A DNA stretch of 64,000 nucleotides from Polychytrium aggregatum (taxonomy: Eukaryota > Chytridiomycota > Chytridiomycetes > Polychytriales). Location: assembly GCF_025602895.1 (NCBI RefSeq), contig NW_026516225.1, positions 124,001 to 188,000 of the forward strand. Direction: 5' to 3'. The notes under the pieces were generated by a model. It searched no databases and had not been told where the DNA came from. It worked only from the letters and a program-made list of their open reading frames with translations. Made by a program: the position numbers and the translations under genes. Position 1 is the stretch's first letter. Every line of letters begins with the position of its first letter. This document shows positions 1 to 64,000 of the stretch, piece by piece.

Positions 1-89
1 CTGGCTGGATCGCCGGCTCGAGTGCCGCGTGTGGCTTGGGCCACGCCACACGTGCGCAGCCGTGATCAGGCGTGTGTGTGTGTGTCCAC

Positions 90-96
90 TATAAAT
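90..96 (+). promoter_or_regulatory. TATA-like box before EFM5
   Basis: A TATAAAT match lies about 95-100 bp upstream of the EFM5 start codon, just after a short (TG)n run at 70-84. Spacing and position fit a core promoter, but this is a single motif match without transcript support. Confidence 0.4.
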
Positions 97-189
97 TAGC
101 CGGCAGCGCGCGATTTCTCTCTGCCTCGCTCTTCACTGCCTCGTTCGGCTCTGGTTCACTCCCACCACTCCTCTGTCGCTTCTGCCTCC

Positions 190-1595
190 ATGAGCAACTT
201 TGACGACGACGAGCCCCTGACACTCTCTTCGGACGCCATGTCGGCGCTGACGCAGTTCCTGTCTGAAAAGAAGGAGCAGGAGGCTGCCTTTGAGTGTCTG
301 CGCGAGGCTGCCCATCAGAGCGCTGACCAAATGGCTGCTCAGGCCCGGATCCTCGACATGTCCGCCTTCAAAGAGGACTGGCAGTAAGGACCGCTGCTCC
401 GCCCTCCGTCCCCTATCTCCCACTATCCTCCACACGATTCCGTCTGACTGCCCTTGCCGCCCAACGACTCACTCCCGCTCCACCCGGTCACTCCCGGCTG
501 TGCAAGGCTCTCGCAGTTCTGGGTAAGTGTCGAGACTTTGGACCTTTGCCCTTTGGTCGGCTGCTGTGCCCTGTCGCTGTAATGATGATCACAATCTCAG
601 ACCTGTACCGAATCGGACATGTTGGACAAACCATATTGCCTTTTTTTCTGAAAGTCGCGAGTGCAGAGCCCTCGTCGTTTGCTGACTTGTGTGTTGGCCT
701 GCCGAACGAGTGTGCTAACGCCCTCTCCTCCCTGTGCAACTGACAGTACTCTGAAGAGACCGCCGCTGCGCTGGCAAAGGAGGCCATCGAGCAGACAGAC
801 GATGGCGCCTGGATTGCCTGCGTGAGCTCGCCCACAGCCTTTGTTGCCCTCAAGGTAAGAATGCGCTCTCGTCATCACAGTCTCCCCGGCTGGCCCAGCG
901 ACCGGCACGATCGACATTGGCACACCGCCGTCTCAGCCGTGGCATCGATCCACAGATGTGTAAAACCAGTGATATCCAATAAAAAAGAGACGTGCCCATG
1001 CGGCCGATTTCCACCGACTCCCTCTGTCCATCCAACTCATACGCCTCCCTCTTTGTTTTCGTGCGGCTGGATGTCTGCGTCGTCGCTGGCCTCTGCTGTT
1101 CCATCCAATCTTGACAACTTGACCATTCTCGGTTTACTCAATGCGCCATGTGTCGTCACGGCGGATCTTGCGGGTCCTGGTCGATGGTGGTGTTGCCAGA
1201 ACATCGACGTCGGCCATCGCAAGATTTTTGTTCTCGAGTACGACCAGCGCTTTGCCGTCTTCCAGTCCGAGTTTGTCTTTTTCGACTATAACAACCCCAC
1301 AGACCTGGACGAAAAGGCCGGCACCCGTCCGCTGAAGGGACGCTTCGATTTCATCATCGCAGACCCACCGTTTCTCAGCGACGAGTGTTGGAGCAAAACC
1401 TCTGAGACCTGTCGGTGGCTGGCCAAGCCCGAGGGCTGCAAGTATCTTGTCTGCACCGGTGCCGTGATGCAGGCCCAGATCCGCCGCGAGCTCGACTGCC
1501 AAATCACGGACTTTGAGCCCAAGCACAAGGGCGGCCTTTCCAACGAGTTCCGGTCCTTCATCAACTACGAAAGCACGCAGTTCAAGCAACTCTGA
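190..1595 (+). CDS. EFM5: eEF1A lysine N-methyltransferase (EFM5/EEF1AKMT1 family)
   Basis: Cytosolic S-adenosylmethionine-dependent methyltransferase that modifies a lysine of elongation factor eEF1A. Four exons can be joined in phase: 190-383, 507-522, 747-854 and 1200-1595, giving 237 aa, close to the usual family length. Exon 2 is only 16 nt and encodes the family-typical LSQFW block, so a simple ORF reading misses it. It lies between a GTAAGG donor at 384 and a GTAAGT donor at 523. The product shows the EDWQ-LSQFW-YSEETA N-terminal signature, the IACVSSPT stretch, the LEYDQRF segment and the catalytic DPPF motif (DFIIADPPFL) of N6-adenine-type methyltransferase folds. The C-terminus GGLSNEFRSFINY is also typical. 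It is followed after about 280 bp by the left inverted repeat of a transposable element. Identification is from recognised family motifs; exon borders are inferred. Confidence 0.9.
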
Positions 1596-1873
1596 GCTCC
1601 AGCCATATCTCATTTGCTACAGTCAACGGCGTTCAGGCTGGGGATCACTTGTCCATTCTCCTTGGACTGCACTTTGCCTCCATTTATCTCGACCTCTGCT
1701 CCAGGCTGCCTCAGCCCTCCGGATCGTCGTACCTGAGCCCAGCCAGTCGCACTCACTTCCATGCTCAATACAATCGCCATCTCGATGGTCTCTTCAGCGA
1801 ATCAGGCTCTCGCCTCGGGCTTGCTTGTTGGTCACGAAACGACTGTTTGAATTCCTTACAGGCGATCCAATAT

Positions 1874-1884
1874 AAAACGGGACA
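1874..1884 (+). repeat. Left candidate terminal inverted repeat
   Basis: AAAACGGGACA, an exact inverted match to 5570-5580. Located 59 bp before the transposase start codon, as expected for the left end of a Tc1/mariner-type element. Confidence 0.55.
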
Positions 1885-1942
1885 TCCGGGATTTTGACCA
1901 TTCATCGAATATTTTGTTACCCAATGTTATCGCGCGCTGGCC

Positions 1943-2875
1943 ATGACCATTCGCCACACATCCGACTTTCGCACCGCCGCATTGCGATGCTACGCCCTCA
2001 TCCATAGCCTGCGTAAGGTCGCCTCCATATTCAGTGTATCCAAGAGCACCATCCATCGATGACACCGAGGATGCAAGCTGGATGGCCCATCCCGGGTCCC
2101 AGCTCGCAGATCCACTTTCTTCGAGCAGGCATGTCCAGTCATTCGCAGCCTGATTGAACAGGACCCGCTCCAGACTGGTCCTGTGTTGCGATGCAAGCTC
2201 GAGTCCATCCTCCAGAGGAAAGTTTCACTCTCGCTCTGCCACACTGCCATCCAGCGAGCAGGTCTCTCTCACAAGAGGGCAACACACCTCTACAAGTCCA
2301 AGCGACTGGATGAGCGAGTGGCACAGTTCAGGGACGAGACCCGCTCCATTGACCCACGACGACTCGTTTTTGTCGACGAGACAGGGATCAGGAGATCCAT
2401 TTTCCCTCTCTACGGATACTCGCCGAAGGGTGCTCCGCTTCGCCAGCGCAATCACATGAAACACAAGTCTGTCTCGGCTGCATTTGCCATCAACCACTCT
2501 GGTGTGCTGCATCGCATGTACATCCCCACATCATTCAAGACACACTCGATGGTCGAGTTCTTTGAGCGAGCGAGCTTCCCAGACGACTCTGTGATTGTGA
2601 TGGACAATGTCAGCATGCACAAGACAATGGCTGTCCTGGACTGCATCGAGCGCCGAGGATGGTCAGTGATCTTCACCCCACCTGCCTCGCCCGACTTCAA
2701 TCCCATCGAGAACTTCTTTGGGATTGTGAAGCATCAGTACAGGAAGGCAGCAGCGCTGAATGCGTCTGAGGGGTTCAAGGTCGGGATGGTCACATTGTTC
2801 GAGTCTGCCGTTCGGAGGGTGCTTCCAGATGTCTTCCCACGGCTGATTGAGCGAGCGATGCGCTTCTGGGGTTGA
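1943..2875 (+). pseudogene. DD34E Tc1/IS630-superfamily transposase, nonsense mutation
   Basis: Cut-and-paste DNA transposase. Reading from the ATG at 1943 gives an N-terminal helix-turn-helix (KVASIFSVSKSTIHR). It is interrupted by one in-frame TGA at 2060-2062, where the family has a tryptophan (TGG). The frame then stays open to 2875. The catalytic domain contains the first Asp in VFVDETG, the second in VMDNVSMHK and the Glu in PDFNPIENFFG; the second Asp and the Glu are separated by 34 residues, the DD34E spacing of Tc1-like and IS630 enzymes. Length (about 310 aa) is normal. Apart from the single stop the ORF looks undecayed, so the mutation is probably recent. It shares strand and element ends with the Fanzor gene downstream. 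Confidence 0.85.
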
Positions 2876-2992
2876 GTTCCCTCCAATCAAGCCGCCATTT
2901 TCGCGTTCACATCCCTGGCTTGAACCTCTCGGCGATTTTTGAACAGGGTCACTTCCCCAACCAGCCCGCACAGACGGGCTCCTGCTCTCGGG

Positions 2993-2998
2993 TATAAA
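2993..2998 (+). promoter_or_regulatory. TATA-like box before the Fanzor gene
   Basis: TATAAA lies 129 bp upstream of the Fanzor ATG, in the 251-bp spacer after the transposase stop. This suggests that the Fanzor gene has its own promoter rather than being read through from the transposase. Motif only. Confidence 0.4.
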
Positions 2999-3126
2999 TG
3001 CCACACCTTCGTCCTGCTGCTTTCTTCCCTCATCTCGCCTTGATCTGATCATCGCGCTATTGTACGATAAAGAAAGTCTCTGTTCTGACCAGTACCACTG
3101 GCAGACATCCAGCATCCTCTGTCCCC

Positions 3127-5497
3127 ATGCCTCCGAAGCGTAAGGGTACCGGTGATGGCCAGCCTCGGCCACCCAGGCCCAAGAAAGCCAAGTCACAGTC
3201 GGAGCCTGTCTCTGGTTCGTATTCTGACCCCACGCATGCTTGGTCGTCTGTTGCTCCGTCGCTCACCACCACTGCTTCTGCAGATCCAATGGATGTCGAT
3301 CCCACCGAGCCTGGTCCATCTACTTCCTCGAGTACCGGCAAGCGATGTCGCCAGTGCGATGGCACCGATCACGAACGTTGCAACACCAGCAAATGTCCCA
3401 AATACCGGCCCCTCAAGAGTTCTGTCGTCCCACTCGTGGATGGAAGGTCATCCGCCCCTCAGTTCAGCTGCTTCAAGCAGACGATGGATGGCTGTTGTCT
3501 CAATCCCGCTCTCCGCGACAAGATCCAGGCCACCGTCGAGGCCATGACCCAGATCCAGTTCGAGGCATCCAGGCTGCTCAACCTGCACATCCTGAGGTGC
3601 ATCGAGCAGGATCTTCCCGTCCCCGTCATCTCCAAGTCCACACCTGCTTTCGTTCGCCAATGCTTCAGGATCGTCCAGGCCGATGCCCTCTCCCCGACCG
3701 GGGACAATGAGAAATACAACGAGCATCTGGTCGCTTCCTTTCGCGACTACCAGACCACTCGGCACGCAGACCTGCCTCCGGCCCCTCGTCTGCCTGATGG
3801 TGCTCACAGTCAGCTTCTCACCCTGGCTGTCAATGCCTATGCCACCAACTGCACCACCCACCTCGACCTGGCCTACTGGCGACTCCTTCGCCGCTTCTGT
3901 GCTGCCGTCTTCCCAGCCAACAAGCATAAGCACGAAGCCATCGAGGCCTGTCTCGAGCTCTTCGAGAACCAGGGCAGACTCCACCCAAGGCCGATCTCGA
4001 GTTCCTCTATCCAGACTTTGGCTACGTCCTGGACGAGTTTCGGTACAGCAACGACCAGGACCGCTTCCGGGCCCTCCATCGCCTCTCACACCATGTGAGA
4101 ATCCTCGCCCGAGACAAGATGGTCGACAATGTCCACAAGTGGATCGACTGTGACATGTCCGCCCTCCGAGTCACCGAGCTGCAGCGCCAGGCCAAGCTGG
4201 ACGAGCTCACTGCCAGAGGCATTCCCTCCGACGACAAGCGATTCACCACGGCCAAGTCTGAGCTCGGCACCACCAAGGCCAAGATCAACAAGCTGGCATC
4301 CAGGATCAAGTGGGCACTGAAGCAGCTCGCTCTCGACACTCCTCCGGCCGTGTGCACGATGGTCCCTCTGTGCACAGCCACGGCCAAGTATGTCAAGATC
4401 GACACCGTCACTCTCTGGGAGCTCCTTGGTCCAAAGAAACGCCTTGGACTCACCAGGGACAAGCTCAAGGAAGAAGGTGAGGACGGTGTCAACAACCAGG
4501 ATCGTCTCTGGCGCAGTTGCTTCAAGCTGCGTAGTTCCCTCTTCCAAGAGCGGGACGTGAACAAGAAGCTGTTCAACTACGAGATCAGCACCGATGGAAT
4601 TGGATGCACCATCGGTCTCGTCAAGTTTTTGCCTCGAACCGATCACACCGAGACCATCGAGCCTCCTCCGACTGCCGAGCAGCGTATCCAGGCCCACATC
4701 GGCGACCCAGACCCCGGTCGCACCACTTGGATTGGCATCGATCCTGGAGTCGGCTCCATCTTCACGGCGGTCATCCAAGCACCGGGCCACCAAGACGAGG
4801 TGGTCTCATTCTCCAATGGCCACTACCAGCACATGTGTGGCCATACGTCCAACACCAAGTGGCACAACACCATGAAGTATCGACTCAGCATCGAGACCTG
4901 GATGTCGACCACCCCCTCGCCCAAGGTGTCGTCCTCGGAGGCTTTCAAGGTCCATCTCGCCCATGTCCTGCGACCGGAGCTGCGAGTGCAGCTCGACTTC
5001 CACCTTGGCAAGAAGGCCCGTCACCATCGATTCACAGGCCACAGGAGACGCCAAGTGGCCGTCGACAAGATGTGCAAGGCCGTCCTGAAGCACGCCCCGA
5101 TACGGACCGATGTGGTGATCGCCTTTGGCAATGCGTCATGGCGACAGGGCAAGGGCTATGCATCCAGCCCGAGGAGGCAGCGGTTTGCTCGGTACTTTGA
5201 GCAATTCGAGCACCACCGACGCCGTCCCAATCACCATCATGGAAGCGTCAAGGTAGTCTCGACGAACGAGTTCAACACCTCGCAATTGTGCTCCAAGTGC
5301 CTGGAGCCAGTTCGGTTGGAAGGACTCGATGCGCCCAGTGTTGCGAATTCCCACTTTGTCAGGAGCTGCAAGAATCCCAGCTGCCGGACAGTGTGGAATC
5401 GCGACGTCAATGCGGGCGCAACATGATCACAGTGTGCAGGTCGATTGTGGAGACCGGAGAGCGACCGGCGATCTTCACTCGGAGGCTGCCAAAGTGA
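3127..5497 (+). pseudogene. Fanzor (eukaryotic TnpB-like RNA-guided nuclease), two frameshifts
   Basis: Family role: Fanzor proteins are TnpB/Cas12 relatives that use an RNA transcribed near their element end to cut DNA. What is visible: a basic nuclear-localisation-like N-terminus (residues 3-22, KRK and KKAK), then a zinc-knuckle-like CxxC-H-C-C cluster (C74, C77, H82, C85, C90) and a long helical region. A split RuvC follows: motif I IGIDPGVGSIFTA with Asp at 4740-4742, the FGNASW segment at about 5113-5142 and motif III NRDVNAG with Asp at 5403-5405. A CSKC...C-KNPSC zinc ribbon lies just before motif III. The frame shifts once near 3972-3990 and again near 5413-5418, each equivalent to one missing base. 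Read through both, the product is about 790 aa and ends at 5497. Assembly error cannot be excluded, so pseudogene status is provisional. The same residues recur in a relic at 37.3 kb. Confidence 0.88.
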
Positions 5498-5580
5498 TCT
5501 GTTTTATTTCTTGTGGCTTTGCTAGACGCAAGCACAGCACATACTACATGTTCATGGAAGCGGCTGTGGTGTCCCGTTTT
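5419..5580 (+). other. Candidate guide-RNA (omega RNA/fRNA) locus at the element right end
   Basis: In known TnpB and Fanzor elements the guide RNA spans the 3' end of the nuclease gene and the untranslated stretch up to the element end, with the guide continuing into flanking DNA. Here the equivalent interval runs from the RuvC-III codons to the right inverted repeat at 5570-5580. No fold was computed; the assignment is by position only. Confidence 0.3.
5570..5580 (-). repeat. Right candidate terminal inverted repeat
   Basis: TGTCCCGTTTT, complement of 1874-1884. The first ten bases also occur at 37521-37530, about 100 bp after a second Fanzor fragment, which supports it being an end of this element family. 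Confidence 0.55.
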
Positions 5581-5967
5581 TTCTGAATAAAGTGTAACAT
5601 CGACCTTGGTTGATAGTGCAAAACCCGGAGTGCTCATGCCATCCCGGTTTGGTGCAACAGCCGAGCCGCCGCCGAGAGCACAGTCGCCGCTGTCGCTGTG
5701 CTGTCCGCGGTCGCCGAGACGCCTCGCGCGCCTTCTCGCTCCTCGCCGCCGCGACCACACCGAGATCTCCAAGGATTCCGACTTTTCACCCGACCAGCTC
5801 TTGCGCCGATCGGCCCGACGTGCATCCCGTCCTGCCCAACGCTCTCTTGTGAGCCACTCCTCCAGCCTCGCCGATACTGTAGGGCCGGCGGCTTCTGAGA
5901 ATTCAATCCCGCGGTAGCGTGTGTCTATCCATCCCGCAGCTTTCGTTCGCCATCGACACCCGCAGCC

Positions 5968-8900
5968 ATGGCTGACAACAAGCCCGACGAGTCCGCCATC
6001 GACATCGCCAAGAGCGAATCGTTGCTTTTGATCACCCCCGACGACCTTGGTAGGCACAGCCTGTCGACGCACCTGTCTCAGCACCAAGAATCAGACTCGA
6101 TGGGGGTGCTGTGTGCTTTAGTGCCATCTGTCCCACTGGTCTTCGATTGGCACTAACCCGTGCTGTGCAATTCTTGCCGGTCCCATATCTGCTCGCTGCG
6201 GGGGACTTCACTTTCCTCCACGTTGCCTGACACCCTCGTGGCATATCGTCGTCAGCATACGAGGAGGAGTGCCTGAGGAACCCATGCGTTCTCAAGTGCT
6301 GGCTGCGCTATCTCGATCACAAACAGGAAAACGCAGCAGCTCTCGGCCCGACGGCGCATCTGCATTCGCTCTACTTTATATATGAGCGGGCACTCAAGGA
6401 GCTCCCCGGAAGCTACAAGCTGTGGAAAGCCTATCTTGACCTCCGCATCTCGCAGCTCATCGACATCTCTCAGGCACCCGACCCCAAGACGGGCCTGTAT
6501 TCGTCGATCAAGGCACCTCGGAGCCATCCCGAGTGGGACCAGATCAACAACTGCTTCGAGCGGTGCCTTATCCTTTGCAACAAGTTCCCTGTCATATGGA
6601 TCATGTATTGCCGCTTCCTGATGCACCAGAGGAGAATCACTCTGATCCGCCAAAAGTTTGATCAGGCTCTGCGAGCCCTGCCCATCACCCAGCACGATCG
6701 TATCTGGGACCTCTATCTCAAGTTTGCTGAGTCGGCCGGCGGCGAAACCATCGTGCGCATCTGGAAGAGATATCTCAAGCTCGAGCAGGGTGGCGCCGAC
6801 AAGTACGTCCAGATCCTGCTGAACCTACCGCAGCCGCGCTATGCCGAGGCTGCCCGTATCCTCGCCAGCATGGTTGAAGATCCCAAGTTTGCGTCGTCCA
6901 CCGGAAAGACCCAGTACCAGCTGTGGACCGAGTTCTGCGACCTGGTCTGCCAGCACGCCGACGAGATGGATGTCGCCACCAGTGACCTCGTCGTCGGCGC
7001 CAAGGAGGGCCGGCTCGGCAAGGTTGAGAAGCTCGACATTGAAAAGATCCTGCGTTGTGGCATCTCGAGGTTCTCGGACCAGGTCGGCAAGCTTTGGAAT
7101 GCCCTCGCAACCTGGTGGACGCTGCGCGGCGAGTTTGAGAAGGCCCGGGATGTCTACGAAGAGGCCCTCCTCAAAGTCACAACCGTGCGGGACTTTTCCA
7201 TGGTCTTTGACGCATACGCCCAAGTTGAGGAAGCCACCATCGCCGCAAAGATGAAGAGCCTGACTGTCCAGGACCGCGAGCCAGAGGACGACGACGAGCT
7301 CGAGATTGATTTGCATCTGGCACGATTCGAGAAACTGATGGAACGACGGCCGTTCCTCGTCAACAGCGTCCTGCTCCGCCAGAACCCGCACAACGTGCAC
7401 GAGTGGGAGAACCGAGTCAAGCTGTGGGAAGGCCACGGCAACGAGCGCATGATGATCGAAACCTACACCGAGGCCATCTCGACCATCTCTCCAAAGAAGG
7501 CATACGGCCAGCTGCAGATGCTCTTTGTGCACTTTGCCACGTTCTACGAGTCCCGCGGCGATCTCGACAAGGCCCGAGCCATCTTTGAACAGGCCACAAA
7601 GGTGCAGTTCAAACGAGTCGACGACCTCGCCGAGATCTGGTGCCAGTGGGCCGAAATGGAGCTGCGGCAAAACACCGATGAAACCGATCGATTGGCTCTC
7701 CAGGTCATGGGCCGAGCCACAGCCCCTCCGCGCGGCAAGGCGCATCTGCACCAATCGATCCGCTATGCCGACGAGTCGCTGCCTCCCCAGCAGCGCCTCT
7801 TCAAGAGCCTGAAGCTGTGGTCGTTCTATGTCGATCTGGAAGAGTCCATCGGGAGCCTCGAGAGCACCCGAGCCGTCTACGACCGGATCCTCGAGCTCAA
7901 GATTGCTACTCCGCAAGTGGTCATCAACTACGCTCTGTGGCTGGAAGAGAACAAGTGGTTTGAAGAGGTGCGTCCCTTCGATGCACTGGACATGCATGTG
8001 TGCGAGCAGCGATCTCTTGCTTCCTCCTCCTACTCGTTCACCATTTCCCTTCCCATCGTCTGCGCGATCCACAGCCATATATATGGCCAGCTTGCATTCG
8101 GCCGTTTGCATCGTGCCAAAGCAGGCTTCGACACTTGACTCGCAGCACATCTGCCCCATACCTTGTCTGACATTTTCATGCCTTCTTGCAGAGCTACAAG
8201 ATCTACGAGCGCGGCATCGAGCTTTTTGGATGGCCTGCGGCCTTTGATATATGGACAATGTACCTCACCAAGTTTGTGGCCCGATACGGCGGATCCAAGC
8301 TGGAACGAACCCGCGATCTGTTCGAGAACGCACTGGACAAGTGCCCTCCCAAATATGCCAAGACGCTCTATCTGATGTACGCCAAGCTGGAAGAGGATTT
8401 TGGTCTGGCGCGCCATGCCATGCGCATTTACGACCGGGCCACCCAGGCCGTCGACCCCAGCGACCAATACGACATGTACATGGTTTACATCTCCAAGGCC
8501 ACCTCGTCCTTTGGCCTTGCCTCGACCCGCGAGATCTACGAGCGCGCCATCGAGAAGCTGCCCGATGCCCAGGCCCGCAACATGGGTCTCAAGTTTGTCG
8601 ATCTCGAGACACGTCTGGGCGAGATCGATCGTGCCCGTGCGGTGTTGGGCTACGTCAGCCAGCTCTGCGACCCGCGGATGGACCCTGACTTTTGGAAGGA
8701 ATGGCAGAACTTTGAGGTCAAGCACGGCAACGAAGACACGTTCAAGGAGATGCTCAGGTAGGCTTGACTGCTGGTCGCTTCTGGATGCCGGTGGCACTAT
8801 CTTGCTCGATGCCGATGGCCGACCATATCCGCCACAGGATCATGCAATCCGGACTGGGCGATTGCCACCAAAATGCGCTGCAGTCGCTGGTGACATTCGC

Positions 8901-9434
8901 ATATCCATCTGCACTCACACTTATGCCCGCATCCACATCTTCTCGCTCAGAATCAAGCGCTCGGTTCAGGCCAAATTCAACACCGATATTGGCTTCATCT
9001 CGTCGCAGCTCCTGGCGGCGCGCAAAAAGGGACAGCCCGAGCCCAATGCTGGCGGCATTAGCGCCCTGGAGCAGCAAGCTCTGCAAGAAGGTGGCAACAA
9101 CGACGGCCACAATACCCGGGTCATTGGGTTTGTTCGATCCAAGGCCAGCGAGAAAAAATCTGCCGCGGCCGACGAAGAGTCCTCGGCTCCTGCAGCCATC
9201 AATCCCGATGAGATTGCGATCGCCGACGACGACGACGATGATGATGATGATGATGATGATGATGAAGACGGCGACGAAAAGGATGCCGAAGACACGATCA
9301 TGGGAACCGAGGGCGTGCACCGACGGCCTGTTCCTGATGCGGTCTTTGGTGGTCTGGCACAACAGCCCGGCACCGAGTCGCAGGAGCCAGAGGAGCAACT
9401 GGGGGCCAAAGAGCGATTCAAGCGCAAGCGATAG
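5968..9434 (+). CDS. SYF1: Pre-mRNA-splicing factor SYF1 (XAB2), HAT-repeat protein
   Basis: Nuclear scaffold of the Prp19-associated (NTC) complex that helps remodel the spliceosome. Four exons join in phase: 5968-6049, 6256-7967, 8192-8757 and 8951-9434, giving 947 aa. The body consists of half-a-TPR (HAT) repeats with the recurrent W..Y..fE pattern, for example IWDLYLKFAE, LWNALATWWTLRGEFEKARDVYEEA and WCQWAEMELRQ. Characteristic SYF1 stretches such as YEEECLRNPCVLKCWLRYLD are present. The C-terminus has a long acidic run encoded by GAT/GAC repeats around 9225-9262 and ends in a basic KRKR tail. It is longer than human XAB2 (855 aa), mostly because of the low-complexity tail. The start ATG follows a promoter region shared with no other gene. 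Identification is confident; exon borders are hand-derived but phase-consistent. Confidence 0.92.
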
Positions 9435-9945
9435 CTGTGCGGCGGTGATCGTCGCTGGGCGGTGTCCTCTGTTCATCTGTGCATGCCGATGGGGCTGCTC
9501 TAATAAAGCACCGGCGCCATCGCCATGTCTTGCATCCTGTTGCTGCGACGAGTCTAGAAGGCAGGTCGTTGCAGTCGTTGCGATTGTCTCGTGCTGGATG
9601 GGCCTGGTTCGATTGGCCGTCCCCAAACACGCGCAACCCTGGATGCCTGCTGGGCTTCTTCGGGTCTGCTCCCGTCCCGCTCCTGGCTCTGCGACGTTGG
9701 CCCGCATCTCCCACCCTCACGGCCATAGCTGCAGCCGATCGACCCAGCACCATCCCTCTGCTTGCCGTTAGAGGTGCCACTACGTCTCCCCTCTATCTCC
9801 TGCCCATCGGCTGTCCGTTGACGTCGCCGGCCCACCGCTCCCCAGTCGCAGCCGTCCGCCACCTCCCTCAAAGTCCTCGGCTCTACAGCTCCCCGCTCAA
9901 GCAATCGCCAAAGCAGTCGCTCAAGCAATCGCCCAAGCAATCGCC
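9435..9945. other. Intergenic region, SYF1 to TRAPPC11
   Basis: About 510 bp with no supported gene. The last 50 bp before the TRAPPC11 start contain an imperfect repeat of CAAGCAATCGCC-type units (about 9899-9945), presumably in the 5' untranslated region. Confidence 0.5.
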
Positions 9946-12900
9946 ATGGAGTCCTATCCACTTGAATATGTGCTCCACCATGTGCCGCTGATGGGCGTGC
10001 TGGGGCTACAGCCCTCGGTCGTTGAATCGCCCCCGCCATCCAGCCCGCTCGTCGAATCCCTGGCCTCCTTGAAAGAAAGTCTGCTCACGATCTTGGTCGC
10101 CAAAAACAACCTCGGCATTTGGGACACCACGACCGCCGTGAAGCTCTCTGGCTTCTTCCACGTCGTTTCGCTCGGAAAGGTGAGCCCCTCTTGGCTCGGC
10201 ACTCTCGGCTGCATCGGCTCGCACCGGATTGGCCTCTCGTTCGCATCAATTGCTCCAGATCCACCGACGCCTGTGTGGCTGGCTATTGTTACCGTCTGAC
10301 GCTCTTGGCCCCTTCAGGACCATGTGTTTACTGCCCACAAGCTCCCGGGCCGTCCTCCAGCAACCCCGCTCATTCACTCGCCGCTGTCGCCCCTGACGCC
10401 TGGATCGCCATTGCATCCTGGCGGCATGATGTGCCCGCAATGGGTCAGGAAGCATCGGGAGATCCTCCCATCGGTTGTGCTTGGATTCTACGACCTCGTT
10501 GATTCGAGCCTCGCGGTCAACGACACTGTCATGGCCGCCGAAATCATTGATCGCAAGTAAGCATCGTACCTTCTCCTGTCTTTCCGATCGGCGGCGGCGG
10601 CGGAAAGCACGCTGGCTGGTCCTTCGTAAACGGAAGCGAGGCCGAGCTGCCTTTTTGTTCAGCACGACATCGACTTCGGATCCAATTCGGATGGCTATCA
10701 TGCTCGACCTGATGGGATTGTCGTGCGTGAGCGGTCCCTGTCGTCCAGCCCGATGTTGGAAGCAATGATATGCAACCTGGATTCCGCTAATTTGTCCGAT
10801 TGCGGACTCACCAGGAAAACCCTTGGCGAGCGCGGAATCAAGTATGCCGTCATACTCCTCTGTCGGGTCGGCACGCCAGGTGAGCCAAGCAACGAGACAT
10901 TCTCGTATAACCGCAGCGATGCTTGTCAATGCCCACCCTCATCCTCAACTCTGCCGTCCGTGACAGATGACGAGACACAGATCGAGGACCGTCTCGCCTT
11001 CCTCAAGAAGAACTGCGGTCTCGATCCCAAATCTTCGGTCTTTGTGATTCCCTTTGACGTAAACCGACGCTCGACTACAGTTGACCTGCTGGAGTTTGTC
11101 ACTTCGTAAGTCGCGGCTAAATTCTGCGTCGAGTCGATGCGATATCAAGGCTTGTGACAGTCCGGGCTTCATACGCATGCGCTGATTGAAGTTTCACATA
11201 ATCGGGTTGTGTCGAGTGAAACAATCCCAGCTTGATGGCCAAGGATGCTGAAAGGTTGATCCTAATCCCGATCTCTCTAGGATGCAACGAACGCTCTTCG
11301 AAAGCGCACTGAACTACTACCGAGAACATGTCAAGCGTGTCAAGAAAAAGAAGAGCAAGTTCGTGGCCACATCGCCGACTCGCTCGCCTCAGCCCGCCCC
11401 CGGTGCCCGCACCAGCGACCCCTCAGGTCTCTCGGCCCAGGGCTGGGGCCTGCGCTACGACTACAAGCTCGCTGTATTTACCGAGTTCCAGCAGAACATG
11501 GAGGGCGCCATCAAGTACGGTTTGTCTCGGGCAGCAACATGCTGTAGGACATCGGCGAGCATGCATTTGGCCATGGACTTTCGATGAAATCGCAATGTAT
11601 CTGATACTCCCTGCTCTCAGGCTCTACGAAACATGCTACGACAACCTCCTCGAGCTCCTCCGAAAGAGCGCAGCCGGACCAACCCTGCTTGGTGCTGACA
11701 GCATTCCGCCCGGATCCCCTCGGTGGACAGAGGCTCGAGCGCTCTTGGATACCATCAATCTGAAGGTACAGGCTCATTCTCTGTCGAAACAGGGCGCTGC
11801 ATGCCTTCGGCGCCTGAGCCGACTCTAACGCGTCTCCGCAGATCTGCAAGCTGCATCTGTACACGGAGTTCCCTCTCTTGGCTTTGGAGGCCATGAACAG
11901 GCACTTGCGATGCTGCAAGATCCTCCCCGAATTCGCCTATCTAGCAAAATCAAACCTCCCTCCGCCCCCCGGCCTCTCGCAAGTCGCCGACATTGTCGGC
12001 GGTGGCACGCACGAATACTGGTCCTGGGTTTCAAAGCAGTGAGTGTCAAGCAGCGTTGGCAACAAGCTGTCGTGCCGGACTGGGGGTGGGGCACAGTTGG
12101 CCAACAGTCCCTCCAGCAACGTGCTTGTATCGGTCAGCATCGGCCGTTCTAGCCGTTGTCCGTCTGCTGGGCTATCGGCACTCACGAGCCGCTCAGGCCG
12201 CGACCGAACCATACTGTGGCCATATCGCATCCCCCAAACATTTGCTGACTTTCGAATGGTCACCCGCTAGATACCGCATCTTTGGCGAGCTTATTGAACT
12301 CGCCACGAGCAAGTCGCGCCTGTCGCTGCCCTATCCTCCGCCTGGAACTCTTGGCAACGGTGGAGCCGCAGCACTCCTCAACACCGTTGCCAACAACGGC
12401 ATGAATGTCCTCACTGGTGGCGAGATCCCGGCAACGTCCTTTAGTGCCTTCAGCATGACCAATCCGGCCAACTTTGTGCAGCATGCTGGCTACTACTACT
12501 ACATGTCGGCCAAGGCGGCTGAAGAAGCATGGCGCAAATTCAAGGAGATTGCCGAAGTAAGCTCCACCGCAGCAGCTATGCATCCATAGTTACATGCACA
12601 CTCGCCTCGACAGTGCTTCCACTCTTTCTCCATCGATCCCACCACTGACGCTGCCTTAGGTCATCGAGGATCCCTCTGGACACGACGTGTTTTCTAAATC
12701 GACATTGGACCTGAGTGGGTATCATGCAGCAATCGGCATTCCAACGTGTCGCCTTCAACCCTCTCGCAGGACCTCCTCCAGCCCCTAGCCCACCACATCC
12801 CGACTATTCTGCGGCCATTGTTCTCAACAGGTCCTTTGGACATATCGCTTGCTTTCCGCTCACATATACGCTATACTCCTTTGCCGCTTCGCTCATCCAG

Positions 12901-15900
12901 TCGGCCAGGACTATCTCAATTCATCCTTGGAGCAGGGCAAGGCTGTTGACCACGGCGCCTTGACCATCGAGCTGTTCACCAAATCCTATGAGCAGTTCCG
13001 CAAACAAAAGAGCGGCCGGATCACTCTCTTTCTGGCCGCAGAGATTGCCCGTGTCTACGAGCGGAACAGCCAGTATGAAATGGCCCTCAAGTTCTACGAG
13101 CGGATCGGCAAAACGTACCGCAAAGAAAAATGGAACTTTATTCTCAAATCGATTCTCGAAAGCACGGTCCGATGTGCTTCAGAGCTTGCCCTCTGGGACA
13201 TCGTCCTCGATGCCCTGGTAGAACTGATGAGCGAATCGGTCCTGCCGCACGAGAACGGACGGATCGACGTTCTCAATCAGCTCCTGACCGTCCTGAACTA
13301 CGGCTCACTGATTCCTGGCTCGCCCACCGGAGCACACCCCGATGTTTCGATCCGCAAGATCGTTGATATGGATCAAATGAACGCCTTTATCCAGTGCTCG
13401 GTTCAGTTCAAGAAGACCGAGGCCTACGCCGGCTGTCCCGTGCCGTTCCAGGTCACACTCACCTCGGCCGGGGCAACCAGCCCACCGATCCCCCTGCGGT
13501 TCTCCAAAGTGCAGATTCTGTTTTCGGTTCCCCGCTACGACTACTGCTTATTTTGCAGTGACGAGGTTGCGTCGACCCTCACACACTCAACCAAGCCGCG
13601 GTTGATTCTCCTGGATTGCACCGACGCCAAACGAGAGGTTATGAAGAACTTGGAAACCGGCAGCGAGCGCAAGTATTGGACCAAAACCCTGGATCTGGAA
13701 GTCGCCATGGGCAGCACAGTGGTCGTCGAGGGCGTCGTGAATGCCGCCGACAGCCAGGACATCAAGATCCGGGCGGTCGGCCTCGTTCTAGAGTCTCCTC
13801 TAGGGCACATTTCGCTCAACTACCGCATCGCCGACCGAGGCGAGGGAGCCATGTTCCGCCGCAAATGGATGACTGTGGACAAGGGTAAGTTCGCCGACGA
13901 CATTGCTGTGTCACTACAGACCGGGTGAGAATATGTGCGAGCACAAGTGAGCGTGTGCGAAGCCGTGCATCGTGTCTGTAGCGGGTTGTGCAGTGCTTTT
14001 GTCGACTAACGCGAACAATTGCTCAGATGGTGCCCCGAAAATCGATTATTTGCCAGACGGATACGGCGAGCAGTCGTTGCTGAGGTTTGTGGCGCCCATC
14101 TGTTGGGTTGTTGACGCTGCTGAGATCCTCGCCGACACATATGACTCATGAGACCGTTTGATCCAGGGTGTCGCGCCGACAGCCCAACATCCGCATTCAG
14201 GTCATCCACGATGAGCACGGATACCTCGACGAGCTCTATCCGGTTGATATCGAGATTACCAACGAAGAAGATAGCGAAATCCACGTCCTCATGGACGCAG
14301 AGTTCCGCAGCTCCATGTCATCAGATGGTAAGCAGTTCAAGTCGCCCGCCCGATGTTTGAGGGATATAAGCACGGAAGCAAACCGCATCATCATAATCGG
14401 CAGGATATGGAGCCCGCGGTCTGAAAATGCCCGTGCTGATGCCTCACGTGTGTTCAGATGCCTACTCCCAGATCTTCGAGAGCCATCCTGGAAATGCGGC
14501 TGCAGCAGGGTCCAACCAGCTGTCCGGTCTCAGCCTCGGTGCCATTGCCGCGCACTCCAAGTTATCTCGCAGGCTCTGGTTGCGCTGCGACAAGTTTGTT
14601 GGCGAGCGGCTCTTGATTCTCTCGGTGCAGTACGGACAGGAACATTTTGCTGGAAGCTCTCTCACAACCGAACCGGTCGACCCCGCCTCCGTCCCCACAA
14701 CCGAAGTCATCCGGATGCAAGAAACCGCGCGCATCGCCTTTACATCTCCATTCGATGTCAAGTTTGATATCATTGCGCAAAAGACTCGCAGGCTCGCCCT
14801 TCGAGAAGGAGAAGAGCGCGTGGGTCTCTTGGGCTTCGCATCAGGCGCCTCCGGCGCCGCGCTCGAGAAAATGGATCAATTCTCGGTCCTGGCCAACATT
14901 AAGACGGCCAGCTCCAACGACATGGAAATCGAGTCTGTTGTACTGAAAGCCATCGAGGTGCGTGTCGAGGTTGCCGATGGGCCTTGCTTGTCGCATTACA
15001 ACAGCTTCAGCACCTTGAACGCCATGCTCGCTCTAGCTGGTCTGTTGGCGCTGCTGAGCCTGTTAGACTGTGGCCATGAACACGAGCTGTTGTGACAATG
15101 GCTCAGAGCATTCACTCACAACGCCTGTCTTCCCCCAGACCACCTCCTCCCCCCAAATCGATATTCTGGATGTCCCTGTTCACTGCCATACCCTGCAAGG
15201 TACAATCTGGGGTTGGATCTGCGGACTTGTGAGTGGGGAGCAGCTGCGCATGTCAAGATCGGGGTGGCGCCATGATATCACTTCTGTGTCTAATATCCAT
15301 CTTGTCTCCGCCGGACACCACACCAGTGTGGAAGCCCGGAAGCTTGGCCAATTATGTCTATCACGTCCGTGTGACCTCTGATATCCTGTCGGGCAGCAAG
15401 CCTCTGTCGTTCGGACGAGTTGAAATCAACTGGAAACGGTGGGTGCCTGGATCTTGTTAGCCGTGGCATGAATGGCGGGAAGCAGGTAGCCGTATTCCCT
15501 TGGGGCCGTTTCCGCATCGACGCTCGGGCGCTGCTCTCCCACGATACCAACACACTGCGCTTTCGTCGACTGGTGGGGGGCAGACGATTCCGAAACAAGA
15601 CTTTCGAACAATCCGGCTCCCAGTGGGCAACCACGACCGTCAAGCTCCCGCCGACCGAGCCACCCAAGCCTGTCGTTCAAGTATTCACCGGTAATGCGCC
15701 ATCGTCGTGGACCAACAGGCCGAGCAATCCAATGTTGCAAGTGTGGCGACAGACGATTGACCTTTTCTATTCCTGCGGGCAGATCTTCCGCCACAAATCG
15801 AGGTTGGACGGCTGTTCACTGTGCAGCATGTGATCGAGAACCCTAGCCTCCAGGTTGTCGAGCTCCATGCCACGATCGAAGCGGCCGAGGGCTTTGTGTT

Positions 15901-16165
15901 TTCGGGATACAAGCAAACGGGCATTCGCATCCTCCCGCTGTCGTCGGCGCGGCTGCAGTACAACTGCATCGCGCTGCTGTCTGGGCAACTCACGCCACCC
16001 AAGATCAAGATCATCAAGAAGGAACTCGCCCCGGCAGCCGGCCCGGGCAATCCCGTCGGGCCGTCCCCGGCAGCCTCGGCGGCGACGATCCCCAAGACGA
16101 GCGATATCGAGATCGCCCCGCCCCGCGACATCACGATCTTTGTCAAGCCCAACTTGGACTGGTGA
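9946..16165 (+). CDS. TRAPPC11: Trafficking protein particle complex subunit 11 (foie gras/Gryzun)
   Basis: Subunit of the TRAPP vesicle-tethering complex acting between ER and Golgi. Seventeen exons keep phase throughout: 9946-10179, 10318-10556, 10749-10879, 10967-11105, 11281-11514, 11621-11765, 11842-12038, 12271-12556, 12660-12714, 12901-13884, 14027-14084, 14167-14327, 14458-14957, 15139-15199, 15327-15438, 15584-15690 and 15783-16165. They total 1341 aa, against 1133 for the human protein. The foie-gras domain is recognisable from SALNYYREHVKRVKKK through KLHLYTEFPLLALEAMNRH and GTHEYWSWVSKQYRIFGEL. The C-terminal Gryzun-type beta-sandwich region includes LPPQIEVGRLFTVQHVIEN and ends at 16165 after a Pro/Ala-rich stretch. 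Exon 3's left border and exon 16's left border are the least certain. TRAPPC11 is absent from Saccharomyces, so its presence fits a more basal fungus. Confidence 0.85.
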
Positions 16166-16737
16166 ACCAAGCGCATTCTGAGGATCATGGGTGCGTGTTT
16201 CAAGATTCAGAAAAAATGAGCCGATTGGCCTGGTCCATTTTTTGTGAACGCAAATATATATACAGTGCGCAAAAGAAGAAGCATGTCTATGAGCGGCCAC
16301 AGGTCGGATGCAAGTTATGAGATCTAGAGGAGCGAGCAATCGCCGCGTCTCTATGATGGGCGGATTCTACGCATGAGCAGGAAAAGGTCAGCAGAAGCCA
16401 AGTCAAAGGGCCAATGCGAAACACAAGGGCAACAGCAACAACGACAACAGAAACATGGCTGGAACGGATGGTTGGAAAGCAACAATCAGCGAAGACGGAC
16501 GAAAGTTGAAGCAAGGAGAGCGAGGATGAGAACATGCATCCGCTGGAGGAGACACATTGAATGCCGCATACTGTCATAGATGGAGAGTTGGGGCGGCACA
16601 TGGAAGTAGACAACGGGGAAGCATTCAAGATATCGAACTTGAGCGGAGGGAGTCTTTGGTGCCACGAAATGGACGGCGCTAACCCACCACCGGTACGGAC
16701 AAGAGCTTGACCGGGATCCGTGCACAACGGAGCAATC
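16166..16737. other. Intergenic region between convergent genes
   Basis: About 570 bp between the 3' ends of TRAPPC11 (plus) and the TIR-NB-ARC gene (minus). It is comparatively A-rich around 16380-16520. I see no gene in it. Confidence 0.5.
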
Positions 16738-19700
16738 CTAGCGACGGATGCGGTAGTGCTGCATCACCAGGGCGAGAGCGACTGTGCAGACAGCGCCCAC
16801 GGCCAGCACCGTAACTTCTGGTCGCAAACCCAGGGCCGATCCGCCCAGGCCCACGCCGATGCTGCGAATGTAGCCTGTGGGCGAGCCCATTTCGGCGCTA
16901 ACAGCAGACATAGCCTCCTCGAGCTCCTGAGCTTCGTGACGGGGACCTAGAGTGGGGTCGCTGAGCTGTGTGTATATCTGGAGGGCCTGGCGGTAATGCT
17001 CGAGCGACGGGCGGTACTGATAGCAAGCGTGCTGGATCTCGCCAAGCAGCTTGTAGCACTTGGCCACGTCCTCGTTGGGCCGGTCCTCGTACACGTCCTC
17101 CAGGATCTCCAGGGCCTTCAAGCAGCGCTCGCGGGCCTCGGCGGGACGATGCCGCTTCAGAGCGACAGTGGCGAGACCAAACTGCGCCTTACCCACGTAG
17201 TAGTGCTGAGGCCCAAATACGTGCAGTCGATAGTCGTAAGCGTCTTTGAACATCTGGTGGGCTTCGTCGTAGCGGCCCAGGCCGATGTACGCCCAGCCCA
17301 GATCGCAGATGGTATGCGAGATGAGCGGATGCTGTGAGCTGCCGAAAAACTGAGTGTTGGTTTTCAGGGCTTCGTTGTGATACTCGATAGCTTGCTCGCA
17401 CTGTCCCCGATCGCACTCAAGCTTGCCGAGAAAGTCGAGGCACTGTGCTATCAGTGAGTGCGGGCGGTTGCCAAAGCAGCTGCGCTTGATCTCAATCGAC
17501 TCTTCCAGAAGCTGCTTGGCGGCATCGTACTCGCGCTGTTGAATCTTCAAGAGGCCGAACTGATCCATCGTGCGGGCAACTTCGACTTGCTCCCGCGTGG
17601 CCTGCGACTCGATCTGCAAGGTCAGTGCTTTCTGGAAGTAGGCCGAGGCCTCTGAGCAGCGGCCCCATGCGCGCAAGAGGATACCCATGTCTCGCCATAT
17701 CGTGGCCAGACCAGGACTGCCGCTACCGTAGGTCTGGGTGACGGACTTCTCGGCCTGGACGAGGGTGTCCATGGCTTCCTGGTAGCGGCCTTGCGACAAG
17801 TGACATTCGGCAACGCACTGTTGCACAAAGACCGAGCGGGATGCATCTGCGCTTGAATGCTTTTGTATGATTGCCAGGGCTTCGGAGAACACCTGATTCG
17901 CCTTGACAAAGTTTCCCTGGATATGATACAAACTTCCCAGACCAGAAAGCACATGTGAGACTTCGAGGCGGTCGCGAGTGCCATAGACTCTGATCTTGAT
18001 CTTGAGCGACTCCTCCATGAACTGGAGAGCCTCATCGAAGCGACCAAGTGCCTTGTAGATAGTGCCAAGGCTGCCCATGGCAGTGGCCGCTTGCGGATGC
18101 TGCTGGCTGTTTGTCAGGGATGCGATGAGCGACAGAGCTTCCTTGTTGTACTTGATGGCGCTTTCGTAGTCACCGAGAAGCCGACACGTCCATGACATTC
18201 TGTTCAGGATCTGTGGCACAAACCGGCGCTGCTTGTCGGTGCCTTCGCTCATATAAAACTCGAGGCACTCTTTCTGATAGCTCAGAGACTTCTCATAGTT
18301 GGAGAGCTGGCTAGCAACGCTGGCCATGATTCCAAGAAGCTTGACGACCAGGATATGGGTCCGGCTCTCCAGTAAAGTGCACGCGCGGGGGATGGCGCTC
18401 TCAAGGATTTGCTCGGCCTGGCGGTAGTACCGTTGTCTCAGCATCAATTGAGCCGAGGTCTGGTCGACGTAAATGTTTTTGGTGACAGTGTATGGCCGAT
18501 CTTTGTGTATATGGGCATAGAACAGGAGATGGGTGCCGAACTCCATTTGCTTGGGCGTGAAGGGCGGGAAGCCTACCAACTTGAGGAGAGTGTCGGCAAC
18601 TATCGCGGGGATGCTCGAAAGCTTGTACTCGGGGTCGTCGATGAGCTCGCGGGCAACGTATTGGTAGATTCCGTGGACAGAGTATCCGCTGCCGATCTTT
18701 CGCAGCAAACCCGTCTGGTTCATCAGAACCACAATTTCGAAGGCTTGGACACGGCCGCGCATTAAACAAGAGGTGAGGGGCTAGTGGCGTCAGAACACAG
18801 CGATCACTGCAAAGCTTATCTAGGCGCAATGTCTCTCGCCATCTCGGCTAGGACCCACACAGCACGATGTGATAGGCATGCACGGCCAGGATCCTGAAGT
18901 GCACAGCAAGTACAGACAGACTGGCAAATGAGCTCCGACTTGGTTCATACCATTGTCTCCGAGATCGGGCCTCAGGCTCTTGAGAATCGCCTCCAGAAGT
19001 GGAAAACTGATGAGCTGCGGGAAGAGGTAGCCGGAGGCTACAAAGAGCTCGACTGCTGCGCGCCCGTTGGCTCCAAAGCCCTTGAGGAGCGAGTCGAGGG
19101 ATAGCTGGACCAGCTTCTTCACATTGGACTTTGCGTTTTCGACGCTGCTTTGCTCGTCGTGGGCCAGGACCTTGGAAAAGTTGTGCTGTATGAGCTCCAG
19201 AGGAGGCTGAAATGTCTGGTAGTAGGAAATGAACTGCTCGATCACGAGCGGGAGGCCGTCCAGCGTCTCAAGGATCTGGCGAAGGATGACCTTTTCTTCG
19301 GGGCTGAGCATACTGAGCGATTCGCACCGACGCAAAATGTATCCCTCGGCGGTGTTCATCGGCCACGACCGGAGCGACACAATGTTTTGGCTGCGGGAGC
19401 TGGTCGAGTTCTGAAGGGCGTTGAGGAAAGCACCTTGGGGCAAGCTTTCGTACCGAGTCGTCACAATGACGTCTCCAGTATACCTGGTGATCTTCCCGAG
19501 ACACTCGTTTGCGACATCAATATCGTCGACGTTGTCGATGATGAGCAGATATCGCGTCTCGGTGCCCAGCTTCCGAGCTGCTTTCAGCACGACATCCTTG
19601 GACTGGGTGCCGTTCTCGTGGGCTTCTTGACTCTCGTCGTCGTCGCTGGAGCTGCTGGTGTAGCCCAGCAGACCAGCCATATCGGCGAAAGCTTGCCACT

Positions 19701-20883
19701 CGGAAGAGCAGCTGATCCAGAAGACTGACTCGTAGACTCGGTCTTGCTCAAAGGTCCGCTTGGCGAACTGCCTGCAGAGGGTGGATTTGCCCATACCACC
19801 GGCTCCGCTGATGATACAGACACCGCTACGACAAGCCAGATTGTTGTAGATTTCGTCCGCCAGGTCATCGCGCTCGAGGGCGTCACTTGCGATAGCAAGG
19901 CTCACTGGGCGTCCGGAGTCGTCCACACCAGGCGAAACGGAACAGAGACCGGTCAGGTTCAGAAAGGAGTACACAAAGGAACCGATGGCCGCAGGATTGA
20001 TGTGCATAACTTGGCGGGTGCAGAGCTCGCGCAGGGCATCGCGCATGGGCTGGAAGCTGTCGCCCTCAGGCACGGGATAGGCGAACGCCAGGAAGCGATC
20101 ATATCCATCGTCATTCTGTTCAGCCAAGGGGGTGGCCAGAGAGGATCACAGCAAAGGTGCGTGATGTCAGTATGCGATCTGAACGATGAATGGCCGTGTA
20201 CTTGATTGCGCGGAGCTGCAGATCAAGGGGAACCATTCTCCCTACCTGGCTCATAACGCAGACTGGGTACAGCTTGATTTGCGGCCTCTGGGCAGATAGC
20301 TCGAGGCCTTGAACAATCTCAGCAAGCACATTGTCGGATATCTGAGGCCGAGTTGTGTTTGTCGAGAAACAAGGATGCGACATGTCGAGGAAGCCGGTGA
20401 TCACCAGATATCGAAGCGCACAGTTGCGTCGACCAGCATAATTGCAGCGACAGAAATAGTCACCAGAGGTCAGCAATAGTGCAGTGAACGAATGGCACAC
20501 AGCTCCATCTGCAGAAGCTGTATGTGCTGATGGAGCCCCCAGGATCGCCTGCGGATGCGCTCGCTCGTCCCTGCATTCTTGCAACTCACCCCCCGGCTCA
20601 GATTGTCGACCATGATGTCGAGCGACTGTCGACTCAGGAGATAGATGATGTTGGCGGTATTCTCGAGAGCCGAGAGAAAGTTGGTGACAAAGACTTCGCC
20701 GGGAGAGAGACAGCGCTTGTCGAGGAAGACCTTTGCGGCTTGTGCTTGCGATCCAAGGCGACGGCCGCTGGCGAGCTGCAGGCTCGAGCACAGCTCATCG
20801 GCAAGCGGCTGCTCGGACTTGACTCGATAAGATATAAAGACATCGTGGTCCCGACTGCTGTGGTGATAGCACCAGGAACTCAT
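16738..20883 (-). CDS. TIR-NB-ARC-TPR receptor-like protein with C-terminal membrane anchor
   Basis: STAND-class signalling protein resembling NOD-like receptors. Four exons on the minus strand join in phase: 20883-20590, 20341-20246, 20115-18951 and 18743-16738, giving 1186 aa. Residues about 10-130 form a TIR domain (DVFISYRVKSEQPLADEL, VFLDKRCLSPGE, IIYLLS), with a glutamate at about residue 106 (DNVLAEIV) where NADase TIRs carry their catalytic Glu. The NB-ARC module has the P-loop GAGGMGKST (about 234-242), Walker B YLLIIDNVDD, VIVTTR and LDGLPL. A winged-helix-like linker (YSVHGIYQYV) leads into at least ten TPRs. The last 25 residues are one hydrophobic span followed by RIRR, suggesting tail anchoring. 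The TIR domain is split across two exons, and the second intron is read through if ORFs are taken naively. Function is inferred: a defence or self/non-self sensor. Its ligand is unknown. Confidence 0.85.
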
Positions 20884-20910
20884 TGGACTCGGGGGGGGGG
20901 TGCTGGTTGG

Positions 20911-20935
20911 CTTGGCTTGGCTTGGCTTGGCTTGG
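20911..20935. repeat. (CTTGG)5 pentanucleotide tract
   Basis: Five perfect CTTGG units, beginning 28 bp upstream of the minus-strand TIR gene start and adjacent to a G10 run. It lies in that gene's promoter or 5' untranslated region. Confidence 0.9.
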
Positions 20936-21486
20936 GGGGAGGGGAGATGAAGAGCAGATCGAAGCAGACCAGGCCGAGGCGTCTTTGATCGATTTCCAAT
21001 TCCAGCGCCTGCCCGGTATGGCGCAGCGAAGAGCAGACCCACATGCCGATGCGGACGACGACTCTGGACGATGCCACCGCCAGAGCCGATGTCAGTGGAG
21101 TCGGCGCATGCCTGGATCGGTCTGGCTGATTGGGACGGTATCGATCGAAGCGTCTGTGAGTGAATGTGCAGTGGGTGTGCAGGGGAGATGAGACAGCGTG
21201 CGACTCGTGCGGCATCGAGCCGTCCGCTGAGCCTGCAATCCGTCGCTCTTTCCTTCGTTCTTCCTTTCTTGATCGCACTGGCTGGAGCTGCAGTTCGAGC
21301 CGCCTGCACCGAGAGCAAGACCGTCCGCAGCACTGCGAATCATCGATAGTTGTCGGGCCGAGCCATTCCCCCAACTCATCGGAAGCATCGCGCAGATCGC
21401 ACACCCTGGTCGATCGCGAACGACCAGGCCCATGCCGTGAGCGCATCAACAACATCGACAAACAGCGAAAGCAAGCCCATCGCGCC

Positions 21487-21585
21487 CAGATACACCAGAT
21501 ACACCAGATACACCAGATACACCAGATACACCAGATACACCAGATACACCAGATACACCAGATACACCAGATACACCAGATACAC
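21487..21585. repeat. 9-bp minisatellite CAGATACAC x11
   Basis: Eleven near-perfect tandem copies of a 9-bp unit directly before the OPT start codon at 21592, so probably transcribed as 5' leader. The unit length is a multiple of three, which is why several frames read as open Tyr-Thr-Arg or Ile-His-Gln repeats. Confidence 0.95.
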
Positions 21586-21591
21586 CCCCGG

Positions 21592-24500
21592 ATGGACTCG
21601 ACTGCGTACGAGCTGCTACCGCTGGGCTCCAAACCAACCCGGTCCGAGCTGACGACCGTTGCGACATACAGTCCGCTCCACCACTCGGATTCGGCCTCTG
21701 CCTTCCTGATCGACAGCGACGACGATGGCATCGACGATGTCGACCCTGAACGCACCTCCAAGTCCAGCCATGGGCAACCAGACCACCACCGCCACGGCCA
21801 GTCCTTTGACTACACTCGCTCGGTCGTTCCGCAGACAGACGACCCCTCCGTCCCTGCGCTGACCGTTCGGGCGGTGTTCTTGGGTCTGTTTTGGTCGGTG
21901 CTGCTCTGTGGTATGAACGGGATCCTCATGTTCCGAACAAACGCCATAACGCTGAGTAACTATGTCGGAATCGTACGTCCGTCCTCTGCAATTCGCCTTT
22001 GCGGACATGTGGGTGTCGGGCATCGATGGAAGTCCGATGGAAGTCCGATGGAAGTGGGCCCGTGCCCACCGCCAGAGGCATCACAGGGCACATATTGATG
22101 GACAGAGGACCTCGCTTGTCTCCACAGCTTCTCTCCTATCCCATGGGATTGGCGTTGGCAAAGGTCCTGCCATCCGTGACCTTCAAGATCTGTGGATACC
22201 CGATCCCACTCAACCCAGGGCCATTCTCGATCAAGGAGCACGCCCTCATCTACGTCATGACGGCCTCGGCAGCCCTTCCGTACGGCATCGATAACGTTGT
22301 GGTGCAAAAGGGCAAGCTGTGGATGAACAACGAGCAGCTGGGCCTCACGGAGTGCTTCCTGTTTGTCTTTGCAACGCAGTTTGTGGGCATCGGCCTGGCC
22401 GGACTCGGGAGGACGCTGCTCGTCAAGCCCACAGACATGTTCTGGCCATCCAACCTATCAATCGTGGCCCTGTTCACGTCCTTTCACCATCAAGATGACT
22501 TTGGCGTGAACGTCGGGCTAGAGGACTGGAACACGCCTCCATCCGCCAAAGACCGTGCCAGTTCCAGCCGGGAACAGAACCGAATGGTGGCCCGACGCAG
22601 TTATACCGACGACATGGTTGATGACGAGAGTCGTGCAAATGATACGGACAGCACGGGTAGTCACGAAGTCGAGTCTTCCGAGAGTATTGCGGATCAATCC
22701 CTTGACGAGCAAAAGTTCCTCAACGTACGAGTCCAATCGGGATTGACTCGGTATCAGTTCTTCTGGGCAGCATTTGCGTGCATGTTTGCGTATACATGTG
22801 AGTGACCTTTGGTTCGGCAGAGCCATCAGTCTTTGCATTGTGCTGCGCTGTCCGGCGTGCTGGCATGGTAGCTTACGCTCAAGAACTGGATGAATATGCG
22901 ATGGTAGCTGACAGAGCGTATCCACCTTGAATGCAACTTTGCACTGCCTGGTTCAGGGATACCCGAGTACTTTGCCCAGACACTGCAGATGATCTCGGTT
23001 CTCTGCCTGTTTGGAGCGGGCAAAGGCAGCGTGCTGAATACCCTGGGCTCCGGGGGCTACTCCGAAGGCGTTGGAATGATGACACTTTCTCTGGATTGGA
23101 ACTACATCGGTAAGCAGCAGGCCTCACTCGTTCGTTCGTATGCCCACTTTGGACACCATCAAGCACAGGCCTGCTGACTCAACCCCACCAACAGGCGGAG
23201 GCACCCTGATTCAGCCGCTTTGGGCGACGCTATCGACGGTCGGTGCAAACGTGATCTGGAGCTGGGTTATCGCTCCACTCGTATACTACACCAATGCTTG
23301 GCATGCCATGGAGATTGGCGGATGTCATCGCACCAACGGGACGACCGGCTGTGGCATCTTCAACTCCCCCAGCCTCTTCAACGGAACCGACTTTCGCAAG
23401 ATCAATGTCCTGGACTTATACGATCCCACGACCTTTGATCTGAATCTGGAAGTGTACGAGCGCTCTGAGCCTATCTACATTGTGAGTAGTCGCTATACAT
23501 CTCTTGGAGGGGTTCTTGTTGCCCATGGGTGTCGTCATGCTCGTGACTTGTCGGATGCGGATCCAGGCTTTCTGGAGGAGCCGTCGTCCACAGCTCGATT
23601 GGACGATGGCTGGGCAGCGACTATCGCACAAGATCTGCATCGCTTCTCGCGGCCTAACCTCTTCCTCGCCTTTGGCTTCCGCCATTCAGACATCGACATT
23701 CGCGGTCGGATACGGGGCTTCGTTCATGTCGATTGCCGCCGTTCTGTCGCATGTCTATCTGTGGTACAGCGAAGATGTGTTCCAGAACCTGCGGGTGGCA
23801 CTCTCGGGACGATCCAAGGCCCACCATCGCGACATCCACAACCAGCTCATGGAGCAGTACGACGAGGTGCCGGACTGGATCTACTTTGCGTTTTTTGCGG
23901 TCTGCTCCCTGCTGATGATCTACATTGGCGCGACGACATCGTTCGAGATCCCCTGGTGGGCGGTGCTTCTGGCGATCTTCATGGGAATTGTCTTTCTCAT
24001 CCCCGTGGGAACGATCCAAGCCGTCTCGGGAATCCAAATCGGCCTGAACGTGATCACCGAGTTTGTGATCGGCCTCCTGATCCCGGGCAAGACCATCGCG
24101 GTGATGGCGTTCAAGTCTCTTGGATTCAATACCCTTGTGCAGGCGTGCTCATTGCTGTCGGATCTCAAGCTGGGCCACTACCTGCACATTGCGCCGACCT
24201 CGATGTTTGCAGCCCAGTGCCTCGGCTCGCTGGTGTCGGTGTTCGTGGGCACAGGCTTCTCATGGCTGGTGCTGGAGCACTTCAGCCAGCTGGGCAAAGG
24301 CGACTGGAGAGGCACGCAGTACTATATCTTTTACAGCGCCGGCAGTATCTGGGGCGCAATCGGGCCCCGACGGTTCTTTGGCTTTGGCTCGGTATACTCT
24401 GCGCTGCTTTGGTGCTTTCCCGCCGGCCTACTGCTGCCGTTTGTCCCGTATCTGATCCACCGATACTGGCACCGCAACCCTTTCTGGTCCAACATCAACG

Positions 24501-24781
24501 TGCCGATCCTCTGCAACATGGACGGCGTCGGCGGAAACCAGGTCGGGGTGCTGAGTCCCATGCTGACTGCGTTGGTATTCCAGCACTACTGCTTCCGATA
24601 CTGCTTCGAGTGGTGGAAAAAGTACAACTACATCCTGGCGGCGGCCCTGGACTCTGGGTTGGCCTCGGCACTTTTGGTTATAGCAGTGCTGCACAATGTC
24701 CTGGGGGTGCAAGGGCCTGTGTGGGTGCTGAACCCAGACACCTACAACGGCACCCAAATCGACTACTATTGCGGCGGCTGA
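21592..24781 (+). CDS. Oligopeptide transporter, OPT family
   Basis: Polytopic membrane protein, by family a proton-coupled importer of small peptides. Five exons join in phase: 21592-21972, 22128-22797, 22957-23109, 23195-23481 and 23690-24781, for 860 aa. A hydrophilic N-terminal tail of about 85 residues precedes the first membrane segment (AVFLGLFWSVLLCGMNG). Family signatures are clear: NPGPFSIKEHALI after the second segment, GYPIPLNPG, MFWPSNLSIVALF, the WSWVIAPLVYY segment, GGNQVGVLSPML near the C-terminus and many long hydrophobic stretches. The insert between about 22500 and 22740 (Ser/Asp-rich loop) is unusually long. It lies head-to-head with the TIR-NB-ARC gene. Substrate cannot be told from sequence. 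Exon junctions agree with conserved motif continuity. Confidence 0.9.
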
Positions 24782-25141
24782 GCCATCGGCAGTTGATATC
24801 CAAATGAACAATCCATGCGAGCCCGCTCACTCAGATGTTGTGTTGTGTTCTTGGCGACGAGAGACAGTGCACGGCCGTTTGGGCTTTCAAGAGCCGTGCG
24901 AGCCAAGTACTGATCTCACCTCTGATTGCATGGCGGGGCTCTCGAGGACACCGAGGCTGTGAGCGATCTCGTCGCCTTCGTCCTCGCCGACCGAGCGAGC
25001 ATGTTCTCGCTTGCCGACCGAGAACCGCCCTGCCAAGGGCCGATGCCATGGCTCACAGACCCAGAGCACATCGCCAGCTCAAACATCATCGCCGCCAGCC
25101 CGATCAGCACACTCATACACCGATCCAGACGACCAACGCAA
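24782..25141. other. Intergenic region, OPT to F-box-like gene
   Basis: 360 bp. No gene seen; it serves as 3' flank of the transporter and promoter of the next gene. Confidence 0.4.
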
Positions 25142-26088
25142 ATGTCTCAAGCCAGCCAGCCCGGCCTCGATAACCTTCCAGAGGAGCTCATTCTGCAGGT
25201 CGCCGAGCACCTCAGCGACATTCAAGCGTTCCTGAACCTCGGCAGCACGAACCACAAGTTCCATCGAGTGTTGGGACAGACAGCCCTTCGGGCACGATGG
25301 TTCAGCCTCCACGCACAGCAAAGCCGGTCTAGCATCCGTACGTACTGGACTACAGACCGAGGCACAAGGCCGTGCAGACCGGGAGGCCACAGTGCAATCC
25401 GATGGAATGGCCGTGCTGGACCAATGCGCCGAGACCCAATGTGCTGAGCCCAACGTGCTTTCTCTGGTTGTATGCAGGAACGGCGAACCGTCTCGGCGTG
25501 CCATTGTCGGGACGGTTCATGGTCATGCATCTGGCCAGTCTGTTCCCGTTGGCCAGAATCCCCCGAGCCAGCGGCCAGAGTCGAGCGACCCGGTTCAGCC
25601 GCAGCGAGATTGACGAGCTCATGGTCTTTGCGATGAAGGAAGAGCTGCCGCAGTTTCTCCGAAACCTGGTGCAGATCCCACGACCGGCAGGAACAACCAG
25701 CGTTGATTTCGTGCTGGCGACTCCGCCCCGACACAGCAGCAACGAGCCCAACGCTGTCCGCACCAACGATGCCATCGAGCTGAACCCGTCGCGCGCCAGG
25801 GCTCTGGACGAATCCAGTCTCCGGCTGTGGAAGCGGAATGGCCGGCCCAGCTTCCGCGAGCTGCGAGGGTATTTCGATCTGCTGGAAGCCCAGTTCGTGC
25901 CGGACGGGCTGGTGTCGGCAACGAGATACTCTTGGCTGCAGCGGGAGCTCGACGAGTCGTGGCACGCAGCGTTCGGACAGACTGTATTCGGAGAGTATCG
26001 GGCCCAAGACGCCGACGAGCAAGCCGAACTCGACGAGAGCAGACAGTACATCCTGGGGCGGCTGAGATCGCGCGGGGTGATGCCGTGA
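25142..26088 (+). CDS. F-box-like protein, small
   Basis: Two exons, 25142-25337 and 25478-26088, join with a split Arg codon to give 269 aa. The N-terminus (residues about 8-45) reads LDNLPEELILQVAEHLSDIQAF, the L-P-x-E-L-x-x-x-V-x-x-x-L pattern of an F-box, which would bind Skp1 in an SCF ubiquitin ligase. The remainder is an Arg/Glu-rich region without a recognisable repeat; there are no LRR or WD40 units. The substrate-binding part is therefore undefined. Reading is supported by phase and by the F-box pattern only. It could also be an unrelated helical protein whose first 40 residues resemble an F-box. Confidence 0.6.
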
Positions 26089-28201
26089 GAGGGATGTGCG
26101 AGTCGATGTGAATCGCAGCCGCCGGCGATGTGGCGGAACGGCAATGTAGCTCTTGAGAGCACGCCGACAATATCAATGATGCCGCCTGCTGCAGGGATGG
26201 GCATATGCAGGGATGAGCATGATGCAGCCCTGGGGGTGCTGGGGCGGACAGCTGCTTCCCAATCCGACGATGGCCTCGATGGGCCCGCCCTCATGTCATG
26301 GAGAAGCGGCTGGAAGGAAATGGAAGTCGGTGGACCTCCGCCGAAGAGCGTCGAACGAGGCTGGTTGCGGATTGCACCACCGGGGACAACCTCACTCGGC
26401 CACAGCAGACAGACAAAGCATGACAAGCAACAGCAACAGCAGCGCCGCCCGCCGATTGGCTGCTGCCGCATTGGCCAAAATCAGCAACAAAAATTTTAAT
26501 GAATTAATCTCTGTTGCGCTCTCGGCCACACTCTCGGCTGCTCTCGGCCGCTCTCGGCCGCTCTCGCGGGGCCTCCGTTCTCGCATATATCGCCTTTGGC
26601 ATCGCCGGTGCTCTCAGATCGCCTGCCTTTGGTCCTGCTCTCAACGATCCTGGCCAACCGAGGTAAGCTGCTGCCAAGTCTCCCACGGCCGCCGCATCGC
26701 ACCTGGTCTGCCCTGCCAGGCCGGCACCTGTTCCGGCAAACAAGTGCTTGCGCTGCCGTGTGTGTGGATGGAAGCGCACCAGGCGCTGGTTCGCACCGTC
26801 GCTCTCAGGCCAGACCATTGCACGCCGCTGCCTCTGCCTCCGATTACTTGCGTACTTACTTCCTGCTCGCCTGCCACGGCTCCATCCAACCGTCAATCGC
26901 AGATCCACTTTGGGCGTGACATCCGATTGTAGGTAGGTCCTCCCGGTCGGGTACAGGGCTCTGGCTTTCGACCTTGTTGTTGATCTTGCCATTTGATCTG
27001 GCTTGCTGCACGGTCTGGTTTGATCTTGGCGTTCGTTGCTGCTGCTGCCGTGCACTTTGCCCGAGCCCGCTATCTAGGCTTGTCCGTTGGAAGCGCAGAG
27101 CCATGCCGGCAGGCTGGTTGTGGCAGTCCATGGCGTCTGGGGGCATGCCCTCTGTTTTCGTTCTTTCTCTCTCTTTGTATACCTACCTCTTCGTTCTGCT
27201 CCATGTCTTGTTTGCTGCTGCTTTCGCACCCTCAGCGGTGGCCAATCTTGTGGGCAGCTGGTCTGCGCAGCCACAGACTGTGCGATCGTCGGAGGCAGCA
27301 TGGCTTGTTTCGGGTGTAGCGCTTCTGCAACATGTTCCTCTCCGGGAGCCAGTTGCGGCGATCGTTCGTCTTTGGCTGTTCGGGTTGCTGCGAGGCGCTG
27401 TGCGGGCTTGAATCGCATCATCATACATCCTTTAATCCTTTGTTGTGCTTTTGTTTCTGTTTGCATATCTGCACCATCCCTCCGTCGCTGCGACCTGCAC
27501 CCGGATCCAACTTTGCCTCTGCTCTGTTTCGTCCCGTTCGTCCTGTGGGCGTGTCCGTCGGATACCCGCCATGTCTCTGTTCATTTACTTTTTCATCACC
27601 ACTCGTTGTTTTGTCTCTGCCCGTTGTTGCACGTTTGTCTGTTGCTCTGTCGGTTGGCAGCATTGCCGCCTGGCTCTGTTGCAGCAACTCGTTCTGGGCG
27701 CTTTTGAGCATACCACTGTTTCACTCTCATCGCCACGGATCAGCCTCAACCGGCTTGGAGACTCTGTTCTGGCTGGGCTCTTTGGTCATCATCGTAGCTT
27801 CTTTCTGCCATTGCCACCGCGCCTAATCTCGACTCTCTCTCTTCGATTCCCCGTTCGTCGGCCTGCTGTTGTTTGCCCTCGCCTTGCCCTGTCGTCTCAT
27901 TCGGCAAACCCCTACCTGTCGGCCTTTCCCCCCCTCATAATCCACCAAAATTCCACAATCCACCAAAATTCCACAATCCACTGCAACTCGATCGCCATCG
28001 GGCTCTGACGCTGTGCCGATCCAACCCTCCATTACCGAAATCTCGATCGCGACGGCTATTGTCGGTGTTCTTGTTGCTGCTCTAGTCTTTGTATTTTCCA
28101 AGAGAAGCTTGACCTCCGCCCGTGCATCGCAACCCAAGCAGCCCAAGCACACACCTCTCCTAGACTCCAGTCCTTCGTTTATCCCAGATCACAGAAACCC
28201 A
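26089..28201. other. Gene-poor region upstream of SSE1
   Basis: About 2.1 kb with no reading frame I can support. It holds (CTCTCGGC)n-like repeats at about 26520-26570, a markedly pyrimidine-rich stretch from about 27430 to 27900 and a two-copy 18-bp direct repeat (TCCACCAAAATTCCACAA) at 27941-27976. Frames on both strands show no family signature. It may hold the long promoter and leader of SSE1. Confidence 0.5.
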
Positions 28202-30821
28202 ATGTCCGTCGTCGGTATTGATTTTGGAACCTTGAACACTGTCGTGGCTGTTGCCCGAAACAGAGGTATCGATGTTATCACCAACGAAGTCTCGAACCGC
28301 ACCACCCCGTAAGTGCATCTGCAGTTTTGAGGATCACCCGTGCACACACGAACGTCTCTGGCCGATGCCCAACCACAGGTCAACCACAGGTCAACCACAG
28401 GTTCACTGCCCCGTATGCTGACCCTGTCTGATTCTTGCTTACTCCGTATCGCATCCCCGACACCGCATTCCCTCCCACTCCGCGTGATCCAGCTCCCTTG
28501 TCTCGTTTGGTGAAAAGCAGCGATACGTTGGCGAGTCTGGAAAGACCAACGAGATCTCAAACTTCAAGAACACCGCTGCATCGCTGAAACGCCTTGCCGG
28601 TCGTTCGTTTGACGATCCCGAGGTCCGCTCGCATGAGCAAAAGTTTGTCAACTGCAAGCTCGTCGAGGGCGAGCGCGGCGAAGTCGCCGCCTCGGTCTAC
28701 TACGGCGAAGACCAGCGCATCTTCACATACACCCAGCTTGCCGCCATGTTCTTCAGCAAAGTCAAGGAGTTCACCAGCAAGGAGATCAAGGCCCCCATGA
28801 CCGACGCCGTCATCTCGGTTCCTCTGTGGTTCACCGATGCCCAGCGCCGCTCCATCATCGAGGCCGCCACAATTGCCCAGATCAACCCCCTTCGTCTCCT
28901 GAACGATACCACCGCTGCCGCCCTCGCCTACGGCATCACCAAGACCGACCTCCCCGATCCCGCCGCCAACACCAAGCCTCGCAACGTTGTCTTTGTCGAC
29001 CTTGGCTTCTCGTCCTACCAGGTTGCCGTGGTCTCGTTCGTCAAGGGCAAGCTCACCGTCAAGGGCACCGCCTACGACCGCAACTTTGGTGGCCGTGACT
29101 TTGACGAAGTCCTCGTCCAGCACTTCATCAAGGAATTTGACGCCAAGTACAAGCTCGACATCAAGAGCAGCCCCAAGGCCGTCTTCCGTCTGCGCCAGGG
29201 TTGCGAGAAAGTCAAGAAGATCATCAGCGCCAACCCCATCACCATGCTCAATATCGAGTGTCTCCTGGACGACAAGGATGTCCAGGCCCAGGTCACCCGT
29301 GAGCTCTTTGAGGATCTGTCCAAGCCCCTCCTCGACCGCCTGCAGGCCCCTCTGGACCGCGCCCTGGCGGCCTCGGGCCTGACTGTCAAGGACATTGACT
29401 TTGTTGAGCTCGTTGGCGGCAGCACTCGTGTTGCCTACGTCAAGGATTTCCTTGCCAAGTACTTTGGCGGCTCCCCCGAAAAGAACATCCTCTCGACCAC
29501 CATGAACCAGGACGAGGCCGTTGCTCGTGGCTGCGCCCTGCAGTGCGCCATCATCTCGCCCGTCTTCAAGGTCCGTGACTTTACCGTCCAGGACTGGAAC
29601 CACTTCCCGATCCAGATCTCCTGGGATGCATCGCAGACCCCCAGCGGCACCGACGGCACCATCGAGGCCTTCCCCCTCGGCAACGTCGTTCCCACCACCA
29701 AGAACGTCACCCTCTTCCGCACCCTTGACGATGCCGAGCTCGAGCGTAACAAGGGCGCCGTCACCTTTGACCTCGAGGCCCACTACCAGGATAGCCACAT
29801 TCCCCCTGGCGCCAAGAAGTCCATCGGCACTTGGACCATCCGCGGCATCAAGCGCATTGCCGAGAAGGCCGGCGAGCAGCACATCAACCCCACCGAGCAG
29901 TCCAAGAAGGCCACTCTCAAGGTCAAGCTCAAGCTTGATGGCGACATGATCGTCGGTATCGACTCGGTCCACCAGATCGAGGAGGTCATCGTCACCACCA
30001 AGGACGAGGGTGAGAAGAAGGAGGGCGAGGCCGAGGCCGCCCCCAAGCAGAAGAAGGTCACCCGTAAGCACGAGCTTCTCTTTGCCTCCCACCACCACGG
30101 CGCCTCCAAGGACCTGCTCGCCCAGTGGCAAGCCCTCGAAGGCGAGATGTACGCCTCGGACCGCCTCGTCATCGACACGGCCGACCGCAAGAACGCCGTC
30201 GAGGAATACGTCTACGAGACCCGTGGCAAGCTCGACATGGCCTGGAGCGAGTTTGTCTCCGAGGACATTCGCACCAGCTTTGTCGAGACCCTGAACGAGA
30301 CCGAGAACTGGCTCTACGGCGACGGTGAGGATGCCACCAAGAGCGTCTATATCGAGAAGCTCGAGTCGCTCAAGAAGATCGGCGACCCCATCGAGGAGCG
30401 CTACCGCGAGTTTGAGGAGCGTCCCCGTGCCGAGAAGGCCTTCCGCGAGTACGTCAACTCGGTCATCGTCGACCTCCAGGCTGAGGACGGCCGATACGAC
30501 CACATCTCTGCCGAGGATATCCAGAAGGTCAAGACCGAGTCCCAGAAGAAGCTGGACTGGATCAACACCGTCATTGGCAAGCAGAACGAGCTCGCCAAGC
30601 ACGCTACCCTGGCCGTCACCAGCGCCGAGATCAACCTGAACGCCCAGACTCTGAAGTGGCTTGTGACCCCGATCCTCTCCAAGCCCAAGCCTGCTCCTGC
30701 CGCCCCCGCCCCTGAGGCCGCTGCCGCCGAGCCTGCTGCTGCCGAGACTGGTGCCGGTGCCAACGCCGACCAGCCCATGGAGGAGGCTCCTCAGGCCCAG
30801 ACCAACATGGATGTCGACTAA
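28202..30821 (+). CDS. SSE1: Hsp110-type chaperone, Hsp70 nucleotide exchange factor (SSE1 family)
   Basis: Cytosolic Hsp70 relative that releases ADP from Hsp70 and holds unfolded proteins. Two exons: 28202-28308 and 28493-30821, 811 aa, in the normal Hsp110 range. The ATPase domain starts [19 protein letters not shown] and continues with [29 protein letters not shown] and [10 protein letters not shown]. Hsp110 rather than Hsp70 is shown by [16 protein letters not shown], by the long acidic/Lys-rich insert in the substrate domain (about 30005-30065: [17 protein letters not shown]) and by the extended C-terminus ending MDVD. Codon use is strongly C-ending, as expected for a highly expressed gene. 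The single intron contains a three-copy 11-bp repeat. ATG at 28202 is chosen because the family begins there; no in-frame ATG exists upstream in the open frame. Confidence 0.95.
28370..28402. repeat. 11-bp tandem repeat in SSE1 intron (x3)
   Basis: Three copies of CAACCACAGGT within the only intron of SSE1. Each copy contains a potential CAG|GT acceptor/donor-like string, but the real acceptor by phase is at 28491-28492. Confidence 0.85.
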
Positions 30822-31426
30822 GCGCACCACACTCCCCCTTCTCTTTCTGCTCTATTTCCTTTCACGCGCCCCCTCCCTCACGCTCCATTTTTTTCTTTCT
30901 TGATCGAACTTGAATGCATATCCTACTTGTATAAAGAGACATCAATACAACTATCCTAAGGGAAAACAACGACCTGGACTGGATATCCGAGGTGTGTCGT
31001 GCCTGGGGAGTTGGTTGGCTGTCGCAGTGTTTCGTCAACTGAACTCTGTCAAGCTGTCGTCACTGCTGACATCAAGGCCTGGTCCGCCCAAGTAGTACAT
31101 AGAGGAGAGAAGTATGATATGGCAACTTGGGAGGTGGACTATCGGCTCCCATGTTTCACCCACGGTCGTTCAATGCCTCACCAACCTTTCACAGCGCCTT
31201 TCGCACATGTCCAGAATGTTGCCGCCAAACTCCTCACACAATCTCTGGCGTGGGAACCATGACAACCAGACAACATGGCGACGGAGCTGTCGAGCGGAAT
31301 GTCTGAACTGTTGCGCAGCAAGCGAAGCAGGGTATCCAGAGCGAAGCAGCATCTCGGACCAAGCACAAAACCGCCGTCCTCGTTCCCATCCCACGCACAC
31401 CATCCGTCAAGCCAATTCAATCCAGC
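30822..31426. other. Intergenic region, SSE1 to LRR gene
   Basis: 605 bp. It begins with the T/C-rich 3' flank of SSE1 and is otherwise featureless to me; it includes the promoter of the LRR gene. Confidence 0.4.
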
Positions 31427-34388
31427 ATGTCTCAAAAACGCACCCTCGGCTGTGATCTCACATACAGCAGTCCCGCCAAGATCGCCCGCCTCGATACGAG
31501 TCCACATGCTGTCGCCGAGACCGGTCCATCCAGCAACACCCATTCCGGCCATCCCAGCCACGTTTGTGCCTTACTCGCCTCCCACGACATCCTCCCGATC
31601 TTGATCTGCAACGATGCCTTTGTCGCAACCATCGGCATTGCGACTCTGGCTCTCCTTCCTCGCCTGGAGCCACAGTACAAGGACATCCTCTCGCTCGTTT
31701 CCGAAGATGGGAGGCTCCGTGTTGTTCAGTCTCACATCGATGGCAGGCAAACACCTGATTACCCCGAGGGAATCGACTTCCACGATGTACTTGACAAGGT
31801 CAAAGAATTCATCGATGCCAACGACTTCCTCCAGGGAGTTTTCTTCTTCCTCACACGCAGGAAGGGATATCCGACGAACTTTGAGGCATATCAGAAGGAG
31901 CTGCCTCTCTGGGAGGCGGCTGCAGGAAAAGGAATGAATCCGCGAATTATCAGATACAAATGCCACGATTTAGGGCTTCAGTATCCATTCACATTCAGTA
32001 ATGACCCGAACATATTTAGTGATGTTCATTCTATATCATCCGACATCTTTCGTTCACTAAATCCACGAGATCAATTCAAAATACTGGACAGTTCACTTTT
32101 GTTGAACACAGAATATGCCCGCCGCTGCAGCCCAGAATATTGGTATTGTCGAACCGAAAGAACTGTGAACATTGTCCGATTCGATCATCACCCATATCAA
32201 ACCGACGAACAAGTGTCCAAGCTTCTCCCACACGAAGTGTGTATTCTTCAAGATGCGAATCATCACCTACGCATCAGATTGGTCAACTGTGGGGTCTCTG
32301 TGTTTTCCGACTGGCCAGAGATCCCTCGCCGCATCAGAACTCTCATCATTGATGACTCGCCGAACAGAGTCACGGACTTTGCTGGCTTCTCCGAGATGCA
32401 GCAACTCGAGTCTCTGGCGATTCGGTGCAACATTGCCACTCTCGAAGGAATGCCGAATACCTTGCCGAAATTGACTCGTCTCGATTTATCCGAGTGTGCG
32501 AACATCCAGAGCCTCAACGGACTCTCCCAGATACCAAGGATACTTGAAGTGAGCCTCCCTCCACTCATCGAGAACATCGAACCTCTCTATCAATACTTTG
32601 GCCAGTTGAAGGTGTTGGATCTGAGCCGCTGCAGTCGAATCACATCTCTTATTGGGTTTTCTCCGTTGCCTAGATTGAATGAGCTCAGACTTCCAAGATC
32701 CATCCAGAGCCTGGATGAACTTCCGAGCCAACTGGACTCGCTCACGGAATTGAACATGTGGACATGCGATCGACTCGAGTCGCTCAAGCGATTGACGCCG
32801 ATGCCGGGATTGAAGAACATCTGGCTTCCTCAATCGATCTGTCTGAAGAATGCTGTTGATATCATTCATTGGTTCCAACGATCGCCCCAATGGAGGAGTT
32901 GTTCTGCGAAGGATCGATCGCACAATGTCCGTCTAGCATTCCACCAATTCTGGATATTGCTGAGCCTGGTGGTCATCGATGCATTATCGGAGGCGAACCT
33001 ATCAAACCAGTGCCTCAATGTACTCATGGAGGAACCAAGCGAGCTCCTTGATCATTTCTTGAGGACATCAGGAGACGAGAACTTTAATGAACTAATAGGA
33101 GACACTCGCACGGCAATGGATATATCAGCAGAATTGAATATTCAGTTGCTTGGCATCGATCGAGGCAGAACATACATCGGATGCTACGCTCTGGATTATG
33201 ACTCCATGCTGTCTGTGCTGGAGATTCCCACAGGGCTGGTGAACTGGAAATCTCCCTTGACGAAAGTCACAGTTCACCCTCAATCCCTTGGAAGTAGTCA
33301 TCGTGAGAGCAACTATATACTGCGCATCGACCAAACGGCAGAAACGATGGTCTGGACGGACAGTAAAGCCGAGTGTCTAGTGGGAATGCCACCAAGATTC
33401 GATTATCTAAAGCACTTGGAGATCGGCTGGTATAGTCTCAAGTCCCTCAGAGGCATGCCCGAGATGCATTTACTCGAAAAAACTCACTCTCTGGGCAGAT
33501 GTTGAGTATCTTCAAGGACTGCCGCCAGTGCTTCCGTCCCTCATGCATTTGGATATAAGTGATTGCGCTCGGCTAACGTCGCTCAAGGGAATGCCCGAGA
33601 TGCCCAAATTGACAACATTGATACTGCCTCCACTGATACGGAGCCTGCAAGGACTGCCCAGGATCCTCTACTCGCTTCAAAGCATTGATCTCTCAAGATG
33701 TTCTGAGCTTGCGTCGCTCAAGGAGATTCCTTATCTCCCAAACTTGAGAAAATTGATAACCCCCAAAGGACTGAAGACCTTGGACATACCCCTGGATCAC
33801 ATCGACTCGCTTGAGGAGCTCCATATGTCGCGCTCGTCAAGTCTCGAGTCACTTGATCGTTTTCCATACACACCCAAATTGAAGATTCTGTATCTGAATG
33901 GTTCATTTTGCAACCTCCGTGAGCTGCCAAGATGCATGCCGTTGCTTCAGATCCTCTGTGTCTGGTGCCCTTCACTTACGTCGCTGGAGGGGTTTCCTGA
34001 AACACCCAAACTTGAAGAGCTGGCTCTGACGTCCTCAATAACCAGCATGCGCGGTCTGCCGTCCGTATTTCCCACCTTAACGGTGTTTGCCGTTTGTGAT
34101 CAAGGGAGTCCGTCAAACGAGACAAGCCTCCAGGGATGCCCCATCATGCCCAATCTTCAGCGTCTCAAGCTCTCTGGATCGATCCGATCATTTCGGGGGC
34201 TCCCTGAGTCCTTGATGAGGCTCCTGGAACTGGATCTATCTTCATGCTCCAATCTGCAATCGATCGAAGGACTCCCACGTATGCCTCTGCTCCAGAGGTT
34301 GAGACGCGGTGGCATGCGGAAGTCAATATTCGATGAGTTAGTGGCCCGACTGAGGACTGATTCACCGCAACTGAGCGTATCTGGATGA
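31427..34388 (+). CDS. Leucine-rich-repeat protein, one frameshift
   Basis: Starts at ATG 31427 and runs open to 33505, then continues one frame over from about 33483 to 34388. The shift sits in a run of six A residues (33477-33482). With five As the reading is continuous (LLEKLTLWADVEYLQGLPP), so this is either a real one-base insertion or a sequencing error; the joined protein would be about 986 aa. The N-terminus contains a CNDAF-type module also seen in the Sel1 protein at 60.3 kb. From about 32330 on there are 20-24-residue LRRs of the pattern LxxLDLSxCxxLxSLxGxPxMPxL. A separate non-LRR stretch (about 32860-33360) interrupts the repeats. No F-box, kinase or membrane segment is visible. 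Probably a member of a lineage-expanded recognition family; function unknown. Confidence 0.7.
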
Positions 34389-35144
34389 AATCCTCGCTTC
34401 ATCACACTATCATCGATCAGCCTCAGTCCAGATGGTGACGAAAGTAAGGTCAGGTGAAGAAGAGAACAACCTGGGTGGTGCTTGAGTGGTAGTGGATGCA
34501 TCGATGGCCCTCTGTTGATACATCGTGCTGCGGCTGCTTTCCCGGAGCAAATCTTGGGTGCAATCGTGTTGTAGTCTTGAGTGACCGACTAGTACAATGC
34601 CTCAGTGTATCGGATTGCTCTGGCACATCAATATATCAGTATATACAACCCTCCTCAGGGGATTGTCGGCGACTCAGTGATGAGGTCATGGTCTGGGGTG
34701 CAGCAAAAGAAAGCCACACCGACATCACATCCAGACCTGATCCTGATCCTTTCGACCAAAATGTTGACGATGCTCCGGACACGGCTCCAGATGCCGCTCA
34801 AGATCATGTGCCCGGTCGCTGCTTGCAGTTCGGTATCTCATGAATAGTTGAAGAAAGAGCGAATGGAGAGCTGACAAGCCAATTTCTTTCCCTTTCTCGG
34901 CTGGACCTCATCGTCCTGATTGAGCAAGGTGATGAGGCCGCATGCGAGATGCATCGCTCTGTAAGATATGTTCCTTATGACCCGGAATGGGTGCTGGATG
35001 TGTGGGAATGTAGATGACGAGCATTGATTGACTGACACTCGATTACTTTGCCTTTGTGAACGAAAAACAACATGCATTTGCCATTCTCGGTAGCTCCAGC
35101 ACCTCGGTGCGAGTGGATGTATTTAGCTCATACCGCCTCGATAC
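34389..35144. other. Intergenic region with LINE relic
   Basis: About 750 bp with no intact gene. Its only recognisable content is the retrotransposon fragment near 34926-34990. Confidence 0.5.
34926..34990 (-). mobile_element. Short relic of a LINE (non-LTR) reverse transcriptase
   Basis: The minus strand here encodes FRVIRNISYRAMHLACGLITL. This closely matches FRVVRNTSYGAMHLGCGLITL of the larger LINE fragment at 59.8 kb, and by eye about three quarters of bases agree over some 60 bp. It is too short and isolated to be functional. Confidence 0.75.
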
Positions 35145-37001
35145 TCATTCCAGCTGGTCGAGCTCGTGCTGGCCGAGTCTGCATCCTTGCTCGGCTGATC
35201 TGCGGTACCACTCGAGTGCTTGGCCATAATCCCTTTCAGTTCCCAGCCCCCAATGGAGACAAGAACCGACCAGGAACATTGCAGACGCATTTCCCTGCTC
35301 CGCCGCGGCCGTCCACGACAAAAATGCCTTGCGTTGGTTCTTGGAAACCCCCCAGCCCTCGTAATAGCACCTGCCCGCCCACACCCGACTGTCACTGTGC
35401 CCTGTCTTGGCGAGCTCTTCAAAGATCTTCACGGCGCGCTTCTGGCTCCGGTTGGTTCCGAATCCAAAGACGTAGCATATGGCCAGGATGTGCTTGCATA
35501 GCCAGTCTTGCTTGGATCCAACCTCGCAGTTCCTTAAGAGTTGATGTGCTGCAGCCGAGTGCGAAGTGGTGGAGGACAGCCGAGTGGACGCATACTCATA
35601 CCCAGTCAAGGGCCAGCTCGCCAGGGACTCGAGTTCTCCGAGGCCAAAGCCGTCGGACTTGCTGTGTTCCATGAGGTGGACGCCCATCTGCTTGTCCTGG
35701 CCCGTCCCACGGCCGAGATAGTGCAGCCAGCCGAGCATGTACGCAGCAAGGGTCCGATGGGCGGGATCGGTCGAGTGGTCGAGGGCCTTCTGCCAGAATG
35801 CAAATGCCGTTCCGTCGTTTTGCTCGACATGGTGGCCGGTCAGGTATAGCCAGCCCACTTCGAGGGTCGCTTCCAAATTGCCGCCGTCGGCACTCGCCTT
35901 GAGCAGCTGGGCGGCCAGTCTATCGTCATCGCCGGTCTCGCCCAGCTCGCCACGCACCAGCCGGGCAGCTTGGAGACAGGCGATAGGGTCCCCTTGCTTG
36001 GCAAGTACGAGGGTGGGATCCGGGATGCCCAAGTTGTCCAACGTGGCGAGGCTAGGCCCGTTGTCATCATGGGTGATGGGGTGCTCGGATTCTGCCGGTG
36101 TCGAAGCAGCCATGCAGCCAACGCCATTGCCGCTGTTCGAAGGCATGGGATCGATCAAGGCCTCGAGAAGGACAGCAATCTCTGGGAACGAGGGGCGCAG
36201 AGAGGGATCTTGGTGCCAGCATTGCTCGACAACGTCCCACAGTGCGTCCGAGATGTTGCCGGGTCGCTTGGGGCGATTTCCAAGAAAGAGTTGACGCATC
36301 ACAACCACATCCCTCATCGGCTGGCCGTTCCCGGTGACCCAGATAGTCCTGCCGTCGTTCAAGACCTCGTACATGGTAATGCCAAAGGCATAGACGTCGG
36401 TCTGCTTGGTCGAGTCGGACGGATTGTCGTCATCCAGCATCTCAGGCGCCATGTAATCGAGTGTACCTCCGGCGCTGTGTTGGTTAGCGGCTCTGGTGCG
36501 GTTGGCGGTGGCCGCAGTGTGCTTGACACGAGCCATGCCAAAGTCAGAGACCACGGCATTGAATGCCGGATCGATCAGGACGTTTTGGGTCTTGAGATCG
36601 CCGTGGACGATGCGCTTGTCGTGGAGGTAGGCCATGCCAGCGGCGACTTGGAGGAGCAGCCGGAGTTTGTCGTCGAGGGGCCGAACATTGTCTGGGTCGG
36701 AGACGAAGCTGCGGAGAGTGCCATTGGGCATGAACGGCGAGACCATGAAGGGCTGAGCGGCTTTATCGCAGGCACCGAGGAGCGGCAGGATGTTGGGGTG
36801 CTTGAGGCCGTGCCAGACATGAACTTCTCGGCCAAAATCAGACAGCTCCCTCATGGTACAAACGCCAAGGACCTGCTTGACGGCGACCTTGGAGCCGTTG
36901 TACCAAGCGGTATAGACCTCCCCAAAACCACCGCGGCCGATGATATCCGGGGAGCGGTCGGTGATGGCTTCCGCGGGAATGAGCCAGGGCTTGACGGACA
37001 T
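35145..37001 (-). CDS. Protein kinase with C-terminal Sel1-like repeats
   Basis: 618 aa in one exon; ATG at 37001 is chosen because the residues after it (SVKPWLIPAEAITD) align with the start of the sister kinase at 55 kb, and the open frame upstream has no ATG close to a kinase boundary. The kinase domain (about 15-290) has the Gly loop GRGGFGEVY, VAVK lysine, HGDLKTQN catalytic loop (HGD instead of HRD, common in receptor-like/TKL kinases), DFGMA, APE and the late CWHQDPSLRPSF signature. A Ser/Pro linker follows, then Sel1-like repeats (GWLYLTGHHVEQ, MLGWLHYLGRGT, CYYEGWGVSKNQ, CLHWGLGTERDYGQALEWY). Between the repeats is a segment with DWLCKHILAICYVFGFGT shared with two other genes of the window. 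All catalytic residues look present, so an active kinase is likely; partner and pathway are unknown. Confidence 0.85.
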   Translation of the reverse strand: MSVKPWLIPAEAITDRSPDIIGRGGFGEVYTAWYNGSKVAVKQVLGVCTMRELSDFGREVHVWHGLKHPNILPLLGACDKAAQPFMVSPFMPNGTLRSFVSDPDNVRPLDDKLRLLLQVAAGMAYLHDKRIVHGDLKTQNVLIDPAFNAVVSDFGMARVKHTAATANRTRAANQHSAGGTLDYMAPEMLDDDNPSDSTKQTDVYAFGITMYEVLNDGRTIWVTGNGQPMRDVVVMRQLFLGNRPKRPGNISDALWDVVEQCWHQDPSLRPSFPEIAVLLEALIDPMPSNSGNGVGCMAASTPAESEHPITHDDNGPSLATLDNLGIPDPTLVLAKQGDPIACLQAARLVRGELGETGDDDRLAAQLLKASADGGNLEATLEVGWLYLTGHHVEQNDGTAFAFWQKALDHSTDPAHRTLAAYMLGWLHYLGRGTGQDKQMGVHLMEHSKSDGFGLGELESLASWPLTGYEYASTRLSSTTSHSAAAHQLLRNCEVGSKQDWLCKHILAICYVFGFGTNRSQKRAVKIFEELAKTGHSDSRVWAGRCYYEGWGVSKNQRKAFLSWTAAAEQGNASAMFLVGSCLHWGLGTERDYGQALEWYRRSAEQGCRLGQHELDQLE

Positions 37002-37320
37002 GATGTGCTTGTGAATGTGCCTGGGCCAGGATATGGTCGAGGTGGCAGGGAGGAAGGCTTCGATGCAAGATGTCCAAGTTCGTCCTGCAGAGGTTGAGGA
37101 TGGTCCGGGGGCGAAGGGCAGCAACCGTAATTTAGCAGGGCAGGGTCAGTGGCCAAGTCGCTGGGCCATGGCGGATCACAAGTGCGCAGCAAGCGTGTCC
37201 CCCCCCCTGGAAACAGCGTTTCCAAAAGGACACCCCCGTTCTAACCATGACAGTTTTGTTTCTGGAACCTGAATACACCGCCCACTCATCGCATTCATGG
37301 CCAAGCAAGTATGTCCAAGG

Positions 37321-37425
37321 AGACCGAAGTGGTGATTGCCTTTGGGAATGCCTCGTGGAAACAGGGGAAGGGATATGCATCCAGTCCCAGGAGGCTCAGA
37401 TTCGTCAAGTACTTCGAGCAGTTCA
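37321..37425 (+). pseudogene. Fanzor gene relic (RuvC-II region)
   Basis: About 105 bp encodes TEVVIAFGNASWKQGKGYASS and continues PRRLRFVKYFEQF, nearly identical to residues around the RuvC-II segment of the Fanzor at 5.1 kb. No other Fanzor motif is found nearby. The 10-mer TGTCCCGTTT, equal to the right end of the 5.58 kb element, follows at 37521-37530. Inference: an internally deleted copy of the same or a sister element. Confidence 0.8.
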
Positions 37426-37545
37426 TCCATGTGTGCTTGGATGGGAAACAATCGCATGGCTTGCTCACTGGAGCCTACAGAGGTTCGGCAGGCTACAGGC
37501 CGCTGAAGCCAGAAAGTGACTGTCCCGTTTCTTTCTGGACCGACT

Positions 37546-37720
37546 GTATGTGGACAAGATCATCGACCATCTCAGCCATTCGGATACGACAGAGGTGAGA
37601 GGATGGTGCGCTTTGTTGCAGCCAACACAGAGGTGGATGTCCTGTGGAGTAAGATATCACAAGTATATGTGAAGTGGACAAATGATCTTACTGAGAAGGC
37701 GAGTGCATTCCACCCAATGA
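37546..37720 (+). other. Gene-fragment family, copy A
   Basis: Open stretch reading YDRGERMVRFVAANTEVDVL...YVKWTNDL. It matches a second copy at 62.45-62.6 kb (YDRGAREMRFVRTDTEGDTL...HVKWTQCL). Spacing of Tyr-Asp-Arg-Gly, RFV, TE and VKWT is kept and both DNA and protein agree. I do not recognise the family. It may be an exon of a larger gene or a decayed duplicate. Confidence 0.45.
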
Positions 37721-38053
37721 GCCCCGCTGTCATCTTCCCGAACAACGCCGCTCTGGAAACCCTCTCCCAGAAGTGCACTCGCACCAATTTCACCCTCCAC
37801 CAGCGAGTCCAAGTTTCAGTGGTGGATTCTACTCTTGGACACTCTGAAGATGATGGTCAGTTTTCTCGGGCTGTGGAGCAGGAAGTAGGAGCGCAGCTCG
37901 GTGATACGGAAATCGAGCGACATATGTTTTGGCCATGGCGAGGATGGGCGGTGTGAGTGCATTCAGGATCAGAGTAACGAGATCCCTGACTCAATACAGG
38001 GTCTTTCGTTTCAAAATGGGTCCGCTGTAAGTGTTTGATTCCATCATGCCCTG

Positions 38054-39389
38054 TCATGTCTGAGACTTTGTCACCACCGATCCAAAATGGTCGTGGAAGA
38101 CAATGCATGCCGATGTAGGGATCTGCTGCTCGTGGATACGTGCAATTCGGCCGAGGAGATCGTCGATGAGATCCGTCCAGCCCACCATGGATGGATCGTC
38201 GAGATATCTCCAGAGCGCATTGCTGGACCTTGAAACCACAGACCTGTTGTGAGTGTCCGGCGCGAGTCGGAAGGACTCTCTCCCCGGGGCTGATGCGTCC
38301 GTTCACAAATAACGCAGATCCAAGTGATCCGGACCAGCTCGCTCCGGCTCCAGATAGGTGAGGCTCTGCTTGCTTACCACAGCGCACAGTTCATGAACAG
38401 ACTTGCACTGAACCTATGTCGCTCGTCGGCACATTCAAATAAAGCCTGGTACTTGCAGCTGGAGACAACTGACTGCCACACAAACTCGATCCGAGTCGTT
38501 CGCTGGAGCGCGGCAATATGGCGCTGCAGTTTCTCCGTAAGATGGCGCTCAGTCATTCCCTGGGTATCAGGACTGGTGGTGAGCGCCATCACCAACGGGG
38601 TGCCATCGAGTGACTGGTCTGGATGCTTGCAAACCCCTCAAAATGACTCACCCGATTGCGGACAAAATTTTGGATCTGAGAGCAATCGATGATGGGGCGT
38701 CGATCGAGCCAGTAGACGGTGATGATGGAAGGAAACGATGGCGTCGTTTAGAGCCGGTGCCATGGTTTGTGACTGCTCTGTACAGCTCTACTTGAGATTC
38801 AGTCAAATGCGAAAAGAGCCCAACTTACCTCGATCTGCAGGGCCAAATGGATGGGCTGACATCGAGCCAGACCCTGGGACAGCCCTGGTCCAACCAAACC
38901 CTCTTGGCAGATGGTGCAACAACTCCAACCAAAGCGTGAGAATATGGCGGTAGCTTGATGGATTCGAATCTTCCGATGCCCCTCTGCTTGGGAAATCCAT
39001 CTTACGGCCTTGGCGAGGGAAGTGGGCCATTCATTCTTACATCCACCAGGGCTGTAGCTCATACACTGTCCATGCTGTGGATGGAGTGAGCTACATGCTC
39101 CCAGTGGTTGCATGGGTGGGAGGGGCTCACTACTTTCGACAAATGCGTGATAAATGTCGACGACTTCATCCAGAGCATCTTTGAGGACAAATCCAGATAC
39201 ATGTCGCTGAAGAATCGCATCGAGGACTTCAGCACGGTATATGCGGGAAGCTGTTGTTGTGACATGCTGATCTGAATGACCAAAATACAGACGATGAGTA
39301 ACTGAGTCCACAATCCTTGCGGGAACGATGACGTGCTGTGTGAAGATGCGCTTCAGATAAACGGGGGCGATCGAGAAGACCTGGATTAT
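38054..39389 (-). CDS. Unassigned multi-exon gene (3' part resolved)
   Basis: I recognise no family. Four minus-strand exons at the 3' end chain in phase with good GT/AG sites: about 38985-38829 (left border uncertain), 38787-38652, 38572-38378 and 38243-38054, ending in TGA at 38054. The predicted C-terminus contains MTERHLTEKLQRHIAALQR, a Trp-rich stretch ALWRYLDDPSMVGWTDLIDD and a Cys/His-containing tail (TSACIVFHDHFG). Further upstream, about 39389-39130 is open in one frame (SIAPVYLKRIFTQHVIVPA; RIYRAEVLDAILQRHVSGF), probably a fifth exon, but its joins are not settled and the start is not found. No signal peptide or membrane segment seen. Could be a decayed member of a local family. Confidence 0.4.
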
Positions 39390-40083
39390 CCGATATCATC
39401 AAACTTACCATCTGGCGATTCTGGTCCAGAGAGAGTGAACGACCGGCGAATGTCCCGAGCCACAGGCGAACTCAAACACTCTCGTCCCTCATAGTCCGGC
39501 ATCCACACATACAGGTGGCGGTCGAGTCGATCCTGACGACGAGTCCACTGGCGGCACTCCAAGGTCCTGGCCACGGCATGCAACGTCGGGCTCGGGTCAT
39601 GAATGCCACCAAGCCGTTCTGGGCTCTCAGCAGACGTCACAGAGACGGTGCAGACCAAGGTCTCCTCGACGGCCCGGCTCCTGCAATGTTCGGAGTCTGC
39701 GCCACAACGGACATCGATGAATAGAGAGTTTCAGATGCACTTTCCAGGTGCACTTTCCAGGTGCCGACCAGCGGATCACTGAGTGCTCTTGTCAACACCG
39801 GGACATCCCTCAAGATACAGCAGCTCCGATATTGGTGTTGATCCCCGAGACAAGGCCGCTCGGGTCTCGATGTCTCGCATCCGCCCGCCAGGTTGTTCGG
39901 CGAGGAGACAGAATCGACGCACCTGGGTCGACAAAGTCTTTCCACTCGGGCGAGGCAAGAGCGGCAGTCATCGAAGCACCCACATCATGGACTGAACGAT
40001 CGGCGGCTGCAGGAACGCACACCCGGGACTGCTCGATTGATGTGGAATCACCCATGAGCTGCGATGAGCGATGAGCGATGAGT

Positions 40084-40172
40084 GATGGATGTGATGGATG
40101 TGATGGATGTGATGGATGTGATGGATGTGATGGATGTGATGGATGTGATGAGTTTGATGAGTTTGATGAGTG
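40084..40172. repeat. 9-bp minisatellite GATGGATGT and variants
   Basis: Seven tandem copies of GATGGATGT followed by GATGAGTTT/GATGAGTGT variants. It lies between two minus-strand genes, about 340 bp after the F-box gene stop. Confidence 0.9.
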
Positions 40173-40513
40173 TGGGTCATGTACCCCGCCGATGTGAGTC
40201 AGCGAAAGTGTTGTATCGGCAACCATTCCCAGCAACCATTCCCAGCTCATCCGTCCCATTGATATCCCATGCATCCGTCTCAGAGCCACCAGACCCGCCC
40301 CCAACAGGGACCATGACCACAGTTCTGAGCATCGGTTTATTGTTGCAATAGTGCAGTCGATGGTTGCCACCCGGATGCTGGCCCAGGCCACCCTCGGATG
40401 ATATCGTCCCACCCCTTCGCAGGACGCAGTGCGGATCGATGCAAGCCAGCCGGGTCACATCGGTCATGAAGCATCGGGAGATGCCAACACATGCAAGGCT
40501 CAGGCTCGGCGCT

Positions 40514-41766
40514 TCAATAGCTGGTTGGATCGGACCACAGCTGTCTCGGCACAGAACAGCCGTCGCTTGGGCTTCCACAGATATTGCCCACTATATCGCA
40601 ATCGTCACACTCAGTCTCTGTGAGATCTGAATTGACTTCGGGGACAAGAGGTATCCGGGAGTCGGTTCCGAACACTAGATGTGCTTCTTCGACGATGCTT
40701 GAGTCGAGGTACTCTGACAGCCTTTCATATTTCTTCATTGCTATCCTTTGGCACTGCGGCTTGAAGTAGAACAGCCACGACTGGCCATCTCCACCGTCAG
40801 GGGCGACGTTGCTGCAGTCCCACACCTGTTTGTGATCGAGATAGCATTGGTACGTTTGAGTGATAGCCCCAACCAAATCCAGACTCGCCTGGATAGCCAG
40901 CGAGGCGCCGCTACGAAACATACCTGGGCGAGCTTCAGGTCATCGTGGTCGAGCATGAGACTCTCCTTGGCCATCTCGATGGTGTACATTTGATCGAGAA
41001 GACAGCAGCACAAACGCACATCCCAGGCTGGGACCCAGTGAACTTGATTCGAGGTCGTCCAGCAGACAAGGCATTTGCGGGTGCACTGCAATATGTATGT
41101 CTGCAACAAGGCACAGAGTCAGCGGGGTCATCTAGCTTGCTCGCGATGCTCTTGCAGTAGTATATCCGAAGTGAGTCATCCATAACGCTGTTCCATCACG
41201 ACGCAGACCTCGTAGAACTGGATCTGGAATCGCTCCATGAGCCAGACGTATCCGCGTGGGGCAAGACAGTGGTGGGAGAATGGAAAGGTCTGTCAGTCAG
41301 GGGCGAGATGGATGGGTATTCGGCTGGAATACGGTGAACTCGACAGCATTTCAGCTGCAAGCACCTTCCATTCCTGCGCATTCATGGCTGGGACGACAAT
41401 GTCGCCGCCATTGGAGTGCTTGAACGAGTCACCCCAGATGCCCTGCAGCGATGGAGCAATCCTGAACGACGGGGATGGCTGCATAGCCACAAGGCGCATG
41501 TAGAGGGCCCGCCAATATTGCCGCCCGTTCGTGCCGATCAGCACTCGCAGCATCTGCGACGTCATTTCGAGTCTTGCCAGAGAGACGCCTGTGGGGCAAC
41601 TGTAAGTGAGCTAAATGTCGAAGCGCCATGCACACCAGAGTCTCGGCTGTGATGACTCGCCATCGAGAAGCGCCAGAATGGCATAGACGATCTCCAGAGG
41701 GAGATCGAGGATGCAGAGTCCGTGGCCGTGGCCGTGGTTCGGATGCGCTGAGACAGGAGCGGCCAT
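40514..41766 (-). CDS. F-box protein, five exons, one GC-AG intron
   Basis: Five minus-strand exons chain in phase: 41766-41661, 41588-41365, 41289-41200, 41100-40924 and 40825-40514, for 302 aa. After a His/Gly-rich start the sequence ILDLPLEIVYAILALLD-GVSLARLE matches the F-box consensus (residues about 19-60), so the product probably recruits a target to an SCF ubiquitin ligase. The first intron begins G|GCGAGT, a GC donor; it is chosen because it alone keeps the F-box continuous and in phase. The rest is rich in Trp, Tyr and Cys (HHCLAPRGYVWLMERF, QCTRKCLVCWTT) and has no LRR, WD40 or Kelch pattern that I can see. The Cys pairs could bind metal. The downstream stop at 40514 is reached without further splicing. 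Confidence 0.65.
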
Positions 41767-42164
41767 TGGTGGATGAGGAAAGTACAGAGCGCAGACCAGC
41801 CGATGAGACAGAGTCGCGAGACAGGGTTGTCAAGCGGAGCAATGTTTGACTTGCTTTCACAGATCCTTGCTCCTGCTGAACGCAGAACATTGACTGGCCG
41901 CATATTACCGGGCCTCAGGTCCGTGAATGCTGCCGTGAGAACGGGGCACTGTCGGCTCCACTGTCGGCTCATTCTGCACCAGCACTCTGACTTCCCACGC
42001 AAATCACATGTCTGCACACACACACACGTCCGTTCGTCTTGTTCCGTCTTCGTCCTGTTCCGTCTCTTGCCGTATCTCTCGCCCCCATCGACCGCCCTAT
42101 CGACTGCCGGCTCGCTGGCCTCCCGGAACAGCCCGTCGCCCACCCGCCCGAGCCGTAGCACATC
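41767..42164. promoter_or_regulatory. Divergent promoter region, F-box gene / AMPK beta gene
   Basis: About 400 bp between head-to-head starts. It includes an (AC)n run near 42017-42027. No gene seen. Confidence 0.45.
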
Positions 42165-44394
42165 ATGGGAAACACGCCGTCGCTCCAGGAGCAACAGGAC
42201 CCGTCGTTGGATCCCTACCAGCAAAACTTTGCCGACCTTGCAGGGGCCGACCACCATCACTTGATTCCAAGCGACCAGGCCGCCGACCGGCCTGCCACCT
42301 CGCCGAAATCCGCCCACATCGCCAGTCCAACCAAGCCAGGGCTGCCCAGCTCCGAGCCCAGCCATGCGCGGTCCATATCAGCACCATACGCCCGCTTCGC
42401 CCCGCCCGAGTCGCCGGCCTCCAGCACACCCAAGACCAAGCCCATCATGATCTCGCAGTCGCCCTTTGTGGGCTCGCCCCTGCTGGCTTCGGACCAGTAC
42501 AAAACCGCCGGCTCGGTCTCGAACCAAAATAACCCGCTCTTTCGGGTCCACAACCACGGCCAGCCGACCGACCCCTCCATCTTGGCCCTGCGCACTCGTC
42601 AGTCCGTGTCGTCGTTGACCTCGGTCGAGAATATCTCGGTGCCCGAAAACGATGCCTCACAGGAATCCTCCAAGAATTATATTGCCATTCCGGCGGCGAC
42701 AGACCGGATGACGGGTATCTCCATCGCCCCATCCGACTCGGAGCCCAGGTCCTACAAGAACTCGTCCAGAATTGCGCTGCAAGGGCCCAGCACCGATGCC
42801 AGCGGCCAAAAAATCGATGGTGAGCACAGCAAAGGCCATTGCAAATGCGTTTTGCTCTGAGACTGTTTCGAAGACGAGGAATTGCGGTGCATAGTGCCAT
42901 CACTTGGCATAGGACAGCTTAGTGCCATTACTTGGCATAGGACAGCATGGCGCTACCTTATCGACCCATGACGGCGTAGCCGGCAATGCTGCTCCGTATC
43001 GGCCCAGCAATCCCTGGCTCGAAAGGACTCTGGCCCGCGGCCGATCCAACCGCCTCTTCGTACCGCATGCTTAATCTGGCCGCCCGTTGCTCCTCTTGCA
43101 CCCAGAAAAAACCATCCCTGTCCTCATCAGCTGGACGCAGAGCGGGCGGACTGTCTATGTCACAGGCACATTCAACAACTGGCGGCAAAAGGTCAAACTG
43201 ACCCACAGGTTCGAGCTGCTCCCCGAATGCACTCTCTGGGCGATGGGCAACCAAGACGCTATTGCTTTCCTGCATTGTCTCCTCCGACATTAGCAATCAA
43301 CTGACCAACAAATGCCACCGTTCTCGCCCATCCTCGTCCCCGCAATCGCCATCACAATCGCCACCACGTACGCTCTCATCCTCGCGCTCGACCACAGCGA
43401 CGATGGCGACTTCATGACGGTTGTGAACATGCTCCCAGGGACACACCGCCTGAAATTCATTGTGGATTCGCAGTGGAAATGCTCGGACGATCTGGCCATC
43501 GGACCGGACCCTGAAGGCAATCTGGTCAACTTTCTTCACGTTTCGGATGAGTCGGGTGACGCCATTGGTGACGGCCTCGATGGGTTGTCCCGCTGCGGCG
43601 ACGACGGAGAAAGTAAGTAGGCGGATCCATGGATTAGACGATTTATATGATGGTGCACGCGAGGCTGGATGCGAGCGGCATCTGGCGATTTCCGAGGTGC
43701 CATAATCCTCGCTCCACCAGCCAAAGGATCCGCCGATGCTCCGTCCATCCCACTCATCCCACTCGCCCCACTTGTCCCACTCATTCCATTCATTCCATTC
43801 ATCTCCCCACTCAACTTCAGTTCAGTCCAACTCGCCGGAAGAATCCTACACCAACGAAATCCCATCGTACCTGTTTCCCAATGCCCAGTCGCCCTTTGCG
43901 ACCTCGCCGACGCCGCGCAGCCAGCAGATCGAAATCATGCGCACCCACGCCTCCAACGCCCAGATTCCCCCGACTGATTCCCCGCCCAAGCTCCCGTATC
44001 ATCTCGAAAAGGTATTGCTGAACTCGGCACAGAGGGCAGGCGAGCAAGATTCGACGGTTCTGCCCATCCCCAACCACGTCAGCCTGAACCATCTCGGGGC
44101 GTTGAGTATCCGCGATGGAGTCATGGCCCTCTCGACGACCACTCGGTACCGGAAAAAGGTAGGCCTGGAGCGTGTTGGCTGGACTGGAGTGAGTTGGGTC
44201 AGCGACCCATCTGGCTGGGCAATCGCTTCGAGCCCGTCTCCATGCTGCTGGACTGTGCTGCTGGACCGTATTTGGAGGCTTATGTCCATGATCATGCTCC
44301 CTAACTGCCACTCTCTTGCACGCTTTTCCCGCCGGCTCGACGGAATCGCCACTAGTACATCACCACCATCCTCTACAAGCCCGCAGTTCTCTGA
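42165..44394 (+). CDS. SNF1/AMPK kinase complex beta subunit
   Basis: Regulatory beta subunit of the energy-sensing SNF1/AMPK heterotrimer; counterpart of yeast GAL83/SIP1/SIP2. Five exons join in phase: 42165-42819, 43106-43208, 43398-43612, 43821-44158 and 44356-44394, for 449 aa. The start MGNTPS is a good N-myristoylation signal (Gly2, Ser6). A Ser/Pro-rich low-complexity region fills about residues 5-220. The glycogen-binding CBM48 follows (TVYVTGTFNNWRQKVKL, DFMTVVNMLPGTHRLKFIVDSQW). The C-terminal ASC domain that holds alpha and gamma subunits is complete: YTNEIPSYLF, LPYHLEKVLLNS, VLPIPNHVSLNHLGALSI and RYRKKYITTILYKP. The last exon encodes only 12 residues plus the stop. Identity is secure; which yeast paralogue it corresponds to cannot be told. 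Confidence 0.93.
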
Positions 44395-44610
44395 GACTGT
44401 GGATCGATAGTGCGAGAGCCACGCTGTCGTTGAAGAACGAGGACACGATTCAGTCAGTCCGCTCCAGCGCTCCTGATGTCTCTAATGAAACAGCGTGTTG
44501 TCATGACCATATCCAATCGCATATTCTCAGCAATGGCCGACTCTGGACGCAGGCGCGAGCGAGCAGGCATCTTGGCAGCGCCAGTGGCAGTTGCTTGACC
44601 AAGGGCTCGA

Positions 44611-45540
44611 TCAGTGTCGACCAGTGCGTGTGGCTCGTCGGACCTCGAACTGGATCTCCGGGTCGGGCTCGGGCTGGGACCACAGGCCGGAGTAAATGCT
44701 GCAGTAGTCGAACCAGAGGGCGGCCCCGGCGGTGACGATGCTGAAGAAGGACCAAGTCAAGACCCAGTTGAAACTGGATCGACGGTCGGAGCACAGACCC
44801 GCCCCCGCAGTAGCATGGCGGAGGTCAATATGATGTCGGCTGGGACTGCTGGGAGCCCGTACTCGCCATCTGCCAGGTCGAGTCTATTCGAGCGGACTGG
44901 GAAGGGTGAGACTTACCTGTCGCAGCTGCCGGACTTGAAGGGAGGGCAATTGCCGCCCATTGGGATGACTTCGGCCAGGAACGACGCCATCCAGCCAATG
45001 ATGAGCGTCCCGTCCATAGCTGTCTCAAAGATGAGAATGCGGATCGAGGTGAAGGATTTCTTGAAGATCGGCATGAGGTAGATCAGCACCAGAATGACGG
45101 ATAGTAGCAGTGACAGCAGCGAGATGATCCCTGCGCCAGAGGTGAAGCATAGGGTGGTGGTGGTCAGATGCCACTCGGTTTGTCCGTCTCGGTGTCATCG
45201 ACGGTGTCATCGATATTGGCAACAACAGCCGTCTCCCAGACGAGCAGACGCCCTGGCCTGCCTGCGACTCACATGAAAACATGATAGCGCCCCGAACGCC
45301 GTAGAATGTCAGGAGGTTGCTGTCCTGTTGGCCGAGGAAGACCAAGTTGAGCAGCGAAATCACAAACTGGAATCCGCGGGCGGAGAACCGGCCTCGCTTC
45401 TCGACGGCAAAGTTGTTGTAGTCGCGGTTAGAGACAAAGTTGTTGACCCTGGAGTTGACGCTCTGGCGGGCATCGGTCTCGGCCTTCCACTTGTTGGCAA
45501 GCTCCTGGGCTCGGTTACTGCTTGAGGGCGGAGGTGCCAT
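44611..45540 (-). CDS. Four-span membrane protein, MARVEL-like
   Basis: Three minus-strand exons, 45540-45273, 45130-44917 and 44773-44611, join in phase for 214 aa. A polar N-terminal tail of about 60 residues is followed by four hydrophobic segments: GFQFVISLLNLVFLG, a long WIISLLSLLLSVILVLIYLM, ILIFETAMDGTLIIGWMASF and FNWVLTWSFFSIVTAGAALW. A short loop with paired cysteines (GNCPPFKSGSC) precedes the last. This arrangement matches fungal MARVEL-domain proteins of the plasma membrane or eisosome type, but the sequence signature is weak, so the name is by topology. It is convergent with the AMPK beta gene, 216 bp apart. Confidence 0.75.
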
Positions 45541-46676
45541 TGTTGCGAACGGACCGAAAGATCGAAGGTGGACCGTGGGATGCTCAAAGCGAGCTGTGGG
45601 ATGCTGGAGATGGGTTGTGGGAAACGGGAAGGGCACACGAGGGTCGAAAGCAGAGCGAGCGCATATCCAAGCCAGGCGGGCTCGGTCTTTATATCAGGAG
45701 TTGCGCTTGCGTCCGCCATACTGAGGGATGCGAGCAGAGTCGGTCGGCTGGCTTCCAGGAGAACAGCCCAAGGCAGCCATGGATCAAGGTTTCCCAGCAG
45801 AGTTGGGAGAAACGGGCAGGGACGGCGACGCGGTGCAGCACGGCGGTGATTCGAGAGCAGACCGGCCACAGGCGGCGCAGAAGACTGGAAATGGAGGCTT
45901 CGAGCCGATACGGTCCTCTGCAACTCTAAGCATGCCGACCGATTGCAGGCGTCGAATGCAGACGAGTCGAGTGCCGTTGAAGAAGACCGCAGTCGAATCG
46001 AATGCAGTCGAAGCGGATGCAGTCGAAGCGGATGACGACCAGGCGAGGGCAGTGTCGATGTCGCCGATCTTATCGATCACAGCCATGTCCATCTGTCGCT
46101 CCCAGTGTCGGATACTCGCCCACCACCACCGCAACCACCACCGCAACCACCGCAACCACCGCAACCACTATCCGCAAGCCCATCGCCGGCTTGGGCATCA
46201 AAGCCAACAGAGCCGCGCCGCGTGGCTGCGGTTCCTGGTCTTGGCACGGGGGTTGCTCCGCTTCGGTGCGCCGCATCGGCCTTCTTCCCTGCTCGGTCTT
46301 GCGTCTGATCAATCCCACCCGCTGTCCCTGCCGCTGCATCGATCGTCGTCTCGGCCACCGGCTCGACAACCGGCCCGGCTGTACTCTCTGGCTCCCAGAC
46401 GCTCTCGCGGCACCTTCCCTCCAAGCAACCGAGGCCTCCAGCGCTTCCCACACCAACGCCTGTGGCTGCGGGTCCGGCCCTCTGTGGACTCGCCATCATC
46501 CTCGCATCGTCCAGACATCTGCTATCGCACGGATCACCCAGCGATACCCACCCTGACCTGGAACAGCCAACCATAGCGCCTCCGGCCCTCCGTACAACTC
46601 GCACAGCCACTCGGAGCGCTTCTGTATCCGATCATCCGCAGTCCCCCAGCACCATCCGCCGTCATCGCCGGCCACC
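45541..46676. other. Long intergenic/promoter region before the Zn2Cys6 gene
   Basis: 1.1 kb between divergent starts, without a supported gene. It contains a duplicated ATGCAGTCGAAGCGGATG-like string around 45998-46035 and a CCGCAACCA repeat at 46129-46168. Frames there are open by repeat composition only. Confidence 0.5.
46129..46168. repeat. 9-bp CCGCAACCA tandem repeat (x4)
   Basis: Four copies with one three-base insertion, about 0.5 kb upstream of the Zn2Cys6 gene start. Confidence 0.85.
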
Positions 46677-49600
46677 ATGAGCGCCTCTGGTGACCTCCCA
46701 GCAACAACGACACCCGATGAGGCTCCCAGGCCCATCAAGCGCACCCGAAACAAAAGAGCATGCGACAGTACGTCTCCCTCTAACAGAGCTATAGTGACAC
46801 CCACCGACCGGGTCCGGCGTACTTTCAGACTCGCCGCGCCGCATTTCCCTCCTGTGCAGCCGATGAGCCGCCCCATTTAGCTGTGGCAGCTCCTCGACGG
46901 GCATATCGACATCGGTCTGCGTACTCACATCATTACCCACCACACTCCACTCCCTTGAAACGACGGCTTGGTTGTCCGGACAGCCTGTCGCATCAAACGC
47001 AACAAGTGCTCGGGCGGCCAGCCCTGCTCCGGGTGCCAGGACTTTGGAATCCCCTGCAGTATGTTTGAACTTGCTGCTGCCGACAAGCTACCCGCCTCCA
47101 TGTAGCAAGTCGCTTCACCATTGCCGCCCGCCGCTCGGTAGCTGCATTCTCGATGGTCAGGTCCTCCCACTGCTGTCCCAGGACCCGCGTTAACGTTGAG
47201 CCTGTCGCATTTGGCTGTCCAGCGTATAATACCCCCATGAAGAAGCGGGGACCTCAGGTGCGGTCCGGAGCCCAGTCGACGTCCAAGCCCAGGTCCAGCC
47301 TGATTGAGGACTTTCCCAGCAGCCTCAACGACTCGATTCCGACTTTGGCTGTGTCATCTCCCGAGACAGATGGCACTCCCAGCCAAGGGTACAGCTTTAC
47401 TCCCAGGGTGCGTATTGGCTCCGTCCGACTCAACGTGGCCTTCTCTTCCTGATCCAGTGTGCTGTGTCCGTGCTTTCCGAGCATCGGCAATGTCGCCGCT
47501 GGTACTCTGGCTTTCCTGACTGTATTGGTCGTATATCCCGCTAGCCCGCTTTGAAATCCACCGAAGTGACTGCCAGTGAGTCGTCTGTCGCCGCATCGGT
47601 TTATACCGTCCCATCGCCTGCAGATTGATCTCGATGTGCTCATCGCAACTTCGTTGCAAGCGTTTCATGTGCTGACCGAGACACTTTCTGGATGATCACA
47701 ACCGTGGCCATGTCCCATCGATTCTGGCTGTAGTCTCCGACATCAACAACAACGTGACAACATATTTTGGCCGGTCTGCCAAGGGCGGTGCCCAGAATCT
47801 GTACTTCAAAAACGGCGTCCAGTGCCACGGGATCTTCAACGTCATGGTCGCCTTTCGGGGCACGCCTATTCTCAAGATCCTCCGCGAAGATTCGTTCCCG
47901 TTCAGCCGTTCCATTACATACCATTTTGTGCATCTGTACTTTGAACACATCTCTCCGTGCCATCCAGTCGTTGATCGGTCGACATTCTACGAGGAGCTGG
48001 AGCAGGAGTACCACACCGAGGTATGGGGAGAATCTTTGAGGTTGCTAGTTTCAGATGCGCCACGAACGTTTCTCTGCGAGTTATTCAATGGCTCATCCAC
48101 ACCGGGCTCAACGAACTTTCCTCCCCCCCCCACCACTGTCTCCTAGCCGTTTTCGCTGCTGCTGTGGGTCATGTGTACCCTGATCACCTTGGAATTCCGA
48201 TCGCTCGAGGAATGGGGGCTTGACAACATCCATGAAGAACGACTGCGGTTGGCCAACCACTCGTACGCCATGATTTCAAAGCTCTACGACCACCCGCACA
48301 TCAACGTGCTGCAGGCGCTGCTGATGATGTCTTTGGCGGCTTGTGACCCAAGCGCAATCATCAAGCAGAACTCGTACTATTATATGGGTAGGCGGCGCGA
48401 TGTTTGGTTGTGATTCTGGGCGGTGGTGCTGGGTGATGGTGCTGGGTGATGGTGCTGGGCGGTGGTGCTGGGTGGTGGTGCTGGGTGGTATCTCGCGGCT
48501 GCTTCGTCGTGGCTGTGCGTCATCGTGCTGCACCATCTCCGTTTCTGATACGCTCTCATCGGCACTGCATCTGCAACCTGGACACTGCAATCCGGACATT
48601 TGACCGCAACTACATCCGACAGGTCTGGCCCGGTCCATGGCCATCGAGCTTGGTCTCCACCTCAACCTCGACGACGTTCGTGTACCACCTCCAGACCGGA
48701 CCGTCCGCCGGATCCAGCGGTCGTGCTTCTTTGCCCTCTATACGGCAGATCGATACTCGTCCCTGGTGATGGGCCGCCCGATATCCGTTCGTGACGACAG
48801 TACGTATCTCCGCGTCTTGGCGCACAGCATCACACAGTCCCCGAAATCTAGAGCCCGCCACCGGCCTCTCGCGTGCCGTTCTATGAAAGCCGGTAGCACG
48901 TAGGAGGTGTGTGTCTAACACAGCCTCGACCGGTCATCCCGCAGGTTGGGATAGCTCTCTGCTCGACGAAGACTTTGATGACATGAACTACCGAAACCTC
49001 GTCATCAACGTGCGCATGTGCAAGGTGTTGGGGCGGCTTATCACCCTGCTCAACTCGCCCGGAGTCGTCCTGACTTCCCCCGAAGCCAAGGAGCTGGCCT
49101 GCCAGATTCTCATGCAGCTGCAGCACTGGTTCAGCTCGCTGCCGGCGCAGTATCGCGGTCCTCCCACCGGTCGCTGGTCGATTCACTATCACTACCACAC
49201 GGCCTTCCACTCATTCAACATCCTGCTGCAGCGGATCATTGCCGAGGAGTATACCACCAGCGCCATCGACAGCGCCCATGCGATCGTGCGATACCTGCGT
49301 GACATCCCGGCAAAGTTCCTCGCGTCTTCTTTCTTCCAGAGCAAAGAGTTTATCTACGTGGCTCCGATCACGTCCTACGTGGCACTCACCGCGGCCAACC
49401 TGTTTCTGGAGCTGATTCTCAGCCCTGGTTTTGTGATGAATCGGCTGGACGACGCCAGTCGCTACATTAGCGAGCTCAACGAGATCCTGTTGTTCCTGCA
49501 GCACCTCGACACGGCCACATCGCTGTGGCTGCGGCAAATCATCCTCGAAGGCATCAACTGGAACAATGTTCACACCAAGGCCATTGCAAACGGCATGCTC

Positions 49601-50596
49601 CCCACGATCTCCGACTCGACCGTGCGTTGCCTCTCCTTTGTTTCGCGGGAGAGTGGCGTCGTCACCAGGGGAGAAGCTGCACCGTCCGGTCTACTGGATC
49701 CACTCTTTGCATCGGCCCAGCTTGCCAACCTGGGCGGCGCTGTGCCCCTTGTCTCGAATCCGCCCGCGCTCACAAGTATGCATCCAAGGACGCCGCTCCC
49801 AGTCGTGAGTGGCGGTAGCGGCCCAGCTCAGAACGGCGCTGGTGTGGTGACGATGTCGGTCTCGTCGTTGTCGGACCCGCACACCCTATTGGCCGCACAG
49901 GGGCTCCTGAACATGGATCACGACGGAGCAACGGACATGGACACACTCTTTGACGAACCGCCGCCGGTGGTCCTGAGCAACGCAATCGTCTCGGACTTTC
50001 TCATGGCGACCCATGGCGACCCATTGAGCTTTGGGACACCCTTGATTCCTCCGACGCCGGCGAGTGCAGCCGCGAACTCTCCCATGCACTCCCTGCTCGA
50101 CGCGACCCTCCAGGCGATCCCACCCATGCAGTCGATTCCCACCGCCGGCACGCCCGTCCTCCGGCCCGAGCACTTTCCGTTCGATTCGACGACCACAACC
50201 GTCCTCGGCGCGACTTTCCATCGCTGTATCCACCCGCACTCATCCAAGCCGCAGCCACCATCAGCATCAGCACCAGCACCAGCATTAACACCAGCGTTAA
50301 CATCAACATCGACAGAGGCCTATGTCAGTCCGCCCACAGACCAGTCGACCGAGCGGCTGCCAACCGAAGCAGAGTTCCGGGCGCAGTTGATGGAGCTCTT
50401 TGGGCCGAGCACACCAGCCAAGCTGTACATGGCTCCCAAGTCGACTTCGCCATCTCCATCTCCATCTCTTCCGTCCCCATCGCTGGAACCGACCTCCGGG
50501 TCGCCGGAAGGCAGCACTTTGGCATCGCCGCGGAGGCTGCCGAGCGACTTGGACGACAGTCACAGTCGACCGAGCCTGTTAGACACGCATTTCTGA
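46677..50596 (+). CDS. Zn2Cys6 transcription factor with fungal-specific regulatory domain
   Basis: Nuclear DNA-binding regulator of the Gal4 type. Seven exons are inferred: 46677-46767, 46984-47058, 47223 to about 47390, about 47681-48020, 48147-48387, 48623-48799 and 48945-50596. The binuclear cluster is split over exons 1-3: RACD-TCRIKRNKC, QPCSGC and DFGIPC, followed by the linker TYNTPMKKRGP. The middle region matches the fungal_trans domain (YFEHISPCHPVVDRSTFYEEL; MAIELGLHL; FFALYTADRYSSLVMGRP). The C-terminal third is Pro/Ser/Thr-rich, a likely activation region, ending LLDTHF. The exon 3/4 junction is uncertain: a GTACAG donor gives the right phase, a nearby GTGCGT does not. The intron after exon 5 holds a 13-bp minisatellite. 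Target genes cannot be told. Confidence 0.88.
48425..48489. repeat. 13-bp minisatellite in the Zn2Cys6 gene intron (x5)
   Basis: Five tandem 13-bp units (GGTGCTGGGTGAT and GGT variants), inside the intron 48388-48622. Since 13 is not a multiple of three the repeat could not be coding, which agrees with the intron call. Confidence 0.9.
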
Positions 50597-51054
50597 CCGA
50601 CCGAGCCGTCGGTGGCCTCGTGGACGACAATGATACTGCAGTTCAATCATGCAGCGAACTTGCACGCTCGAGTGTGGCCCCCCGCCATTTATTTGCCTTT
50701 GCTTTCCCGTTCTCCCTCAGTATAATACCGGTGCTCGGTGGAACAATACACCGTCGCCGTCCTCAAAGTCGAGCGCGATAGTCAGTGATGCGGGAGTGTC
50801 AACTGTATTGATCCCAGCGGGATGGGAATTGAAGAGTGGAGGTGTGCGTGTGTACTGCTTTGCAGATGGGGAGCGAAAGCGATAGGCCAGGAGTCATGCA
50901 ACGAGAGTGAGCTGTCGAGGGGGCACCGAGCGATGGAGGAGGACCACTGAACAATGGACGATGAACACAACGAACAGCGGACCAGCGACCAGCAAAAGCG
51001 GCGTGGGACTTTTATGGCTGCCCGAGCAGCTGGATCGACAGTCGATCGAGCAGA
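50597..51054. other. Intergenic region between convergent genes
   Basis: About 460 bp between the 3' ends of the Zn2Cys6 gene and the thioredoxin gene; no gene seen. Confidence 0.45.
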
Positions 51055-51910
51055 TTAGGCGCTGGTGTGCTCCGCAATGAACTTGCCCACAAAGTTCTTG
51101 TCGCGGCTACCGATGAAGGTTCCAACAATCTTGCCATTGCGGAAAGCGGCGACGGTGGGGAGGGAGGCGATCTGGATTGCAGTCGATTCGAAATTGGGTG
51201 GACACAGTTGAAGCAACGAGTCGACAGTTGCATTCGGAGTTGAGTGCAAAGCACAGACGGTGAGACCAGGCACAAAGTACACGACGCCGCTGCGTAGAGG
51301 GACGACCGGCGATTGCCAGAGTCTGGTGGCTCAGGTCGCTGGATTACACAGACTGACCTGATACTTGGCAGCAGTTTCTTCGTGAACGTCAACGTTGACC
51401 TTGACGAGGAAGGTCTTTCCGTTTTCCTTGACGGCCTGAGCGAGAATGGGGGCGAGAACGCGGCAGGGGCCGCACCAACTGTACCCGTGATCAAGAGCCG
51501 AGCCGGGCAACAGTGCAAACAGAGGAAATTGGTGAGCTGTGCGGACCGAGGAAACCGCAGAGACAGATGCGGGGTGGGGAGGAGGAAGGCTGTCGCAGGC
51601 CGTCGGCGAAGACCACTCACTCGGCGTAAAAGTCGACAATGACTGTTGATGATTCTTCTGTTTCTGACAAGATGGTGTCCAGGTCCTTGTCCCCGGCCTC
51701 GATGACGGCACCAAAGTTGTTGAGGCGGATGGCCGAGGTGGACAGGGTGCGGATGGGAGCCGGAGCCGGGCCGGGAGGAAAGACGGGACGGGTCTGGGCT
51801 GCGGGACGGAGCAGCGGCGACGAAAGGGCGGTGGGGACGCGGAATCGCAGGCCGCTGGGCGGTGCGCGGCGAGCAGCCTTGATGAAGTTGGAGCGGGCGG
51901 CGTTGATCAT
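51055..51910 (-). CDS. Thioredoxin, probably mitochondrial
   Basis: Disulfide reductase of the thioredoxin family. Three minus-strand exons, 51910-51621, 51478-51358 and 51171-51055, join in phase to 175 aa. The first ~65 residues are rich in Arg, Ala, Pro and Ser with almost no acidic residues (ARSNFIKAARRAPPSGLRFR), as in mitochondrial presequences. The fold then begins NNFGAVIEAGDKDLDTIL. The active site WCGPC is formed across the first intron (FYAD-WCGPCRVLAPIL), and VKVNVDVHEETAAKYQ and the cis-proline loop SLPTVAAFRNGKIVG follow. Length beyond the presequence is that of a standard thioredoxin. Localisation is inferred from composition. It is head-to-head with DIB1. Confidence 0.9.
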
Positions 51911-52241
51911 GGTGCAGAGGAGGATGCAGTCGGCTGGATGGGTGTTGGCCAGAAGAGAGATGGAAGTCAAGATCGGCTGCGGAAACGCAAACGGCGAAAA
52001 ATTCGGAGCGGCGACCGCGTCCGGCTGCATCCAGGATGGAGCCGGCTGCAGCCGCTGCGCAGCACTCTCCACGCATCCCGGCTTTGCTGCTGCATTGGCC
52101 GTCGCGCAAGCCGATTCCACCGATCCCACCGATCCCACCGATCCCATCGATTGATCAGCACATCGCCTGCGAGCCGCAGCGACAGACAACAGACAGAGAT
52201 CCAGCGAGCACCACCACCAGGACCACCGTCCGCAATCTGCC
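51911..52241. promoter_or_regulatory. Bidirectional promoter, thioredoxin / DIB1
   Basis: 331 bp between two divergent start codons. It includes a short (GATCCCACC)n-type repeat around 52118-52145. Confidence 0.5.
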
Positions 52242-52950
52242 ATGAGGTAAGTCGCATGTGAACCAGCTGCCAAGCGCTGCCGCTTGGCCTGATTGCATAC
52301 ACTGCGGTGCTTGGCTCTGGACATCGGCTGCGTGCGTGCATGCATACGGATCGCGGATCGGTCCATGCCCGACATCTGTGTCAGCGTGCCGACATTCCTG
52401 TCAAGCTGCTGGTCCAAACCCTAGTCACTCTGATGAGCTGCATGTCGCTTGACCGAGATCGCAGCATTCCACGCACATCCCACCCCCACCGCAAAGCTAA
52501 CTCGTACGTCCGTCTTCTCCACGCAGTTATTTCCTGCCGCACTTGATTTCCGGCTGGCACGTCGATCAGGCCATCCTGAATGAGGAGGAGCGGGTGGTCG
52601 TCATCCGCTTCGGTCACGACTGGGACCCGACCTGCATGAAGATGGACGAGATCCTGTACGGCATCGCCGAGAAGGTCAAGAACTTTGCCGTCATCTACCT
52701 CGTCGACATCTCCGAGGTTCCTGATTTCAACAAAATGTACGAACTGTACGATCCATGCACAACGATGTTCTTTTACCGCAACAAACACATCATGATCGAT
52801 CTAGGAACAGGAAACAACAACAAAATCAACTGGGCGCTGGAGGACAAGCAGGAAATGATCGACATTGTCGAGACTGTCTATCTCGGCGCACACAAGGGCA
52901 GAGGCTTGGTCGTCTCGCCCAAGGACTACTCCACCAAATATAAATACTAA
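52242..52950 (+). CDS. DIB1: U5 snRNP protein DIB1 (Dim1/TXNL4A), thioredoxin fold
   Basis: Essential component of the U4/U6.U5 tri-snRNP that keeps the precatalytic spliceosome in check. Two exons: 52242-52246 (ATGAG) and 52527-52950, giving the family-standard 142 aa. The product is almost invariant across eukaryotes: LPHLISGWHVDQAIL, RFGHDWDPTCMKMDE, LVDISEVPDFNKMYELYD, MIDLGTGNNNKINWALEDKQ and the C-terminus PKDYSTKYKY are all present. As in the family there is no thioredoxin CxxC site. The first exon contributes only five coding bases, which places the 280-nt intron inside codon 2; the conserved MSY start confirms the join. Confidence 0.97.
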
Positions 52951-53037
52951 TGGCGAGGCGGCGACTGCCACAGCCAGAGTTTTGGACATCGTATCCATAT
53001 ACTGCCAAGGATCTCTCTCAGCGGCGTGCGCTTTGTG

Positions 53038-53698
53038 TCAATGCTGGCCCTTTCGCTTGGCCTGGCTTGTCTGTTGGATGCAGAGCCGTATGAGGAGCTT
53101 GCGGTATGGCATGCCGTCGATCAAATGCAACCACTGCCACCTCCCATTCTGCAGCGACCTCTGAGCGATTCCAACCCACCAGAGTCCCGATGATCTTGCG
53201 CTTGTGTCTGTTGAGGGAAGCTTCGGCCTGCGCCTTGGACACGCCCGAGCCAATCTTGTGGGCAATGATGACTGCCCGGGGAACCGATGCCGGTAGCGAT
53301 CTCGAAGCCGGGCGGCTTGGTGTTGATGAGGATGCATCGGAAGCCGATGCAGTCAAAGAGGAGCTTGCAGCGACGAGATGGATCGGCTGGAAGCGATCGA
53401 GTGTGGAGACACGAGACTGAGGCAGCGACGAGGCAGATGACGCATCCGAGGCAGTATCAGCGGGAACCTCGCTGCGAGGAGCCCGAGATGGTTTTGGTCC
53501 GGATCGTCGCCTGTCCAGATCGCCAGTGTCGCTCGAATCGACAGCCAGAAGAGCTGGAGCGAGACGAAGGGCATGGCTCGCCTCAAGAACCGATAGCGAG
53601 GTGTGGCCGCCGGGCTTCCGCCTCCGGACGTAGGGAACAACTGCGGGCATTGTGTCGGCGGTCTCGGCCGTTGGTGAGGAGTCGGTGGGCTCGGCCAT
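53038..53698 (-). CDS. Small hypothetical protein, low complexity
   Basis: I do not recognise it. ATG at 53698 opens a frame rich in Ser, Ala, Pro and Arg. The part AVIIAHKIGSGVSKAQAEAS with following NRHKRKIIGTL looks the most structured. Read straight through it is 226 aa and stops at 53018. A plausible intron (donor at 53179, acceptor before 53070) gives exons 53698-53180 and 53070-53038 and a 183-aa product ending in a basic TSQAKRKGQH tail. I prefer the spliced form because the unspliced tail has no protein-like character. Convergent with DIB1, fewer than 90 bp apart. Confidence 0.45.
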
Positions 53699-54066
53699 GC
53701 TGCTTGGATGGCCGTCTGCAACAGAGGAGTTGATGAGAACAAAGGCGCGGCTTTCGGCAACAGGCGACTGCCAGCGACATGCCGTCTCCGCAAAGGAACA
53801 CCGTCCATCGACATGGCCTGCGACGTTCTGGCGGATAAGGAGGCGAGGCGAGCAGGAACAAGCACCGACAGGCCATGGCTGGGACCGTCACGGTCATGAG
53901 GGAAAATCTGGATGGTGATACGGCAATTGCCGTTTCAGATACTGATTGAAATGAACCATTTCGCAGCAATCATCGATTGAATGATTGAATATACAATCTA
54001 TCCAAAGTGAGACGGGACACGATGACTTGAGCCAGGGTTGCCGCTGTGGTCATCGTAAATACACCC
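53699..54066. other. Intergenic region upstream of the small hypothetical gene
   Basis: About 370 bp; A/T content rises after 53930 (repeated ATTGAATGA). No gene seen. Confidence 0.4.
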
Positions 54067-54808
54067 TCATCCGATGCCCGCCATGACCAAACAGTACGCC
54101 AAGAAAATAGGAGGCGGAGGGATCGGAGAAGGTTGAGTATCTTGATACCGATAATAGTTTGGATGAAGCTGTCCATATTCCGGATGCATACAGTCACACT
54201 CCCACATCGCAACATCAATGCCAGTCGACCAGGTGTGTTCGAGACTGTCCTCCGAAACCAACAGGCAAGGATTGCTGCGAGAGACACCGAGGAACACTCT
54301 GTCCTGTTCCATTCCAAACAAACTGAATCGATCAGCAATCGCTGACAAGTCTCGGGACAAGTCGGGCACTGTCGAGCCCTCCGCCTCCCACACGGTATTT
54401 CACCTCGTTGATGCCATTCATGGATCGTCATGGATTGTCGTGGATTCAGGCAACTGTCCCGCTCACGGATATCAGGCTGCAGATGCTTCATTTGTGGTCG
54501 AATGTGCAGGAAATCATATGAGAAATGGGTCAACTTGTTGGCCCGGAGTTTGGTTCGACGACATGCCAGACAGGAACTTCTCGCAACAGCGGATCCACTT
54601 CATGATTCGCTCACGGTGTCAAGCTCACAGGTGTCGGCAGGCTTGTTTGTGCTGGTGCGAAGATGGGTCGATTGAGAGAACAGGTGCTATAAACAACGGG
54701 GCACTCTGCTTCTCTGATCGACAACCAAGTGACTTACTGCATCATCCAGGGCTTCAGCCGGACTGTCCACCAGTCGAGCAGCCGATCGCTGGCATGCAGG
54801 TTCGACAT
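54067..54808 (-). CDS. Candidate multi-exon gene, incompletely resolved
   Basis: A minus-strand ATG at 54808 starts MSNLHASDRLLDWWTVRLKP and runs to a good GTAAGT donor at 54737. Downstream, about 54393-54067 holds a protein-like stretch (VPDLSRDLSAIADRFSLFG; CMHPEYGQLHPNYYRYQD). I could chain a possible second exon (to a GTGAGC donor near 54610) but not the whole gene. No family recognised. It is divergent from the kinase gene starting at 54966, with a 157-bp spacer. Confidence 0.3.
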
Positions 54809-54965
54809 GTCTGTGGCCAATCACTTCACCACCGTACACGTGATCCGTTCGGTCACGAGGGCGACTCGGATTTCCTTCCCCGCATCAGCCATCGATCTGG
54901 GTCTCTTGCTTTCCCCATCGCCCAGCTGCCGAGTTCAAGCACCGTCGATTTTGGTTTCTATCAAC

Positions 54966-57900
54966 ATGCAAGAATTAACTTATTCAGACAGGTATCGCAG
55001 ACGGCGTTCGTTTCCAGTAGGTTCTAGGCTGAAGTTGATCCTGATTCTCTTCACCCCTTTGCAGAAAGCCCCTGTGGTGGATTCCACCAGAGGCGGTGAC
55101 CAACCTCTCATCGAAACCCGTCGGCAACGGTGATTTTGGTGTTGTTTATACGGGTCGCTACGGCGGTGCTATCGTCGCGGTCAAAAAGACATTATGTGGC
55201 ACATCCCGCTCGACACACACGGCCTTTCATCGGGAAGTCGAGCTTTGGACCAGTCTTCGGTATCCCCACATCCTCCCCCTCTATGGTGCATTTTTTCAAG
55301 ATGATCTGGGAGTGACGGTTTCTCCCTTCATGCAAAATGGCTCGATAGACAAATACGTCTCACAATCCCGGGTTTCTGTCGAGGAGAAACTCCGACTGAT
55401 GTACGAAGTGGCCTCTGGCATGACGTTTTTGCATTCAAAAGACGTGACCCATGGTGACCTAAAGCCATCCAACGTCCTGCTGGATTCCGACTTCAAAGCG
55501 GTGATAGCGGACTTTGATGCTTCGGGTTACAAGAGGGCAACAAAACTCGCCGATGGCACAGCGATATTTGGAGCTCCCATGAGTGGCACCCCAGCATTCA
55601 TTGCCCCCGAAATCATCAAGCAGAATGTCCCGAATCACAATGTCAAGCCCTCCGATGTTTACGCCTACGCCATGCTGCTCTACTTGGTTCTCAAGGATTG
55701 CGATCCCTTATGGCCCTCGAGCGACAACGAACCGATCAGCTCATTTGAAGTTCTCCAGCGAGCTGTCACTAACGACCGTCCCACTCGGTTCGATGGTATA
55801 CCTGAGAACATATGGGCGCTTATCGAGCGCTGTTGGCATCAGCAACCCGAGCAACGTCCGGCGTTTGTCAAAATCGAAACAAAACTCCAAGAGTTTCGCC
55901 ACTCTGGCGCCAGTCACGCAGACTCAACCACACAACCCACCCCTGAGACCTTGCCCAAGAAGCGCCCCCGAGCTGACGAAAGTTACAAATACCCAAAGCT
56001 TGTCTGTATCGACCTCGACTCTGAAGAAATCACCATGGATACACCCGCACCACTCTCTGGTCCGTCACTCGGTATCCCGGACAACCAACCGACCGAGGAA
56101 GCGGCCGTTGCCCCAGTGACGCAGCGACCCGATCTCGTCAACATCCCAGAAGTTTTCAAGAGGGCATGGGAGCTGTTTTCGGAAGAAAAATATGAAGCCG
56201 CGATGAACGACTGGCAAGCCATCTCCGACATCTCGTCGGATCCTGTCATGAAGCCCATCAGTACATTGATGATGGGCTGGTGCTACTACCATGGATTCGG
56301 AGTCGATCCAGATATCCCCAAAGGCTATAAACTCATTATCGAGTCGAAAACAGATGACTTCAACTTGGGGGTTGGATCAATTGATCCAAGCATACCAGTC
56401 AAGTCAGCTTCGGAAGCCGCTAAGGAATTCTTCAAATTATGCGATTCCAGATCCGCTTATCACTGGCCTTGTAAGCATCTGACAACGGTATGCCGTTTCA
56501 ACGGATTTGGTACCCGCCGCAACCAACGCAGGACATTTGACGATTTCCGATATTTGGCAGAGAAGAAACACGCCGTAAGCCAGCAAATGCTTGGCGAATG
56601 CTACCGATACGGCTGCGGCGCCAAGAGCGACGATGAAAATGCTTTTAAATGGTACACCAAGGCCGCTAATCAGGGAAATGCAACCGCTCGATACAACCTC
56701 GGTGTTTGCTACGAAAATGGCCAAGGCGTCGACAAGAGCTATTCAAATGCCTTCGGTCTGTACACTATAGCTGCAATTCAGGGGAATGTCAATGCTCAGA
56801 ACAGCCTCGGTGGCTGCTACCGAAACGGCCGAGGCGTAGATCAAGATATTTCCAAGGCTGTTGAGTGGTACACCAAAGCTGCCAATCAGGGACATGCAAG
56901 TGCCCAGAACAACCTCGGCCTCGTCTATCGCGACGGCGAATATGTTGAGCAGGACCACAACATCGCTTTCGTTTGGTTCACCAAAGCCGCCAATCAGGGG
57001 CATGCAGATGCTCAGTGCAGCCTCGGCCTATGCTTCAAAAATGGCTGGGGTGTTGACCAGGACCCCGACAAGGCCTTTGATTTGTTCACCAAGTCTGCTG
57101 ATCAGGAGCATGCACATGCCAAGTTCAACCTTGGCCTGTGTTACGGAGCCGGTCAAGGTATCGAAGCGAGCATCAACACCTCCCTCAAATGGCTCCGCAA
57201 GTCGGCCAATCAAGGGGACGCGCTGGCTCAGCGACACATGGGTTTATGTTATGAAAATGGAACGGGTGTCAAAAGAAGTATCGTATGCGCCAAGACCTGG
57301 TTCCAAAAAGCTGCTGCTCAGGGCGACAACGATGCGAAGAGTAGACTCGAAACACTTGAACGGGTGTCGGATTCCGATGACGGCATTTCAAATCACCCAT
57401 ACTGGCGTACCGCACAGCAAGGCGACGCCAATGCACAGTGCGTGATCGGACAGGCATACTGTGCTGGCAGAGGTGTTCAAAGAGATCATACCAAGGCTGT
57501 CTTTTGGTTTACTAGAGCTGCTCAACAAGGCCATACACAGGCGCAGAAAAAAATGGGGGATTGCTACTACCGCCACCACAATTACACCGACAAGGCCTAC
57601 AAGGCGGCTGTCAAGTGGTGGACCAAGGCTGCCAATCGAGGAAACCAATTTGCTCAGTACCGACTTGGCGACTGCTACACTAGTGGCAACGGCGCCGAAA
57701 AGAACATCGACACTGCCCAGTTATGGTACCAAAAAGCGGCTAATCAGGGTAACAAAGATGCCATCAAGGCTCTGAAGGAACTCCAATCACAGCGTCCAAT
57801 GGAATCGTCCGGAGATGGCATCGAGAGGAGCGAACACTGGGAGGCAGCACAACAAGGTGATGCGGAGGCTCAGTTCAATCTTGGCGTCTGCTACGAAAAA

Positions 57901-58275
57901 GGTCGTGGTATCATTCAGGACTACCCAAAGGCTGTCAAGTGGTGGACCAGTGCCGCCAATCAGGGACATGCAAATGCCCAGTACAACCTCGGAATCTGTC
58001 ACTCCTTGGGTATCCGTGTCGCCAGAGACCACACTAAGGCATTCGAGTGGTTCACCAAGGCTGCCAATCAGGGGCATGCAAGAGCTCAGTACGGCCTCGG
58101 TTTCTGCTATGAGTATGGCAAAGGTGTATCCAAGAACATCGAGACTGCCCGATCGTGGATCCAAAAGGCGGCTGACCAGGGTCACGAAGCAGCAAAAATC
58201 GTACTCGAGCGTCTCGACAAAGTCCTGGCTCCCACTGCTTCCCCTTCGGATGTGCCTCCCATGAAGTCCCAATAG
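54966..58275 (+). CDS. Large protein kinase-like protein with many Sel1 repeats
   Basis: Two exons, 54966-54991 (MQELTYSD) and 55065-58275, join in phase for 1078 aa; the join restores the KPLWWIPPEAVT segment that parallels the kinase at 35 kb. The kinase domain (about 20-290) has GNGDFGVVY, VAVKK, HGDLKPSN, APEI and CWHQQPEQRPAF, but the metal-binding DFG is DFD (VIADFDAS), so activity is uncertain. A Pro/Lys-rich linker with a possible nuclear signal (KKRPR) follows. Then come about fifteen Sel1-like repeats of the form A(Q)xNLGxCYxxGxGVxxDxxKAxxWxxKAAxQG. They begin after a spacer module (YHWPCKHLTTVCRFNGFGT) shared with two other genes. No signal peptide or membrane span. Likely cytosolic scaffold or signalling kinase; partner unknown. 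Confidence 0.85.
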
Positions 58276-58977
58276 GCACTTCTGCGAAAGACTACGGTGT
58301 GCTGATGGCCCAGGCGTTCCCTGTCCGAACAGCAAACAGCTCGACGAGGGACTGAACCAATGCATCCTCTGCCTCCTCCGCGAACTCGAGTCCTTCCAAG
58401 CTTGAAACCAAAGGCAGAGGGCTATTCAGGCGAGAGACAGCGGCCAATGTTAATGACATTTGGCTTGGAGCGTCGACTGCCTTGCCACGTAGTCACTGAG
58501 GGTGCAGTATGCTGGTCAAGACTTGAATTGGCTGTTTGGTGTCAGTTCGACTTGTGTTCGTGCATCGGGATACCTTGGAGCTATCGGTCATGAGTCGCCT
58601 TCCCACACTCGGTGGATAACGTCCGGCTGCGTGTGTCATCCGATCGGCAAACACGGGGCAAGATGGGGGTATGAAACCTCCTCGTGAGAGGACAAGCTGT
58701 CCGATCTCATCCCCTTACATCCCAGATTACGAATTCCGGTTCAAGTGGAAGAAAAGATGTCTGGAGCGAGGAGGTCGTGTGGAGTTATAAACGACATGCT
58801 GTGACCTCAGCACCAGTCTCGGACAACGACCTCGGACTCGGGGACACACCATTCCCAACGACCAGCAGGAGAGGCAACCCTCTCTTCACACCAAGCAGAA
58901 TGCCAGGCAGAGATGGAGCGACTGGGGCGCTGAGAGGCATGAGGCCCTCGTCTCTCGCTCTGCTTCGGCCATGCCGC
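58276..58977. other. Intergenic region, kinase gene to LINE fragment
   Basis: About 700 bp. No gene seen. The part next to 58978 is presumably the 3' untranslated end of the LINE, but no poly(A) tail or target duplication is visible. Confidence 0.45.
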
Positions 58978-60058
58978 CTATCGCCTGGGGGGTTTCCACC
59001 CCGCCTTGGCGATGATCAGCGTCTTGAACACTCTTCGGAGTGTTCGCCACAGGAGATGGACATCCGGGTCTTGCCAGTTGAACCTTCTCATGCCATCCAG
59101 CTCGTAGTAACCCACTACGTTCGTCAGGTCCAGGAGCTTATCGATCGGACCGACCTTTTCGTGGCCGCTTTCTTGCCACTCGGGGTGCCGCAGCTTGAGC
59201 TCGTCCACTATCCGTTGCCACGAGCCGCCTCTTCCGACGCAGCTCTGGGTGTGGGTCCGGCACATCGCGACGAACTCTCCTCGGCTCTTCGTGCAGGAGA
59301 CACACAGCCGATAGTGGCCATACGGGTGTCCGGGGAAGGCACCGAGGGTCCATCTTACCATCATGTTGTGATAGTATCGATCTCTCTTGGGCCCTCGCTC
59401 GGCCCACAGTCCCGACATGGTCGTCGTCATGGTGCGGGCCGAGGTCAGCTCCTTTGACCTGTCGAAGCCTTGCTCGTCATCGATGTGAATCTGCAGCTTG
59501 ACTGGTGGCCCTGGGAGCTGGTAGTAGCCATTCCTGAACAGCTCCTTCATCGGGTAGTCCGGCTGGCACTGCTCTTTCAGCACGATCAGCTGCCGCCAGT
59601 ACTCGTCGAGGTAGAACTGGGAGCCGAGGGATGCATCCATCAGGCTGGGCTGGGTGCGGGAATATCTCAACACCATCGAGACCATCTTGTCGTTGTGGTC
59701 CAGACGGTCTTCCCAGACGGCTCGGTTCTGGAGGGCCAGCTGTTTGAGGCGGTTGGGCAGGGTGATGAGTCCGCATCCGAGGTGCATCGCTCCGTAGGAC
59801 GTGTTCCGCACCACTCTGAAGAGTCGGGTCAGACAGTGCATCTGTGCTCGTCTGAGTATCACGGCTTGTTGCTTCGTGAGCACTTCGAGAGTCAATCCAT
59901 ACTCGAGCATGGGCCGGACGAATGTCTTGAACACCCTCGTCACTGTCTTGGCCATCAATGTTGACCATGGCACGCCGCATATGCCGAATCAAGGGAAGGT
60001 GATCTTGGCGTTGGAGAATGCTGATGGCTTGTTGTCAGCTTTCTTAAGCAGCATGTAG
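58978..60058 (-). mobile_element. 5'-truncated LINE (non-LTR retrotransposon), reverse transcriptase C-terminus
   Basis: The minus strand encodes the region after the polymerase core: KTFVRPMLEYGLTL (the family's FIRPxLEYG thumb motif), FRVVRNTSYGAMHLGCGLITL and a terminal domain with a Cys/His cluster (CVSCTKSRGEFVAMCRTHTQSC). It ends with TAA/TGA-free frame up to the stop before 58978. An in-frame TGA near 59990 separates it from a few further codons (GYMLLKKADNKPSAF). The catalytic FADD-type motif and any endonuclease are missing. It is a dead 5'-truncated copy, typical of LINE insertion. A 65-bp relic of the same family lies at 34.9 kb. Confidence 0.8.
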
Positions 60059-60333
60059 CCATGACGGTCTGGATGGTGCTCAGATTATCACTACCCAAGT
60101 TTGGCAGCAAGCTTACTACTACCGAGTCGTTCGATGGTTCTGTCGGTCGATCAGTATCGGCAAGTGTTCAATGGGACAGCACTGATTTGAATCCTGGATA
60201 TATTTAGTATCAAATACAACATTGCTCGCGATGGGCCTTGGTAAAGTGACTTCTTTGTTTGGTTTAACTTGCATGTTCACTGTTGTGGCGTGGATGTATG
60301 AAAGATGAGCGACGGGGGGCATCGGTGCCAAGG

Positions 60334-61845
60334 CTACTTGGCGAGTTCTTTGAGGCGATCGATGGCACTGTCGAGTCCTTGGTCGGCGGACTTGCGGAAC
60401 CAGAGGATGGCGACGTCGATGTCCTGAGGGACACCAAAGCCATTCTCGTGGCAGTCACCAAGGGAGTTTTGTCCATATCGATTGCATTGATCGGCCGACT
60501 TGCGATACCATTCGGCTGCCTTGGTGTAGTCTTTGGTGACTCCGGTTCCATAATAATAGCAATTTCCAACCATCATCTGTCCATAAGAGTTGCCTTGGAT
60601 GGCCGACTTGCTCAGCCACTCGAATGCCCTCTCTTGGTCAATCAACACTCCCCTGCCACTACAGTATATTCCTCCAATCCACAGCTGACTGTCACTGTGG
60701 CCGTCGTTGGCGAGCTGCTCAAAGATGTCCGCGGCTTTCTTTCCGTTCGCTGCAGTTCCGAATCCCTGGAACAGACACACGGCCATGAGATGCTTGCAGA
60801 GCCAGTCATGTTCCGATCCAAGCTGGCACAGATTGAAGAAGTGGCTGGCCACGGGAGACTTGGTAGAGTCCAGATACAAGCCAACCTGACTCTCGGCCTC
60901 TCCGAGCTTGAACTCAGCCGATTTGTTATCTCGGATGATCTTGACACCCTGCTGTTCGTCTCGCTCTGTGCCACGGCCGAGATAGTGCATCCAGCCGACC
61001 ATGTGAGTGGCGATGGGTTGGATTACTGAATCGGTGGAGTTGGTGCTGACTTCCTGCCAGTGGTTAAAGGCATCGACGTCGCTCTGTTCGACACCGTGGC
61101 CGATGAATGAGAACCAGCCACGGAGGAACACGATGTGGAGTCGACCGCTGTCGCTGCCCTGGTCGGCAACCTTTGAGTACCATTCGATGGCAATGCCATA
61201 GTCTTGTTCGACACCTTCACCACTCTCATAGCATCGACCGAGGACGACTTGGGCCTGAGGCATTCCACGTTCGGCCAGACTGCGATACAACTCGACGGCC
61301 TTGGTGTGATCTTGGTCAGCACCGAGCCCATTGCGATAGCAGTCAGCCAGGTGGAACTTTGCCATCGTGTGGTCGGCTTCGGCCGCTGCTTTGAAGAGGT
61401 GGAAGATTTCCATTTGTGCTTTTCTCCGCTCGGGCCAGCTGATTTTTGGCTGGCCAGCGAGTTCAACTTGGAGGATTCTAGCCAAGAAGTACGCGGCGGC
61501 GCTACAGCCCTGGTCGGCTTGATCTTCGAGCCAGTATCGGTCGGTTGTCTCTTGATCCTCGCAATGCATCGAGATGGCGATCTGGTCGCTCGGTGTGAGG
61601 CCGATCCGCAGCTGTCCGTCTGGATTGAGTAGCTCCATACTCTGGCACCAGGTGTGGAAGCGAGCCAGCTTGGAACTCAGGAGTGGGCGGGCACGCTTGC
61701 ACACTCGGAGGAGGGTCTTGATGGTGCTGTGATCGAGAGCGAGTTGGAAGCTGTCGTTGCAGCAGATGATGGTGAAGATGTCTGGGTTGTGGTCGTCGAT
61801 GTCCAGTCGAACCGTGTCGGTTGAGGGATGGACACTGGCAGCCAT
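60334..61845 (-). CDS. Sel1-repeat protein with CNDSF-type N-terminal module
   Basis: 503 aa in one exon, ATG at 61845. The first ~80 residues (DIFTIICCNDSFQLALDHSTI through TLLRVCKRARPLLSSKLARF) form a helical module that resembles the N-terminus of the LRR protein at 31.4 kb and is otherwise unknown to me. Eight or more Sel1-like repeats follow (HLADCYRNGLGADQDHTKAVELY; VLGRCYESGEGVEQDYGIAIEWY; NCYYYGTGVTKDYTKAAEWY; CHENGFGVPQDIDVAILWF). In the middle is the FFNLCQLGSEHDWLCKHLMA module shared with both kinase-Sel1 proteins. It lacks a kinase domain. Probably an adaptor; the Sel1 fold is a protein-interaction scaffold in known members. Confidence 0.8.
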   Translation of the reverse strand: MAASVHPSTDTVRLDIDDHNPDIFTIICCNDSFQLALDHSTIKTLLRVCKRARPLLSSKLARFHTWCQSMELLNPDGQLRIGLTPSDQIAISMHCEDQETTDRYWLEDQADQGCSAAAYFLARILQVELAGQPKISWPERRKAQMEIFHLFKAAAEADHTMAKFHLADCYRNGLGADQDHTKAVELYRSLAERGMPQAQVVLGRCYESGEGVEQDYGIAIEWYSKVADQGSDSGRLHIVFLRGWFSFIGHGVEQSDVDAFNHWQEVSTNSTDSVIQPIATHMVGWMHYLGRGTERDEQQGVKIIRDNKSAEFKLGEAESQVGLYLDSTKSPVASHFFNLCQLGSEHDWLCKHLMAVCLFQGFGTAANGKKAADIFEQLANDGHSDSQLWIGGIYCSGRGVLIDQERAFEWLSKSAIQGNSYGQMMVGNCYYYGTGVTKDYTKAAEWYRKSADQCNRYGQNSLGDCHENGFGVPQDIDVAILWFRKSADQGLDSAIDRLKELAK

Positions 61846-61975
61846 GATGCACGATGTGTGGATTGAGTGGATTGTGATGAGAGTTCAATGATGATGTCCA
61901 GATGATGACGAGACGATGCGAGATGGAAAGAGACGAGGTGGGTGGACAGGAGACAGAGGGAAGTTGCGGCGAAGC

Positions 61976-62020
61976 AAGCCGAACCCTGGCAAGCCGAACC
62001 CTGGCAAGCCAAACCCTGGC
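61976..62020. repeat. 15-bp tandem repeat AAGCCGAACCCTGGC (x3)
   Basis: Three near-identical copies, about 130 bp upstream of the minus-strand Sel1 gene start. Confidence 0.9.
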
Positions 62021-62448
62021 TGTCGAAGCCACACACACACAAGACTGGCTCGATCCGTTGGTTTGCTGGCTGGATTCGCTGTTCTCTGTACTGCCACATG
62101 CACTGCCACAGCCATCGAATATGGAATCGAACATGGAATCCAAGTGCGCATTCTACCATCCAAGGCCAGAAGCGCCTCTCCAATGACACCCCCATCTTTG
62201 CCATGTGCATGGTCATCCTCTCGGCACACCAGAGCCAATGCCAGTCCCTGTTCCTTCCCTGGACGTTTCACATCTCGGTACATCCACACTGATGCAACTC
62301 TCGCGTGATCTCGATTCTATGGGATTCTCAGCGAGAGCGAGCACACACCGGTAACCACCCAGATCTATGTGATGGACTGCTCGATCAGGGATCGCAAAGC
62401 GGCCAAAGAAGAATGCACTCTCGTCTTCCTGGCCATGTGGCCTCCTCA

Positions 62449-62707
62449 GCCATGTCGAATACGACAGAGGTGCGAGGGAGATGAGATTCGTGAGAACCGA
62501 TACAGAGGGAGATACACTTGTGGAATCCTTGTCCACAGAGCATGTAAAGTGGACACAGTGCCTTGCAGAGTGGAAGAGATGCACAGAAGCCATGAGAACA
62601 GGTCATTTGGAAGGGCACGTCGGCACCTTCCCCGCCAAGTCTTGCCGGGCATCCGCGATGGTGATGGTTGCCAGTCAAGTTGATGGAGCGACTCGATGGA
62701 CAAATTA
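62449..62707 (+). other. Gene-fragment family, copy B
   Basis: Reads HVEYDRGAREMRFVRTDTEG...STEHVKWTQCLAEWKRC and stays open to 62707. It is the second copy of the fragment at 37.55-37.7 kb. No family recognised. The stretch up to the tRNA has no clear gene. Confidence 0.45.
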
Positions 62708-63180
62708 ATTCCATTCTGGCTCGATTGATTCGCTCTGAGTCGGCACGCTCTCACCTCAAGTTGGGCGCGGTGCTTGGTCGCCTGTTGCGGTGCCCTCTCT
62801 GCTGCTGATCCTTGTACTCGACTCGAGTGTGTTCCTGTTCTGATACTGAATGCGCCCTATCCATCGCTCATCATGACCAAACGGGGTATCCAAGATCATT
62901 GGACGATTCGATTTTACTCGGTTCACTCAATGCCAAGAAACCGCGCGTTGTACGAGGCTGTTCCAAGAGCCCAAGTCATGTCGCCACAGGGGCTGCTCGC
63001 CAATGGAGATCAGCCATATGTGTTCATGACGAGCCCTCATATCCAAACAAGTGCCAACCAATGCAGGAGCCCAATCCCATGGCCTTCCGCCGAGAACTGT
63101 ATATCACATTCACTGTGATCAATCATTTCCTTCATTGTTAGAATCTAGATATTTTAACACAGTTTGACTGCCCACCACAA

Positions 63181-63252
63181 GGGGCCTTGGCGCAACGGTA
63201 GCGCGTCTGACTCCAGATCAGAAGGTTGTCGGTTCAAATCCGGCAGGCCTCA
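63181..63252 (+). tRNA. tRNA-Trp (anticodon CCA)
   Basis: A complete 72-nt cloverleaf can be folded by hand. The acceptor stem GGGGCCT/AGGCCTC has one G-U pair and discriminator A. The D arm is GCGC/GCGC, the anticodon stem TCTGA/TCAGA with loop CTCCAGA (anticodon CCA), the variable loop AGGTT, and the T arm GTCGG/CCGGC with loop TTCAAAT. The B box GGTTCAAATCC is perfect. No intron. Confidence 0.95.
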
Positions 63253-63606
63253 TATTTTGCACCATGCCCATATTTTTGTGTCGGCTGGCCATCGATCCGG
63301 CTCGATCCGCATCAACCCGGCTCGACTCTCGATTTCAAACTCTCCCCAGATCGTGTGATCGTGCTGGTTCGCCGCTCTGTCGACGATCCATCCCGCACTC
63401 GCTCTGAACGGCTGATCGAGCCCCGACTGGATCTTCGTCTGGTATGTCCCCACAGCTCCCTGAACTGATCGGCATCATAGATTCGGCTGCTGATATCGGT
63501 ATGCATCCCCCGTCGCGCGGACTCTGATTCTGCCTTCCTCCGCCAGCATCCGCCAGCATCCGCCAGCATCCACCAGCATCCACCAGCATCTGCATCTCGT
63601 CTATCC
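63253..63606. promoter_or_regulatory. Spacer and promoter before ISD11
   Basis: About 350 bp between the tRNA and ISD11; no gene seen. The proximal part contains a 10-bp tandem repeat. Confidence 0.45.
63541..63590. repeat. 10-bp tandem repeat CGCCAGCATC (x5)
   Basis: Five copies (three CGCCAGCATC, two CACCAGCATC) ending 16 bp before the ISD11 start codon, hence probably 5' leader. Confidence 0.92.
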
Positions 63607-63894
63607 ATGTCGTCCGCAGCTCCTTCCCGAACCGCTGTCCTCTCGCTCTATCGGTCCTTCATCCGCACCGCGAAACAGTTCAAATCCTACAACTACTCGC
63701 AGTATGTCCAACGACGGGCCCGTGATACCTTCCGGGAGCACATGAACGAAACCGACGCCATCCGCATTGCGGCTCTCTACCAGCGCGGCATCTCCGATCT
63801 CGAGATCGCAAAGCGCCAGGCCTGGGTCAACTCGCACTTTGGATCAGGAAACCTGGTGGTCGAAAGCCAGCACCACCGTGTCCACCATGCCTGA
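63607..63894 (+). CDS. ISD11: LYR-motif protein ISD11 (LYRM4), Fe-S cluster assembly
   Basis: Mitochondrial matrix protein that stabilises the cysteine desulfurase Nfs1 and binds acyl carrier protein. Single exon, 95 aa, matching the family's usual length. The LYR motif is SLYRSFIR near residue 13. It is followed by AKQFKSYNYSQYVQRRARDTF, the phenylalanine of the FRE stretch and the C-terminal YQRGISDLEIAKRQAWVNSHF, all characteristic of ISD11 rather than other LYR proteins. No intron. The leader carries a 10-bp tandem repeat. Confidence 0.93.
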   Translation: MSSAAPSRTAVLSLYRSFIRTAKQFKSYNYSQYVQRRARDTFREHMNETDAIRIAALYQRGISDLEIAKRQAWVNSHFGSGNLVVESQHHRVHHA

Positions 63895-64000
63895 GTGACT
63901 CAGACCATCTGGCGCTGTTGGCCCAACACTTTTGCCAAAACTTGGTCTGCGGGCTCTGTCAAGCACAGGCGGAGCAGTGCTTCTGGTAGTCTCGGATGAG

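Follow-up and report, generated by a model that had tools for sequence, protein, structure and literature searches.

What does a Fanzor nuclease do for the transposon that carries it? This role has been posed as an open question (PMC10432273), and it is raised again by a locus of the chytrid Polychytrium aggregatum, in a stretch of 64,000 nucleotides that we call the window (assembly GCF_025602895.1, contig NW_026516225.1, positions 124,001 to 188,000). An initial annotation, made from the letters alone, had proposed that positions 1874-5580 are a Fanzor-bearing DNA transposon of a Tc1-like type, whose sister copies elsewhere in the genome may be intact and functional. Both of its genes are found on the forward strand, the transposase at 1943..2875 followed by the Fanzor at 3127..5497, and the perfect inverted repeat that encloses them 3.7 kb apart is exact over 11 bp (AAAACGGGACA at 1874, TGTCCCGTTTT at 5580).

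Queried with 1874-5580, the genome holds at least 28 places that match over the full length, namely the window and 27 others at 95-97% (among the best 40 of 1311 candidates). Since 27 other places match the whole query, the arrangement of genes and ends is not due to chance. The 40 best-matching places were fetched with 600-bp flanks; six of these copies carry the flanks of another copy and were set aside, leaving 34 distinct sites. Here L-numbers denote fetched loci or copies, C-numbers denote contigs, alpha is the window-type element and beta the L050-type. The genome query and the alignment of copies also fixed the ends. The element itself was real, yet its limits had been drawn too narrowly: the aligned copies have longer common ends than the 11-bp repeat, so the element spans 1859-5594 (forward strand), 15 bp further out at the left and 14 bp at the right. 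The end consensus is TA followed by CAGGCAATCCAATAAAAAACGGGACA (beginning CAGGC) at the left, and TGTCCCGTTTTTTTCTGAATAAAGTG (finishing AAGTG) followed by TA at the right. The repeat is thus the core of longer, imperfect ends (left 1859..1884, right 5570..5594), which agree at 21 of 28 positions, TA included, by a hand count on typical ends. In the window the two TAs lie at 1857-1858 and 5595-5596; among the 34 distinct sites, 33 have the left TA and 32 the right one. A right end could be assigned to 69 of 100 listed left ends. The copies delimited in this way fall into length classes of 283-312 bp (5 copies), 383-385 bp (3), 1113-1114 bp (5), 3177-3502 bp (12), 3598-3666 bp (18) and 3718-3790 bp (26), the short classes being recurrent among copies. 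In the right flanks of L023, L034 and L058, another ACGGGACA-like or TGTCCC-like end lies a few bases away, which may point to insertion within or next to related elements.

The window copy is degenerate. Its transposase frame, which runs from 1943, is interrupted by a stop at 2060-2062, and the 310-aa form is open in sister copies: 17 of the 40 have a transposase of at least 310 aa (exactly 310 aa in 16, longer in L028), taking the longest ORF counted from its first Met. The protein matches NF033545, the NCBIfam model for IS630, with 121 bits against a cut-off of 100 (E 4.8e-35), as well as DDE_3 (E 2.8e-24), and in L014 there are 34 residues between the second D and the E. The DD34E spacing and the IS630/Tc1-mariner type of the initial annotation therefore stand, with IS630 as the NCBIfam name of the transposase. 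In twelve shorter copies (L037-L048) the transposase frame is shortened, and seven of the twelve retain a Fanzor ORF of at least 788 aa.

The Fanzor frame of the window is likewise disturbed, near 3960-4000 and 5405-5430. The protein is about 790 aa long; a frame of at least 788 aa is present in 29/40 copies, and 13/40 have both ORFs at full length (transposase at least 310 aa, Fanzor at least 788 aa), so that sister copies with open frames do exist. Pfam (PF07282), NCBIfam and a PDB profile all place the protein in the TnpB/Fanzor group. When PDB was searched with a profile built from three alpha and two beta proteins, SpuFz1 came first (E 8.5e-4), followed by GtFz1 (0.12); a single Fanzor sequence reached SpuFz1 at only E 0.63. 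Because the match needs a profile, the nuclease is, on sequence grounds, a distant Fanzor1, nearest to SpuFz1. In SpuFz1, E541 and D606 coordinate Mg (PMC10432273); in the profile alignment, counted by hand, they stand opposite E715 and D760. The Fanzor1 motif D-X(125,275)-[TS][TS]-XX-C4 zinc finger-X(5,50)-RD (PMC3627910) is found in L014 as D539, T718 S719, C722 C725 C748 C753 and R759 D760, with 178 residues between D539 and T718. The DPG signature of Fanzor1 (PMC10711439) appears as IDPGVG in five aligned Fanzor sequences, with DPG at 539-541. Common variants in both genes are mostly silent: pN/pS is 0.27 for common variants and 0.38 for singletons in the Fanzor, and 0.22 and 0.60 in the transposase. 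A structure model of the window's Fanzor fragment had a mean pLDDT of 40.

Other copies of this Fanzor gene are flanked by the same transposase and the same ends, and the identification as a Fanzor1-bearing IS630/Tc1-mariner transposon is well supported. What is observed is a TA-flanked, multi-copy element with imperfect inverted ends that holds a DD34E transposase gene and a Fanzor1 gene. Taken whole, with its observed, inferred and more speculative parts, a Fanzor1-bearing cut-and-paste DNA transposon is the best explanation of the locus, and we consider it probable.

Relatives are abundant in the genome, where a PF07282 profile search returned at least 150 matches, all above the cut-off (best 150 of 663 candidates). 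The beta element L050 aligns with alpha at 97% identity along 1016 bp that cover the left end and the transposase; its Fanzor is only 43% identical to that of alpha and its right end is different. Such a combination, which is new here, appears from its sequence to be a module swap. L050 carries a left-end variant, TACRGTC. Beta right ends were found at 19 of 22 loci examined, with an alpha end at L069 and none at L057 and L067, and the left part is absent from the beta copy L049, whose transposase remnant is 43 bp of the 3' end region (L049:1613-1655). One repeated right flank is common to 11 of the 19 beta right ends (L049, L054, L056, L061, L063, L064, L065, L068, L070, L072 and L073). This flank varies mainly in its first ~25 bases, the would-be guide; these copies may have spread via a host repeat, or a larger unit may have been duplicated. 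The genome also has a Fanzor2-like ORF fused in frame behind an IS607-type HTH and serine recombinase start (L051:1089-2516, on C124). Both C124 and C379 have Zn-finger matches in 477-aa frames that lie about 5 kb apart and point in opposite directions. A search for relatives in viral contigs gave 41 pattern matches, of which none was confirmed.

The flanks carry a one-sided footprint. The base preceding the left TA is T at 32 of the 34 distinct sites and A at the other two, against a background in which 13.1% of flank TAs are preceded by T (p 2.6e-26); the mirror base after the right TA is A at only 7/34 sites (p 0.20). Genome-wide, exact left ends have T in 219 cases and another base in 10 (n=229), and exact right ends have A in 41 and another base in 172 (n=213), counts that take in both contigs of allelic pairs. 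L029, with its truncated left end, was anchored off register in the 34-site count, and its site is also TTA. Five of the ten non-T left ends are L019, L021, L023, the L023 allele on C46, and L075, whose own allele L039 has T; the others are L074 (a 311-bp derivative), L076 (3.7 kb), L077 (3.6 kb) and one each on C61 and C358. The TACRGTC variant has T in 9 of 13 cases and another base in four. This left-only bias throughout the genome, with an unbiased right end, is new.

We predict from this footprint that the TAM of the Fanzor is TTA, which in the window would occupy 1856..1858 (forward strand) of the element-free site. The prediction follows SPu-1 of Spizellomyces punctatus, since its left-only footprint, a CA before the TA of the left inverted repeat, equals the CATA TAM of SpuFz1 (PMC10432273). 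With TA at both element ends, a TAM would have to extend past the TA if the element is to be spared; the right junction reads GTA before the guide, so an inserted copy should escape cutting.

A guide presupposes an RNA from the right end. The predicted scaffold of such an omega/re RNA covers 5507..5596 (forward strand), and, by analogy with the SPu-1 layout (PMC10432273), the putative guide of the window copy would be the right flank at 5597..5616. In the predicted fold, these last 90 nt form a hairpin plus a terminal stem in which the right inverted repeat takes part. L014 has a fold z of -2.33 and the window copy one of -0.18; two beta right ends give -0.80 and -2.19, against +1.60 and +0.22 for two control stretches. 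The beta right end of L064 gives a similar layout from different letters, and that of L071 folds partly differently. No covariation was found in the alpha right ends (23 distinct of 45), because the paired bases hardly vary among them. The folds are suggestive, not proof, of a structured right-end RNA. An Rfam search over the window found tRNA only; a tRNA-Trp gene lies at 63181-63252.

The alleles of single sites hold a further signal. For six allele pairs the 600-bp flanks could be compared; 9 of 5998 bases are different, which puts the haplotypes ~0.15% apart beside the elements. Inside the element (~3600-3740 bp), the same pairs differ at 1 position (L012/L015, of 3742), 28 (L025/L027), 40 (L019/L021), 98 (L013/L017), 112 (L042/L048) and 120 (L014/L022). 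Pairs with shorter flanks differ at 155/3634 (L039/L075) and 22/1114 (L028/L078). Four of the eight pairs thus differ by 2.6-4.3%, near the 3.9% mean between copies, and the other four by 0.03-2.0%. In L013/L017, 86 of the 98 differences have both variants in other copies too, and in L025/L027 all 28 fall within the first 7 of 12 bins. Among 43 copies, common variants less than 10 bp apart are linked with an r2 of 0.354; the value drops to 0.082 at 10-30 bp and is only 0.027 above 200 bp, against 0.026-0.034 at all distances when positions are shuffled. Lengths differ as well: allele lengths were obtained for 19 sites, from flank positions or fetched copies, and at 6 of them the alleles differ by 100 bp or more, for example 3.7 kb versus 1.1 kb (L028/C93) and 3.6 kb versus 0.31 kb (L043/C246). 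At none of 33 sites was an empty allele that spans the junction found (best 40 of 1006 and best 40 of 480 candidates, assuming that an empty site would rank first); for 24 of these sites there is a second contig that includes one flank or both. Five second contigs were compared about 1-1.5 kb away from the element: two keep their full score there, a third is short by ~1 base and is not collinear with its insertion on C79, a fourth is 99% identical, and the fifth is 97% identical with 18 additional bases. As the haplotypes are only ~0.15% apart, filled alleles on both may simply mean that the insertions are older than the split.

RIP-like or CpG decay was rejected as the source of the allele differences. 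Singletons make up 379 of 3960 variant cells, the 301 common sites include 113 transversions and 58 CpG-context transitions, and linkage decays in the same way in transversions alone and without CpG sites. Recurrent mutation alone is disfavoured by the high linkage below 10 bp and by clusters of differences that match other copies. Either the copies are often recopied from one another, or the assembly misleads. Separately, L029 has 12 bp of its target duplicated beside its truncated left end, a hint of one-sided repair after a cut inside the target; a comparable 7-bp match at the left end of L026 may be chance. Duplications of ~7-19 bp are described beside 5'-truncated Fanzor copies of the CRe elements of Chlamydomonas (PMC3627910).

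These features could be joined as follows. The transposase would carry the element into a TA, and transcription of the element's right end would yield an RNA with the right flank as its guide. An element-free allele, presenting TTA and the guide sequence, would be cut by the Fanzor, and repair would restore the element; the inserted copy, with GTA at its right junction, would be spared by its own nuclease. More speculatively, if sites are excised, cut and refilled again and again, and repair switches templates among copies, this may produce the unseen empty alleles, the exchange of length classes at one site and the mosaic. The TTA footprint agrees with a model in which the element is retained through RNA-guided cuts in empty alleles. 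On the other side, the fold z values are mixed, the alpha right ends lack covariation and 10/229 left ends are non-T; four of the eight allele pairs differ less than unrelated copies do; and cutting of empty alleles alone leaves the use of non-allelic templates unexplained. The mosaic would need frequent copying between dispersed copies, for which breaks made by Fanzor or transposase are a candidate driver. At its fullest, the proposal is that the transposase opens occupied sites, the Fanzor eliminates empty alleles, and strand invasion that refills the sites, switching templates among ~100-200 copies, keeps rewriting each copy, making the family a freely recombining population. We think this improbable at present. 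If true, it would account for the lack of empty alleles, the mixed length classes at one site and the loss of linkage beyond 200 bp, and its one-sided failures would leave left-truncated copies with target duplications of about the TAM-to-cut distance, among them L029 with its 12 bp and perhaps the CRe duplications of ~7-19 bp.

Each layer of this account has a competitor. That the two genes are chance neighbours left by nested elements, a reading to which the beta Fanzor without most of its transposase (L049) lends some colour, has next to no probability in our view, since the full-length matches, at least 28 with the window, have, at one site after another, both genes enclosed by the same ends; the copies rule out a chance neighbourhood. 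The footprint could also be a property of the transposase, its complex choosing TTA asymmetrically, with the Fanzor a passenger that has no part in retention. The unlikeness of the two ends at 7/28 positions would allow this, as would the T beside most TACRGTC ends and the TTA that adjoins 13 Fanzor-less copies of 283-1114 bp (taken from the TTA list); but the short derivatives examined, L074 and L078, retain the right-end RNA region. No mirrored bias appears in the right flank (41/213), and the left-only extra bases of SPu-1 are its nuclease's measured TAM (PMC10432273). Moreover, the Fanzor is under purifying selection, with singletons at 0.38 against 0.60 for the transposase, and it stays open in the 7/12 shorter copies with shortened transposase frames. 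We hold the passenger reading to be rather unlikely.

For the mosaic and the allele differences, ordinary ectopic gene conversion without any drive from Fanzor or transposase is a strong competitor, which we place somewhat short of an even chance. Beta shows a decay of linkage as well (right parts, 17 copies), and clusters of allele differences match other copies, for example at 9/10 positions of one cluster. The scale is harder to reconcile with it, as linkage is gone beyond 200 bp (43 copies; Fanzor-bearing families only) and pairs with 0-7 flank differences per 1000 carry up to 120 inside. Assembly or polishing that mixed reads of similar copies might instead have created both patterns, and the shortness of the clusters, ~10-200 bp, would suit such an artefact; yet alleles differ in length by 100 bp or more at 6/19 sites, and linkage is already low at 10-30 bp, below the usual read length. 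We rate the artefact as rather unlikely.

Fanzor elements with a Mariner-type transposase (PGv-1, PUl-1) were known before, as was the CA+TA footprint of SPu-1. Like SPu-1 with its SpuFz1, the family described here has a Fanzor1, TA at both ends (a duplication in SPu-1 and probably here), TIRs of ~30 bp and a right-end RNA, here a predicted one (PMC10432273; PMC3627910), and it shares with SPu-1 the gene-less 'ghost' copies and the extra conserved bases ahead of the left TA (CA in SPu-1). Unlike the window element, SPu-1 is described with no transposase between its ends (PMC10432273); moreover, the predicted TAM is TTA here rather than CATA, and the similarity between the proteins is visible only by profile. 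PGv-1 and PUl-1 likewise hold a Mariner-type transposase and a Fanzor1 inside one TA-flanked element, but PGv-1 is described as viral and single-copy, with a further nuclease gene, whereas the family here numbers 229 exact left ends within a single genome (PMC3627910). The TnpB elements IS200/IS605 and IS607 also pair a transposase with an RNA-guided nuclease and a right-flank guide, for which cut-and-copy has been proposed (PMC10432273; PMC10711439); they differ in transposase chemistry, and here a TA stands at both ends. In the literature covered by titles and abstract beginnings, with subscription papers mostly outside it, only PMC3627910 and PMC10432273 describe such elements, and within the same scope neither a TTA footprint nor allele-swapped Fanzor copies came up. 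New here, too, are the allele differences, the length differences, the lost linkage and the lack of an empty allele; a Fanzor role in them is our inference.

In this family the transposase is still attached, some copies are open, the predicted TAM can be read off and a single genome supplies allelic copies, all of which makes the role of the Fanzor testable. The difference between TTA and GTA, if true, would provide a simple account of how an element that duplicates TA can spare itself.
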